Of a stretch of DNA of 48,205 nt, positions 1 through 48,205 are shown one piece after another. The stretch comes from Candidatus Thermoplasmatota archaeon. GTDB taxonomy: Archaea; Thermoplasmatota; SW-10-69-26; JACQPN01; JAIVGT01. The translations under genes and the position numbers were made by a program. The stretch lies in the NCBI GenBank assembly GCA_035541015.1, contig DATLFM010000053.1:1-48205 (forward strand), read 5' to 3'. Within the stretch, counting starts at the first letter, position 1, and the number at the start of each line of letters is the position of its first letter. A model generated the notes under the pieces. The model was not told where the DNA came from and searched no databases. It saw only the letters and a list, made by a program, of their open reading frames with translations.

Positions 1-147
1 CCCGACGCGACCGAGGTCTACCCGTTCTGGGTCCAGCTCGCCTTCACGGCGGCCTTCGCGCTTCTTGCTTGGGAGGCGTACCGCGCGCTGCGGGAAGAGG
101 AGCCGGCGAAGCCGGCAGCGACGCTTCAGGTTACCGCCGGCGCGTAG
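1..147 (+). CDS. C-terminal fragment of a membrane protein
   Basis: An open frame enters from the left edge in frame 1 and stops at TAG 145-147, giving 48 visible residues. The fragment has one hydrophobic stretch (roughly residues 8-25, FWVQLAFTAAFALLAW), then a charged tail rich in Glu, Lys and Ala. This looks like the last transmembrane helix and cytoplasmic tail of a multi-spanning protein. The start and most of the gene lie outside the window, so no family can be named. Its 3' end overlaps the convergent flippase-like gene by 22 bp. I am fairly sure the frame is coding because of its composition and hydrophobic segment, but not of its function. Confidence 0.5.
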   Translation, partial: PDATEVYPFWVQLAFTAAFALLAWEAYRALREEEPAKPAATLQVTAGA

Positions 148-1091
148 GAGCCCGCCGCGCGGTGCACGACGACGTAGGCGCCCGGAAGGTCTGCGAGAAC
201 GGTCGTCACGCGGGCCAACAGCGCAAAGGCGAGCGCAAGCGGCAGCGGGGCGCCCAGAAGCGCGAGCACGAGCGTAAGTCCGCTCTCCTGGATGCCAAGG
301 CCGGCCACGCCGACGGGAACGAACGAGAGGGCCGTCACGAGCGGATGGAGGAGGACGAAGACGAGGAAGGGAAGCTCGAGACCCACGGCCTGCCCCACGA
401 GCCACCATTGCGCGCCAGCCAAGAAAAGCCCCGCCACGGACACGGCGAAGATGAGCGGGATCTCCCGCCGGAGCGCGCGCGCCTCCGCCGACATGCCGGC
501 GAAGCGCTCGGCAAGCCCGGAGCCAAGGGGCAGGAACGACAGCACGCGCTTGACCGTTGCCGTGCGGCCGCCCCAGACAAACGCCGTGCCCACGAGCGTC
601 ACCGAGGCCAACGCGAGGACGCCGGCCACAAGCGCGGTGCGAAGGCCCGGCTCGACGGGCAAGGTCCAGACTAGGAACGCAACGGCAAGCGCGCCCACCA
701 TGACCTTGAGGATGAGCTCGATGGCCTGCGTGCCCGCGACGATCGCAAAGGACTTCTTGGCCGGGACGCCCTCGCGCGCCAGAAGCGGCAGCACGGCGAA
801 GTACCCCACGCGGCCGGGGGTCACGTCGGAGAGGATGAGGCCGGCGAGGTTCACGCCCACGGCGCGGGAAAGCGTGAGGCGGTGGCCCGCGCGGGCGAGC
901 AGGTGCCAAAGCCGAGTCGCGAGCAGGAGACCCACGCACGCCCACGCGCCGATGGCCGCCAGCAGCGGCAGGCCCCTTGCGTCCCCGATCGTGGAGAGGA
1001 CCTCGGCCGAGCCGATGAGAAGCGCGGCCCACGCCAGGACCACGACCCCAAGGGCCGCCTGCAAGCCCTTCCACAGGAGGTCGCGACGCAC
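126..1091 (-). CDS. Flippase-like integral membrane protein (UPF0104 / lysylphosphatidylglycerol synthase TM family)
   Basis: A protein of about 321 residues made almost entirely of hydrophobic helices (seven to eight segments). It has the conserved family motif DVTPGRVGYFAVLPLL near residue 90 and a Gly/Pro-rich stretch VPVGVAGLGIQESG in the C-terminal third, both typical of PF03706. Members without the soluble synthetase domain are often found beside polyprenyl-phosphate glycosyltransferases and are thought to move lipid-linked sugars across the membrane. That role is inferred here from the neighbouring GT2 gene. I chose GTG at 1091-1089. A TTG at 1121-1119, overlapping the upstream stop, is the alternative and would add 10 residues. 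It is the last gene of the minus-strand operon epimerase-GT2-flippase. Confidence 0.75.
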   Translation of the reverse strand: MRRDLLWKGLQAALGVVVLAWAALLIGSAEVLSTIGDARGLPLLAAIGAWACVGLLLATRLWHLLARAGHRLTLSRAVGVNLAGLILSDVTPGRVGYFAVLPLLAREGVPAKKSFAIVAGTQAIELILKVMVGALAVAFLVWTLPVEPGLRTALVAGVLALASVTLVGTAFVWGGRTATVKRVLSFLPLGSGLAERFAGMSAEARALRREIPLIFAVSVAGLFLAGAQWWLVGQAVGLELPFLVFVLLHPLVTALSFVPVGVAGLGIQESGLTLVLALLGAPLPLALAFALLARVTTVLADLPGAYVVVHRAAGSYAPAVT

Positions 1092-1117
1092 GCGGCGCCG
1101 AGCGCGCGCACCGGGCT

Positions 1118-1897
1118 TCAACCCTTCGGGGCGTCGCGGCGCGAGGAAGCGCCGGCGGGCGGGTCGAACTCGCCCGCCTGCATGGCACGGCGGATGCGCC
1201 ACACGGCGGCAAGCATCCGCGGCCCGTCCCGAAGGACCGAGAAGCCCGAGTCGCGTCCGTGCCGGTAGCCGATGGGGATCTCGCGCAGCCGGAGACCCGC
1301 GCGGCGGGCCCGAGCCAGCATCTCGAGGTCCATCTCGTAGCCGAGGAACCGTCGGGGACGCACGAGGTCGAAAACGTCGCGCGGAAATCCCTTGACGCCG
1401 CACTGCGTGTCGGCGATGGAGAGCCCGAGGAGGAGATTCACGACGACGTTGAACAGCTTGCTCGGAAGGCGCCGGGTGACCGGAATCCGCTCCACCTGGC
1501 TTCGCGGATGCCGCCGCGAGGGAAGGACGACCTGGGTCCCCCCGTCGAGCTCCTTCAGGATCCGGGCGAGCGTGGAGGTGTCGAGGGGAACGTCTGCGTC
1601 CAGCATGACGAGGTACCGTCCGCGCGCGCTTGCCGCCGCGGCGGACAAGGCCCCTCCCTTGCCCTTGCGCGCGGGCTCGGCAAAGCCGCGCACGCGGGGG
1701 TCGGAGGCGGCAAAGTCCGCGATCACCGCGGGCGTCTCGTCCGTCGAGCCGTCGCCCTGAAGGATCGCTTCCGCGGGGTGACCTTCCTTGGCCGCGCGGT
1801 CCAGAAGCTCGAGCAGCCGGTCGCGGTTGTTGAGCAGGTTGCGGCCCTCGTTGCGGCACAGCACCAGCAGCGAGACGGAAGGCTCCCGAACCGTCAT
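1118..1897 (-). CDS. GT2 glycosyltransferase, dolichyl-phosphate glucose synthase (ALG5)-like
   Basis: A 259-residue GT-A fold enzyme. The N-terminal strand SVSLLVLCRNEGRN is followed by GDGSTDET near residue 48 and the metal-binding DxD (MLDADVPLD, Asp100-Asp102). The segment ADTQCGVKGF near residue 170 is characteristic of the ALG5/DPG-synthase branch, which moves a sugar from a nucleotide donor to a polyprenyl phosphate at the cytoplasmic membrane face. There are no transmembrane helices. The start is ATG 1897-1895, overlapping the epimerase stop by 4 bp (ATGA), so the two are translationally coupled. The next gene is a flippase-like membrane protein, which fits a charge-lipid-then-flip module. 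The sugar cannot be read from sequence, and a mannose-type (DPMS) specificity remains possible. Confidence 0.8.
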   Translation of the reverse strand: MTVREPSVSLLVLCRNEGRNLLNNRDRLLELLDRAAKEGHPAEAILQGDGSTDETPAVIADFAASDPRVRGFAEPARKGKGGALSAAAASARGRYLVMLDADVPLDTSTLARILKELDGGTQVVLPSRRHPRSQVERIPVTRRLPSKLFNVVVNLLLGLSIADTQCGVKGFPRDVFDLVRPRRFLGYEMDLEMLARARRAGLRLREIPIGYRHGRDSGFSVLRDGPRMLAAVWRIRRAMQAGEFDPPAGASSRRDAPKG

Positions 1898-2826
1898 GGC
1901 GTCCGCGTCCGCTCGTACTCGAGGGTGTCCAGCGCGGTCTGCGCAAGCGGGATGCGGGGCGCGTACCCCGCGTCTCGCGCAAGCTTGCCTGGATCGCCCA
2001 CGATCACCGACTCGTCGGCCGCGCGCAGGAGCGACGGGTCCTTGCGCGCGGCGATGGGAACGCGGGCTTCCTTGCAGAGAAGGTCCAGCACGTCGCCCAC
2101 GCGGGTCGCGCGGCCCGTGCACACGTTGTACGCCTCGCCCGGGCGGCCCTTCTCCATCGCCAGGAAGAGCGCCCGCGCCGCGTCGCGCACGTCCGAGAAG
2201 TCGCGCCGCGCGTCGAGGTTGCCCACGGCAAGCTCGCCCCCTCCCTCGCGCTCCAGGGCCGCGATCCTCCGGGCGAACTCCGAGAAGACCTGCCAGGCGC
2301 CGCCGGGGCCGTTGGCGTTGAACACGCGCGCGCGCACGGTCTCGATGCGGTCCGTGCGCCAGGCCGCGTAGGCCAGGAGGTCCGCGGCGACCTTCGAGAC
2401 GCCGTACGCCCGCACGGGCGTCTGCGGCCGGTCCTCGCGAAGCGGCATCTCCGACGCCGGCGCCTCGCCGTACTGTGCGCTCGATCCCGCGACGAGGACG
2501 CGGGCGGCAACGCCCGTCCGGCGCACCGCGTCGAGCACGTGGACGGTTCCCACGACGTTCACCTGCATCATGCGCGATGGATCCTGCGCCCAAAGCCGGG
2601 GGCTCGATTGTCCCGCCAGGTGGTAGATGCGTTCGGGCGCGATGCGGCCGACGAGCGTCTCCACGGCGCCGGCGTCGAGGATCTCCAACGGATGGACCGC
2701 GACGCGCGGATCGGGGGAGGGCTTGCTCGACGCCGAGGTCGCGTGGACCTCGTAGCCCTCTTCGGCGAGGCGGCGGCACAGGTGGCTCCCGACGAAACCC
2801 GTGCCGCCCGTCACGAGCGCCCGCAT
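1894..2826 (-). CDS. NAD(P)-dependent sugar epimerase/dehydratase (SDR, GDP-6-deoxyhexose reductase-like)
   Basis: A 310-residue extended short-chain dehydrogenase. It has the Rossmann motif GGTGFVG at residues 7-13, the strand-end Ser motif AGSSAQYG, the catalytic YGVSK (Tyr-x3-Lys) and the substrate loop FNANGPGG. The overall arrangement resembles GDP-4-keto-6-deoxymannose reductase (RMD) and GDP-mannose dehydratase relatives more than GalE, so a nucleotide-deoxysugar step is plausible but unproven. The start ATG 2826-2824 lies 27 nt from the centre of the TATA box at 2849-2857, which fits a leaderless transcript. First gene of a three-gene minus-strand operon, diverging from the GT4 gene at 2882. 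Confidence 0.8.
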   Translation of the reverse strand: MRALVTGGTGFVGSHLCRRLAEEGYEVHATSASSKPSPDPRVAVHPLEILDAGAVETLVGRIAPERIYHLAGQSSPRLWAQDPSRMMQVNVVGTVHVLDAVRRTGVAARVLVAGSSAQYGEAPASEMPLREDRPQTPVRAYGVSKVAADLLAYAAWRTDRIETVRARVFNANGPGGAWQVFSEFARRIAALEREGGGELAVGNLDARRDFSDVRDAARALFLAMEKGRPGEAYNVCTGRATRVGDVLDLLCKEARVPIAARKDPSLLRAADESVIVGDPGKLARDAGYAPRIPLAQTALDTLEYERTRTP

Positions 2827-2848
2827 GCGGGCGTCGAACGACGGGGGA

Positions 2849-2857
2849 CTTATAAAG
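2849..2857. promoter_or_regulatory. Shared, near-palindromic TATA box for divergent genes
   Basis: The intergenic space 2827-2881 is only 55 nt and holds a single A/T-rich island, ACTTATAAAGG, which reads as a TATA box on both strands (TTATAAAG and CTTTATAAG). Its centre is about 28 nt from both start codons (minus 2826, plus 2882). That is where archaeal TBP sits relative to the first nucleotide of a leaderless mRNA. Confidence 0.7.
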
Positions 2858-2881
2858 GGTTGGCGGGGTAGTCCGGTCTTG

Positions 2882-4039
2882 ATGCGCGTCGTGCACGTCG
2901 CCGCCCGATTTCCGCCCGCCGAAGGGGGCGGCGAGCGCCACGTTGCGCGGCTCACAAGCGAGCTTGCGAAGCTTGGCAACGACGTGACGGTCGTCACGAC
3001 GAAGATGCGGACCGAGGTCCCGCAGGTCCTCGACCCTCGCCTGCCCGACGAGGAATCGGTGGAGGGCGTGCGCGTCGTGCGCGTGCCCATCCGGTCCACG
3101 GGAATCCCCGCGTGGGGGTACGGCTTCGAGATCCCGAACCTGCGCGCCCTCGTCGATCGCTTCGTACCCGACGTCGTGCATCTCCATGGCTATGGATACA
3201 AATCGTGGGATGCGCTCGTCCGCGATCGCGCCGGCGCGCGATGGAAGGTTGCGCTCACGTCCCACGGGTTCGTGGAGGGTCGGGGGGCGTTTCGCCCGCT
3301 CAAAGGACTGTACAACCTCCTCAAAGGACCCGGCACCGTCGGAGCCCTCGACGCGGCCATTGCGCTCACCCCCACGGACGCCGCCACGTTCACCGAGCTT
3401 GGCGCTCGCCGCGTCGAGGTGATTCCAAACGGGGTCGAATACGAGCGCTTCGCGCACGCCAAACCGGACCAGGACCTTCTTGCGAAGCTCCGGGTCGACG
3501 TCGGACGTTACGTGCTCAACGTGAGTCGGATCGAGAAGGTGAAAGGTCAGGACCTGCTGCTCGAGGCTTTCGCGCGCGCGGCAAGCCCGGAGTCGGGCAT
3601 CGACCTCGTGCTCGCCGGCGAGGGGACCGCCTCCGACGAGGTACGGGACCTGGCGCGCTCGCTGGGCGTGGACGACCGCGTGCGGTTCGCCGGGCGCCTC
3701 TTGGATCCCCAGGTCGCAAGCCTCGTCAAGACGGCGCGCGTCTTCGCGCACACGCCGCGCGAGGAGCCCTTTGGCATCGTGTACCTCGAGGCCATGGCGG
3801 CCGAGGTGCCCACGCTTGGCACAAACGTCGGGGGCGTGCCGTTTGCGACGGGCGGCGCGGCGCTTCTCGTGGCGCCCTCGCCACCTGCCATCGCGGAGGG
3901 GCTGCACGATCTCCTGACGGACGAGCCGCACCGGGCGCGCCTGATCGGCCGCGGCCGGCACCACGCCAAGGCGCAGACGTGGACCTCCAACGCCGCTCGC
4001 GTTCACGCGCTCTACAAGGAGCTGGTCGCGGCTGGTTGA
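2882..4039 (+). CDS. GT4 family glycosyltransferase
   Basis: A 385-residue GT-B glycosyltransferase. The N-terminal acceptor domain begins MRVVHVAARFPPAEGGGERH, with a glycine loop in first-strand position. The C-terminal donor domain has NVSRIEKVKGQDLLLEAF around residue 205 and the nucleotide-sugar motif EEPFGIVYLEAMA (E-x7-E) around residue 300. It would transfer a sugar from a nucleotide donor to a growing lipid-linked or surface glycan on the cytoplasmic face. ATG 2882 is preferred because the TATA box at 2851 gives a leaderless transcript starting there, even though the frame is open further upstream. It is followed directly by another GT4 gene. Donor and acceptor are unknown. Confidence 0.85.
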   Translation: MRVVHVAARFPPAEGGGERHVARLTSELAKLGNDVTVVTTKMRTEVPQVLDPRLPDEESVEGVRVVRVPIRSTGIPAWGYGFEIPNLRALVDRFVPDVVHLHGYGYKSWDALVRDRAGARWKVALTSHGFVEGRGAFRPLKGLYNLLKGPGTVGALDAAIALTPTDAATFTELGARRVEVIPNGVEYERFAHAKPDQDLLAKLRVDVGRYVLNVSRIEKVKGQDLLLEAFARAASPESGIDLVLAGEGTASDEVRDLARSLGVDDRVRFAGRLLDPQVASLVKTARVFAHTPREEPFGIVYLEAMAAEVPTLGTNVGGVPFATGGAALLVAPSPPAIAEGLHDLLTDEPHRARLIGRGRHHAKAQTWTSNAARVHALYKELVAAG

Positions 4040-4073
4040 TCTCGACATCCAGATCCCGTTCTTCCATCCCTCC

Positions 4074-5180
4074 GTGGGCGGCGTCGAGCATCGCGTACTC
4101 GAGACGGCCCGACTGCTCACCGCGCGCGGGCATCGCGTCGTCGTCCACACCGCCGCGGCTCTTCCGGACCGGCGCCCGCTGCCCGAGGGAGACGAGCCGT
4201 TCGGCGGCTTCGAGATCGTGCGCTACCGGCCGGAAGTCTTCCGTGGCACGTTCCGGCTGTTCTACCGCCCTCGGCCGCGTTTCCGCGAGGTGCTGGAGAC
4301 GCAAGGCTACCCGAGCCCGGTTTCCGACTGGCTGGCCCGTCGCCACCGATCCACGCACGCCCTGACCACGGGGCTCATGGGATCCACGCTCTACCCCGGC
4401 CGCCTCACCCATTACCTGGCCCGCATCGCCTACGATCACCTGCGTGGGCTCCCGACGCTCCGCCGGATGGACGCGATCCAGGTGATGACGGCCGACGAGA
4501 CCCGATGGGCGCGCTCGCACGGCGTTCGCGTGCCCATCGAGGAGATCCCAAGCCCGGCCGACGACAGCGCCTTCGAAGAGTACGACGCGGCTTCCGCCAT
4601 GCAGAAGCACGGCCTTGCGCGCTACGTTCTCTTCCTCGGGCGCCTGTTCGAGGAGAAGAACCCGCGCCACCTCGTGCAAGCCTTCGAGCGCGTCGCGGCC
4701 CGGTTCCCGGAGGTGAAGCTCGTCTTTGTGGGCCCCGACCAAGGCGAGCGGGAGCCCGTGCTCGCGCTCGCGAAGGCCCTGGGCCTGGCGGACCGCGTGG
4801 TGACGACGGGCGCCGTGTCGCGCGAGGAGAAGTTCGCCCTCCTCCGCGGGTGCGAGTTCCTCGCGCTTCCAACCGACTACGAAGCGCAGGGCGTCGTCTT
4901 CCTCGAAGCCTGGGCGCAGGGCCGCCCGGTCGTCGCCACGCGCGTGGGCGGCGTGCCCTACGTCGTCGACGAGGGCGTGAACGGGCTGCTGCACGAACGG
5001 GGAGACATCGGGGGCATCACGCGCGCGATGGAGACGCTGCTTGCGGACCCGGCGCTCTGCCGTCGCATGGGCGAGGCCGGTCGCAAGAAGGCGCAGTCGC
5101 AGTACCGCTGGAGCGTCACGATCCCTCGCCTGGAGGCGCTCTACGAGCGCATTCTTGCCGCGCGGCCGGACGCGAGATAA
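4074..5180 (+). CDS. GT4 family glycosyltransferase with an unusual or missing start codon
   Basis: A GT-B enzyme of at least 368 residues. The donor-domain motif LFLGRLFEEKNPRHLVQAFE lies around residue 185, and DYEAQGVVFLEAWAQGRPV (E-x7-E type) around residue 265. The first usable start is GTG 4074, but the frame stays open upstream and encodes DIQIPFFHPS immediately before GGVEH. That matches the first beta strand of GT4 enzymes, so GTG 4074 would remove a structural strand. Upstream there is no in-frame ATG, GTG or TTG, only a near-cognate CTG at 4032, which overlaps the preceding gene's stop region. Either a non-canonical start or a small sequence error is possible. Same strand and operon as the GT4 gene before it. 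Confidence 0.8.
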   Translation: MGGVEHRVLETARLLTARGHRVVVHTAAALPDRRPLPEGDEPFGGFEIVRYRPEVFRGTFRLFYRPRPRFREVLETQGYPSPVSDWLARRHRSTHALTTGLMGSTLYPGRLTHYLARIAYDHLRGLPTLRRMDAIQVMTADETRWARSHGVRVPIEEIPSPADDSAFEEYDAASAMQKHGLARYVLFLGRLFEEKNPRHLVQAFERVAARFPEVKLVFVGPDQGEREPVLALAKALGLADRVVTTGAVSREEKFALLRGCEFLALPTDYEAQGVVFLEAWAQGRPVVATRVGGVPYVVDEGVNGLLHERGDIGGITRAMETLLADPALCRRMGEAGRKKAQSQYRWSVTIPRLEALYERILAARPDAR

Positions 5181-5184
5181 ACGG

Positions 5185-5192
5185 TTATATAA
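5185..5192 (+). promoter_or_regulatory. TATA box of the heptose operon
   Basis: TTATATAA lies immediately after the preceding stop codon and centres about 27 nt before ATG 5215. This fits a leaderless mRNA starting at hddA, and it indicates that the heptose genes have their own promoter in addition to any read-through from the glycosyltransferases. Confidence 0.7.
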
Positions 5193-5214
5193 CTCGGATC
5201 GGCATGGTCACCCG

Positions 5215-6249
5215 ATGCCGCCGGAGGGCGCCCCCAAGCAGCTCATGATCCGGGCCAAGGCCCCTCTGCGGATCAGCTTCGGCGGCGGAGGCACGGACGT
5301 GTCGCCGTACATCGAGGAGCGCGGCGGCGTGGTCATCAGCGCGACCGTCAACAAGTACGCCTTCGGCACGCTGCGCCCTCGGCAGAGCGACCCCATCATC
5401 CAGATCAAGAGCCTGGATCTCGACGTGGAGGCCCGCTACGAGACGGCCGAGCAGTGGCGGTTCGACGGGAAGCTCGACCTCGTGAAGGCCGTGCTGCAGA
5501 ACTTCACGCCAAAGCAGGGCTTCGACCTCTTTCTCCACTCGGATGCGCCGCCGGGCTCTGGGCTCGGCTCGTCCTCGACCGTGATGGTTGCGCTCATCGG
5601 GCTGTTCAAGCACTGGATGAAGCTCCCGCTCACGCAATACGACGTCGCCGACCTTGCCTACAAGCTCGAGCGCTTGGACCTTGGCATCGAGGGCGGCAAG
5701 CAGGACCAGTATGCGGCGGCCTTCGGCGGCTTCAACTTCATCGAGTTCCACAAGGACGCGACGATCGTGAACCCGCTCAAGGTGAGCCGGCAGGTCGTGA
5801 ACGAGCTCGAGTACCGCTGCATGCTCGTGTACACCGGGCGCACGCGGCTGTCGGCCAACATCATCCGGGAGCAGAAGGAGCGCTTCTCGACCGGCAAGAC
5901 GACCGACGTGCTCGACCAGACGAAGCAGTTGGCAGTCGACCTCAAGAACGCGCTCTTGCGCGGCAACCTCGACACCTTCGGCTCGTTGCTGCACCAGGGT
6001 TGGGAGCTCAAGAAGAACTTCGCGAGCAAGGTCTCAAGCCCGGAGATCGACAAGATGTACGAGGCCGCGCGCGCCACGGGCGCCGTCGGCGGCAAGATCC
6101 TCGGCGCCGGCGGCGGCGGGTACCTCCTGCTCTTCTGCGAGTTCGACCGCAAGCACGAGGTGGCCAAGGAGGTGCGATCGCTCGGAGGGGAGCCCACGGA
6201 GTTCGCCTTCGAGGAGTCGGGCCTCCAGACGTGGGAGGTCCATGGCTAG
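5215..6249 (+). CDS. hddA: GHMP kinase, D-glycero-D-manno-heptose 7-phosphate 1-kinase (HddA-like)
   Basis: A 344-residue GHMP kinase. It carries the HddA-type N terminus RAKAPLRISFGGGGTD, the ATP loop PPGSGLGSSSTVM near residue 115, and the C-terminal glycine motif GAGGGGYLLLF near residue 300. HddA phosphorylates C1 of heptose 7-phosphate, using the product of GmhA. The next two genes are GmhA-like and GmhB-like, which strongly favours HddA over a fucokinase or galactokinase-type activity. ATG 5215 is chosen from the TATA box at 5185-5192. ATG 5245 (MIRAKAPL), 30 nt downstream, matches bacterial HddA N termini and is the alternative. Overlaps gmhA by 8 bp. Cytoplasmic. Confidence 0.82.
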   Translation: MPPEGAPKQLMIRAKAPLRISFGGGGTDVSPYIEERGGVVISATVNKYAFGTLRPRQSDPIIQIKSLDLDVEARYETAEQWRFDGKLDLVKAVLQNFTPKQGFDLFLHSDAPPGSGLGSSSTVMVALIGLFKHWMKLPLTQYDVADLAYKLERLDLGIEGGKQDQYAAAFGGFNFIEFHKDATIVNPLKVSRQVVNELEYRCMLVYTGRTRLSANIIREQKERFSTGKTTDVLDQTKQLAVDLKNALLRGNLDTFGSLLHQGWELKKNFASKVSSPEIDKMYEAARATGAVGGKILGAGGGGYLLLFCEFDRKHEVAKEVRSLGGEPTEFAFEESGLQTWEVHG

Positions 6250-6814
6250 CGAAGCGGACGTGCTCGCGCAGATCCAGGCGAGCATCGACGCCAAGGAAGG
6301 GCTCAAGGCCAGCGCGCGGCAGATCCTGGCCGTGGCCGACGTCGTCACGCGGAGCCTTCGCAACGGCGGCAAGATGATCATCTTCGGAAACGGCGGGTCG
6401 GCCGCCGACGCGCAACACATCGCGGCCGAGCTTTCCGGCCAGTTCTACAACCGAAAGCGGCCGGGGGCGGCCGCTCTTGCAATCACCACGAACACGAGCG
6501 CGCTCACCGCGATCGCAAACGACTTCGACTTCGAGACGGTCTTCTCGCGCCAGCTCGAAGGCCTCACCCGGCCCGGCGACGTCGTGATCGGCATCTCCAC
6601 GTCGGGCAACAGCCCCAACGTGGTGAAGGCCATGGAGACGGCGCGCAAGCTTGGCGCCGTCACCGTCGCCATGACCGGCGCCGGCGGCAAGCTTGCCGGC
6701 ATGGTCGACCACGCCCTCGTCGTCCCTTCCACCGAGACCCCGCGCATCCAGGAAAGCCACATCCTCATGGGCCACATCCTCTGCCAGATCGTCGAGAAGG
6801 ACCTGTTCGGTTGA
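6242..6814 (+). CDS. gmhA: Sedoheptulose 7-phosphate isomerase (GmhA-like SIS protein)
   Basis: A 190-residue single-SIS-domain protein, the usual GmhA length. The motifs GNGGSAADAQHIAAEL (around residues 49-64) and STSGNSPNV (around residue 120) form the phosphosugar site, and the C-terminal QESHILMGHILC carries the family's conserved Glu and His. GmhA converts sedoheptulose 7-phosphate to D-glycero-D-manno-heptose 7-phosphate, the first step of nucleotide-heptose synthesis. Its position between an HddA-like kinase and a GmhB-like phosphatase supports that substrate over other SIS-domain activities. It overlaps hddA by 8 bp, so translation is probably coupled. Confidence 0.88.
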   Translation: MASEADVLAQIQASIDAKEGLKASARQILAVADVVTRSLRNGGKMIIFGNGGSAADAQHIAAELSGQFYNRKRPGAAALAITTNTSALTAIANDFDFETVFSRQLEGLTRPGDVVIGISTSGNSPNVVKAMETARKLGAVTVAMTGAGGKLAGMVDHALVVPSTETPRIQESHILMGHILCQIVEKDLFG

Positions 6815-6821
6815 GCACGCC

Positions 6822-7370
6822 ATGACGCGACGTGCCGCCGTCTTTGTCGACCGCGACGACACCCTCATGCGCGACGTGCCCTACTGCTCGCGCCCCGAGG
6901 ACGTGACGCTCCTTCCCGCGGCGGCGCAAGCCGTGCGCCGCTGGAACGAGGCGGGTCTTCCGGTCTTCCTGGTGACAAACCAGTCGGGCCTCGCCAGGGG
7001 CTACTTTGACCGCCCGACGCTCGAGCGGGTCCACGAGCGCCTTCGCGAGCTTCTGGGCAAGGAGGGCGCGCGGCTGGATGCGCTTTACGTCTGCCCGCAC
7101 GCTCCCGCCGACGCCTGCCCCTGCCGCAAGCCGGAGCCCGGCATGGTCGAGCAGGCGGCGCGCGAGCATGGGATCGACCCTCGGCAAAGCGTGGTGGTGG
7201 GCGACCGCATGCTCGACGTGCTTCTTGCCAAGCGGGTGGGGGCGCGGGCCGTGATCGTTCCCTCCGAGCGCGGGCGAGCCGAGCTTGCCCTCGCGGGGCC
7301 GCAGGAGCAGCCCGATTTCGTCGCGCCTTCGCTCGCCGAAGCCGCGGAATGGGTCCTCCGGAGGCGATGA
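6822..7370 (+). CDS. gmhB: D-glycero-D-manno-heptose 1,7-bisphosphate 7-phosphatase (GmhB-like HAD)
   Basis: A 182-residue HAD-superfamily phosphatase. Motif I is FVDRDDTL, with the Asp nucleophile and the Asp at +2; the usual Gly between them and Thr is Asp here. VTNQSGLARGYF follows. The zinc loop CPHAPADACPCRKPEPG (Cys-x-His then Cys-x-Cys) is diagnostic for GmhB and the histidinol-phosphatase relatives, and motif IV is VVGDRMLD. It would remove the C7 phosphate from heptose 1,7-bisphosphate. Starts 7 nt after gmhA and ends in ATGA overlapping the next glycosyltransferase. Context with hddA and gmhA decides against a histidine-pathway role. Confidence 0.87.
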   Translation: MTRRAAVFVDRDDTLMRDVPYCSRPEDVTLLPAAAQAVRRWNEAGLPVFLVTNQSGLARGYFDRPTLERVHERLRELLGKEGARLDALYVCPHAPADACPCRKPEPGMVEQAAREHGIDPRQSVVVGDRMLDVLLAKRVGARAVIVPSERGRAELALAGPQEQPDFVAPSLAEAAEWVLRRR

Positions 7371-8560
7371 TGGCGAGGCTTGCGCTTGCGATCCCCACCG
7401 ATTTGTGGGAGCAGGAGTACGCAAAGATCCCGTACCTTCGCGCCATGCGCCAGGTCGAGCTCGCGCGCGAGGCGGGCCACGAGATCCGGGCGATCGAATG
7501 GATCCGCCGCCCGGTGGCGTTGCCCGAGCGGGAGACGCGCGAGGGCGTCGAGGTCGAGCGCCTGTACCTCCGGCCGCCGTCGACGGGCCTGCTCGCGCGC
7601 GTCGCGAGCTTTCGGGCGATCACGGATCGGGTCGCCGAGCGTCTCGCCGCGGCGCGGCCGGACGCGATCGTCTGCCACGATCCCGAGCTCCTTCCCGCCT
7701 CCGTGCGCGCCAGCCGCCGGACCGGGTCGTTGCTGTTCTACGACGCGCACGAGGACTTCCCCGCCATCGCCGCCGAGAAGAGCGCGCTTGAGGCGGCCGC
7801 CTTCCGCTGGATCGAGCGCCGCGCCAGCCGGCGGGCCGACCACGTCTACGTGGTCGCCGACGGCATCCGAGACCGGTTTGCCGCCTGGACCCCGCGCGTG
7901 ACGACGATCCGCAACGCGAAGCCGCTCGCGCAGACGCGGGTCTCGACGCCCGCGGCCGCCGTGCGCTCCAAGCTCGGCTTTGCGCCGGACGATTTCGTCC
8001 TCGCCTTCACGGGAAGCTTCTCGCGCGAGCGGGGGATCGTGGAGGCGATGGAGGCGCTGCGGCACCTTCCGACCGACGTGAAGCTCCTTGCCATCGGCGG
8101 CCCGCAGGAGACGCTCGAGGAGCTCCGCGCGCGGGCGGCCTCGCTCGCCGTCGCCTCGCGGGTCGTCTTCACGGGACCCCTTCCGGTTTCCGGCATGTTC
8201 GAGGCCCTGCAGGTCGCCGACGCCGGACTCGTGGTCTACCCGCCGCAGATCGCAAAGTACGACCACCAGGCGCCCAACAAGCTCTTCGACTACATGGCCA
8301 TGGGCCTGGCCATCGTGGCAAGCGACCGTCGGGAGATCCGGCGCACCGCGATCGATCCCGGCCTTGCGCTTGGCATCCCCGACATCGAGCCCCGCACGGT
8401 CGCAAACGCCGTGGCGCGTTTGCGCGACGACCCGGCGACGCGCCGCGACATGGGCCGCCGGGCGCGCCTTGCCTTCGAGCGCGAGCACTGCTGGGAGCGC
8501 CAGCGGGAGCGGCTGCTTGCCTCCCATCCGTTCTGGCGCGGCGAGGGGGCGCCCGCGTGA
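7367..8560 (+). CDS. GT4-like glycosyltransferase of the heptose operon
   Basis: A GT-B glycosyltransferase of 397 residues. The N-terminal domain includes YDAHEDFPA around residue 125. The C-terminal donor domain starts at LAFTGSFSRERGIVEAME around residue 210, followed by YDHQAPNKLFDYMAMGLAIVAS around residue 290, which is typical of GT4 enzymes. The start is ATG 7367, overlapping the gmhB stop by 4 bp, with a Shine-Dalgarno-like GGAGG at 7360-7364. Because it sits between the heptose-phosphate genes and a flippase, it is a candidate for a heptosyltransferase or for another sugar of the same glycan. Sequence alone does not decide. Confidence 0.83.
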   Translation: MMARLALAIPTDLWEQEYAKIPYLRAMRQVELAREAGHEIRAIEWIRRPVALPERETREGVEVERLYLRPPSTGLLARVASFRAITDRVAERLAAARPDAIVCHDPELLPASVRASRRTGSLLFYDAHEDFPAIAAEKSALEAAAFRWIERRASRRADHVYVVADGIRDRFAAWTPRVTTIRNAKPLAQTRVSTPAAAVRSKLGFAPDDFVLAFTGSFSRERGIVEAMEALRHLPTDVKLLAIGGPQETLEELRARAASLAVASRVVFTGPLPVSGMFEALQVADAGLVVYPPQIAKYDHQAPNKLFDYMAMGLAIVASDRREIRRTAIDPGLALGIPDIEPRTVANAVARLRDDPATRRDMGRRARLAFEREHCWERQRERLLASHPFWRGEGAPA

Positions 8561-10155
8561 TCGCGCGCAAGGCGATCGTGGTCTTCGCAAACACGATCCT
8601 CGGCGGCATCCTTGGCTACGTCGCGCTCAAGGTCGTGGCGCTGGAGATGGGCCCCGCGTTGATGGGGCAGGTCCTGTACGCCATGGGAATCCTCTACTTC
8701 ATCCAGCTCCTCACCGACCTCGGCTTCCAGCCGGCGCACGTCAAGGCCGTTTCGTCGGGCGAGGACGTGGGCGACGCGCTGGCGACGTACTGGTGGGCGA
8801 AGCTCGCCCTCTCGCTTGTCGTCACGGCGGGCGCGCTGGCCTGGATCGCGTTCCAGACAAACGTCCTGTCGATCCCGTTCGTATCGACCTCCATCGGCGT
8901 CATCCTCGCCGTGCTCGTGCACGCGTTCTTCCAGAACCTCCGCCAGGCGTACATCGTCACCTTCGACGGCCTCCAGCGGACCGCCACCACGCAGACCATC
9001 ATCTTCGCCGAGCACATCTCGCGGGTTCCGCTTGCCATCCTCGCGGCCCTGCTGTTCGCCGGCGCGCACGGTTCGGGGCCGCTCCTTGGCGTCGCGCAAT
9101 CGCTACCCGAAGGCGTCGTGCGCTGGATCGCCGACAACGGAGCGCTGCTGTACGCGGGAAGTTTCGTCGGCGGCACGTTCGTCTCCTGGGCCCTTGCCGC
9201 CGCGTACCGCGAGCGCTCGCTTCCGCGCGGCCGCCCGCAGCGGCGGATCGTGCAGGACTACTGGCGCTTTGCCCGACCCATCCTGGCCGTGAGCCTCGTC
9301 GGCGCCGTCTCGTTCAGCACGGATCGCCTGATGCTCGGCTTCTTCTGGGGCGACGTGGACGTCGGGCAGTACGGCGCCGCCATCCAGGTCGCCGTGCTGC
9401 TCGTGAGCCTGGCCGCCGGCGTGGCGCTCCTCGTGTTCCCCGCCGTCTCGGCCGCCATCTCGGAGGGCGACTGGCCGCGCGTCACGCGGCTCTCGGCCGA
9501 ATCCGTGCGGTACACGTCGATGGCGCTTGTGCTTCCCATCGTCTTCCTCGCCGTCTTCGCCCCGCACGTGATTCGTGTCGTCTTGAGCGACGCGTTCCTC
9601 GACGGCGGCCCCGCGCTCGTGGTCTTGGCGCTTACGCAGCTCGTCGTCGCCCTGGGTGGAATCTTCCTCTCGATCGGCCTTGGCCTCGGACGGCCCGGCC
9701 GCGTGAGCGCCGTCAACCTGTTCATCTTCACGTCGAACATCGTGCTCAACCTCGTGCTCATCCCCACGAGCCTGTTTGGCCTCCCGCTCCTTGGGCTCAA
9801 GGGGCTGGGCGCGGCGTACGCCACGTTCTCCGCCAACCTCGTGGGCATGTTCCTGTTCGCCTACGTCGCGCGCGACGCCGTGGGAACGGCGTGGATCCGC
9901 CCGATTGCCAAGCACGTAGCCGCCGGCGCCCTCGTCGGCGCGGGAGCGTGGCTTGCCCTTGGGTCGCTGGCAGCCGGATCGCTCGGGGCCCTTGCGTTGG
10001 CGGCGATCGCGCTTGCGATGCTCGGCGCCTACCTTGGCCTGCTTGCGCTCCTTCGCGAGTTCGGCCGGGCGGAGGCAGCGATGGTCGTCGCCACGCTCCA
10101 CCCGCGCGCCCTTCGAAGCTACGTCTCCGGCGAGCTCGAGAGCGTGCGGCGCTGA
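8557..10155 (+). CDS. Polysaccharide flippase, Wzx/MVF-MATE superfamily
   Basis: A 532-residue integral membrane protein with 12-14 hydrophobic helices. The N terminus AIVVFANTILGGILGYVALK and the motif around residue 250 (SFSTDRLMLGFFWG) are typical of the polysaccharide-export group. Such proteins flip undecaprenyl- or dolichol-linked oligosaccharides to the outer face. The start GTG 8557 overlaps the glycosyltransferase stop by 4 bp, making it the last gene of the hddA operon. It ends 3 nt before the convergent asnB-like gene. A role in exporting the heptose-containing glycan is inferred from operon membership. Confidence 0.85.
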   Translation: MIARKAIVVFANTILGGILGYVALKVVALEMGPALMGQVLYAMGILYFIQLLTDLGFQPAHVKAVSSGEDVGDALATYWWAKLALSLVVTAGALAWIAFQTNVLSIPFVSTSIGVILAVLVHAFFQNLRQAYIVTFDGLQRTATTQTIIFAEHISRVPLAILAALLFAGAHGSGPLLGVAQSLPEGVVRWIADNGALLYAGSFVGGTFVSWALAAAYRERSLPRGRPQRRIVQDYWRFARPILAVSLVGAVSFSTDRLMLGFFWGDVDVGQYGAAIQVAVLLVSLAAGVALLVFPAVSAAISEGDWPRVTRLSAESVRYTSMALVLPIVFLAVFAPHVIRVVLSDAFLDGGPALVVLALTQLVVALGGIFLSIGLGLGRPGRVSAVNLFIFTSNIVLNLVLIPTSLFGLPLLGLKGLGAAYATFSANLVGMFLFAYVARDAVGTAWIRPIAKHVAAGALVGAGAWLALGSLAAGSLGALALAAIALAMLGAYLGLLALLREFGRAEAAMVVATLHPRALRSYVSGELESVRR

Positions 10156-10158
10156 TCC

Positions 10159-12087
10159 TCAAGCGCCCGGGAAGAAGTGCCGCCCTTCGAGCCGGGGACG
10201 AACGACGTCGTCCTGCTCAAAGTAGATCTTGTGCCACACCTCGAAGGCGAGCATCTTCCATGCGAGGAGGTAGTGCGGCGAAAGCTCCGGCCGCAGGGGG
10301 ATTCCAAGGAGCCGCTTCACGAACGAGCGGTCGAAGTAGCCGTCGCGGACCAGGGCGCCGCGCGGCAAGAGGTCCAAGGCCGCCGGCAGCACCTCGTCGC
10401 GGTACGAGGACAGGACGTTGGGCGAGAAACCCTGCTTGGGCTTGGCCAGCGTTTCCTTGGGAAGCCAGGGCGCGACCGCCTTCCGCAGCAGGTACTTGCC
10501 CTCGCCGTCGCGCCACTTGAGCGCGTGCGGCACCGTGAGCGCGAACTCCGCAAGCTCGGCGTCGAGGAAGGGCACGCGGTTCTCCAGCGAGAAGGCCATC
10601 CCCGTCGCGTCGTCCACGGGAAGGAAATCGTACACCATGCGAAGCTCGAGGTCCGTGCGCATGACCTGCGTCGTCGGACGCTCGCGCCGGGTGAAGTACG
10701 GCCGCAGGACCGAGAGGACCTCCTCCTGCGTCCTGCCGCGCAGGCGTGGACCGTACATGCGCGCCAGCATCTCGTCGTCGTACACTTCGTCGACGTTGTA
10801 GATGAGCGAGTACGCCGCCGCGGGATCGTCGATTGTGGCGTCGTGACGCGCGTTGCGGATGCGGTCGTACCCCTCGACCGGATCGGCGGCGATCAGCCGC
10901 GTCCTCAGCGCCGCCGCCTGCCGGGCGACGGCGTCCCGCGCCGCCGCCGAGAGCCGTCGCCGGCGCGCTGCGTGCTTCTCCATGAACTCGTAGCGGAACC
11001 CGTAGCCGCCGAAGAGCTCGTCCCCGCCCAGCCCGTTCTGCACGACCGTGACCGACCGCGCGGCCGCCTGCGCGAGGTAGAAGGGATACAGGTTGCGCCG
11101 CGGGGCGTCGAGATGCCAGACCATCCGCGGAAGGTCGCGAAGCAGGCTTGCGTGGACGAGCCGCTCCTCGTGCCGCGTGCCGAAGGCCTCCGCGACGCGC
11201 CGGGCGTCCGCGAACTCGTCGTTGGGCTCGCCAAAGCCCATGCTGAAGGTGTGGAGCGGCTCCTTGCTCTGCTGGGCGGCAAGCGCGACAAGCGTGCTCG
11301 AATCCAAGCCGCCGGAGAGGTAGAATCCGACGGGAACGTCCGCGATCCGGTGCCGGGCCACGGCGGCGCGCAGCAGGCGCCGGAGGATCGCAACGGCCGC
11401 GGACTCCGTGTAGGGGCGCGGACGATACGACGGTCTCCACCACCGCGTGACCGTGTGGCCGCGAGCGTTCACGCGGACGTAGGAGCCCGGCGGCACGGAC
11501 CGGATGCCTGCAAACAGCGTGCGGTCGAGGGGCACGTACCGCAGGTTGAGGTACTGGTGAAGGGCCAGAGGGTCGATCTTCCGCTCCACCCCGGCCGCCA
11601 GGAGGGCCTTCACCTCGCTTGCGAACAGGAACGTGCCATCGGGGCGCCGCGCGTAGTACAGCGGCTTGATGCCGAAGCGGTCGCGCGCCAGGAGCAGCTC
11701 CTTGCGCTGCCGATCGTACAGCGCGTAGGCGAACATGCCGTTGAAGCGATGGAGCGCCCGCTCGCCCCATTCCTCGTGGCCGTGCAGGATGACCTCGGTG
11801 TCCGTGCGCGAGACGAATCGGTGGCCCGCCTTCTCGAGCGCGGGCCGAAGGTCCTGGAAGTTGTAGATCTCACCGTTGTGGACAAGGACGAGACGGCCCT
11901 CCTCGTCGAACATCGGGTTGCGGCCGGCCCGCGAGAGATCGATGATGGCAAGGCGACGGTGGGCAAGCCCCGCGCGGCCCTCCGTGAAGAAGCCGTCCCC
12001 GTCGGGCCCCCGGTGCGAGAGCGCCCGCGCCATGGTCGCAAGCGTTCCACGGTCGCCTTCGCCGAAGTATCCCGCGATCCCGCACAT
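10159..12087 (-). CDS. asnB: Asparagine synthase-family glutamine amidotransferase of a glycan cluster
   Basis: A 642-residue two-domain enzyme. The N-terminal class II amidotransferase domain starts with Cys2 (MCGIAGYFG), followed by RGPDGDG, HRRLAIIDL and HNGEIYN. The C-terminal synthase domain has the PPi loop SGGLDSSTLVALA around residue 255. The usual second loop (SG-[DE]-G-x-DE-[LV]-FGGY) reads NGLGGDELFGGYG here, so the Ser and acidic residue near the acceptor site are changed. AsnB relatives in surface-polysaccharide clusters amidate uronic acids or other sugar carboxylates. With glycosyltransferases and epimerases on both sides, that role is as likely as free asparagine synthesis. 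ATG 12087 is fixed by the required N-terminal Cys. Confidence 0.82.
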   Translation of the reverse strand: MCGIAGYFGEGDRGTLATMARALSHRGPDGDGFFTEGRAGLAHRRLAIIDLSRAGRNPMFDEEGRLVLVHNGEIYNFQDLRPALEKAGHRFVSRTDTEVILHGHEEWGERALHRFNGMFAYALYDRQRKELLLARDRFGIKPLYYARRPDGTFLFASEVKALLAAGVERKIDPLALHQYLNLRYVPLDRTLFAGIRSVPPGSYVRVNARGHTVTRWWRPSYRPRPYTESAAVAILRRLLRAAVARHRIADVPVGFYLSGGLDSSTLVALAAQQSKEPLHTFSMGFGEPNDEFADARRVAEAFGTRHEERLVHASLLRDLPRMVWHLDAPRRNLYPFYLAQAAARSVTVVQNGLGGDELFGGYGFRYEFMEKHAARRRRLSAAARDAVARQAAALRTRLIAADPVEGYDRIRNARHDATIDDPAAAYSLIYNVDEVYDDEMLARMYGPRLRGRTQEEVLSVLRPYFTRRERPTTQVMRTDLELRMVYDFLPVDDATGMAFSLENRVPFLDAELAEFALTVPHALKWRDGEGKYLLRKAVAPWLPKETLAKPKQGFSPNVLSSYRDEVLPAALDLLPRGALVRDGYFDRSFVKRLLGIPLRPELSPHYLLAWKMLAFEVWHKIYFEQDDVVRPRLEGRHFFPGA

Positions 12088-12093
12088 GCCGCC

Positions 12094-12984
12094 TCAGGGT
12101 TGCGCCGCCGCCGTCCTGCGGAGCCCCTCCTCCAACGGCAGGAAGGGAAGCTCCCCGAAGGTCTTGTGGAGCTTTCGCGTGTCGGCCGAGAAGTTCGTGA
12201 TCTCCCCCGGTCGCGGCGGCTTGCGCTCGACGACGGCGGGACGGCCGGCGACCTTCGCGCACAGGTCCACGACCTCCTGCACCGTGGCAAGCCGCCCCGT
12301 CCCGAGGTTGTAGACGCCCGTGCGCGAGGGCCCGGTCGCGGCGCGGACCAGCATCTCGGCCACGTCCTCCACGAAGATGAAGTCGCGCGCGGCCGAACCG
12401 TCGCCGAAGATCGTCACCGGCTCGCCGCGACGCACCTTGTCGAGGACGACGGGAATGAGCGCGCCGCTCTGCGGCGTCTGTCCGGGGCCGTACACGTTGA
12501 AGAACCGGAAGACGACGGGCTCGATCTTGAAGAGCCGCTCGTAGACGCGAAGGTATTGCTCGACGGCAAACTTAGCCACGCCGTAGGGCGTCTGGGGGTC
12601 GACGGAGTGTTCCTCGTCGACGGGGTTGTAGCGTGGCGTCCCGTACAGCGACGAGGCCGACGAGAATACGATGCGGGAGATGCCCTGCGCGCGAGCCGCG
12701 TCGAAGATCGAAAGCGAACCCTCGACGTTGACCTTCGCGTTCGTCCGAGGATCGGCGAGGCTTGCCGTGAGGGAGTGCGCTGCGAGATGGACGACCGCGT
12801 TGCATCCGCGTAGGGCTTGCTCGATCCTCGGCCGGTCCAGCACGTCCGCCTGCACGTAGGGGCGCGAGCCCCCGAACGGGTCGGGCACCACGTCGATGGC
12901 CGTCGACGCGAGGCCCTGCTGATCCAGCCGACGGAGCAATGCGCGCCCGACGAAACCGGCGGCGCCGAATACGGCGACGTGCAT
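12094..12984 (-). CDS. NAD-dependent sugar epimerase (UDP-glucose 4-epimerase-like SDR)
   Basis: A 296-residue extended SDR. It has GAAGFVG at residues 7-13, the Ser motif SSASSLYG, catalytic YGVAK, FFNVYGPGQ (the RFFNVYGP signature of GalE-like enzymes) and SAARDFIFVEDVAE. It probably interconverts or oxidises a nucleotide sugar. The start ATG 12984-12982 sits 29 nt from the TATA element at 13009-13017 (TATATTTG read on the minus strand), which fits a leaderless transcript. It lies 6 nt upstream of asnB and is likely co-transcribed with it. It diverges from the glycosyltransferase at 13085. Confidence 0.83.
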   Translation of the reverse strand: MHVAVFGAAGFVGRALLRRLDQQGLASTAIDVVPDPFGGSRPYVQADVLDRPRIEQALRGCNAVVHLAAHSLTASLADPRTNAKVNVEGSLSIFDAARAQGISRIVFSSASSLYGTPRYNPVDEEHSVDPQTPYGVAKFAVEQYLRVYERLFKIEPVVFRFFNVYGPGQTPQSGALIPVVLDKVRRGEPVTIFGDGSAARDFIFVEDVAEMLVRAATGPSRTGVYNLGTGRLATVQEVVDLCAKVAGRPAVVERKPPRPGEITNFSADTRKLHKTFGELPFLPLEEGLRRTAAAQP

Positions 12985-13008
12985 GGTTTTGGCGTAGCCC
13001 GTTCCCGC

Positions 13009-13017
13009 AAATATAGC
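13009..13017 (-). promoter_or_regulatory. TATA box for the epimerase-asnB operon
   Basis: Read on the minus strand this is GCTATATTT, centred 29 nt before ATG 12984. In the same 100-nt divergent space a weaker plus-strand element, GGATTAAG (13055-13062), lies about 27 nt before GTG 13085. Unlike the two 55-nt divergent gaps in this window, this gap seems to hold a separate TATA box for each direction. Confidence 0.6.
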
Positions 13018-13084
13018 TGCTGGAGCCGGACGGAGCGCGGACGCTTTCTCCATAGGATTAAGCGGAGCAAGTCGATCCCCGCGC

Positions 13085-14149
13085 GTGCGGATCCTCCACG
13101 CGCCGGCGGTCGTCGGCGGCAACGCATGGACGCTTTCGCGCGCCGAGCGGCGGCTGGGCCTCGACAGCCGCGTCGCGCTGGCCGTGCCCAACGCGTTCGG
13201 CTACCGCCACGACGACCTCGTCGTGGCCGACGGTGACGGCGCGCTCGCCCGCCTGGCGAAGCTCTCCCGCTACGCGTGGCGCGCCGCCCGCACCTACGAC
13301 GCCTTCCACTTCAACTATGGCCACACGTTGTTGGACTTTCCGCAGCGCGGGTTGGACCTCCTCGACCTTCCGCTGTTCCGGGCCACGGGAAAGCCCCTTG
13401 TCGTCACGTTCCAGGGATGCGACGTCCGTCCGGGCGTGCCGGACCTCTCGCACGGGCAGCGCGGATGCCCCGACTGCGACCCGCGCTGGAACGCCGGCAA
13501 GGCGCGGCGCGCCCGCCGGATCGCCAAAGCGGCCTCCACGATCTTCTGCCTCAACCCCGACCTCTTGACGCTCGTCCCCGGCGAATTCCTACCCTACACG
13601 GCCGTGGAGCCGTCCGAATGGACGCCCGCGCCGCCGCGCGAGGACGGCGGTCCCGTGCGCATCCTGCACGCGCCCAGCAACCGGGCCTTCAAGGGCAGCG
13701 ACGTCATCGAGGCGGCCGTCCATCGCCTCGCCAAGCGGCGGCCCATCGAGTACGTGCTCGTCGAGAAGGTTCCCCACGCCCGCGTCCGCGCGCTCTACGA
13801 AAGCGCCGACATCGTCGTGGACCAAGTTCGCGTCGGCTGGTACGGCGGCCTTGCCGTGGAGGCCATGGCGCTCGGGAAGCCCGTGCTCGCCTACATCCGC
13901 GAGGCCGACCTCGAATTCGTCCCCGACGACTTCGCGCGCGACCTGCCGATCGTGCGCACGACGCCGGAATCGATCGAGCGCGACCTCGAACGGCTCGTCG
14001 ACGCGCCCGACGAGCGCCGACGCGTTGGCGAGCGCTCGCGCCGCTTCGTCGAGCGCCACCACGATCCGACGCGGATCGCCCGCCGCGTCGCGAAGGCGTA
14101 CGGCTTCTGGCCGCCGGCGGAAGCCGCGCCGCCTGCGCAAACGTTTTGA
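13085..14149 (+). CDS. Glycosyltransferase (GT-B, GT1/GT4-like)
   Basis: A protein of 354 residues with a divergent GT-B layout. The N-terminal strand MRILHAPAVVGGNAWTLSRA leads into an acceptor domain, and FQGCDVRP lies near residue 105. A Cys-containing loop (GQRGCPDCDP, around residues 122-131) could bind metal or form a disulfide. The donor domain begins ILHAPSNRAFKGSDVIEAA around residue 195 and contains VRVGWYGGLAVEAMALGKPVL around residue 250. GTG 13085 is the natural start and follows a weak TATA at 13055-13062. It is followed after 24 nt by an epimerase. Substrate unknown; the role in surface-glycan assembly is inferred from context. Confidence 0.75.
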   Translation: MRILHAPAVVGGNAWTLSRAERRLGLDSRVALAVPNAFGYRHDDLVVADGDGALARLAKLSRYAWRAARTYDAFHFNYGHTLLDFPQRGLDLLDLPLFRATGKPLVVTFQGCDVRPGVPDLSHGQRGCPDCDPRWNAGKARRARRIAKAASTIFCLNPDLLTLVPGEFLPYTAVEPSEWTPAPPREDGGPVRILHAPSNRAFKGSDVIEAAVHRLAKRRPIEYVLVEKVPHARVRALYESADIVVDQVRVGWYGGLAVEAMALGKPVLAYIREADLEFVPDDFARDLPIVRTTPESIERDLERLVDAPDERRRVGERSRRFVERHHDPTRIARRVAKAYGFWPPAEAAPPAQTF

Positions 14150-14173
14150 GCCGCCCGCGCCTTGGCGCGCGGC

Positions 14174-15046
14174 ATGGAGACCGTCCTCGTCACGGGCGCC
14201 AACGGCCACCTTGGCCGATGGATCGCCGAGGACCTCGCGCGCGACTCGGACGTGCTCGCCCTCGTCCGCCGCCCGGAGCCCGCCCCCGGACGCGTCGTCC
14301 TCCACGATCTCGCTTCCGACGCTCCCGTCGAAGGCTCGTTCCACGCCGTCGTGCACGTCGGGGGCGAGACCGACGTGCGCCGGTGCCAGGAGCAGCCGCT
14401 CCTTGCGACGCGCGCCAACGTGGGCGGCACCGTGAAGCTGCTGGAGGCGGCGCGGGCGGCCGGCGCCCGGAAGTTCGTGTACGTCTCCACGGGCACGGTC
14501 TACGCTCCCACGGACGGCCCCGTTTCGGAAGACTTTCCCGTCCGGCCCCGCGACGTGTACTCGCTCACGAAGCTCCAAGCCGAGGAAGCGTGCCGGTACT
14601 ACTCGCAGTTCTTCCCCGTCGTCGTGCTGCGCTATTTCTTTCCCTACGGTCCCCGGACGCATCCCGGCCGCCTTGTGAACGCGGTGCTCTCGCGCGTGCG
14701 CGAAGGCCGCGAGGTTCTTCTCCATCAGGAGGGCCGGCCGCGCGTGAATCCAATCTTCGTCGAGGACCTTGTCGCCGCCACGCGCTTTGCGCTCGAAAGC
14801 GACCTCCCCGGCTTCACGTTGCTGAACGTCGCCGGCGAGGAGCGCGTGGACATTCCCACGATCGCGCGCACGATCGGGGACCTGCTCGGGGTCGCACCCC
14901 GCTTCCGCGAGACAGGCGAGCGGCCGACGGACGTCCTCGCGGACGTTGCGCGGCTGCGAAAGCTCGGGTTCTCCCCGAAGTTCGACCTGCGCCGGGGTCT
15001 CGCGCGCACGCTTGCGCTCGACGCGGCCGGCGCCCCGCCTCGCTGA
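14174..15046 (+). CDS. NAD-dependent sugar epimerase/dehydratase (SDR)
   Basis: A 290-residue extended SDR. It has GANGHLG at residues 8-14, VSTGTVYAP (catalytic Ser/Thr region), the active-site pair YSLTK and RYFFPYGPRTHPG in the substrate-binding part. These features place it in the nucleotide-sugar epimerase/dehydratase group, without a clear subfamily. I chose ATG 14174 over a TTG 12 nt upstream, because METVLVTGANG puts the first strand directly at the N terminus. Probably co-transcribed with the glycosyltransferase 24 nt upstream. The following deacetylase has its own TATA box. Confidence 0.8.
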   Translation: METVLVTGANGHLGRWIAEDLARDSDVLALVRRPEPAPGRVVLHDLASDAPVEGSFHAVVHVGGETDVRRCQEQPLLATRANVGGTVKLLEAARAAGARKFVYVSTGTVYAPTDGPVSEDFPVRPRDVYSLTKLQAEEACRYYSQFFPVVVLRYFFPYGPRTHPGRLVNAVLSRVREGREVLLHQEGRPRVNPIFVEDLVAATRFALESDLPGFTLLNVAGEERVDIPTIARTIGDLLGVAPRFRETGERPTDVLADVARLRKLGFSPKFDLRRGLARTLALDAAGAPPR

Positions 15047-15065
15047 AGGCCGCCCGAACCGGGCC

Positions 15066-15073
15066 CCTTATAT
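15066..15073 (+). promoter_or_regulatory. TATA box of the deacetylase-formyltransferase operon
   Basis: CCTTATAT centres about 29 nt before ATG 15100, the spacing expected for a leaderless archaeal transcript. It lies in the short 53-nt gap after the preceding epimerase. Confidence 0.6.
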
Positions 15074-15099
15074 CGAAACCGGCGCTTCCCCGCCGCGAA

Positions 15100-15882
15100 A
15101 TGACCGGCCCCTCGGCCAGCGCCGGCCCGAAATGGGAGTTCACCTACGCGGGGCTTCGCCGATTCCTTTCGCATCTCAAGGCGACCGCGCCGATGTCCAC
15201 GTTCTCCGATTGGGACGGCGCAAACGTCGTCCTCCTTCGCCACGACGTGGACGCCGACCCGGTGCGCGCCGTTCCGGTGGCGCGCCTGGAGGCGGAGCTT
15301 GGCGTGCCGGCGACGTTCTTCTTCATGGTCTCGAACCCGGCCTACAACGTGATGAGCGCCGTCCACCGCGACGCGATCGCCGCCATCGCCGGCATGGGCT
15401 TCGAGATCGGCCTCCACTTCGACCCGTCGGCGTACCCCGACACGGGCGCCTCGCCCGTCCGCGCGCGCGCCGACGCCGAGGCCGCCGTGCTCGCGACGAT
15501 CGGCGGGCGGCCGGTCCGCTCCATCAGCATCCACAACCCTTCCGTGCACGGGCGCTTCGACTCGATCGAGGGCTACCGCAACGCGTACGATCCCCGCATC
15601 TTCGCGCCGGACCGGTACGCCTCGGACTCGCGCATGATCTTGCGGCACGACCTGTACGAGTTCTCGCAGCGCGTCCGGGAGCATCCCGTCCAGATCCTGC
15701 TGCACCCGTTCCACTTCACGGACGCCGGCGATGAATATTCATCGCTGGCCTGCGGGCTTGCCTTGGACGTCTTGCGCCGCGTGGACGGCGCCTTCCGCGT
15801 GAACGGCGCGTGGGCCGAGGCGGTGAAGCCCGACCTGGTCGAGCACCTGCGACGCCGCTTGGGCGAGGGCAAGGCCCCATGA
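15100..15882 (+). CDS. NodB-like polysaccharide/amino-sugar deacetylase
   Basis: A protein of 260 residues related to carbohydrate esterase 4 deacetylases. LLRHDVDADP near residue 45 supplies the motif-1 Asp pair, ATFFFMVSNPAYN follows, and GLHFDPSAYP and SISIHNPSVHG provide the conserved His residues. The C-terminal ILLHPFHFTD carries a further His. This compact form is typical of deacetylase-like proteins in O-antigen and other glycan clusters. It probably removes an acetyl group from an N-acetyl sugar, possibly on a nucleotide or lipid carrier. The start ATG 15100 is supported by the TATA box at 15066-15073. It ends in ATGA overlapping the formyltransferase, so the two are likely to act on the same amino sugar. 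Confidence 0.78.
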   Translation: MTGPSASAGPKWEFTYAGLRRFLSHLKATAPMSTFSDWDGANVVLLRHDVDADPVRAVPVARLEAELGVPATFFFMVSNPAYNVMSAVHRDAIAAIAGMGFEIGLHFDPSAYPDTGASPVRARADAEAAVLATIGGRPVRSISIHNPSVHGRFDSIEGYRNAYDPRIFAPDRYASDSRMILRHDLYEFSQRVREHPVQILLHPFHFTDAGDEYSSLACGLALDVLRRVDGAFRVNGAWAEAVKPDLVEHLRRRLGEGKAP

Positions 15883-16901
15883 AGACGTACGCTCTCTGCA
15901 CGCTCTCGACGGGGCTCGATCCCCTGCGCCAAATCGCCGGGCAGGTCCCGCTTGCCGGCGCGATCGGCCTCACGCGGCGCCCGCCGACGGACGCCATCTC
16001 CGGCTACACGTACGTGGGCGACGCGTGCGAAGGGCTGGGGCTGCCCTTCGTGCCCGTGGAGCGCTACGCGCTCGACGATGCCGAGGACCGACGCCGCCTC
16101 CTTTCGCTGGACGTGGACCTGCTCCTCGTCCTCGGCTGGCAGCGGCTCCTGCCGGACTGGCTCCTGCAGCATTGCCGCGTCGGCGCGATCGGCAACCACG
16201 GAAGCGCCTACGGGATCGCCGGGGGACGGGGGCGATCGCCCCAGAACTGGGCGCTGCTTCTCGGGGAGCGGCGCTTCGAGATTTCGATCTTCTTCCTCGA
16301 GCCGGCCGTCGACTCGGGCCGCGTGATCGACACGCGCTCGTTCGACCTCACCGAGCACGACGACATCCGCACGTCGTACCGGAAGGCCGGCCGTTGCGTG
16401 GCCGACATGATCGTGGACAATCTCAAGAACGGCAGGATCGCGGCCCGGGAGGGGCGCGCCCAGCACGGTCCGGCGCGGTACCTTCCGCAGCGCCTGCCGG
16501 AGGACGGCGAGATCGATTGGCGCCGAACCACGCGGGAGCTCCACGACTTCGTCCGCGCGCTCACGCGGCCGTATCCGGGCGCGTTCAGCCGCTTCGACGG
16601 CGGCACGGTCTCGATCTGGGGCGCGCAGCCGTTCTCGTCCGAGCGAGGCTCGGCGGAGCCGGGGCGCGTGGTCGAACGCTTCGAATCGGGCGAGCTCCTC
16701 GTCGCCACCGGCGACGGTCTCCTCCTCGTGACCGATTACACAGCGGAGCCCGCCGACGCTTCGACGCGCGTGCGGGCGGGGGTTCGTCTCGCCTCGTGCG
16801 ATTTCCGAGCCCAGATGCGCGCCATCGTGGAGCGCCACCGCCGCAAGCATCCCGACCTGCCGCTTGCCGAGCCGATCCTCCGCCTGGCCGGCATGGCGTG
16901 A
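15879..16901 (+). CDS. Formyltransferase-family protein (sugar N-formyltransferase candidate)
   Basis: A protein of 340 residues with a formyl-transferase N domain. It shows the catalytic Asn-His (AIGNHGSAYG, near residue 108), RGRSPQNWALLLGE, and the catalytic Asp in AVDSGRVID near residue 148. A C-terminal domain (around residues 205-310) has RPYPGAFSRF, matching the OB-like C domain of methionyl-tRNA formyltransferase and ArnA-type enzymes. Archaea do not formylate initiator tRNA, so a sugar or other amine acceptor is more likely. The upstream deacetylase overlaps it by 4 bp (ATGA), which suggests deacetylation followed by N-formylation of an amino sugar in the surface glycan. That ordering is an inference. 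Confidence 0.78.
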   Translation: MKTYALCTLSTGLDPLRQIAGQVPLAGAIGLTRRPPTDAISGYTYVGDACEGLGLPFVPVERYALDDAEDRRRLLSLDVDLLLVLGWQRLLPDWLLQHCRVGAIGNHGSAYGIAGGRGRSPQNWALLLGERRFEISIFFLEPAVDSGRVIDTRSFDLTEHDDIRTSYRKAGRCVADMIVDNLKNGRIAAREGRAQHGPARYLPQRLPEDGEIDWRRTTRELHDFVRALTRPYPGAFSRFDGGTVSIWGAQPFSSERGSAEPGRVVERFESGELLVATGDGLLLVTDYTAEPADASTRVRAGVRLASCDFRAQMRAIVERHRRKHPDLPLAEPILRLAGMA

Positions 16902-16928
16902 CGGTCGCGGGCGCACGAGGACGCCGGC

Positions 16929-16936
16929 TTTATAAT
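16929..16936 (+). promoter_or_regulatory. TATA box upstream of glmS
   Basis: TTTATAAT gives an expected transcription start near 16957, leaving a leader of about 40 nt before the glmS ATG at 17000. This makes glmS one of the few genes in the window that is probably not leaderless. Confidence 0.6.
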
Positions 16937-16999
16937 GGGCGATGGCCTCCTTTGACGCGCGGCGGCCGGACGTCGGCGTCGCGAGCGCTCGGGACGACC

Positions 17000-18816
<1,817 letters not shown>

Positions 18817-18820
<4 letters not shown>

Positions 18821-20118
18821 GGTTCGGATCGAGCGGGATCCGGGGTGCGGTGGGACGCGAGATCACGCCCGAGCTTGCCCTTCGGCTGGGCCGGGCCGTG
18901 GGAACGCTGCACCGACGGATCCTCGTGGCGCGCGACACGCGCACCTCCGGGCCCATGCTCTCGCAGGCGCTTGCCGCCGGCGCACTTTCCTCGGGAGCCA
19001 CCGTCGCGGATGCGGGCGTCGTTCCGACGCCAAGCCTCGCCTTCGGCACGTCCGGCTACGACGCAGGCGTCATGGTGACGGCAAGCCACAATCCGGCGAC
19101 GGACAACGGATTCAAGGTCTGGCTCCCCGGCGGACGCGCCGCCGACGCCGCGCGGCGGCACGAGATCGAAACCTTGCTTCCCTCGCCGGCCGGCAGCGTC
19201 CCATGGATGCGCGTGGGCCAGCTTCACCTGGACCCCTCCTGCCACGAGCGGCATCTTGGGGCCCTCGTGGATCGCGTGCGGCCCGCGCGGCACGTCAAGG
19301 TCGTCGTCGATTGCGCCAACGGGGCGGCGCACGCCTTCACGCCCGAGCTGCTGCGCCGCATGGGCTGCGAGGTCGTCGCCTTGAACGCGCAGCCCGACGG
19401 GGCCTTTCCCGGCCGCGAGCCCGAGCCGCTGCCGGAGCACCTCTCGGACCTTCGCAAGGCCGTCGTCGCGACGGGCGCGGCCTGCGGCGTCGCGCACGAC
19501 GGGGACGCCGACCGCGCCGTCGCCGTCACGGAGAGAGGCGACGTCGTGCCCGGCGACGCGCTCCTTGCCCTCCTCGCCCGTCGGTCCGGCGCGCGGTCCG
19601 TCGTGGTCCCCGTGGACACGAGCCTCGCCGTGGACGACGCGCTGCCAGGCGCGACGATCCACCGCACCCGCGTGGGCGACGCGTTTGTCTCGGAGGAGAT
19701 GACGCGTACGGGATCGGGATTCGGAGGCGAGCCGTCGGGCGCCTACATCTTTCCCGAGATCTCCTTGTGTCCCGACGGGCCGCACGCGGCGGCGCTTGTG
19801 TCCGCGATCGCAAGCGAGGGCTCGCTTGCGCAAGCCGTCGCGGAGCTCCCCTCCCACCCGGTCCACCGGATCTCCATCCGCGCGCCCCGCGAGCGGATCG
19901 CCGCCGCCCTGCCGACGCTGGCGGCGGAGCTTTCGACGTGGGGAACGACGTCCACGGTGGACGGCGTCCGCGTCGAGACGAAGGACGGCTGGGTGCTCGT
20001 CCGGGAGAGCGGAACCGAGCCCAAGGTCCGAATCACGAGCGAAGCCCGAAGCGACGAGGCCGCGCGGGCGCAGCTCGACCGCGCCGCCACGCTTGTGCGC
20101 CGGATCCTTGGCGCCTAG
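18817..20118 (+). CDS. glmM: Phosphoglucosamine mutase (GlmM-like alpha-D-phosphohexomutase)
   Basis: A 433-residue four-domain phosphohexomutase. It has the N-terminal FGSSGIRG, the phosphoserine loop TASHNPATDNG (Ser near residue 91), the Mg loop HDGDADRA near 230, the sugar-binding GGEPSGAYIF near 310 and the phosphate-binding RESGTEPKVRI near 395. It interconverts glucosamine 6- and 1-phosphate. Some archaeal members also act on mannose or glucose phosphates. The glmS-glmM-glmU order makes the glucosamine reaction the main one. ATG 18817 overlaps the glmS stop by 4 bp (ATGA). Confidence 0.92.
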
Positions 20119-20127
20119 CGGGCGACC

Positions 20128-20135
20128 GTTTATTA
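20128..20135 (+). promoter_or_regulatory. TATA box of glmU
   Basis: CGTTTATT centres about 28 nt before ATG 20159, consistent with a leaderless glmU transcript in addition to read-through from glmM. Confidence 0.6.
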
Positions 20136-20158
20136 GGCCCGGCGGCCCTGCGAAGCCG

Positions 20159-21352
20159 ATGCCTCCGCGCGCCGTCGTCATCGCCGCCGGCGAGGGAAAG
20201 CGCATGCGCCCCCTCACGGCCACGCGGCCCAAGTGCATGCTGCCCGTAGCCAATCGCCCGTTGCTCGAATTTCCGATCGCCGTGCTCGCGAGCGCGGGCG
20301 TGCGCGACGTCACCATCGTCGTGGGCTACCAGGCGCACGTGGTGCGGCAGCGCATCGGCAGCGGCAAGGCCCTCGGGATCGACGTGATCTACGCCGAGCA
20401 GGCGGAGGCGCTTGGGACCGGCGACGCCGTGCGCGCGGCCGCGCCCTTTGCCGGCGAAACGATCGTGGCAAACGGGGACGTCATCCTGCCGCACGACGCC
20501 GTGGAGCGCCTGCTGCGCGCCAAGGGCAACGCGATCGCGGCGGTCGAAGTGCCCGACGCGCGACCGTACGGCGCGCTCCGGGTCTCGGGCGGCACCCTGC
20601 GAGGCATCGAGGAGAAGTCGCCGGATCCCCCCTCGAATCTGGTGAACGCGGGCCTCTACAAGCTCACGCCCTCGGCGCTCTCGCATCTCGACCGGATCGG
20701 CCGCAGCCCGCGCGGCGAGCTTGAGCTCACGTCGGCGGTGAACGCCGCCGTCGAGGCGGGGGAACCCGTCCACGTCGTGCGCCTCCAAGGCCCCTGGATG
20801 GACCTCGGGCGGCCGTGGGACCTCCTGTCGGCCAACGAGCGGCTTCTTGCAAACCTCCGCGACGACCGCGCGCAGGCCACGATCGAGCCTGGCGTGACGA
20901 TCCACGGCAACGTCCAGATCGGCAAGGGAACCATCCTTCGCGCGGGAACCTACGTGCAGGGCCCCGTCGTGATCGGGGACGAATGCGACATCGGGCCCAA
21001 CTGCTACCTTCGCGCCTCGACCGTGATCGGCAACCGCTGCCGCGTGGGGAACGGCGTCGAGATCAAGAACTCGCTCCTCATGGACGGCACGCACGTGGGC
21101 CACCTCTCGTACGTGGGCGACTCGGTGCTCGGCCACGACGTGAACTTCGGCGCCGGCACGATCACGGCCAACCTGCGCCACGACGGCCACACCATCGCAG
21201 CCAGCCATCCCGACGGCCGCGTCGACACCGGGCGGCGCAAGTTCGGCTGCGTCTGCGGCGACGGAGTCCACACGGGAATCAAGACGGCCCTGAACGTCGG
21301 CGCGGTGCTGCAGGCCGGGGCTACGACGAAGCCGGGAGAGGTCGTGGGCTAG
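20159..21352 (+). CDS. glmU: Bifunctional sugar-1-phosphate nucleotidylyltransferase/acetyltransferase (archaeal GlmU)
   Basis: A 397-residue fusion. The N-terminal nucleotidylyltransferase domain has AAGEGKRMRPLT with catalytic Arg and Lys, KCMLPVANRPLL, and the metal/base motif VANGDVIL near 105. A left-handed beta-helix follows from about residue 245, with hexapeptide turns such as IEPGVTIHGNVQIGKGTILR and LGHDVNFGAGTITAN. This is the archaeal GlmU/ST0452 layout, which acetylates glucosamine 1-phosphate and couples it to UTP, completing UDP-GlcNAc. Its position after glmS-glmM supports this. TAG 21350-21352 lies inside CTAG, shared with the stop codon of the convergent hicA. Confidence 0.9.
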   Translation: MPPRAVVIAAGEGKRMRPLTATRPKCMLPVANRPLLEFPIAVLASAGVRDVTIVVGYQAHVVRQRIGSGKALGIDVIYAEQAEALGTGDAVRAAAPFAGETIVANGDVILPHDAVERLLRAKGNAIAAVEVPDARPYGALRVSGGTLRGIEEKSPDPPSNLVNAGLYKLTPSALSHLDRIGRSPRGELELTSAVNAAVEAGEPVHVVRLQGPWMDLGRPWDLLSANERLLANLRDDRAQATIEPGVTIHGNVQIGKGTILRAGTYVQGPVVIGDECDIGPNCYLRASTVIGNRCRVGNGVEIKNSLLMDGTHVGHLSYVGDSVLGHDVNFGAGTITANLRHDGHTIAASHPDGRVDTGRRKFGCVCGDGVHTGIKTALNVGAVLQAGATTKPGEVVG

Positions 21353-21573
21353 AGGGTTTGAAGGAACTCGTCGGACGATATCCCTGCATCGTCCAAGATA
21401 CGGCGCAGAAGACCGACTTTGATGTCCCGGCTCGGATGAACTGGAACGATGACGGTTCGGCCGTTTGCGTGGCGAAGCTTGACGTGGCTTCCCCGCTGCG
21501 AGACGAGGTGAAAGCCGAATCCGCCCAGAGCGCGCAGCGGCTTCCGCGCCGGAACCGGGCGAAGCCCTGTCAA
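21349..21573 (-). CDS. hicA: HicA-like toxin (mRNA interferase)
   Basis: A 74-residue basic protein with the HicA/YcfA fold signature. It has RPVPARKPLRALGGFGF (strand and helix), then QRGSHVKLRH with the catalytic His in GSH, then IVPVHPSRDIKVGLLRRIL. HicA toxins are dsRBD-like ribonucleases that cleave mRNA and are neutralised by HicB. The start is TTG 21573, overlapping the hicB stop by 4 bp (TTGA). A weak TTG start after the antitoxin would keep toxin output below antitoxin. It shares its stop CTAG with glmU. Confidence 0.82.
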   Translation of the reverse strand: MTGLRPVPARKPLRALGGFGFHLVSQRGSHVKLRHANGRTVIVPVHPSRDIKVGLLRRILDDAGISSDEFLQTL

Positions 21574-21785
21574 ACCGAGACCTCGACGTCTTCGACCGCA
21601 ACGAACTGGGGTAGACGATCGGGCACTTCCTCGTCTTCGAGGTAGAGCGCGATCGCTTCCTTCACGTTGCTTCGAAGCTCGTCGAGCGTTTCGCCTTGCG
21701 TGTGGCAGCCTGGAAGACCGGCTACGGACGCGACGTATCCGCCGTCCGGATCCTGCTCGATGATGACCTTGAACCGGCGCATCAT
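21570..21785 (-). CDS. hicB: HicB-like antitoxin
   Basis: A 71-residue acidic partner of HicA. FKVIIEQDPDGGYVASVAGLPGC, split as KVIIEQDPDGG and VASVAGLPGCHTQGETLDE, is the HicB/UPF0150 core, followed by an amphipathic helix ELRSNVKEAIALYLE. There is no C-terminal DNA-binding helix-turn-helix or ribbon, so it is the short form and may not act as a repressor by itself. The start ATG 21785 (or the adjacent ATG 21782) lies 27 nt from a minus-strand TATA (21808-21816, CTTTATAGC), so the pair is probably leaderless. The antitoxin-first order is the common alternative to toxin-first hicAB. Confidence 0.82.
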   Translation of the reverse strand: MMRRFKVIIEQDPDGGYVASVAGLPGCHTQGETLDELRSNVKEAIALYLEDEEVPDRLPQFVAVEDVEVSV

Positions 21786-21807
21786 CGGAGCAAGAGTGGA
21801 CTCCGCG

Positions 21808-21816
21808 CTATAAAGG
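21808..21816 (-). promoter_or_regulatory. TATA box of hicBA
   Basis: On the minus strand this reads CTTTATAGC, centred 27 nt before ATG 21785. It lies in the 50-nt gap between the end of scpB and hicB, so the toxin-antitoxin pair has its own promoter although it lies downstream of the condensin operon on the same strand. Confidence 0.6.
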
Positions 21817-21835
21817 GTTTCCCGGATTCACGACG

Positions 21836-22534
21836 CTAAGCCGTCGGCGCCGTTTCCTTGGCCGTCTCGACCGTCGTCTCGACGGGCTCTTCCTTCGCAT
21901 GCTCGACCGCCACGGCCTCCGCGATGGCGGCGGCTTCGGCAATGGCGTTGCGCTCCTCGGGGCTCTTCTTGGGCGAGGGCGTGATGCCGACCTTCTGCGC
22001 AAGAAAGGTTCGGATCTGCTCGTAGTCGGTCGCCGGGATGCCGAAGTACTCGGGGAAGGCGGGGCTTGTCGTGAGGAGCTTGCTGACACCTTGGTCCCGC
22101 GCGAGCACGAGCCCGCGGGCGACAAGCTCGCCCACGTGGTCGTAGACCTTCGTGCCGATCATGTCCTTGAGCTCGCTTTGGAGGAGCGGCTGATGGTACG
22201 CGATGAGGGCGAGCGTCTTGAGCACCCGGTTGGGAATCTCCATGGGAGCAAGCTTGGCCGCGTGCGGGGCCCAGCGGGCCTTCAGCTGCATGGCCCACTT
22301 GTCACCCGCGCGCCCCACTTCGAGCGCCGTGTCCTCGCGCGCGAACTCCTCGTGCAAGCGCTTCAAGGCCCGGCGCACGTCGTCCTTGGGAACGCCGGTC
22401 GTCTCGGAGATCTCGTCGACGGCAAGCGGCCGCCCCGCGCTGAAGAGGGCAGACTCGACCACGCGTGCGTTGCGCGTCTCCTCGGACTCGGAGTCGGTCG
22501 TCGGTCCGTGCGCGCCGTCGGCGTGCTTCTTCAT
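21836..22534 (-). CDS. scpB: Chromosome segregation protein ScpB
   Basis: A 232-residue protein with two winged-helix domains. ARVVESALFSAGRPLAVDEI (around residues 23-42) and LKTLALIAYHQPLLQSELKD (around 108-127, the conserved ALIAYHQP motif of ScpB) are followed by TTSPAFPEYFGI. ScpB dimers bind the ScpA linker and regulate SMC ring closure. The C-terminal 50 residues are Glu/Ala-rich and probably disordered. ATG 22534 overlaps the scpA stop by 4 bp (ATGA), so it is the third gene of the smc-scpA-scpB operon. Confidence 0.9.
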   Translation of the reverse strand: MKKHADGAHGPTTDSESEETRNARVVESALFSAGRPLAVDEISETTGVPKDDVRRALKRLHEEFAREDTALEVGRAGDKWAMQLKARWAPHAAKLAPMEIPNRVLKTLALIAYHQPLLQSELKDMIGTKVYDHVGELVARGLVLARDQGVSKLLTTSPAFPEYFGIPATDYEQIRTFLAQKVGITPSPKKSPEERNAIAEAAAIAEAVAVEHAKEEPVETTVETAKETAPTA

Positions 22535-23898
22535 GGCGGATCACCGTGGGAGGGCGAGCTTGCGGGGGCGTCCTCGTCGGAGGGCGGGACGCGGGGAACG
22601 TTCGTGCGCCGGCTCCGGCGGTCGCTGCGCGCCGGGCCGGCGTCCGGCACGGCGGCCATCGCCGTTTGTGAAGGCGCCGGCATGGCTTCGAGCGCCATCG
22701 CGGGTTCGGCAGGTTCCGGAGGCGGCGCTTCCGTGGCGGGCGCCGCAGCGGCGGGGGAAGGCCGCGCGGCGCGCTTGCGGGCGCCCGAGTTGCGGAGCTT
22801 GATCCCTTGCGTGGGGAGGGGTCCCTCGTGCAGCAGGACGGTGCCGGGCGCGATGGGGGACTCGGCGCGCATCGGCTCGGTCGCGTGGCCGTCTCCCTTG
22901 GCGCGCTCGAGGTTCTTGAGGAAGATGGGGCCGTAGGGGAAGTTCTCCTGCCACAGCCGGATGCGCTTTCCCGCCGCGAGGAACAGGACGCTGATGAAGG
23001 AGCGCACGAGGTCGTCGCGCGTGTTGAGGTGGAGCGAGTCGAACCGGATGGGTCCGCCGTTCTGGCGGTTGATGCGCTCCCAGACGAGCGCGATCTCCTT
23101 TTCGAGGTCCTCCTTGTGGACCTTCTCCTTCACGTCCTGGCGCGAGTAGAGCTTCCACCGCTCCTTCTCCTTCTCGCGCTCGGCCACGAGCACCTGCCGG
23201 GTCTCCGCTTCGCGCTTGGCCTCCTCGAAGGCCTCGACGAGCTCGATGAGCGTCACCTTCCGGTCGCCCTTGTGCCGGATCTTCTCGTCGATGGGCGCGT
23301 GCTTGGTGCCAAGCACGGTCGTCGTGTAGGCGTAGTCGGCGTCGTCGGTGAGCCAGTCGCCGTCGGGGATCGCGTCCCACGCGTTCTCGGCCTGCTCCTC
23401 CTGCGCCTGCTTGACCGTCTCCGCCTTCGAGACGGCCGCGTCGCTTTGGAGCTTCAGGACGGACCAGGCGAGGAAGATGAGCCGGCCGGCCGTGATGAGG
23501 TCCATGTCCTTCTTCTCGCGCACGCGCTCGAGGTAGAGCTTCGAGAAGGCGAGGAGGTCGATGTCCCACGGGTTGAGGTGCTCGCGGATGACGAGCTGGA
23601 AGGCGATGGCGATGGCGCGGTCGAACGGGTGGGGAATGACGAGATGCTCGCCCTCGTTGCTCGCCTTCACCATCTCGATGTACTCGTTCACGCGTTGGTT
23701 CCCGCTCTCCTCCGAGATGAGCGCTTTGTGGAAGAGTAGGTGATTGATGACGGCGCGCTCGGCCGGGGGCGTGGCCGGAGCCGGCGGAAGCGAGGCGGGG
23801 TCGATGGGGGCGTTCACGGGGATGGTCTCGGGCGCGGCGTCGACCGAAAGCTCGGCGTCCTCGGCGGGTGGGGACTCGTCGTGGGCCTTGCGGCTCAC
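22531..23898 (-). CDS. scpA: Condensin kleisin subunit ScpA, with long disordered tail
   Basis: A 455-residue kleisin. After a 40-residue Pro/Ala-rich N-tail, the SMC-neck-binding helical region includes IPHPFDRAIAIAFQLVIREH and NPWDIDLLAFSKLYLERV, typical of ScpA. The middle linker is charged (EAKREAETRQ and onward). The C-terminal winged helix is RSFISVLFLAAGKRIRLWQE around residues 313-332. About 110 residues after this are rich in Pro, Ala and Arg, ending in an Arg/Ser stretch, and make the protein much longer than the usual 230-270. It bridges the SMC heads and recruits ScpB. GTG 23898 overlaps the smc stop by 4 bp. Confidence 0.88.
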   Translation of the reverse strand: MSRKAHDESPPAEDAELSVDAAPETIPVNAPIDPASLPPAPATPPAERAVINHLLFHKALISEESGNQRVNEYIEMVKASNEGEHLVIPHPFDRAIAIAFQLVIREHLNPWDIDLLAFSKLYLERVREKKDMDLITAGRLIFLAWSVLKLQSDAAVSKAETVKQAQEEQAENAWDAIPDGDWLTDDADYAYTTTVLGTKHAPIDEKIRHKGDRKVTLIELVEAFEEAKREAETRQVLVAEREKEKERWKLYSRQDVKEKVHKEDLEKEIALVWERINRQNGGPIRFDSLHLNTRDDLVRSFISVLFLAAGKRIRLWQENFPYGPIFLKNLERAKGDGHATEPMRAESPIAPGTVLLHEGPLPTQGIKLRNSGARKRAARPSPAAAAPATEAPPPEPAEPAMALEAMPAPSQTAMAAVPDAGPARSDRRSRRTNVPRVPPSDEDAPASSPSHGDPP

Positions 23899-26800
23899 GC
23901 GGTCACCTCGGACGTCGCCGCTTTGGGCTTGTCTTCCGGCTCGACGAGATCCTCGAGCTTCACCTCGCCCACGATGTCCGTGAATCCGGTCTCCTGCATG
24001 GTCACGCCGTAGACGTGGTCGGCCTCCTTGAGCGTGACCTTGCGGAGCGAGATCTGGAGGAACTGCGCCTTCGTGCTGTTCTCCTTCACCATCTTCGCGA
24101 TGAGCTCCGCGTTGATGCCGTCGAGGTTCTGATCGACCTCGTCAAGCACGTAGAAGGGCGAGGGCGCGTACCGCTGGATGGCGAAGATGAAGGCCATGGA
24201 GGTGAGGCCCTTCTCGCCTCCCGACAGAAGGTCGAGGCGGTAGACCTTCTTGCCCTTGGGCTGGGCCCGGATGACGAGGCCGCCCTCGAACGGCCGCGCC
24301 TCGTTCTCGAGGCGAAGCTCGGCCGTGCCGCCGTCGGACAGACGGGAGAAGATGTCGGAGAAGTTCCGGTTGATCTCCTCGAAGACCTTCATAAGGCCCT
24401 CCTTCTTCTTGACGTTGATCTCCTCGACGAGCGCGAGGAGCTCCTCCTTCTGCTGGGAGAGACGCGCCGTCTCGTCCTCGAGCTCCTTCTTGCGCGCGAG
24501 GCTTGCGTCGTGGTCCTCGAGCGCGCGCATGTTGATGGGGCCGATGCGCGCAAGCGCCTGCTCGATCTCCTTGTTGCGAGGCTTGAGCTCGTCGAGCGTC
24601 TCGCCGATCTCGGCGGGAAGCTCCACGTGCGCGTACGCCGCCCGCTCGGACTCCGCCTCGGCGAGGTCGGCCTCGAACTCGGGGATCTTGGCCTGCTGGT
24701 GGATCACGAGGTCGCCCGTGGCGTCGATCTTCTCGGCGAGCTTGGCGATCTTTCCCGCAAGGTCGACCTTGCGCTCGTAGGTGCGGTCGCGCTCCTCCTG
24801 GAGCTTTCGCGCTTCGCCGCTTTGCTGCTGCTCGACCTTGAGCAGGACCGAAAGCTCCTCGCCCTTGTCGCGGGCAAGCTTCGTCTGCGCCTCCGCCGTG
24901 CGATGGTTCTCCTCGATCGCCGCCTCGGTCGCCGCGAGGCGCTCCGTGAGCTCCCGGATGCGCTCGCCCACGATCTGGGCCTGCTTGGCGCCGGTGTCGA
25001 GCTGGCTTGCGAGCGCGCGGACGTCGTCGTTGAGCGCGAGGAGCTCATCCTGGTAGGTCGTGAGCTTCTCGGCGAGATCCTTGGCGGTGCTCTTCAGCAG
25101 GAGCTTGCCGGTGTCCTCGCGCGACGCGTCCATGGCGGCGAGCTTCTCCTCCCCGGCTCGGATGCGCGCCTCGTGCTTCTCGAGGTCGCGCCGGCTCGTC
25201 GCGAGGTCCTTCTCGAGCTTCTCGACGAGGCCCCTCTGGGCGGAGAGCTTGGCCTCGTACTCCTTGCGCCGCGCCTCGAGGTCGGTGAGTCGCGCTGCCT
25301 TTCCGGCCGTGTCGACGCCCATGCCGCGCATGGCGTCCTCGATCTTCACGATGGCCTCGCGAAGCTCCAGCAGGCGCTGCGAGAGGTGCTCCTGCTGCTC
25401 GACGGCCGCGCGCAGGCGCTTTGCGACCTTGTCGAGGTCCTCGCGGGAGGGCGCGCCGAACTTGAGCTTCGTCTGCGTGGTCTCCGTGCCGCCGGTCATG
25501 GCCCCGCCGGCGTCGATGATGTCGCCGTCGAGCGTGACGAGCCGGACGCCGCCCATGTGACGCCGCGCGACGTCGAGGTTCTTCACGACGATCGTGTCGC
25601 GGAAGACGTACCACATGGCCGCCTTGTGCTTGGCGTCGTACTGCATGAGGTCGATCGCAAAGCCGATCGCGCCCTCCTCGCGCACGGTCATGAGCGGCTT
25701 GCCCGACGGCCGGCCGGCGACCATCTTGCTGAGCGGCAGGAACGTGGCGCGCCCGAGGCGGTGCTTCTTCAGAAGCTCGATCGCCGCGGCGGCGTCGGCG
25801 TCGGTCTCCGTCACGATGGACATGAGGCGCCCGCCCGCGGCCGTCTCGAGCGCCGTCTCGTACTTCTTGTCGACCTTGCCAAGTTCGGCGATCGTGCCGC
25901 AGATGCCCTTCAGGCGACCCTCGTCGCGCGCCGCGAGGATGGCCTCGACGGCGCGCGTGTAGCCCTTCTGGAAGGACTCGGCGGCGTCGGCTTCGGCCTT
26001 GAGCTGGCTGTACTCGGTGCGGAGCTTGCGCACGACGGGCTCAAGCTCGGCCATCTGACGCGAGATCTCGCCCTCCTCCTTCTTCTGCGCAAAGTGCTCG
26101 CGCCGGAGGCTCTCGAGCTTGTCGCTTGCCCCCTTGTCCTCCTTGCGGAGCTCCTTCAGGTTCCAGTCCACGTCCTTGATCTCGAATTCGCAGGTCTTGA
26201 CGAGCTCCTGCGCGTGGCCAAGCTCCGTCGAGGCCCGCTCCACGGCCGCCGCGAGGCGGTCGCGCGCAAGCTCGGACTCGTGCACGTCGGCCTGCAGGCG
26301 CTCGTAGTCGACCTTCATGCGGGCGAGCTCGCGCTGGAGGTCGCTTGCCGTGCTGTTCGACCGCGAGACGAGGCCGCGGACCCCTTCGAGCGCGGCGCTC
26401 TTCTCCTCGGCCGCCCGCCTCGCCTTGGCGAGCTTGGCCTCGGCCTCGGCCCGCTCCTTGTCGAGCCGCTTGCGCTCCTTCTCGGTCGTGGCAAGGGCCG
26501 CCTTGGTGCTTGCGGCCTCGGCCTTGCGCTCCTGGATCTCGAGCTTGCAGTGGTTCGCGAGCTCCTCGGCCTTGGCGATCTCGACGCGCATGGCCTCGAC
26601 CTTGCCCCGAAGCTCGCGCGCCTCCTCGCCGCCGGTCGCCGCGAAGCGTTGGTCGATCTCGGCCAGGCGCGCCTCCACCGTCCCCAGCTCCTCGCGCAGC
26701 TGCGCGAGCTTTCCCTCGAGGTCGCGCTTGTCCTGCTCGTGGCGCGCGATGGCCTCGCGCGCGGCAAGGATGCCGCGGCGAGCGGCTTCGGCGCGCTTCA

Positions 26801-27509
26801 CCGCGAGCTTCGCGCGGACGAGGTCCTGCTCGGTCTTGAGGTTCCGGTACTTCTCGGCGCCTTCGCGGTCCTTCTCCAGCAGGCGAAGCTGCTGGTCGAT
26901 CTCGCGGAGGATGATGCCGATGCGCTCCAGGTTCTGCTCGACCTCGACGCGCTTCTTCTCGGCGCGCACGATGTCGTCGTCGAACTTCGTGATGCCGGCG
27001 ATGTCGTCGAGCAGGCGGCGGCGTTCGAGCGGGCTCATCTCGACGATGCGCGTGACGTCGCCTTGCTTCACGATGTTGTAGCCGTCGGCGCTGATGCGCG
27101 CGTGCGCGAGCAGGTTCTCGAACTCGGTGAGGTTGCTCGCGCGGCCGTTCACGTAGAAGTAGCTGTAGTAGTTGTCCTTGCTCGTCTTCGAATACTTGAC
27201 AAGGCGCGTGAGCGTGACCTCGTCGCCGTCGATGGGGATCGTGCGGTCGGTGTTGTCGAAGGTGAGGCTCACCTTGCAGAACTTCGCGCCTTGCTTCGTC
27301 TTCCCGCCGTTGAAGATGAGGTCGGTGAGCTTGCCGGCGCGGATGGCGCGCGGCGAGTTTGGGCCAAGGACGAACAGGATCGCGTCGGAGATGTTGGACT
27401 TGCCCGAGCCGTTGGGCCCGGTGATCGCCGTGAAGCCGGGAAGGAACGGGATCACGACGTGTCGCCCGAAGCTCTTGAAGTTCTCGAGCTCGATGCTCTT
27501 TAAGTGCAT
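23895..27509 (-). CDS. smc: SMC ATPase (chromosome condensation)
   Basis: A 1204-residue SMC protein of full length. The head starts MHLKSIELENFKSFGRHVV with Walker A GPNGSGKSN (residues 32-40) and Q-loop NIVKQGDVTRIV. Two long coiled coils follow (about 170-500 and 680-1020) around a hinge (about 515-670, with GICGTIAELGKVDKKYETAL and MTGGTETTQTK). The C-terminal half-head carries LSGGEKGLTSMAF and Walker B FYVLDEVDQNLDG. It forms the ring-shaped condensin that organises the chromosome. It is the first gene of the operon and the start is ATG 27509. No clear TATA lies close upstream, so transcription probably begins further out, in the 347-nt gap. Confidence 0.95.
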   Translation of the reverse strand: MHLKSIELENFKSFGRHVVIPFLPGFTAITGPNGSGKSNISDAILFVLGPNSPRAIRAGKLTDLIFNGGKTKQGAKFCKVSLTFDNTDRTIPIDGDEVTLTRLVKYSKTSKDNYYSYFYVNGRASNLTEFENLLAHARISADGYNIVKQGDVTRIVEMSPLERRRLLDDIAGITKFDDDIVRAEKKRVEVEQNLERIGIILREIDQQLRLLEKDREGAEKYRNLKTEQDLVRAKLAVKRAEAARRGILAAREAIARHEQDKRDLEGKLAQLREELGTVEARLAEIDQRFAATGGEEARELRGKVEAMRVEIAKAEELANHCKLEIQERKAEAASTKAALATTEKERKRLDKERAEAEAKLAKARRAAEEKSAALEGVRGLVSRSNSTASDLQRELARMKVDYERLQADVHESELARDRLAAAVERASTELGHAQELVKTCEFEIKDVDWNLKELRKEDKGASDKLESLRREHFAQKKEEGEISRQMAELEPVVRKLRTEYSQLKAEADAAESFQKGYTRAVEAILAARDEGRLKGICGTIAELGKVDKKYETALETAAGGRLMSIVTETDADAAAAIELLKKHRLGRATFLPLSKMVAGRPSGKPLMTVREEGAIGFAIDLMQYDAKHKAAMWYVFRDTIVVKNLDVARRHMGGVRLVTLDGDIIDAGGAMTGGTETTQTKLKFGAPSREDLDKVAKRLRAAVEQQEHLSQRLLELREAIVKIEDAMRGMGVDTAGKAARLTDLEARRKEYEAKLSAQRGLVEKLEKDLATSRRDLEKHEARIRAGEEKLAAMDASREDTGKLLLKSTAKDLAEKLTTYQDELLALNDDVRALASQLDTGAKQAQIVGERIRELTERLAATEAAIEENHRTAEAQTKLARDKGEELSVLLKVEQQQSGEARKLQEERDRTYERKVDLAGKIAKLAEKIDATGDLVIHQQAKIPEFEADLAEAESERAAYAHVELPAEIGETLDELKPRNKEIEQALARIGPINMRALEDHDASLARKKELEDETARLSQQKEELLALVEEINVKKKEGLMKVFEEINRNFSDIFSRLSDGGTAELRLENEARPFEGGLVIRAQPKGKKVYRLDLLSGGEKGLTSMAFIFAIQRYAPSPFYVLDEVDQNLDGINAELIAKMVKENSTKAQFLQISLRKVTLKEADHVYGVTMQETGFTDIVGEVKLEDLVEPEDKPKAATSEVTA

Positions 27510-27856
27510 CAGGCGGCCCCCGCAAGCAGCGTGCTGGGGGCTACGCTCGAACCTCGTGGCTGCGGCATTCCCATCCCTGCCGCGGTCCTACCGGCCGTGG
27601 CAAGCATAACTGTTTTGAATTGAAATGAGAAGCCGATCCGCAGGAAAGCCATGGCTTTTCGGCCGGCCAGGCCGTAAGGACACGATGAAAGTTTCGGCTT
27701 ATAGGTCACCCTGGAACCCTGCCCGAGCGGCCGCCCGCCAAGGCGGGCGACCGCGTCGAAGCGAAGGTCGGAAAGCGACGGCTTTACGATTGGGGCGCTT
27801 GCGTCGAAGAATGCCTTGGCCTCCGCCGTCTGGCGCCCAGGTGCAACGGAGGGCGC
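27510..27856. other. 347-nt gap without a convincing gene; hairpin and TATA-like element
   Basis: This divergent space lies between smc and the winged-helix protein. I see an A/T-richer patch at 27608-27625 that could be the smc promoter. A TATA-like GCTTATAGG lies at 27697-27705. Just after the expected plus-strand start there is a hairpin GCCCGCCAAGGCGGGC (27733-27748, 6-bp stem with CAAG loop). No short open frame here looks coding. The stretch 27725-27856 could be a long mRNA leader or a small RNA. I could not match it to tRNA, SRP RNA or RNase P RNA motifs. Confidence 0.4.
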
Positions 27857-29173
27857 GTGCTGGCGGCATCTCCTTTTCCCCCGAAATCCCGTACTCTTGA
27901 GCCGCCGTCACGGCAATCTTTACGACCTGCGAGGCCGACGGGAGCGCGGGAGAGGAGCCGGACGAGAAGCGTTCTACGTTGGACGGTCGTGCTCCTGGCG
28001 GTGGTCCTGTCAAGCGCGCCGTCGTGCGTGCAGGCCCTCGGATCCAAGGACGGGCCCGGGCAGGGAGCCAGCCTTCCGGGCCGACCCCCCCTTCCGCCCC
28101 TGCCCAAGCCGATCCTACCCACCGCGCCCACTCTTCCGGCCGACACCGCCGACGCGCCATCGTCGCTTGACGCCCTGCCGGCGGCACCCGATCCTGCGCC
28201 CACGGCCTCGCAGGCGCGCGCCTACGCCCACGCCGCCCGCGCGTACGCCGAGGGCACGAGTGCGCAAGCGGCGTCCGATCCCGCGCCGCTCGAAACCGAC
28301 GATGACGTGCGGCCGTGCGACGCCCCTGGAGACCTGGAACAGCAGCTCGTGCGCCGGGCGGAGGCGCTCGCACGGAGGGTCGGCGTCCAGTTCCGCATGT
28401 CCCAGGAGAGGAGCGTCGCGGACCTTTGCGGCGAGGCGCGCGAGCCGGGCTCGACCGAAAAGGCTCCCGACGCAAGCGACGAGCTGGCGACCGCGGCGGA
28501 AACGTCCCCGACGGTTGGCCTCGCACCGCTTGCATCGCCCTCGCCCGCGTCGCAAGCCGACCGGAACGCCGCCCCCGGAGGGCCCGACGCGGATCGCGCC
28601 GCCGGACCGACCTTCCTTCCCAGCGCCGCGTCGCCGGCCCCGCCGCTTGCCGGACCGCTGCCCATCTTGGTCCTGCTGGGCGCGCTCCTCCTGCCCGCGT
28701 GGCTCCTCTACCGGCGCCTCTGCCGCAACCGCGCGCTCGATCAGCCCACACGACGCCGGATCCTCGAACGCCTCGACGAAAGCCCGGGCGCCACGGCGGG
28801 CGCCCTCGCCGCCGCGCTTGCGATCGACCGCGACACGGCCGAGCACCACCTGCGCGTCTTGCGGCAGTTCCGCGAGGTCGAAGAGCGGCGCGTGGGCGCG
28901 CGCCTGCGGTACTTCCGGACCGGGCGCATGGGCTCCGAGGCCGAGCGCATGGCGCGCCTGGCGACGGCCAACCCGTCCACGCGCCGCGTGCTCTCCGTCC
29001 TCGCGCGCGACCCGTCCGCGCCGCTTGCCGTGGTCGCGCAGCGGGCCGGGCTTCCCAAGAGCACGGCAAGGGACCACCTGCGCCGACTCGAGACGCTGGG
29101 CCTGCGGACGCAGGGCCGGCTTTCGCCCGAGGCGATCGACGCCCTCGCGGCTCACTCGAAGGCGAACTGGTAG
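27857..29173 (+). CDS. Membrane-anchored protein with cytoplasmic double winged-helix region
   Basis: A protein of about 438 residues with an unusual layout. An Arg-rich N region leads into a signal-like hydrophobic segment WTVVLLAVVL (around residues 42-51). Then about 210 residues of low-complexity Pro/Ala/Asp-rich sequence follow, and a transmembrane helix PLPILVLLGALLLPAWLLYR around 266-285. Two winged helix-turn-helix domains come next. The first includes RRRILERLDESPGATAGALA and AEHHLRVLRQFREVEERR (around 296-350), the second RRVLSVLARDPSAPLAVVAQ and KSTARDHLRRLETLGL (around 376-420). This suggests a one-component sensor with an outside region and a DNA-binding inside. GTG 27857 is the only early start and is uncertain. 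No ligand can be named. Confidence 0.7.
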   Translation: MLAASPFPPKSRTLEPPSRQSLRPARPTGARERSRTRSVLRWTVVLLAVVLSSAPSCVQALGSKDGPGQGASLPGRPPLPPLPKPILPTAPTLPADTADAPSSLDALPAAPDPAPTASQARAYAHAARAYAEGTSAQAASDPAPLETDDDVRPCDAPGDLEQQLVRRAEALARRVGVQFRMSQERSVADLCGEAREPGSTEKAPDASDELATAAETSPTVGLAPLASPSPASQADRNAAPGGPDADRAAGPTFLPSAASPAPPLAGPLPILVLLGALLLPAWLLYRRLCRNRALDQPTRRRILERLDESPGATAGALAAALAIDRDTAEHHLRVLRQFREVEERRVGARLRYFRTGRMGSEAERMARLATANPSTRRVLSVLARDPSAPLAVVAQRAGLPKSTARDHLRRLETLGLRTQGRLSPEAIDALAAHSKANW

Positions 29174-29661
29174 ACGGCGCCCGTGGGCTCGCCCGGGATC
29201 GCGTCGAAGCGGTACTCCAGACGGTTCACGCCAAGCGTCGCGAAGTCCCAGCGCGAGCGGTCGCAATCGGCACGCTCGCCGCAAAGGGCGGGCTCGCACA
29301 TCCGCTTGACGCTGCGGCCAAGCTCGAAACCGCTCGCGGCGTCGTACACGACGACCGACGCGTCGAAGCAGCCCACCCACGCCCAGAACGCGGCGCGGAC
29401 GCCCATCGCGTTGTGCCAGCCCGGAAGCGGAGCGTACGAATCGCGGTCGCCCTCGCGGTCGAGGATCCCGGTGTAGCAGCCGAGCACGACGGGGACGGCC
29501 AGGCGATCCGGAGCGTCGCCCACCCAGGGGCCGTCGCCCACGAGCGGCTGCGGGCCCACGGCGTCGCGCACGGGCTGCGCGCAGCCGGTCCACACGTCGG
29601 CGGAGGCGGGAAGGGCGATCAACAGCATGCACGCGGCAACCGACAACGCGAGAGCGCGCAT
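29152..29661 (-). CDS. Small secreted protein, unknown function
   Basis: A 169-residue protein with a clear signal peptide, MRALALSVAACMLLIALPASA, read as a short basic start, hydrophobic core and ASA cleavage site. The mature part has about seven cysteines (WTGCAQPV, VVLGCYTG, WVGCFDAS, MCEPALCGERADCDRS), probably disulfide-bonded outside the cell. No recognisable domain. ATG 29661 is preferred to the longer frame upstream because it begins exactly at the signal peptide. A TATA-like element at 29731-29738 would give a leader of about 45 nt. It overlaps the winged-helix gene tail to tail by 22 bp. Its position beside another small secreted gene (30032-30478) may be significant. Confidence 0.65.
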   Translation of the reverse strand: MRALALSVAACMLLIALPASADVWTGCAQPVRDAVGPQPLVGDGPWVGDAPDRLAVPVVLGCYTGILDREGDRDSYAPLPGWHNAMGVRAAFWAWVGCFDASVVVYDAASGFELGRSVKRMCEPALCGERADCDRSRWDFATLGVNRLEYRFDAIPGEPTGAVYQFAFE

Positions 29662-29730
29662 GGACAAGCACCCGGCCGCGGGGGAGATGGCGTTTGTTCC
29701 GACTCCCTCGCACGCCCAGGTTTTAGGGTC

Positions 29731-29738
29731 ATAAAATC
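29731..29738. promoter_or_regulatory. TATA-like element between the secreted protein and the hairpin region
   Basis: ATAAAATC on the plus strand (GATTTTAT on the minus). On the minus strand it could drive the secreted protein ending at 29152. On the plus strand an initiation about 27 nt downstream would fall near 29759, just before the first of the three hairpins. Confidence 0.4.
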
Positions 29739-29763
29739 GGCGAGGCGCGCGACGGCATTCCGC

Positions 29764-29890
29764 GCGACAGGTGCCCGGCGCCGCTGCGCGGCGCCGACCT
29801 GTCGCTTGGCGCTCGTGGACTTCGCTCTCGCGCGGCTGCGCCGCGCGAGTCGCTCGTCCACGGCGCACTTCGCGGCGCCTTTGGCGCCGC
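29764..29890. repeat. Three consecutive GC-rich hairpins with 3-nt loops (possible ncRNA or repeat element)
   Basis: Hairpin A (29764-29805): outer stem GCGACAGGT/ACCTGTCGC (9 bp), inner stem GGCGCCGC/GCGGCGCC (8 bp), loop TGC. Hairpin B (29815-29861): outer stem GTGGAC/GTCCAC (6 bp), inner stem CTCGCGCGGC/GCCGCGCGAG (10 bp), loop TGC, with a 6x6 internal loop. Hairpin C (29872-29890): GCGGCGCC/GGCGCCGC (8 bp), loop TTT. All pairs are perfect Watson-Crick matches, read directly. The block ends 4 nt from the tRNA-Phe 3' end. It could be a structured RNA transcribed on the plus strand from the TATA at 29731, a processing or termination element for the tRNA, or a dispersed repeat. No known family recognised. 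Confidence 0.55.
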
Positions 29891-29894
29891 TCAG

Positions 29895-29968
29895 TGGGAC
29901 GCGCCGGATTTGAACCGGCGACCTTCTGATCTTCAGTCAGACGATCTCCCAGACTGATCTAGCGTCCC
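29895..29968 (-). tRNA. tRNA-Phe (GAA)
   Basis: A complete 74-nt cloverleaf on the minus strand. The acceptor GGGACGC pairs with GCGTCCC, with discriminator A. The D stem is GATC/GATC. The anticodon stem is TCTGA/TCAGA around the loop CTGAAGA, so the anticodon is GAA. The T arm is GCCGG-TTCAAAT-CCGGC. CCA is not encoded and there is no intron. The promoter is the minus-strand TATA box at 29997-30004. The 5' acceptor strand is also part of a long inverted repeat (29962-30025). Confidence 0.95.
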
Positions 29969-30025
29969 GGAAACGGCCGGTAACTTTGGCGCCCATGCAT
30001 AAACGTTCCGGCCGTTCCGGGACGC
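29962..30025. repeat. 19/18-nt inverted repeat flanking the tRNA-Phe promoter
   Basis: The left arm GCGTCCCGGAAACGGCCGG (29962-29980) is the reverse complement of the right arm 30008-30025, except for one extra A. The 27-nt spacer 29981-30007 contains the TATA box of the tRNA (GCATAAAC, 29997-30004). The left arm includes the first seven bases of tRNA-Phe, so the right arm carries an inverted copy of that acceptor strand plus its 5' flank. Identity stops exactly at the acceptor-stem boundary. Confidence 0.7.
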
Positions 30026-30031
30026 GTCGGG

Positions 30032-30478
30032 CTACAGCTCCTGAACCCGAAGCGTCGTCTGCGCGCCGCCGACGAACCCCGTGAGGCCGACGACGACGCA
30101 GAAGTCCGTGTGGCCGCGGCCGCGCCAGTGCTCGTCGGCGATGGGCACGGTCACGATCTCGCGAGCGTTGAATCGGCCCTGCGCCTCGCCCACGAGCGTG
30201 CCGCACGGGCCGCGCGGGCCCGGCCCGAAGACCAAAAGCGTGCAGGCGATGGCGGCCGAGTTCGAGCAGGCGATCTTGGCCGAGACCTCGCCCGCGTCGG
30301 TCACGGCGCCGCTTGCGTGGGCGATGGCGATCATCTTGGTCGAGGCGACGACGGCGCCCACGTAGCCGCTCGAGGGCGCGGGTGGGACGTCGAGCTCTGC
30401 TGCCGCCTGCGACGAGGCGGCGGGGAGCAGGAGAGGGGCGGTCAACAGCACGCAGGCGAGGATTCCAAGCGGATGCAC
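30032..30478 (-). CDS. Small secreted protein, unknown function
   Basis: A protein of 148 residues from GTG 30478. A hydrophobic signal sequence (PLGILACVLLTAPLLLPAAS) runs to a cleavage site near AASSQA. The mature part has four cysteines (AKIACSNS, AIACTLLV, RGPCGTLV, DFCVVVG), spaced as if forming two disulfides, and a beta-strand-rich pattern. No family recognised. The GTG start is chosen because it places the signal peptide at the N terminus and lies shortly after a TATA-like GCTTATGC (30512-30519 on the minus strand). It follows gatE on the same strand, but this TATA suggests separate transcription. Confidence 0.6.
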   Translation of the reverse strand: MHPLGILACVLLTAPLLLPAASSQAAAELDVPPAPSSGYVGAVVASTKMIAIAHASGAVTDAGEVSAKIACSNSAAIACTLLVFGPGPRGPCGTLVGEAQGRFNAREIVTVPIADEHWRGRGHTDFCVVVGLTGFVGGAQTTLRVQEL

Positions 30479-30542
30479 GATTCGTCCTCCGCCGTCCCCT
30501 CGTCGGCGGCGGGCATAAGCTCCTTCCCCGCTTGCCCGCACG

Positions 30543-32438
30543 CTAGCGCCGCGCGCGCGCGGCGATCTCCTCGCGCACCACGCGGCTCACGAGCGCGCCG
30601 TCGGCGCGGCCGCGCAGGGCTTTCATGGCGTCGCCCATGAGCGCCGAGACGGCGCGCTCGCCGCGCTCGGCGAGGAGCTTTGCCTCGCGGTCGAGCAGGC
30701 TTCGCACCTCGCGGCGCACGTCCTCCTCCGTGAGGGTGCCGCCCAGCGACGCGGCGGCCTCGTCGGCGCCCTTGCCGGAGAGCGCCATCGTTCGCAGGAC
30801 CGTGGGGAGCGCTTCCTTGGCAAAGCGTCCGGCCGAGAGCGCGGCGAAGGCCTGGGCAACGAGGGCGGGCGTGATGCGATCCTCCGGCACGCCGGCCTTC
30901 CCAAGCTCGGGGATCGTCTGCAGGAACGCGCGCGCGGCGAGCTTCTGACGTTCGGGCGGCGCCTCCGGCGTCGCGACGGACTCGAACGCGTCGGCCCAGC
31001 CAAGCGCGACGAGTTGGCGAATCTCCTCGTCCCCGACCGCGCGGTAGGTGGCGGCAAGGCGCCGGATCTTCGCTTCGGGAAGCTCGGGCAGGCTCGCCTC
31101 GATCTGCGCAAGCGTGGCGCGCGAGACGGGAAACGGCGGCACGTCGGTCTCTGGGTACATGCGCGCGCGGCCGGGCAGGGGGCGGCTGTAGACGTTGGTG
31201 CCGTCGTCCTGCATCTCGCGGGTCTCCTCGGGCACGCCAAGGAGCGCGCCGATGGCGCGCTCGCGGACGGCTTCGAGCGCGGCGGCGGCGCGGGAGCGCT
31301 CGTCGGCGACGAGGGCAAAGGCGTCCTCCGGACCGCATTGTAGCGCGCTTCGTACCGCGTTCACCTCTTCAGCCGAGATGCCGTAGTCCGGCAGTTCATC
31401 GGTGTGGAAGATGCCCTTGACGCCCGCGCGCGCCTTCGCGTGCGCGGCAAGCTCGGACCCCAGGCGGGGCCAGCCTTCCTTCTTGCTGCCAAGCAGGCCG
31501 GCGAACCCGTGGAGCCGAAGCGCCAGCACGACGCCGCCCTTTCCCGTGGCGCTTTGCACGACCTTGGCGCTCGTCTTTGCGAACAGGTGCGTCGCGTCCA
31601 CCTGCAGGTCGCGCAAGCTCGATTCGAGCACCTTTCGCTCGGCCAGGCGGCCGCGGATCTCGAGGAGCTTGCGCTGGCGCTCGACCTCCCTCTCGACGGC
31701 GACGGGCAGGAGGTTCAGCTCCTGCACACCCTTGATCTCGACGCGCGCGCCGCCCTCGATGGAGACGTTCAGGTCCTGCCGGATCGTGCCGAGGCCGCGT
31801 TTCACCTTGCCCGTCGCGCGGAGCGCCTGGCCGATGGCAAGGGCCACCTCGCGCGCCTGCTCGGGCGTGCGGATGTCCGGGCCCGTTGCGATCTCCAGGA
31901 GCGGGATGCCCAGGCGATCGAGCTTGTAGGTGATCCCCCGCTCGTCCGTCGACACCTTGCGGCAGGCGTCCTCCTCGAGGCAGATCGCATCGATCGACGC
32001 GCCGCCGGAGGGGGCCTCCACGCGGCCGGCCTGCGCCAAGAGCGCGGTGCGCTGGAAGCCCGTCGTGTTGGAGCCGTCGACGACGATCTTGCGCATGACG
32101 TGCACTTCGTCGACGGGTCGCGCGGAAAGAAGGCGCGCGACCGTGAGGCCCACGCGCACGGCGCGCTCGCTGATGGCGTGGGGCGGCTCCTCGTCCAGCT
32201 CCACGAGGCAACTCGATCCGCGCGAGGCCTGGTACCGGTACGTGAGCCGCTTCCGCGCCTGCTCGAGCGCCGCGCGGTCGACCTCGCCAAGCTCGGATTG
32301 GGTCGGACGCAGCCGCCGCGTGAACTCGAGGTCGTGCGTCTCCTCGAGGACCGAGGGGCAGCGGCAAAAGAGCTTGTCCGTGTCGAGCTGCTGGTGGATC
32401 TCGAGTCCCACCTTGAGGCCGACGGCGCGCCAGTCCAC
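30543..32438 (-). CDS. gatE: Glutamyl-tRNA(Gln) amidotransferase subunit E
   Basis: A 631-residue GatB/GatE-family kinase-transamidase subunit. The N-terminal VGLEIHQQLDTDKLFCRCPS is the signature of the family and marks the GatE branch, and KIVVDGSNTTGFQRT and GTIRQDLNVSIEGGARVEIK are catalytic cradle motifs. An AspRS-like insertion follows (RPLPGRARMYPETDVPPF around residue 420), then the C-terminal helical/YqeY-like tail (MGDAMKALRGRADG near 605). With GatD it converts Glu-tRNA(Gln) to Gln-tRNA(Gln). The start is GTG 32438, immediately after the gatD stop (TAG then GTG with no gap). This heterodimer is confined to archaea and is the strongest domain-of-life marker in the window. Confidence 0.95.
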   Translation of the reverse strand: MDWRAVGLKVGLEIHQQLDTDKLFCRCPSVLEETHDLEFTRRLRPTQSELGEVDRAALEQARKRLTYRYQASRGSSCLVELDEEPPHAISERAVRVGLTVARLLSARPVDEVHVMRKIVVDGSNTTGFQRTALLAQAGRVEAPSGGASIDAICLEEDACRKVSTDERGITYKLDRLGIPLLEIATGPDIRTPEQAREVALAIGQALRATGKVKRGLGTIRQDLNVSIEGGARVEIKGVQELNLLPVAVEREVERQRKLLEIRGRLAERKVLESSLRDLQVDATHLFAKTSAKVVQSATGKGGVVLALRLHGFAGLLGSKKEGWPRLGSELAAHAKARAGVKGIFHTDELPDYGISAEEVNAVRSALQCGPEDAFALVADERSRAAAALEAVRERAIGALLGVPEETREMQDDGTNVYSRPLPGRARMYPETDVPPFPVSRATLAQIEASLPELPEAKIRRLAATYRAVGDEEIRQLVALGWADAFESVATPEAPPERQKLAARAFLQTIPELGKAGVPEDRITPALVAQAFAALSAGRFAKEALPTVLRTMALSGKGADEAAASLGGTLTEEDVRREVRSLLDREAKLLAERGERAVSALMGDAMKALRGRADGALVSRVVREEIAARARR

Positions 32439-33761
32439 CTACGCGCCCCCGAACTCGCCGATGTCGCTTCGCTCGTCCATCTCGCCGGCCATCGGCGTCG
32501 CGAAGAGCTTCGCGGCCTCTTCGGGCGTGCGCGCGCGACCCAGCGCCCACATGAGTTTCACGTACGCCGTCTCCGGCAGCATGTCGCCGGCCGAAACGAC
32601 GCCTGCCTTGAGGAGATCGCGTCCGGTCGAGTAGACGGCGAGGTTCGCGCGCCCGTGCAGGCACTGCGTCGCCATGGCGACAAGCGTGCCGCGGTCGCGC
32701 AGGCGCGCGATCTCGGGGACGAGCCGATTGGCGACGTGCCCGAGGCCCGTGCCCGCCAGCACGACGCCTTTTCGCGCAAGGTGCAGCGCCTCGGGCTTCA
32801 AGCCGGGGTGGCTCCACACGAGCGCCACGTCCTCCTCGAGCCCGTCGCGAAGCTCGACCTCGCCGCCGGAGCGGGGCGCGTGCGAATCGGAAAGCTCCAC
32901 GGCGCCGTCGCGCACGACGCCAAGGGGCCGCGCGTTTGGGGATTGGAAGGCGTCGCGGCGCGAGCTGTGCATCTTCCGCACGCGGTTTCCCCGGTGGATG
33001 GCCGCCACGCCGTCCGAGACGCCGCGATGCATCACCACGACCACCTCGCCCAGCTCCGCGCCAGCCGCGACGGCGACGGCGTCCTGCAGGTTCGACGACG
33101 CATCGCTGCTCGGACGGTCGGAGGACCGCTGCGCGCCCACGAGCACGACGGGGCCCGGCAGGTTGCCAAGGAGGAACGAGAGAGCGGCGCCCGTGAAGCC
33201 AAGCGTGTCGGTGCCGTGCGGCACCACCACGCCGCGCGCGCCGGCACGGAACTCGGCGGCGATCTCGCGCGCGAGGGTTCGCCAGTTGGCGGGGACGAGG
33301 TCCTCGCTGAAGACCTGGAAGACGACGCGCGCGGAGACGTCGGCGAGATCGAAGATCTCCGGCGTCGCAAACGCGAGCTCGCCGGCCGTCGTGGCCGGAT
33401 GCACGGCGCCCGTTCGGTAGTCGACGTAGCTTGCGATCGTGCCGCCCGTGCCGAGAATGGAGACCTTCGGCAGGCCTTTGCCGGCGGGCAGCCTCCGCTC
33501 CGGCCGCGCCGGCGGCTCGCGCGGCTCGACGAGGTCCACCTCCGTGTCGTCGTCGACGCGGATGCCCACGTTGTAGCCGGAGGGAAGCTTGACCGTGAGC
33601 ACGTCGGGCTCGGAGAAACCGTGGTGCGGCAGGAGGACGCCTTGCCAGCGACGGCCGTCCTTCTGCACGAGCACGACGTCGCCGTCGTTGGCGCCCGCGT
33701 CGCGCACGCGCTTCTCCGCAAGACCGGGAGGTCGGGGAGCGTTCCGGGGCGCCGCGGGCAT
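32439..33761 (-). CDS. gatD: Glutamyl-tRNA(Gln) amidotransferase subunit D (asparaginase-like)
   Basis: A 440-residue glutamine-hydrolysing subunit. An N-terminal barrel domain (GDVVLVQKDGRRWQGVLLPH) precedes an L-asparaginase I-type core. The core has LGTGGTIASYVDYRTGAVHP (first catalytic Thr) near residue 105, VVPHGTDTLGFTGAALSF (second Thr-Asp) near 180 and VRKMHSSRRDAF (Lys) near 280. It supplies ammonia to GatE. ATG 33761 is preferred because the single TATA element at 33788-33795 lies about 30 nt upstream. It directly abuts gatE. Divergent from the RMD1-family gene with 54 nt between start codons. Confidence 0.94.
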   Translation of the reverse strand: MPAAPRNAPRPPGLAEKRVRDAGANDGDVVLVQKDGRRWQGVLLPHHGFSEPDVLTVKLPSGYNVGIRVDDDTEVDLVEPREPPARPERRLPAGKGLPKVSILGTGGTIASYVDYRTGAVHPATTAGELAFATPEIFDLADVSARVVFQVFSEDLVPANWRTLAREIAAEFRAGARGVVVPHGTDTLGFTGAALSFLLGNLPGPVVLVGAQRSSDRPSSDASSNLQDAVAVAAGAELGEVVVVMHRGVSDGVAAIHRGNRVRKMHSSRRDAFQSPNARPLGVVRDGAVELSDSHAPRSGGEVELRDGLEEDVALVWSHPGLKPEALHLARKGVVLAGTGLGHVANRLVPEIARLRDRGTLVAMATQCLHGRANLAVYSTGRDLLKAGVVSAGDMLPETAYVKLMWALGRARTPEEAAKLFATPMAGEMDERSDIGEFGGA

Positions 33762-33787
33762 GGCAGAGGCAAAGCACGGGGAAGGGT

Positions 33788-33795
33788 GATAAGGC
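33788..33795. promoter_or_regulatory. Shared TATA-like box for gatDE and the RMD1-family gene
   Basis: The 54-nt gap 33762-33815 has one A/T-richer core, GTGATAAGG, which reads CCTTATCAC on the other strand. It is about 30 nt from ATG 33761 (minus) and about 25 nt from GTG 33816 (plus), so it could position TBP for both directions. It is less symmetric than the element at 2849-2857. Confidence 0.5.
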
Positions 33796-33815
33796 TTGCT
33801 TGCCATCGGCCGAGC

Positions 33816-34916
33816 GTGCGCGGCGAAGTCGTGTGGTACTTCGTGTACGACGCGGGCGGCCGCATCGATCTCGACCGCCTGCCCGACGTGCTGGGCGGCG
33901 AGAAAGGGTTGCCCGCCGTCGAGCTTGCCAAGGCCGCGCCCAAGTACGTGACGCTGCCGCGGCCCGTGCTGCTTTCCTTTCCCGAGCTTCCCATCGTGAC
34001 GACGCTTGGGGCGCCCATGTTCGTGGTCGTCAAGCTCTACGACGTCGGCGCGGTGAGCCTTGCCTTCCGCATGCCCTTCGCGGAGACGGGCCTTGCCGAC
34101 CTTGCCAAGTTCGCGACCGTGCGCGTGATCCACGAGGGCTCCACGGTGACGCTTCCCGAGTTCGCCCGCTCGTTCTTCGAGCGCATCCTCGCCTCGCTGC
34201 AATCCGTGCTCCTGGACCGCTACGAGATCCGAACGGGGCCGGAGGAGTACACGGTATTCTGCGTCAAGGAGCACGAGATCCCCGCCTCGCAGCTCCTGCG
34301 GGATCCGCACCACCGCGCGCGCTTGGCCGCGCTCCTGGCCGACGAACCGCGCGCCGATCGCCTGGCCAAGAACGAGGTGGACGACAACCTGTCGGCCTGG
34401 TTCACGTACTACGAGGACGACCTCGTGGTGCTCGACTGGGACAACGCGTTCGTGTACGATCCGAGCGGGCGCTACGACGACGTGCTGCTCGTGATCGAGC
34501 TTGCCAACGTGCAGCTCCTGGAGCTTCGCGTGTACGACCGATACCTCGACCGCATCCTGGAGAAGGCCTACGACGACCTTGGCCGCTACTTCGAAGGAAG
34601 CCTCCTTGCAACCCCCCGCCCCGTGCTGAAGGACCTCGCCGACTCGCGCGTGGACCTCACGCGCATGATCGACCTCGTCGAGAACATCGGCAAGCTCTTT
34701 GGCGACTACTACCTCGCCAAGATCTACCGCTCGCTCACCGAGCGATTCCACATCCCCAAGTGGCAGACGGTCGTCGAGTCGAAGCTCAACACGCTCAACG
34801 AGCTCTACCTCATGGCAAGCCAGGAGGTTCAGGGCCGCCGAACGATCGCGCTCGAGGCGGCCATCGTGCTCCTCTTCGTCCTCGACCTCATCCTCATCCT
34901 TCTCACGCTGCACTGA
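33816..34916 (+). CDS. RMD1/DUF155-family protein with C-terminal membrane helix
   Basis: A 366-residue member of the RMD1/YagE family (COG1723). The diagnostic part is C-terminal: DLTRMIDLVENIGKLFGDYY (around 285-304), a helix-rich segment with FHIPKWQTVVESKLNTLNEL, then LEAAIVLLFVLDLILILL as a single terminal transmembrane helix (around 345-362). Eukaryotic members are mitochondrial inner-membrane proteins linked to translation or sporulation. In archaea the role is unknown. GTG 33816 is chosen from the TATA spacing, which also means it shares its promoter with gatDE. It is followed 5 nt later by nth. Confidence 0.72.
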   Translation: MRGEVVWYFVYDAGGRIDLDRLPDVLGGEKGLPAVELAKAAPKYVTLPRPVLLSFPELPIVTTLGAPMFVVVKLYDVGAVSLAFRMPFAETGLADLAKFATVRVIHEGSTVTLPEFARSFFERILASLQSVLLDRYEIRTGPEEYTVFCVKEHEIPASQLLRDPHHRARLAALLADEPRADRLAKNEVDDNLSAWFTYYEDDLVVLDWDNAFVYDPSGRYDDVLLVIELANVQLLELRVYDRYLDRILEKAYDDLGRYFEGSLLATPRPVLKDLADSRVDLTRMIDLVENIGKLFGDYYLAKIYRSLTERFHIPKWQTVVESKLNTLNELYLMASQEVQGRRTIALEAAIVLLFVLDLILILLTLH

Positions 34917-34921
34917 TCCGC

Positions 34922-35608
34922 ATGCCCCGAGAAACCAAGGAAACGAAGCGAGCCCGCGCGCGGCGCATCGTCCGCGCGCTGCGCGCGCTCTACCCCGACT
35001 CGCGCTGCTCGCTCGACTTCCGAAACCCCTTCGAGCTCGTGATCGCCGTCATCCTCTCGGCGCAGTGCACGGACGCGACCGTGAACAAGGTCACCCCGGG
35101 CCTGTTCGCGCGCTGGCCCACGCCCCAGGCGCTCGCCGACGCTCCGCAGGCGGAGGTCGAGCGGGTCGTCCGCCCCACCGGGTACTACTCGGCCAAGGCG
35201 CGCAACATCCGCGGGGCCGCCGCCATGATCGCGGAGCGCCACGGCGGACGCGTGCCGGAGACGATGGAGGAGCTCGTCGAGCTTCCGGGCGTGGGGCGCA
35301 AGACGGCCAACGTCGTGCTCTGGAACGCGCACGGCAAGAACGAGGGAATCGCCGTCGACACGCACGTGCTGCGCATCGCCAAGCGGCTCGCGCTTGCCAC
35401 CACGGAGCGGCCCGAGAAGACCGAACGCGAGCTTGCGGACCTCGTGCCCCGGAACGAATGGGGGCACCTCACGCACCTCCTGATCGACCACGGCCGCGCC
35501 GTCTGCGTTGCGCGCTCACCGCGGTGCGAGTCGTGCCGGATCGCGGCCCTCTGCCCGACGGGGCCCCGCGTCTTGGCCGCCCGCGCGGCGGCGCGGACGC
35601 GCAGCTAG
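34922..35608 (+). CDS. nth: Endonuclease III (DNA glycosylase/AP lyase)
   Basis: A 228-residue HhH-GPD glycosylase. The N-terminal VIAVILSAQCTDATVNK, the helix-hairpin-helix LPGVGRKTANVVL with the catalytic Lys, and VDTHVLRIAKRL with the catalytic Asp are all present. The [4Fe-4S] cluster loop C-x6-C-x2-C-x5-C (CVARSPRCESCRIAALC) follows. It removes oxidised pyrimidines and cleaves at abasic sites in base-excision repair. ATG 34922 lies 5 nt after the preceding gene, so they are probably co-transcribed. It ends convergently to the subtilase, with a 16-bp palindrome in the gap. Confidence 0.94.
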   Translation: MPRETKETKRARARRIVRALRALYPDSRCSLDFRNPFELVIAVILSAQCTDATVNKVTPGLFARWPTPQALADAPQAEVERVVRPTGYYSAKARNIRGAAAMIAERHGGRVPETMEELVELPGVGRKTANVVLWNAHGKNEGIAVDTHVLRIAKRLALATTERPEKTERELADLVPRNEWGHLTHLLIDHGRAVCVARSPRCESCRIAALCPTGPRVLAARAAARTRS

Positions 35609-35705
35609 AGGAGTGGGATACCGCCGGTCCAATTGGGAGAGTGGCGGGAAAGTGAGGGCCGGCGGGATGGTCCCCCGGAGGCTCCAAAGGACGTAAACCG
35701 ATCCC

Positions 35706-35721
35706 TGTCACCGCGGTGACA
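35706..35721. repeat. Perfect 16-bp palindrome TGTCACCGCGGTGACA between convergent genes
   Basis: It lies 1 nt from the stop codon of the subtilase and 97 nt past nth. Flanking CCC and GGG extend a possible hairpin (CCCTG ... CAGGG with a short CAAT asymmetry). Position suggests a bidirectional transcription terminator or RNA 3' end stabiliser. A dimeric-regulator operator is also possible, but there is no promoter nearby. The rest of 35609-35722 shows nothing coding. Confidence 0.45.
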
Positions 35722-35722
35722 A

Positions 35723-37096
35723 TCAGGGCCACAGCGCCTGGCGGATGGACTGGAGGAGGTTCATGTGGCTCTCCGCCTGCGAGGGCTTCGAGGGGTACTG
35801 GCCCGAGAAGAGGCTCTCGACGATGGCGGGCGCCTGCTCGCCCGTGACGTAGCCCCAGCCCATCTGCAGCCAGGGCGCCAGCGGGTTGATCGGGACGCCC
35901 GCGTGCGTCGCGCTGCCGCTTGGGTGCGTCGCAAGCGGGCTGTAGTCCGTCGTGGTCCAATAGACCGCGTTGCGGTGGAGCGCGTTGCGGAAGTCCTCGT
36001 TCGTGAAGGACGCGTCCTCGCCCGCGACGAGCTTGCCCTCGACGATGCCGCCCACGTGCCCCACGCGCTCGCGCGCCTCGAGGATCGCGCGAGCAAAGGT
36101 GCCCGCGACCGTCGGGCAGGCAAAGCTCGTGCCGCCGATGGCGCGCATCTCCGTCGGGTGGTTGTGGCGCGGAGCCATGACGGTGAAGTTGGAGACGACC
36201 TCGGCGCCCTTGGCCGCGATCCACGCCTCGCCGCGGCGGTACGGGTCTGCGCCGCCTGCGGCCACGACCCACGGCGGTCCGTCGCGCGAGTCCGTCCAAT
36301 GCGGCGTCGGATCGTTGCCGGCGCTGTTCACGACGATCTTGCCCGCGGCGTGCGCCTCGCGCGTGATGCGCGCCGACTCGTCGGCGAGCAATCCTGCGCG
36401 TTCGGCCGGATAGGACCACGCGCAGTTGGCAAGGCAGCCCCACGACACACTGATCACGTCGATCCACGGCTGCGCGGCGGCCCACGCGACCGCGCGGTCG
36501 AGGTTTCCGCCGTCGGTCTGGACCATGACGACGATGGCTTGCGGAAGCTCGTGGGCGACCGTGCCGGCCGTGGCGGTGCCGTGGCCGTTGTAGTCGGCGG
36601 CGGTGACGTCGTCGAGCATGCTGTAGAAGAGGAGGTTCGTTCCGGCGAAGCGATACAGGCGCTCGGGCTCGAGAATGTCGGCGAGCCAGTCGCCCTCGGC
36701 CATTTCCGCGATGGGACGGATCGGGACGTACCGGGCCGCCTGGCCCGTGACCGCGTCCACGGCGCGAAGCGGAAGCGCGCCGGGGGCCAGAAGCTCGGGC
36801 CGCGCGAAGAACTCGTGGAACGGGTTCACGCCCGTGTCCACGACGGCCACGACCACCCGCGGAGTCTCGGCGGCGGGGTCGTCCAGGATCTCCGGCTGCG
36901 CCGCTTCGGCGTCGCCTTGCGCGAGGAAGGCGTCCCAGGCGGCGACCGCCTGCTCGGCCGTGGGAAGCGCGGTTCCGGCGCTCGTCTCGATGGGAGCGCT
37001 CTGCTCGACGCCGCCGATGCAGCCGGCAAGCGCGAGCGCGGGAATCGCGATGAGCCAACCGGCCATGCGCGCGAAACGACCCGATCTTTGGGACAT
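35723..37096 (-). CDS. Subtilisin-like serine protease, predicted lipoprotein
   Basis: A 457-residue S8 peptidase. After a signal peptide with lipobox ALAGC (Cys26), a short propeptide-like region precedes the catalytic domain: Asp87 in VVAVVDTGVN, His172 in YNGHGTATAG and Ser324 in GGTSFACP, with oxyanion-hole Asn in VNSAGND. The complete triad indicates an active enzyme acting outside the membrane while lipid-anchored. It has several extra cysteines (SWGCLANCAWS) that may be disulfide-linked. ATG 37096 is chosen to place the signal peptide first. A minus-strand TATA-like CTTTTAAC (37128-37135) precedes it. Substrate unknown, probably general extracellular proteolysis or surface-protein maturation. 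Confidence 0.88.
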   Translation of the reverse strand: MSQRSGRFARMAGWLIAIPALALAGCIGGVEQSAPIETSAGTALPTAEQAVAAWDAFLAQGDAEAAQPEILDDPAAETPRVVVAVVDTGVNPFHEFFARPELLAPGALPLRAVDAVTGQAARYVPIRPIAEMAEGDWLADILEPERLYRFAGTNLLFYSMLDDVTAADYNGHGTATAGTVAHELPQAIVVMVQTDGGNLDRAVAWAAAQPWIDVISVSWGCLANCAWSYPAERAGLLADESARITREAHAAGKIVVNSAGNDPTPHWTDSRDGPPWVVAAGGADPYRRGEAWIAAKGAEVVSNFTVMAPRHNHPTEMRAIGGTSFACPTVAGTFARAILEARERVGHVGGIVEGKLVAGEDASFTNEDFRNALHRNAVYWTTTDYSPLATHPSGSATHAGVPINPLAPWLQMGWGYVTGEQAPAIVESLFSGQYPSKPSQAESHMNLLQSIRQALWP

Positions 37097-37161
37097 TAGG
37101 GATCGTGCGTCCGTTCGCCGGCCGGCGTTAAAAGCTTTGTTGGACTTGCAGCCCCCGCCTT

Positions 37162-38766
37162 TCAAAGGTCCTTGACCATGTAGGGGCCCTCGCGCCGGTA
37201 TCCGAGCTTGGCATAGTACAACCGTACCCCAACCCCGCTTGTCACGGCCACGCGCCGGTGCCCGCGCTTCCGCGCCAAGGCCTCCGCCTCCTCCATGAGC
37301 GCGCGGCCAAGCCCACGATGCTGCAAGGCCCCCGACGAGGAAGCTTCCGTGCCGATGGGCACCTCCTGCCCCACGACCCGAAGCTCGCGCACGATGGCCG
37401 CCCCGCGCACCTCCTCGCGATGCGCCTGGCCGGAGGGCTCGCGCACTCGCACGAAGGCCGCCAGCACGTCGCGCTTTGGATCCTCCATCGAGAGGAAATG
37501 CTCCGTGCCGCGCGAGCTCTCATACGCGAGCCGGAGCAACTCCAAGCGCTCCGCCATCACGCCCTCGCGAGCGCGCAGGCCCGCCTCGCGGCAGCGGATG
37601 CAGCGGCACCGGCCGCCCGCGCGGGAAAGCTCGGCGGCCACCATCTGGCGCAGGTTCGTGTGCGTGACGCCGTCGGCGATCATGGGCGTCGGGATGTCGC
37701 GGTCCACGCGCATGACGCGGACCCACGGCGGAACGAACGTCTTCACGCGCGCAAGAAGCCGCGCCGTCTCCTCCTCGCGCATGGGCACGAAATCGCCGCG
37801 CTTCCACAGCGCGTGGAGCGGCGTGCCGGGCACGACGAGCGTCGGGTAGATCTTGAGCATGTCCGGCCGCAGCGCCGGATCGTCGAAGAGGCGCCGGAAC
37901 GATTCGAGGTCCTTCTCGGCCGTCGAGCCCGGCAGCCCCGGCATCATGTGGTAGCACAGCTTGAGGCCCGCGTCCTTCACGACGCGCGAGGCTTCGATCG
38001 TCTCGGCCATGCCGTGGCCGCGGTTCGCGCGCGCCAGAAGCTCGTCGTGCGTCGTCTGCACGCCAAGCTCGATGCGCGTTGCGCCTAGCTCCAGGCACCG
38101 GTCGACGTGCGGGGCCAGGCACCAATCGGGCTTCGTCTCGATCGTGAGGCCGATGCAGCGCGCGGCGGCCGATTCGTTGGCCGCGTGGGCCAACGCGAGG
38201 TCGCCCGCGTTGCGATGAACATTCATCGCAGCCGGGTGGTCGTTCATGGCGGCAAAGCAGCCTTCGACGAACCCCCGCTGGTACTGCCAGTCGAGCGCCG
38301 GGAACGTGCCGCCTTGGACGATGAGCTCGATCTTGTCGACCGGGTGCCCGTTTGCTTCGAGCGCGCGAAGGCGTCCGGCCACTTGCCCGTACGCGTCGAA
38401 GCCGTGGCGGGCGGCCCGCAGCGCGGCGGGCTCGCGGCCCGTGTACGCCTTCGCCGTTCCCCAGGCCTCGCCGCCCGGACAGAAGACGCACGTGCCGTGC
38501 GGGCAGTCGGCCGGCGCCGTCTGGACGGTGACGATGGCGACGCCCGAGAGGCTGCGCGTGGGCTTCACGCGAAGGTGAGGAAGGAGCCGCTGGCGCTCGT
38601 CCTCGTCGCGCGCGTGGGCGAGGATCTCCCCGTCGGAGGGGATGCCCGCGAGGCCAAGCGTGCCGGCGAGGTGAACCTTGAGCTTGTGGATCTCGCGCTT
38701 TCCGCGGACCTTGTCGGCGAGGATCGCTTCGATGACCTCGCGCGCAAGCGCCTGCACGCGCGGCAA
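37162..38766 (-). CDS. elp3: Archaeal Elp3: tRNA uridine(34) acetyltransferase (radical SAM + GNAT)
   Basis: A 534-residue Elp3. It has the radical-SAM cluster Cys88, Cys93 and Cys96 (CPHGTCVFCPGG), QGGTFPALDWQYQ, TIETKPDW and a C-terminal GNAT domain (QHRGLGRALMEEAEALAR near 470, YYAKLGYRREGPYMVKDL at the end, the last being an Elp3 hallmark). It makes cm5U-type modifications on wobble uridine of certain tRNAs using acetyl-CoA and SAM. The most upstream start is TTG 38766. A GTG a few codons later is the alternative. It lies 65 nt upstream of the subtilase on the same strand, and divergent from aglB. Confidence 0.95.
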   Translation of the reverse strand: MPRVQALAREVIEAILADKVRGKREIHKLKVHLAGTLGLAGIPSDGEILAHARDEDERQRLLPHLRVKPTRSLSGVAIVTVQTAPADCPHGTCVFCPGGEAWGTAKAYTGREPAALRAARHGFDAYGQVAGRLRALEANGHPVDKIELIVQGGTFPALDWQYQRGFVEGCFAAMNDHPAAMNVHRNAGDLALAHAANESAAARCIGLTIETKPDWCLAPHVDRCLELGATRIELGVQTTHDELLARANRGHGMAETIEASRVVKDAGLKLCYHMMPGLPGSTAEKDLESFRRLFDDPALRPDMLKIYPTLVVPGTPLHALWKRGDFVPMREEETARLLARVKTFVPPWVRVMRVDRDIPTPMIADGVTHTNLRQMVAAELSRAGGRCRCIRCREAGLRAREGVMAERLELLRLAYESSRGTEHFLSMEDPKRDVLAAFVRVREPSGQAHREEVRGAAIVRELRVVGQEVPIGTEASSSGALQHRGLGRALMEEAEALARKRGHRRVAVTSGVGVRLYYAKLGYRREGPYMVKDL

Positions 38767-39023
38767 GCCGCGGGGCCGCGAAAAGGGTTTGCGGTGGGGG
38801 CAGCGGGGGTCAGGTCGGTCGGACGGCCGGGGATCGGATCATCGTTTTCCCCGCCATGGACCCGACGGGCTTGCGCAGCTTTCCGTACTTGCGTCGCGGC
38901 AATGGCTTCCCCGTTCCCGCGGACGGATACGCGGGCGCAAAAGCGTGCCGCTTCGATTCCCCACTCTAAAAAGGTTAAATACGGGCATCCGAATCCCCGC
39001 CAGACTCCCAAGGGTGGACCTCG
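38767..39023. promoter_or_regulatory. Divergent promoter region of elp3 and aglB
   Basis: In this 257-nt space no coding frame looks real. For aglB, a purine-rich BRE-like AAAAAGG (38968-38974) followed by TTAAATAC (38975-38982) predicts transcription starting near 39006. This leaves an 18-nt leader containing GGGTGGA as a possible ribosome binding site before ATG 39024. For elp3 I see only a weak minus-strand CCCTTTTCG near 38783. The middle 100 nt hold nothing I can identify. Confidence 0.5.
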
Positions 39024-42000
39024 ATGGCTTCCTTTGCCCGCTCCAACCGTTCCCTGGCGTGGATCGCCGCCGTCGCGGGCGTCGTCCTCCTGGCGTTCTT
39101 CGTTCGCACGTACTTCTCGGTCGACGCGGCCGCCGCCGGCAACGAGTTCCGGATGTCGGAAAGCGACGCGTACTTCATGAAGCACACCGTCGACCGGATC
39201 CAGGGCGAAGGCTTCCGCCACCCCACCTTCGAGCCGCTTCTCAACTATCCGATCGGCAGCGTCAATCCGAACCCCCCGCTCTGGACATGGTGGATCGCCA
39301 CGTGGGGCGCAACCTTGGCCCCGTTGTTCCCGGGCGAAGCCGTCGGCGTGTGCGCCGGCGCGGCCGACGCCAAGCTCTGCGAGAGCACGTGGTGGGTCGC
39401 GCTTCTGTCGCCGGCGCTCTTTGGCGCGGGCATCGTGCTCCTCATCTACCTCATCGGCGCCGCCGTCTTCGACCGGCGCGTCGGATTGTTCGCCGCCTTC
39501 TTCCTGGCGACGTCCACGGGCTCCATCGGCCGCAGCGTGCTCGGCTTTGCCGACCACGACGCGATCGCCCTCTTCTTCATCGTCGCGGCGCTGTACTTCT
39601 TCGTCCTCACGCTGCGCGCGCTGCGCGAGGCGGGCGAATCCGAGCGCCCGGACGGCTTCGTCGCGTCCATCGCGCACGCCATCCGCACGAATTCGCACGC
39701 GCTTGCGCTTGCCGGCCTTGCCGGCGCGGCCATCGGCGCGACGGCGCTCGTCTGGAAGGGACAGCCCTACATCGTGGGCATCCTCGTCGTCTTCGGCGTG
39801 CTGCAGCTCCTGCTCAACCACTGGCGCAACCGGGACGCCTCGGCGCTGTGGATCGTCACGCTCGTTGCGCTCGTCGTGGGCATGGCGATCCCGACGCCCA
39901 CGTACCTTGCCATCGGCGAGGGCTTCCTTGGGAACATCAGCGCCGGGTTCTACCTCACGGCCATCTTCGCGCTCGTGGGCGGCCTGTTCGTCGCCGCGCG
40001 CGACTACCCGTTCGTCCTCGTCTTCCCGGCGTTTGTGGCCTCCGGCGTGCTCGCCGTGGCGGCGATCGTGATGTTCGCCCCCTCGATCGCGCACGTTCTC
40101 TTCGACCCCATCTTCTACTTCAAGAGCGGCGCGCTCTACCAGACGATCGCCGAGGCGCAGGCGGCGGACTTCAACTTCCTCGTGTTCAACACGGGCGTGG
40201 TCGCAAGCTTCCTTGCCCTCGTTGCGATCCCGTGGATCCTGTACCGGCACTGGCGGAGCCTCTCGGGTCCCGTGCTGCTTGTCCTCGCCTGGTCCGGGAT
40301 TGCCATCTGGATGGCCTACACGACCGTCCGCTTCACGTTCAACGCGACGCCGGCGTTTGCCCTTCTTGGCGGCTGGGCGACGGCGGCGCTCGTGGGGATG
40401 CTGCGCTACGAGCAGATCAGCAAGACGATGTCGGGCCTGCGCGGCGACTTCGTCTACAACCTCAAGCGCTCGGTGCAGTTCCGTCACGTGATGGGCGCCA
40501 TCGTGCTCACCTTCGGCCTCATCCTGCCCAACGTCTGGCTCGCCGTGGACGCGGGCATGGCGCCGGAGACGGCCAACAAGCTTGCGCGCGCGGAGGCGGA
40601 GGCCTCCGGCAAGGGCATTCAGGACACGTTTGTGGCCAAGCGCTTTGGCGCGTTTGGCCAGAGCCTCATCCCGCCCTATTGGCACTCCTTGAACACGTGG
40701 CTTGCCCAGCAGGATCCGCATCTTGCCCCGCACGAGCGTCCCGCCTACCTTTCGTGGTGGGACTATGGTCACTGGGCCGCCTCGATCGGCAAGCACCCCG
40801 CCGTGGCGGACAACTTCCAGAACGGCGTGTTCTTCTCGGGCAACTTCATCACGTCGCAGGACGAGACGCACGCGGTGCAGCTGCTCTCCGCCCGCCTCAT
40901 GGAGCTTGCCGACAGCGCCCGGCACCCGGCCACGCGCGCCGACTTCGAGCGGCTTCTTGTCGCAGCCGGCGTCCCCGCGGCCGACGCGCCCCGGGTGTAC
41001 GACGACCTCCGCGCGCTCAAGCCCGTGCCCGAGCTTCCCAAGGACAGGGCCCTGGCGTTCCTGCTTGCCGCCGAGGCGCTCACGGGCAAGAGCATCCGGT
41101 ACTTCGCCGTGGACGCCCGCATGTTCCCGTTCGACGTCCCGGACTGCAACCCGCAGAGCTCCGGGTACTCGCCGACGATCGACCACGGCAGCATCTTCTA
41201 CGCGCCGGTCATCCTGTCGGAGCACGCTCCCGACGACTACGTCGGCCGCGTGGTGACGTACCGCGAGACGGCCCCCACGAGCCAGGGCCGCACGATCACC
41301 GTCCCCGCCGAGGAGTGGCAGCGCCTCCAGCAGGACGTCCGCAACTTCGGAAGCATCGAGTTCGTGTGCGAGAAGTTCCGTTTCAAGGCGCCCTACTACA
41401 ACAGCATGTTCCACCGGGCGTGGGTCGGAACCCCCGTCACGGCAAGCGCCCTTGGGGACTCTCCTCTGCGCAAGGTCCCCACGACCTTCCCGCAGGAGAC
41501 CCGCGAGATCGAGGGCTTCGCGCTCCTCGAATCGTCCCTCTTCGTGCTGCCGGGCTACGGCCTCGAGCACTTCCGCGTGGTGTTCGCCAACGACGGCGCC
41601 CGCGTGCTCCGCTTCTACCAGGGCGCCGAGCTCTCGGGCCGCGTGCAGTCGGGCGGCGCCCCCATGCAGGGCGTCCACGTCGTCGCCTTCGACGACGCGG
41701 GAGCCGACCTGTGGCCGCTCCTGGGCAACCTCGGCATCGCGTCCTACCGCCCCGACTTCGCGCGCGTGGCGGCGCTCGAAATCGTTTCGGGCGAGCTTCC
41801 GGCCTCGGTTCGGGCCGACCTTGCCCGGATCCTTGGCGTGGAAGAGGCCGACCTCGAGCAGGCTCTCGCGCGCAACAAGGGCCGCCTCACCGAGCAGGTG
41901 TTCGACGACGCCGGGCGCATTCGCGCCTCCGACGCCCGCAACAACTTGACGAAGATCTCCGAGCACCTCGCGCGCCTGGACGCGGGCTCCGAGGCGTTCC

Positions 42001-43055
42001 GCATCCTGACGAGCGCCCTCGACGTGCCCCACGCCACGCGCGTGACCGACGAGGAAGGCCGCTACACGATCCCGCTGCCGTTTGGCACGCGCGGGCCCGT
42101 GACCGTCCGGTTCTTCAAGGACGGCGTGGAGATCGCAAGCCTCGCGCGCGCGGTCACGCCCGAGCAGGCCGAGACCGGCGCGCGCCTCTCCGAGCCCGGC
42201 GACGTCGAGGTGGTTCCCGGGCACGCGGCCGGCGTGGTCTTCCTCGACTCGAACCAGAACGGCGTGCTCGACGACGGCGAGTCCCCGCTGGGCGGCATCG
42301 ACCTTCGGATCGGGCGCGCCGACGTGCGGGCCAACGACGAGGGCGCCTACGCGGTGCAGAACCTGCCGCCGGGCGGCGCCAACGTGACCCTCGTCTCCGA
42401 TCGCTACGTGCTCTCCCCGCCGGCCCCCACCTTCGTGGGCATCGAGCCGGGCCAGACGGCGCGCCACGACATCGCGCTCGTCCTCAAGCCGGTGACCGCG
42501 CGCGGCACGCTCTGGGCGGACGAGAACGGCAACGACCAGCTGGACGAGGGCGAGGAGGTCGTCACGGAGATCCGCTTCGTGCCCGACCCGAGCAATCCGG
42601 GAGGCGCCCGCGTGGCCGGCGTCGTGGCGGGGGCCAACGGAACCTGGACGGTCGACCTCGCGCCCGGACGGTACGTCGCGCGCGCCGACGCAGGCGGCTC
42701 GACGCTTGCGCTGCCGATCGAGGTGGCCGAGGGCGAAGGCGTCCTCGAAGTGGGGCTGGCGACCCGCATGGTGCCGGCCGCCCCCGTGGTCGGGACGCTC
42801 GCGATGGAAGGCGGCACGGCCGACCCGAGCGGCTTCGCGCTCACCTTCACGGCGACCGAAGGGGGCCTCGACAGCCTCCTCCACGACCGCCAGCCCGTGC
42901 GCTTCGACGGCAATTTCGCACTGTGGCTCGTCCCGGGAACCTACCTCGTCGAGGGCCAAAAGACCACGGCCGACGGCGTGTACCGGATCCGTGAGACGCT
43001 CGAGGTCACCGACGAAGGCGCGCGCCCCTCCTGGACCGCGCGGCGCGACGGCTAG
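39024..43055 (+). CDS. aglB: Oligosaccharyltransferase AglB (STT3) with long C-terminal extension
   Basis: A 1343-residue STT3-family enzyme. A membrane region of about 12 helices fills residues 15-530, with ESDAYFMKHTVDRIQ (first-loop acidic motif) near 45 and GFADHDAIALFF near 174. The catalytic WWDYG lies at 578-582. A soluble domain follows with YYNSMFHRAW around 792, and then about 480 extra residues. These include two Ca-binding-like SdrD/CNA-B type turns, DSNQNGVLDDGE near 1075 and DENGNDQLDEGE near 1167, in beta-rich repeats. Most archaeal AglB proteins are 600-1000 residues. It transfers lipid-linked glycans to Asn-x-Ser/Thr of surface proteins. Stop TAG shares CTAG with the convergent GT gene. 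Confidence 0.92.
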   Translation: MASFARSNRSLAWIAAVAGVVLLAFFVRTYFSVDAAAAGNEFRMSESDAYFMKHTVDRIQGEGFRHPTFEPLLNYPIGSVNPNPPLWTWWIATWGATLAPLFPGEAVGVCAGAADAKLCESTWWVALLSPALFGAGIVLLIYLIGAAVFDRRVGLFAAFFLATSTGSIGRSVLGFADHDAIALFFIVAALYFFVLTLRALREAGESERPDGFVASIAHAIRTNSHALALAGLAGAAIGATALVWKGQPYIVGILVVFGVLQLLLNHWRNRDASALWIVTLVALVVGMAIPTPTYLAIGEGFLGNISAGFYLTAIFALVGGLFVAARDYPFVLVFPAFVASGVLAVAAIVMFAPSIAHVLFDPIFYFKSGALYQTIAEAQAADFNFLVFNTGVVASFLALVAIPWILYRHWRSLSGPVLLVLAWSGIAIWMAYTTVRFTFNATPAFALLGGWATAALVGMLRYEQISKTMSGLRGDFVYNLKRSVQFRHVMGAIVLTFGLILPNVWLAVDAGMAPETANKLARAEAEASGKGIQDTFVAKRFGAFGQSLIPPYWHSLNTWLAQQDPHLAPHERPAYLSWWDYGHWAASIGKHPAVADNFQNGVFFSGNFITSQDETHAVQLLSARLMELADSARHPATRADFERLLVAAGVPAADAPRVYDDLRALKPVPELPKDRALAFLLAAEALTGKSIRYFAVDARMFPFDVPDCNPQSSGYSPTIDHGSIFYAPVILSEHAPDDYVGRVVTYRETAPTSQGRTITVPAEEWQRLQQDVRNFGSIEFVCEKFRFKAPYYNSMFHRAWVGTPVTASALGDSPLRKVPTTFPQETREIEGFALLESSLFVLPGYGLEHFRVVFANDGARVLRFYQGAELSGRVQSGGAPMQGVHVVAFDDAGADLWPLLGNLGIASYRPDFARVAALEIVSGELPASVRADLARILGVEEADLEQALARNKGRLTEQVFDDAGRIRASDARNNLTKISEHLARLDAGSEAFRILTSALDVPHATRVTDEEGRYTIPLPFGTRGPVTVRFFKDGVEIASLARAVTPEQAETGARLSEPGDVEVVPGHAAGVVFLDSNQNGVLDDGESPLGGIDLRIGRADVRANDEGAYAVQNLPPGGANVTLVSDRYVLSPPAPTFVGIEPGQTARHDIALVLKPVTARGTLWADENGNDQLDEGEEVVTEIRFVPDPSNPGGARVAGVVAGANGTWTVDLAPGRYVARADAGGSTLALPIEVAEGEGVLEVGLATRMVPAAPVVGTLAMEGGTADPSGFALTFTATEGGLDSLLHDRQPVRFDGNFALWLVPGTYLVEGQKTTADGVYRIRETLEVTDEGARPSWTARRDG

Positions 43056-44218
43056 CGAAGGTCGGCGAGCACGCGCTCGGTCCGCTCCACGATCCGGCTC
43101 CAGTCGAAGCCTTCCGCCTTCGCGCGCCCCGCGCGCGCCATCGCCTCGGCCCGCGGCCGGTCGGAGAGCAGGCGCGCGATCGCTTCGGCAAGCGCCGACG
43201 GCTCGCCGGGGGGAACGAGCAGCCCGTCGCGCCCGTCGACCACCACCTCGGGCACGCCCCCCACGCGCGTGGCGACGACGGGCGTCCCCACGGCCATGGC
43301 TTCCAGGAGCACGATGCCAAAGGCCTCGTACTCGCTTGGCAGCACGAAAACGTCCGCGGCCGAAAGCGCGGAGACGTAGACCTCGTACGGAAGCTCGCCC
43401 GCGAACAGCACGCGATCCGACACGAGAAGCTCCCGCGCCCGGGCCGACAGGAACGCGCGCGCGCCCGCGTCGGGTCCCACAAGGGCCACGCGCGCGTCGG
43501 GCAGTTTTGCGGCCCCAGCCAAGAGGTCCTCGACGCGCTTGTTCTGCGCAAGCCGGCCGGCGAACACGATGAGCGGTTCCTTCCCGCGAAGACCGACGCG
43601 TTCACGGAAGCGCGCGCCGCCGTCGTCGGCCCTTCGCAGCGCGGCGACGTCGATGCCGTTTGGGATCACGACGGACCGCCCGGGCGCAAGGCCCAGCGGG
43701 GCCATGGCCTCGCGCTCCGCGCGGGAGACGTGGATGACCCGGTCCGCACGCGAGACGTGCCAGGGGCCCACCGCTTGGTCGAAGAGCCCACGGAGGCGCC
43801 GGCGGCGTGCGCCGCCCATGACGCTCCAGGGGGGATGGTAGTGGGGCGTGAGGACGAAGGGCACGCCGCGCGCCGGGGCGGCAAGGGCCGCAGCGACGGA
43901 ATGGTAGTAGCCGTAGCTGTGCGCATGCACGACGTCGAAACCGCGCACGCGCGCGAGAAGCTCGCGAAGGAGGCCGTCCCACCAGACGTAGTGGGCTTCG
44001 CCGGGCAGCGCGTGCGCCCGGAAGCGCCGCACGCGGAACGGAGCGGTCGGCTCGTCGGCGGCGGGCAGGCGCTGCAGCGGACGCTCGCTGCGCAGGTCCG
44101 TCGTCCAGACCTCGACCTCGTGCCCGCGCGCCGCAAGGCCCGAGGCGACGGCGTGCGCGTGGGTCTCCGCCCCCCCGGTCGCGGGCGGGAACCGCACCGC
44201 CAGCGTGAGGACGCGCAC
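43052..44218 (-). CDS. GT4 family glycosyltransferase
   Basis: A 388-residue GT-B enzyme. The N terminus MRVLTLAVRFPPATGGAETH, HAHSYGYYHS near 97, IPNGIDVAALR near 186, IVFAGRLAQNKRVEDLLAGA near 215 and SEYEAFGIVLLEAMAVGTPV (E-x7-E) near 295 are all classical GT4 motifs. It is cytoplasmic or peripheral and probably adds a sugar to the lipid-linked glycan used by AglB, its convergent neighbour. Start GTG 44218, 7 nt after the aminotransferase stop, so they form an operon. The stop shares CTAG with aglB. Sugar specificity unknown. Confidence 0.86.
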   Translation of the reverse strand: MRVLTLAVRFPPATGGAETHAHAVASGLAARGHEVEVWTTDLRSERPLQRLPAADEPTAPFRVRRFRAHALPGEAHYVWWDGLLRELLARVRGFDVVHAHSYGYYHSVAAALAAPARGVPFVLTPHYHPPWSVMGGARRRRLRGLFDQAVGPWHVSRADRVIHVSRAEREAMAPLGLAPGRSVVIPNGIDVAALRRADDGGARFRERVGLRGKEPLIVFAGRLAQNKRVEDLLAGAAKLPDARVALVGPDAGARAFLSARARELLVSDRVLFAGELPYEVYVSALSAADVFVLPSEYEAFGIVLLEAMAVGTPVVATRVGGVPEVVVDGRDGLLVPPGEPSALAEAIARLLSDRPRAEAMARAGRAKAEGFDWSRIVERTERVLADLR

Positions 44219-44225
44219 GGCCCAC

Positions 44226-45350
44226 CTACAAGGAACGGATCACGCGCTCCACGATGTCGAGGCCCGCGCGCAGCTTGTCCATCGCGGTTGCGTACGACAG
44301 GCGAAGATGGCCGCGGCCGCCGGCCCCAAACGCCCGCCCGGGCGAGGTCACGACGCCGGCCTTGAGAAGCTCGAGCGCGAACTGCTCGTCGTCGATAGGA
44401 ACGTCCACGCGGGGGAACGCGTAGAAGGCGCCCGTGGGCTTGACGCAGGCCACCCGCGGCAGCGCGTCCAGACGCCCGACCATGTAGTCGCGCCGACGGC
44501 GGTACTCCTCGACCGCGCCGCGGACGAAGTCCTGGGGGCCCTGGAGGGCGGCAAGCGCTGCGTGCTGCGCGGGCGTGGGCGGCGAGGCGATGAGGTGGTA
44601 GTTCACGCGCTTGAGCGGGACGGCGATCTCCGGCGGCGCCACGGCGTAGCCCAGGCGCCAGCCTGTCATGGCGTAGCACTTCGAGAACGTGTTGAGGTAG
44701 ACGAGCTTGTCGTAGCGCCCAAGCGCCGTCTCGTGCGGGCCGTCGTACACGAAGTCCTCGTACGCCTCGTCCGAGACGACCAGGAGATCGTGGCGTTCCG
44801 CGATCGCAAGGACCTCCTCGAGGCGGCTCCGCGTGATCGCCGCGCCGGTCGGATTCGACGGCGAGTTCAGGACGAGCATGCGCGTGCGCGGGCCGATGCG
44901 GTTCTCGAGGTCGCCCGGATCCGGCAGGAACCCTTGCTTGGCCGTGAGCGGATAGGGCACGGCCGTGGCGCCGGCCAGGCGCGCGTGAGGGGCGTAGAGG
45001 ACGAACCCTGGATCGGGCACGAGCGCCTCGTCGCCGGGATCGAGGAACGCCTGCGCGATGCCGTAGAGCAGTGTCGTGCTGCCCGTGGAGACGACAACGT
45101 GCTCCGCCGTGGCCGAGGGCAGGTGCGGCCGGACCTTCTGGGCGATTGCGGCGCGAAGCTCCGGGATGCCCGCCGAGGGGCAATACTTGTTGTGGCCGGC
45201 GCGAAGGGCCGCGACGTAGGCGTCGACCACGTGCGAGGGAGGCTGGAAGTCGGGCTCCCCGATGCCAAGGTGGATCGCGTCCTTGCCCGCAAGCTCGAAG
45301 AGCTTGCGGATCCCCGACATGTCGATCCCGTCCATGCGGCGCGCCGGCAT
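44226..45350 (-). CDS. Class I/II pyridoxal-phosphate aminotransferase
   Basis: A 374-residue fold-type I aminotransferase. It has LGIGEPDFQPP near the N terminus, LNSPSNPTG at 161-169, VVSDEAYEDFVYDG around 191-204 and the Schiff-base Lys224 in TFSKCYAMTGWRLGY, followed by the conserved Arg region near 350 (HLRLSYA). This is the AspC/aromatic aminotransferase group; the exact amino acid cannot be assigned. The start ATG 45350 lies 28 nt from the minus-strand TATA CTTTATGT (45374-45381). It is first in an operon with the GT4 gene, which may be a coincidence of packing and not a glycan role. Confidence 0.85.
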   Translation of the reverse strand: MPARRMDGIDMSGIRKLFELAGKDAIHLGIGEPDFQPPSHVVDAYVAALRAGHNKYCPSAGIPELRAAIAQKVRPHLPSATAEHVVVSTGSTTLLYGIAQAFLDPGDEALVPDPGFVLYAPHARLAGATAVPYPLTAKQGFLPDPGDLENRIGPRTRMLVLNSPSNPTGAAITRSRLEEVLAIAERHDLLVVSDEAYEDFVYDGPHETALGRYDKLVYLNTFSKCYAMTGWRLGYAVAPPEIAVPLKRVNYHLIASPPTPAQHAALAALQGPQDFVRGAVEEYRRRRDYMVGRLDALPRVACVKPTGAFYAFPRVDVPIDDEQFALELLKAGVVTSPGRAFGAGGRGHLRLSYATAMDKLRAGLDIVERVIRSL

Positions 45351-45373
45351 CGCTTGCCGTTAGGTCCCGTTCC

Positions 45374-45381
45374 GACATAAA
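45374..45381 (-). promoter_or_regulatory. TATA box of the aminotransferase operon
   Basis: Minus-strand CTTTATGT centred 28 nt before ATG 45350, fitting a leaderless transcript. The opposite gene uses a separate element at 45439-45447 (TTGATAAGG, 25 nt before ATG 45468), so the 117-nt divergent gap has two TATA boxes. Confidence 0.6.
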
Positions 45382-45467
45382 GGGTTCGAGGCGGGCGCGC
45401 GCCGCGCGGCCGTTCCGTGTGCGACGCCCTCGCACGCCTTGATAAGGCGGCGCGCCATCCTCCGCCG

Positions 45468-46016
45468 ATGACGGCCCGCGAGCCCCTGGACGTGGTCGAC
45501 GAGGAGGACCGCGTGGTGGGTTCCGTTCCGCGCGCCGAGGTCCACCGGCGTGGGCTTCTCCACCGCAGCGTGCACGTCTTCCTGCTCGACCGGTCGGGCC
45601 GCCTGTTCGTCCAGCGGCGGGCCCCCACGGTCGTCGTGCACCCGAACCGTTGGACTTCAAGCGCCTCGGGACACGTCGACGCGGGCGAGAGCTACGAGGA
45701 CGCGGCGGTTCGCGAGCTTTCCGAGGAGATCGGCGTGTGCGCGGACGTGCGGCTGCGGGGGCGTTTCCGATACCGCGACGCCGTCGAGAACGAGTGGTCC
45801 GCCCTGTTCGAAGCGCACTACGACGGCGAGGTCGCCCTCGATGCAGCCGAGGTCGCCGAGGGCCGATTCGTGACGCTCGACGAGCTCGCGCGGTGGATCG
45901 CCAAGGACGCGTTCGCGTTCTCGCCAAGCTTCCTGACCGCGTTGGCGTGCTGGCGGCAGGCGGGGGGAAAAGGAGGACGCGCCCTGGCCGGGGCGCCCCC
46001 CGCCGACACGGTCTAA
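45468..46016 (+). CDS. NUDIX hydrolase, isopentenyl-diphosphate-isomerase-like subgroup
   Basis: A 182-residue NUDIX protein. The box G-x5-E-x7-RE-x2-EE-x-G is complete (GHVDAGESYEDAAVRELSEE, then IGV). It is preceded by HRSVHVFLLDRSGRLFVQRR and HPNRWTSSASGHV, which resemble IDI-1 and the YfcD-like NUDIX group. Without the full set of IDI metal residues in view I cannot call it isomerase; a phosphohydrolase on a nucleotide or isoprenoid diphosphate is equally possible. ATG 45468 is supported by the TATA box at 45439-45447. It ends 24 nt before the polB GTG and in the same frame, which suggests co-transcription. Confidence 0.8.
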   Translation: MTAREPLDVVDEEDRVVGSVPRAEVHRRGLLHRSVHVFLLDRSGRLFVQRRAPTVVVHPNRWTSSASGHVDAGESYEDAAVRELSEEIGVCADVRLRGRFRYRDAVENEWSALFEAHYDGEVALDAAEVAEGRFVTLDELARWIAKDAFAFSPSFLTALACWRQAGGKGGRALAGAPPADTV

Positions 46017-46040
46017 TGCCATGACGGCCTTCGGGCGGGC

Positions 46041-48205
46041 GTGCAGGTTCCCCTGGCGGCCCACCGGGTGGTCGTCGACGACGAGCAGTGGGTCGACGTC
46101 TGGACGAACGGGAAGCTCAAGCGCGTCCGCGCCCCGTTCCTGCCCTACTGCTACCTCAAGGAACCCGTGGCCACCGGCTTTGCCGCGCACGAGACGGTCG
46201 AGGTCCGCCCGCTCTCGAAGCTCAAGCCCGAGCGTTGGCACAAGTACTCCTTCCCGACCATCTTTGGCGTCTCGGACACCTCGAAGGAGGTCACGGGCCT
46301 TGGCATCGCGGAGAACCACGTCCCCTTCGTCGAGCGCGTGCTCGTGGACCTGCCCGACTGGTTCCGGCAGTTTGCCAACACGGACGAGCTTCGGGTTCTG
46401 TTCCTGGACGTCGAGCAGTACACCGAGGGCAAATTCCCGACAGAGCGCGATCCGTTGCTCTCCATCGGCTGGGCGCTCAACGACGAGCCGCCCCGCTGCG
46501 CGCTTGCCACCGAGAAGGACGACGCGGCGATCCTGCGCGCCTTCCTGCGCGCCTTCCGCGAGATGGATCCCGACATCGTCGTCGGCTACAACGTGGCCGA
46601 CTACGACCTGTCGATGATCGCGCGCCGCTGCCGTCTCCAGGGGATCGACGCCTCGCTGCTGGGACGCGAGCCGAGGGGCGAATGGAGGCTCTCGCCCGGC
46701 GACATGGAGCACCTGAACGGCCGCATCGTCTACGACGTCTTCGACTCGGTGCGGCTCGACCAGACCCTCTACGGCATCAAGAACCTGCAGCTCAAGACCG
46801 TGGGCGAGTGGCTGGGCCTTCCCATCATCCGCGAGGACACGAAGAACACAGCCGCGCTCCTTGGAACCGAGCGGCTTGCCACCTACAACAAGAACGACGT
46901 CGAGCTCACGCGCCGGCTCTTCCGCATCTACTTCCCGAACTTCGTCGAGCTCGCCGAGTTCTACGGCGCGCCGCTCAACGTCGTGCTGCGGGCGACCTCG
47001 AACTTCCACACGAACACGCTGCAGGGACGCATCTTCCACAAGCTCGGGATCGTAAGCGACGGGCGCAACGACGAGCGGTACCAGAAGTTCTACCAGACCG
47101 CCGAGGACCAGAACCCTTACGAGAGCGCCGTCGTGGAGATCTACCAGCGCGGCCTCTTCAAGCCGTGCTACAAGCTCGACTTCAGCTCGATGTTCCCGAG
47201 CATCATGACGAGCCTTGGCGTCGGGTCCGACAACACGACGCTCGTCGGAACCGAGCCGTACTCGACGTTCCGGGTCGAGAAGCAAGGAAGCGCGCGCATC
47301 TACCACATCCCCGACCGCAACCGCAACTGGAACGTCGTCCTCCGCGTCGACGGGCGCAGCGAGATGGCCGGGCTCGTGGGCGACCTCATCACCCGGCGTC
47401 TTGCGCTCAAGGCGGAGGCCAAGCGCGTGGCCGATCCCAAGGAGCGCGAGCGCCTGCACGCGAGGCAGAACGCCGTCAAGGTCATCCTGAACTCCATCTA
47501 CGGCGTGAACGCAAGCCGCCACGCGCGCTACGGCTCGCTGCCCGTGGCGATTGCCATCGTCGGCGTGGGACGGCAGCTCATCCGCTTCGTCGAGGACTAC
47601 CTCGGCGACGCGAAGATCGAGACGGACACGGACGGCGTGTACTGCACGCGCGAGGTGAACCTCGACGAGCTCAACGCCAAGCTCGACGCCTACGTCTCAG
47701 ACTCGCTCGAGATGGAAAACCGCCTCCGCATCGAGGCCGACAGCTACGCCGCGGCGTACTTCAAGGAGCGCAAGACGTACCTTCTCCTCCACCACGACGG
47801 GCGCCTGGAGAAGCACGGCCAGGCGTTCAAGTCGAGCGCGCTCTGCGGCGTCTACGACAAGACGCTCGACAAGCTCGCCTGGTCGCTCCTCTCGGGCAAA
47901 GGCGACGAGAAGGACATCGCCAAGGCCTGCCTCTCCCTCGACGGCTTTGCGCCCGAGGACTTCGTGATGCGGATCAAGCTTGGCAAGGACGTCGAGGGGT
48001 ACGCGAGCCAAAACGCGCTTGGCGCGCAAGTCGCGCGCAAAGCCAAGGAGCGATTGGGGATCGAGCCATCCCAAGGCATGCAGATCGAGTACGTGAAGAC
48101 GCAGGGCGGCTACGACGTCGTGACGCCCGAGACGCTGCGGCAGCTCGACATGAAGTACTACAAGGAGATGGTGGGCGGCATCCTGGAGAAGCTCGGGATC
48201 GACCT
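46041..48205 (+). CDS. polB: Family B DNA polymerase (partial, runs off the window)
   Basis: At least 721 residues of an archaeal family B replicative polymerase, cut by the right edge. The 3'-5' exonuclease has Exo I FLDVEQYTEG (Asp/Glu near 131), Exo II VVGYNVADYDLSM and Exo III TYNKNDVELT. The polymerase has motif A LDFSSMFPSIM near 380, motif B KVILNSIYGVNASR near 480 and motif C ETDTDGVYC near 529, where DTDG replaces the common DTDS. All catalytic Asp residues are present, so it should have both synthesis and proofreading. The start is GTG 46041, the only start after the NUDIX stop in this frame. No intein in the visible part. The C-terminal thumb is mostly missing from the window. Confidence 0.95.
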   Translation, partial: MQVPLAAHRVVVDDEQWVDVWTNGKLKRVRAPFLPYCYLKEPVATGFAAHETVEVRPLSKLKPERWHKYSFPTIFGVSDTSKEVTGLGIAENHVPFVERVLVDLPDWFRQFANTDELRVLFLDVEQYTEGKFPTERDPLLSIGWALNDEPPRCALATEKDDAAILRAFLRAFREMDPDIVVGYNVADYDLSMIARRCRLQGIDASLLGREPRGEWRLSPGDMEHLNGRIVYDVFDSVRLDQTLYGIKNLQLKTVGEWLGLPIIREDTKNTAALLGTERLATYNKNDVELTRRLFRIYFPNFVELAEFYGAPLNVVLRATSNFHTNTLQGRIFHKLGIVSDGRNDERYQKFYQTAEDQNPYESAVVEIYQRGLFKPCYKLDFSSMFPSIMTSLGVGSDNTTLVGTEPYSTFRVEKQGSARIYHIPDRNRNWNVVLRVDGRSEMAGLVGDLITRRLALKAEAKRVADPKERERLHARQNAVKVILNSIYGVNASRHARYGSLPVAIAIVGVGRQLIRFVEDYLGDAKIETDTDGVYCTREVNLDELNAKLDAYVSDSLEMENRLRIEADSYAAAYFKERKTYLLLHHDGRLEKHGQAFKSSALCGVYDKTLDKLAWSLLSGKGDEKDIAKACLSLDGFAPEDFVMRIKLGKDVEGYASQNALGAQVARKAKERLGIEPSQGMQIEYVKTQGGYDVVTPETLRQLDMKYYKEMVGGILEKLGID

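Follow-up and report, generated by a model that had tools for sequence, protein, structure and literature searches.

Short hairpin cassettes at the ends of archaeal tRNA genes look more like small mobile DNA than a new RNA gene

Introduction

Why tRNA genes are favoured landing sites of mobile DNA is an old question, and the usual answer to it lies in sequence-specific integrases. Casposons leave a short target duplication at the 3' ends of tRNA genes. Non-coding units can be found there as well. The tyrT locus of E. coli holds the 178-bp tandem repeats of the rtT RNA, which stand 3' of the tRNA and carry copies of its 3' end, and this locus provides the precedent for an RNA derived from a tRNA trailer, or for a role of such units in the formation of the 3' end. 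In archaea, the attachment (att) sites of the elements that integrate through tyrosine recombinases are mostly in tRNA genes and usually measure 40-50 bp, and the 5' half of a tRNA is used only by pTN3-like integrases (PMC8371274). The double-hairpin elements of mitochondria are often found beside tRNA genes in some sponges (PMC2800124).

Here we discuss a group of short hairpin cassettes that share features with all of these systems. They came to light in one stretch of DNA of 48,205 nucleotides (the window), contig C53 in the draft genome of an archaeon (G000; 2,208,438 bases, 114 contigs, 96% complete). GatE domains with a GatD-like sequence adjoining are present in G000, and these we take to be an archaeal marker. 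A preliminary description of the window had drawn attention to three tandem hairpins next to tRNA-Phe, as a possible new structured RNA or dispersed element. The finding is real, and it is more interesting outside the coordinates of the window than inside them.

The tRNA-Phe locus

The tRNA-Phe (GAA) gene that bears the window cassette was called by ARAGORN at 29894-29968 on the minus strand (Rfam RF00005, 67.2 bits), and the hairpins therefore stand directly 3' of it, adjoining the tRNA as had been described. Going outward from the tRNA 3' end, they are hairpin A (29872-29890, the third in forward order), hairpin B (29814-29862, or about 29811-29864 at its widest; the second) and hairpin C (29764-29805, the first), all taken on the minus strand and supported by folding, B and C also by the alignment of 11 copies and B by a pair table as well. 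All three are adjacent and have 3-nt loops, and the structure is above chance: none of 200 dinucleotide shuffles folds as well as the window hairpins on either strand, with z values of -6.42 for the plus and -8.25 for the minus strand.

Hairpin A has a perfect 8-bp stem and an AAA loop (minus strand). The CACT and AGTG that flank it could pair with the 3' terminus of tRNA-Phe, and in other copies, as judged by eye, hairpin A begins inside the tRNA 3' end. Hairpin B consists of an outer stem (GTGGAC/GTCCAC), a conserved internal loop (GAGCGA/AGCGAA) that surrounds two G-C pairs, a 10-bp inner stem and the loop. Hairpin C has two 9-bp stems, the outer of which ends in GGT/ACC, with a conserved 3-nt bulge (GGC) between them on the 3' side of the minus strand. 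The perfect pairing that had been attributed to every stem is thus true of the third hairpin, while the first has its bulge and the second its internal loop; the aligned sequences show both to be conserved features rather than decay. The core said to be common to two stems is there, namely GGCGCCGC in hairpins 1 (C) and 3 (A). The body formed by B and C was matched at 29761-29863 (minus strand) by covariance model R1 with an E value of 1.1e-8, the window copy itself being one of the 11 copies used to build the model. Rfam at gathering score found only tRNA in the window and in six of the copy loci, and the stretch 1300-2600 of locus L062 had no match to Rfam at E values up to 1.

A second structure, missed in the preliminary description, lies on the other side of the gene. 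It is a near-perfect palindrome at 29962-30025 (plus strand, fold of -44.8 kcal/mol), which covers the 5' end of tRNA-Phe and the region upstream of it. This palindrome holds an inverted copy of the tRNA-Phe end (TTCCGGGACGC at 30015-30025) and, in its upper part, TTTATGCAT on the minus strand, which may be the TATA element of a likely promoter region of tRNA-Phe. It is the cassette's counterpart on the 5' side and lacks B and C.

A TATA-like box had also been noted before the first hairpin. The AT-rich 16-mer TTTTAGGGTCATAAAA (29721-29736, with no strand assigned) indeed stops 27 nt short of hairpin 1. For a minus-strand element this is the wrong place: the element folds better on the minus strand, and the 16-mer lies beyond its far end. 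On that strand the 16-mer could, with some uncertainty, serve the next gene, which starts at about 29661. An exact second copy of the 16-mer is found beside the cassettes of contig C93 (locus L214, about 1651); being beside both the window and the C93 cassettes, it is perhaps a shared promoter or operator.

Copies of hairpins B and C in the genome

The suggestion of a dispersed element is supported in G000. A DNA search gave partial copies, the best of them at C60, C55 and C103; the strict pattern GACGAGCGA-N(10-40)-AGCGANGTC gave 8 matches and its reversed control 0; and the covariance model matched 13 places with E values from 1e-12 to 0.003, of which 11 had built the model. Among the checks proposed for the hairpins were copies elsewhere and covariation, and both were found, the latter as compensatory changes in the stems. 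Among the 11 aligned copies the letters of the stems vary with the fold unchanged, and in most of them GAG flanks B and C. The outer stem of B reads GTGGAC/GTCCAC, GAGGAC/GTCCTC, GGTGAC/GTCACC, CGGGAC/GTCCCG and others in different copies; all six pairs are kept in 9 of the 10 copies in the pair table (the Lys copy was left out) and five pairs in one. RNAalifold finds changes on both sides in 8 of 22 pairs. For two copies the table of the inner stem lists 3 of 8 pairs, because its fixed positions put these copies out of register; both fold normally.

The copies keep close to tRNA genes. Ten of the 13 places are within 300 nt of a called tRNA (43 were called), 1.3% of the genome being that close to one (p 4.5e-17). 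Two further places, both on C101, flank the two sides of a putative intron-bearing tRNA, and the contig of the last place, C40, carries no tRNA. By eye, the C101 sequence (locus L111, about 2059-2331) can be read as a long-intron tRNA, GGGGCCA...TGGCCCCA, probably tRNA-Trp; it was called neither by ARAGORN, even when long introns were allowed, nor by the tRNA model.

Outside G000 the covariance model gave only four marginal matches in 59 relatives, and none in the nearest relative, G001. The match in G002 (E 0.047), at 36 nt from a tRNA, was for that reason retained, and those in G004, G005 and G024 (E 0.4-0.95) were judged to be chance. The strict B pattern matches in 6 of 389 genomes of the phylum, with the palindrome only in the eight matches of G000; the five matched stretches outside G000 lack it and were set aside. 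Beyond the class, the same pattern matched one genome contig (Qipengyuania) and four viral contigs, none with a palindromic centre, and these were judged to be chance. The pattern for hairpin C gave 0 matches in viral contigs, and plasmids gave one short match only, over the tRNA part. A looser B pattern, rejected, returned mostly coding noise in seven genomes, with control matches in all seven. Two adjacent hairpins that are dispersed and patchy by lineage, as in the double-hairpin elements, are thus what is seen here, with 13 matches in G000 and none in G001.

Copies of tRNA ends across the class

A second kind of repeat at these loci is a copy of the end of the tRNA itself. Among the 42 tRNAs of G000 (43 were called) in the flank listing, six have an exact direct copy of their own 3' end of 16-19 nt (Gly-GCC, Ala-CGC, Gln-CTG, Glu, Leu-GAG and Leu-CAA). 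Two of the six, tRNA-Glu and tRNA-Leu(GAG), bear a B/C body and a direct end copy together, which ties the B/C kind to the direct-repeat kind; the tie comes from these two tRNAs, since most B/C copies, like the window copy, have no direct repeat of at least 11 nt. A direct end repeat flanking an insert, as in the elements that integrate into tRNA genes, is found in the class and not at the window copy, where no direct repeat of the tRNA-Phe end of at least 11 nt was found. Direct 3'-end copies are present in relatives of G000, too, and mirror-image cases are found at tRNA 5' ends, where the repeated piece stops at the mature 5' terminus or continues upstream.

For a count across the class (G000-G006), an exact copy of the tRNA's own end of at least 12 nt was required within 400 nt, with other tRNAs masked; tRNA ends with less than 150 nt of flank were left out, and for G001-G006 only part of the listed tRNAs entered the count. 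Under this rule 52 of 371 ends have a direct copy: 11/81 in G000, 0/50 in the nearest relative G001, 18/66 in G002, 6/52 in G003, 3/61 in G004, 14/52 in G005 and 0/9 in G006. Five genomes of the phylum from outside the class gave 3/69 (G009 0/12, G010 0/16, G021 2/12, G029 0/16, G043 1/13), and the difference is modest (Fisher p 0.028). When each tRNA was set against the flank of another tRNA, copies of at least 11 nt were found in 82 of 2444 swaps, and in an earlier control, which took tRNA genes from loci in other genomes of the phylum, the figure at the same length was 0/30. The cases in G021 are clear, so the phenomenon goes beyond the class; inverted copies outside the class were found at 6 of 36 3' ends, with a swap mean of 1.05.

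Anatomy of the cassettes

Read from a tRNA end X, the order is a hairpin, often an inverted copy X', one or more hairpins (of the B type, sometimes also C), and X again. The cassettes measure about 60-280 nt and the inserts 40-324 nt (median 95 nt in 45 cases), and there is no gene inside, an integrase gene included. The second direct copy is typically 11-27 nt long and stretches from the T-loop as far as the 3' terminus or, antisense, from the D-arm as far as the 5' terminus. Of 58 inserts (among them five from outside the class, three in G021 and two in G043, and in the G043 Asn case the copy sits in a neighbouring tRNA), 28 hold an inverted copy of at least 8 nt of their own tRNA end, as against 4 with the end of another tRNA, and in 52 the predicted structure ends within 6 nt of the second copy. 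The inserts fold with a z of about -2.8, compared to -0.86 for control flanks; inserts with N or shorter than 35 nt were left out of the fold and strand analysis. A few inserts inspected by eye showed no terminal inverted repeats. Units can stand in tandem, with three at tRNA-Val(CAC) and two at tRNA-Phe of G002, and in this they match the tyrT/rtT type, which is marked by tandem units that repeat the tRNA 3' end. By eye, the second copy in G005 and G004 resembles a T-arm in which hairpins have opened the loop, and at tRNA-Thr(CGT) of G000 it is the D-arm of the 5'-side copy that is opened.

The closest view of an empty site comes from the tRNA-Leu(TAG)/tRNA-Met(CAT) pair, which is present in both G000 and G001 with a similar end of the upstream gene. 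The two tRNAs are 60 nt apart in G001, without cassettes, and about 720 nt apart in G000, where the gap holds two cassettes, one of them partial; this comparison of empty and occupied sites spans genera, so other changes are likely, too.

Some further repeats were seen in the course of this work. The 3' end of guaA is another known kind of integration site, and in G000 a guaA-like gene (translation, by eye; locus L055, C86:1000-3000, minus strand, about 740-1070) has its 3' end repeated three times; hairpins and an inverted piece separate the repeats as at the tRNA ends, here at a protein gene. Several tRNA genes of G000 are followed by recurrent intergenic palindromes, TTACTGCGCA..TGCGCAGTAA, and by runs of GTATACA/TGTATAC (e.g. 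L092, L086, L083; L079, L104, L101, L105); both are possibly regulator sites or terminators.

Which strand folds

In all 11 B/C copies the alignment-sense strand, which is the minus strand and the sense strand of the tRNA, folds better than its complement, and G-U pairs number 18 of 411 in the alignment sense versus 5 of 393 in the complement. The same was seen with the inserts at large. Of the inserts at 3' ends, 32 of 41 fold better on the strand reading outward from the tRNA (p 0.0004), and of those at 5' ends 15 of 17 (p 0.0023), with control flanks unbiased (90/173 and 96/202). At the 5' ends this outward strand is antisense to the tRNA gene. The bias, being the same on both sides, tracks the orientation of the element and not the transcription of the tRNA, which goes against a tRNA trailer co-transcribed with the gene and favours an element that acts as folded single-stranded DNA. 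It is on this asymmetry at both ends that the case against such a trailer RNA mainly rests; cassette RNAs with promoters of their own would be compatible with it. The source of the strand bias and of the tolerance for G·T could also be deamination of the exposed strand instead of selection.

Candidate enzymes

Only two tyrosine recombinase genes were found in G000, at C25:2044-2571 (L118) and C60:12406-12873 (L119), both directly 3' of a tRNA gene. None of 7 genomes yielded the Y1 (RAYT) transposase family (PF01797; control rings, 5/14), which was rejected as the resident enzyme. Cas1 (PF01867) was rejected likewise: it is absent from G000, G001, G002, G004 and G005, which include the genomes most loaded with cassettes (G000, G002 and G005), and present in G003 (partial), G006 and G021.

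What the cassettes may be

The cassettes look more like tiny mobile DNA than a new RNA gene. The best-supported reading, to which we give about an even chance, is that the window block is a copy of a non-autonomous hairpin insertion cassette directed at tRNA ends, whose mobility we infer. Such a cassette would be taken up as folded single-stranded DNA at a tRNA gene, which may be extruded as a cloverleaf during the uptake. With cuts at the acceptor end and close to the T- or D-loop, the piece between them would be duplicated, and the enzyme, perhaps a tyrosine recombinase, would be supplied in trans. The tRNA stays intact, which makes the insertion site a safe one. In support of this reading are the conserved B/C body beside many tRNAs of G000, the use of both tRNA ends and the tandem units. 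Against it, no excised form and no polymorphic site within a species was seen, no mobilising gene was seen inside the cassettes, G000 has just the two tyrosine recombinases, and the C40 copy has no tRNA nearby. The cassette at each tRNA, moreover, carries a piece of that very tRNA, for which a sequence-specific integrase is not an easy explanation. With both ends used in one genome and the tRNA's own piece at each, copying of the target seems to fit better than a fixed att site.

Other origins have to be weighed against the insertion cassette, and a possible one, though clearly less probable, is a mutational by-product. A tRNA gene would stall replication and the new strand would switch template at hairpins, leaving alternating copies X, X', X; the hairpins would be turning points, and there would be no element. 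The alternation of X - hairpin - X' - hairpin - X, the mirror image at 5' ends, the tandem units and the direct repeats that extend into the flank in some cases would all fit, but local copying would not give several tRNAs of one genome the same body, the sequence and fold of B/C are conserved in 13 places, and the nearest relative has copies at none of its 50 ends. Somewhat more doubtful still is a functional RNA, in which the tRNA transcript continues into the cassette and the trailer becomes a stable small RNA or has a role in 3'-end formation. The compensatory stem changes are what one would expect of it, as are the better fold of the tRNA-sense strand in 11/11 B/C copies and its G-U pairs (18/411 vs 5/393). 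The new structured RNA of the preliminary description is nevertheless disfavoured, since the elements also occur in reverse at tRNA 5' ends, where 15 of 17 inserts fold better on the strand antisense to the tRNA; Rfam at gathering score gives tRNA only, and the nearest relative and most tRNAs manage without cassettes.

It is improbable that the cassettes are remnants of full-size integrated viruses or plasmids that lost their interior and left two attachment sites. tRNA integrases do leave direct repeats that reach from the T-loop to the end of the tRNA, and both integrase genes of G000 adjoin tRNA 3' ends; the interiors, however, are conserved hairpins with an inverted copy of the tRNA's own end in 28 of 58 inserts and not random scars, and archaeal att sites usually measure 40-50 bp, with the 5' half used only by pTN3-like integrases (PMC8371274). 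Insertion of the casposon or Cas1 type, with a piece of the target duplicated as in the uptake of CRISPR spacers, is very improbable: the repeats of about 14-19 nt at tRNA 3' ends do resemble the casposon target duplication, but Cas1 is absent from the most loaded genomes, which largely refutes this origin unless the enzyme came on a lost element. K-turn, guide-RNA and integron attC readings were dropped on inspection by eye.

To return to the insertion cassette, its use of both ends of many tRNAs, each with the tRNA's own piece, points to recognition of shape rather than sequence. More tentatively, and in our view well short of an even chance, there may be a whole undescribed class of mobile cassettes without genes that would recognise the tRNA gene, on either of its strands, by its shape as a folded single-stranded cloverleaf. 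Insertion would then take place at the D- or T-loop side and copy the tRNA's own end, and one family could use many tRNA genes without a matching attachment site. The cassettes offer a compact set of sites for testing shape recognition, and they preserve, in archaea that have been little studied, an incomplete record of insertions. They can also mislead the annotation of tRNA fragments and small RNAs.

Comparison with known systems

The tyrT repeats of E. coli likewise lie 3' of a tRNA as tandem non-coding units and repeat its 3' end in every unit. They are confined to one locus, whereas here many tRNAs per genome and both tRNA ends are involved, with a conserved double hairpin and inverted copies in addition. 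Casposons and the CRISPR-type insertions of Cas1 (PMC4046053, PMC6614799) are a further parallel. The short target duplication at tRNA 3' ends is shared, but the most loaded genomes are without Cas1. The integrative elements of archaea that use tyrosine recombinases also target a tRNA gene, restore the tRNA and have a direct repeat of its end (PMC8371274); the cassettes differ in that they hold no integrase, have a median insert of 95 nt and occupy both tRNA ends in one genome. REP/BIME palindromes with RAYT (PMC12306157, PMC3733652) are likewise dispersed and non-autonomous, with probable single-strand mobility, while the present elements are specific to tRNA ends, carry target copies and belong to genomes of which 0 of 7 have the Y1 transposase family.

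The double-hairpin and repetitive hairpin-forming elements of mitochondria are likewise short, gene-free and made of G+C-rich or palindromic hairpins (PMC2800124, PMC5910586). They are also patchy by lineage and hold their stems, but they are mitochondrial, and duplicated tRNA ends are not described in the part of that source covered here (PMC2800124). No description of an arrangement like the present one was found in the portions of the literature searched, which is not proof of novelty. The anatomy of the cassettes joins what is known from separate kinds of elements: the repeats of the tyrT type, the double-hairpin elements and the target repeats of integrases.
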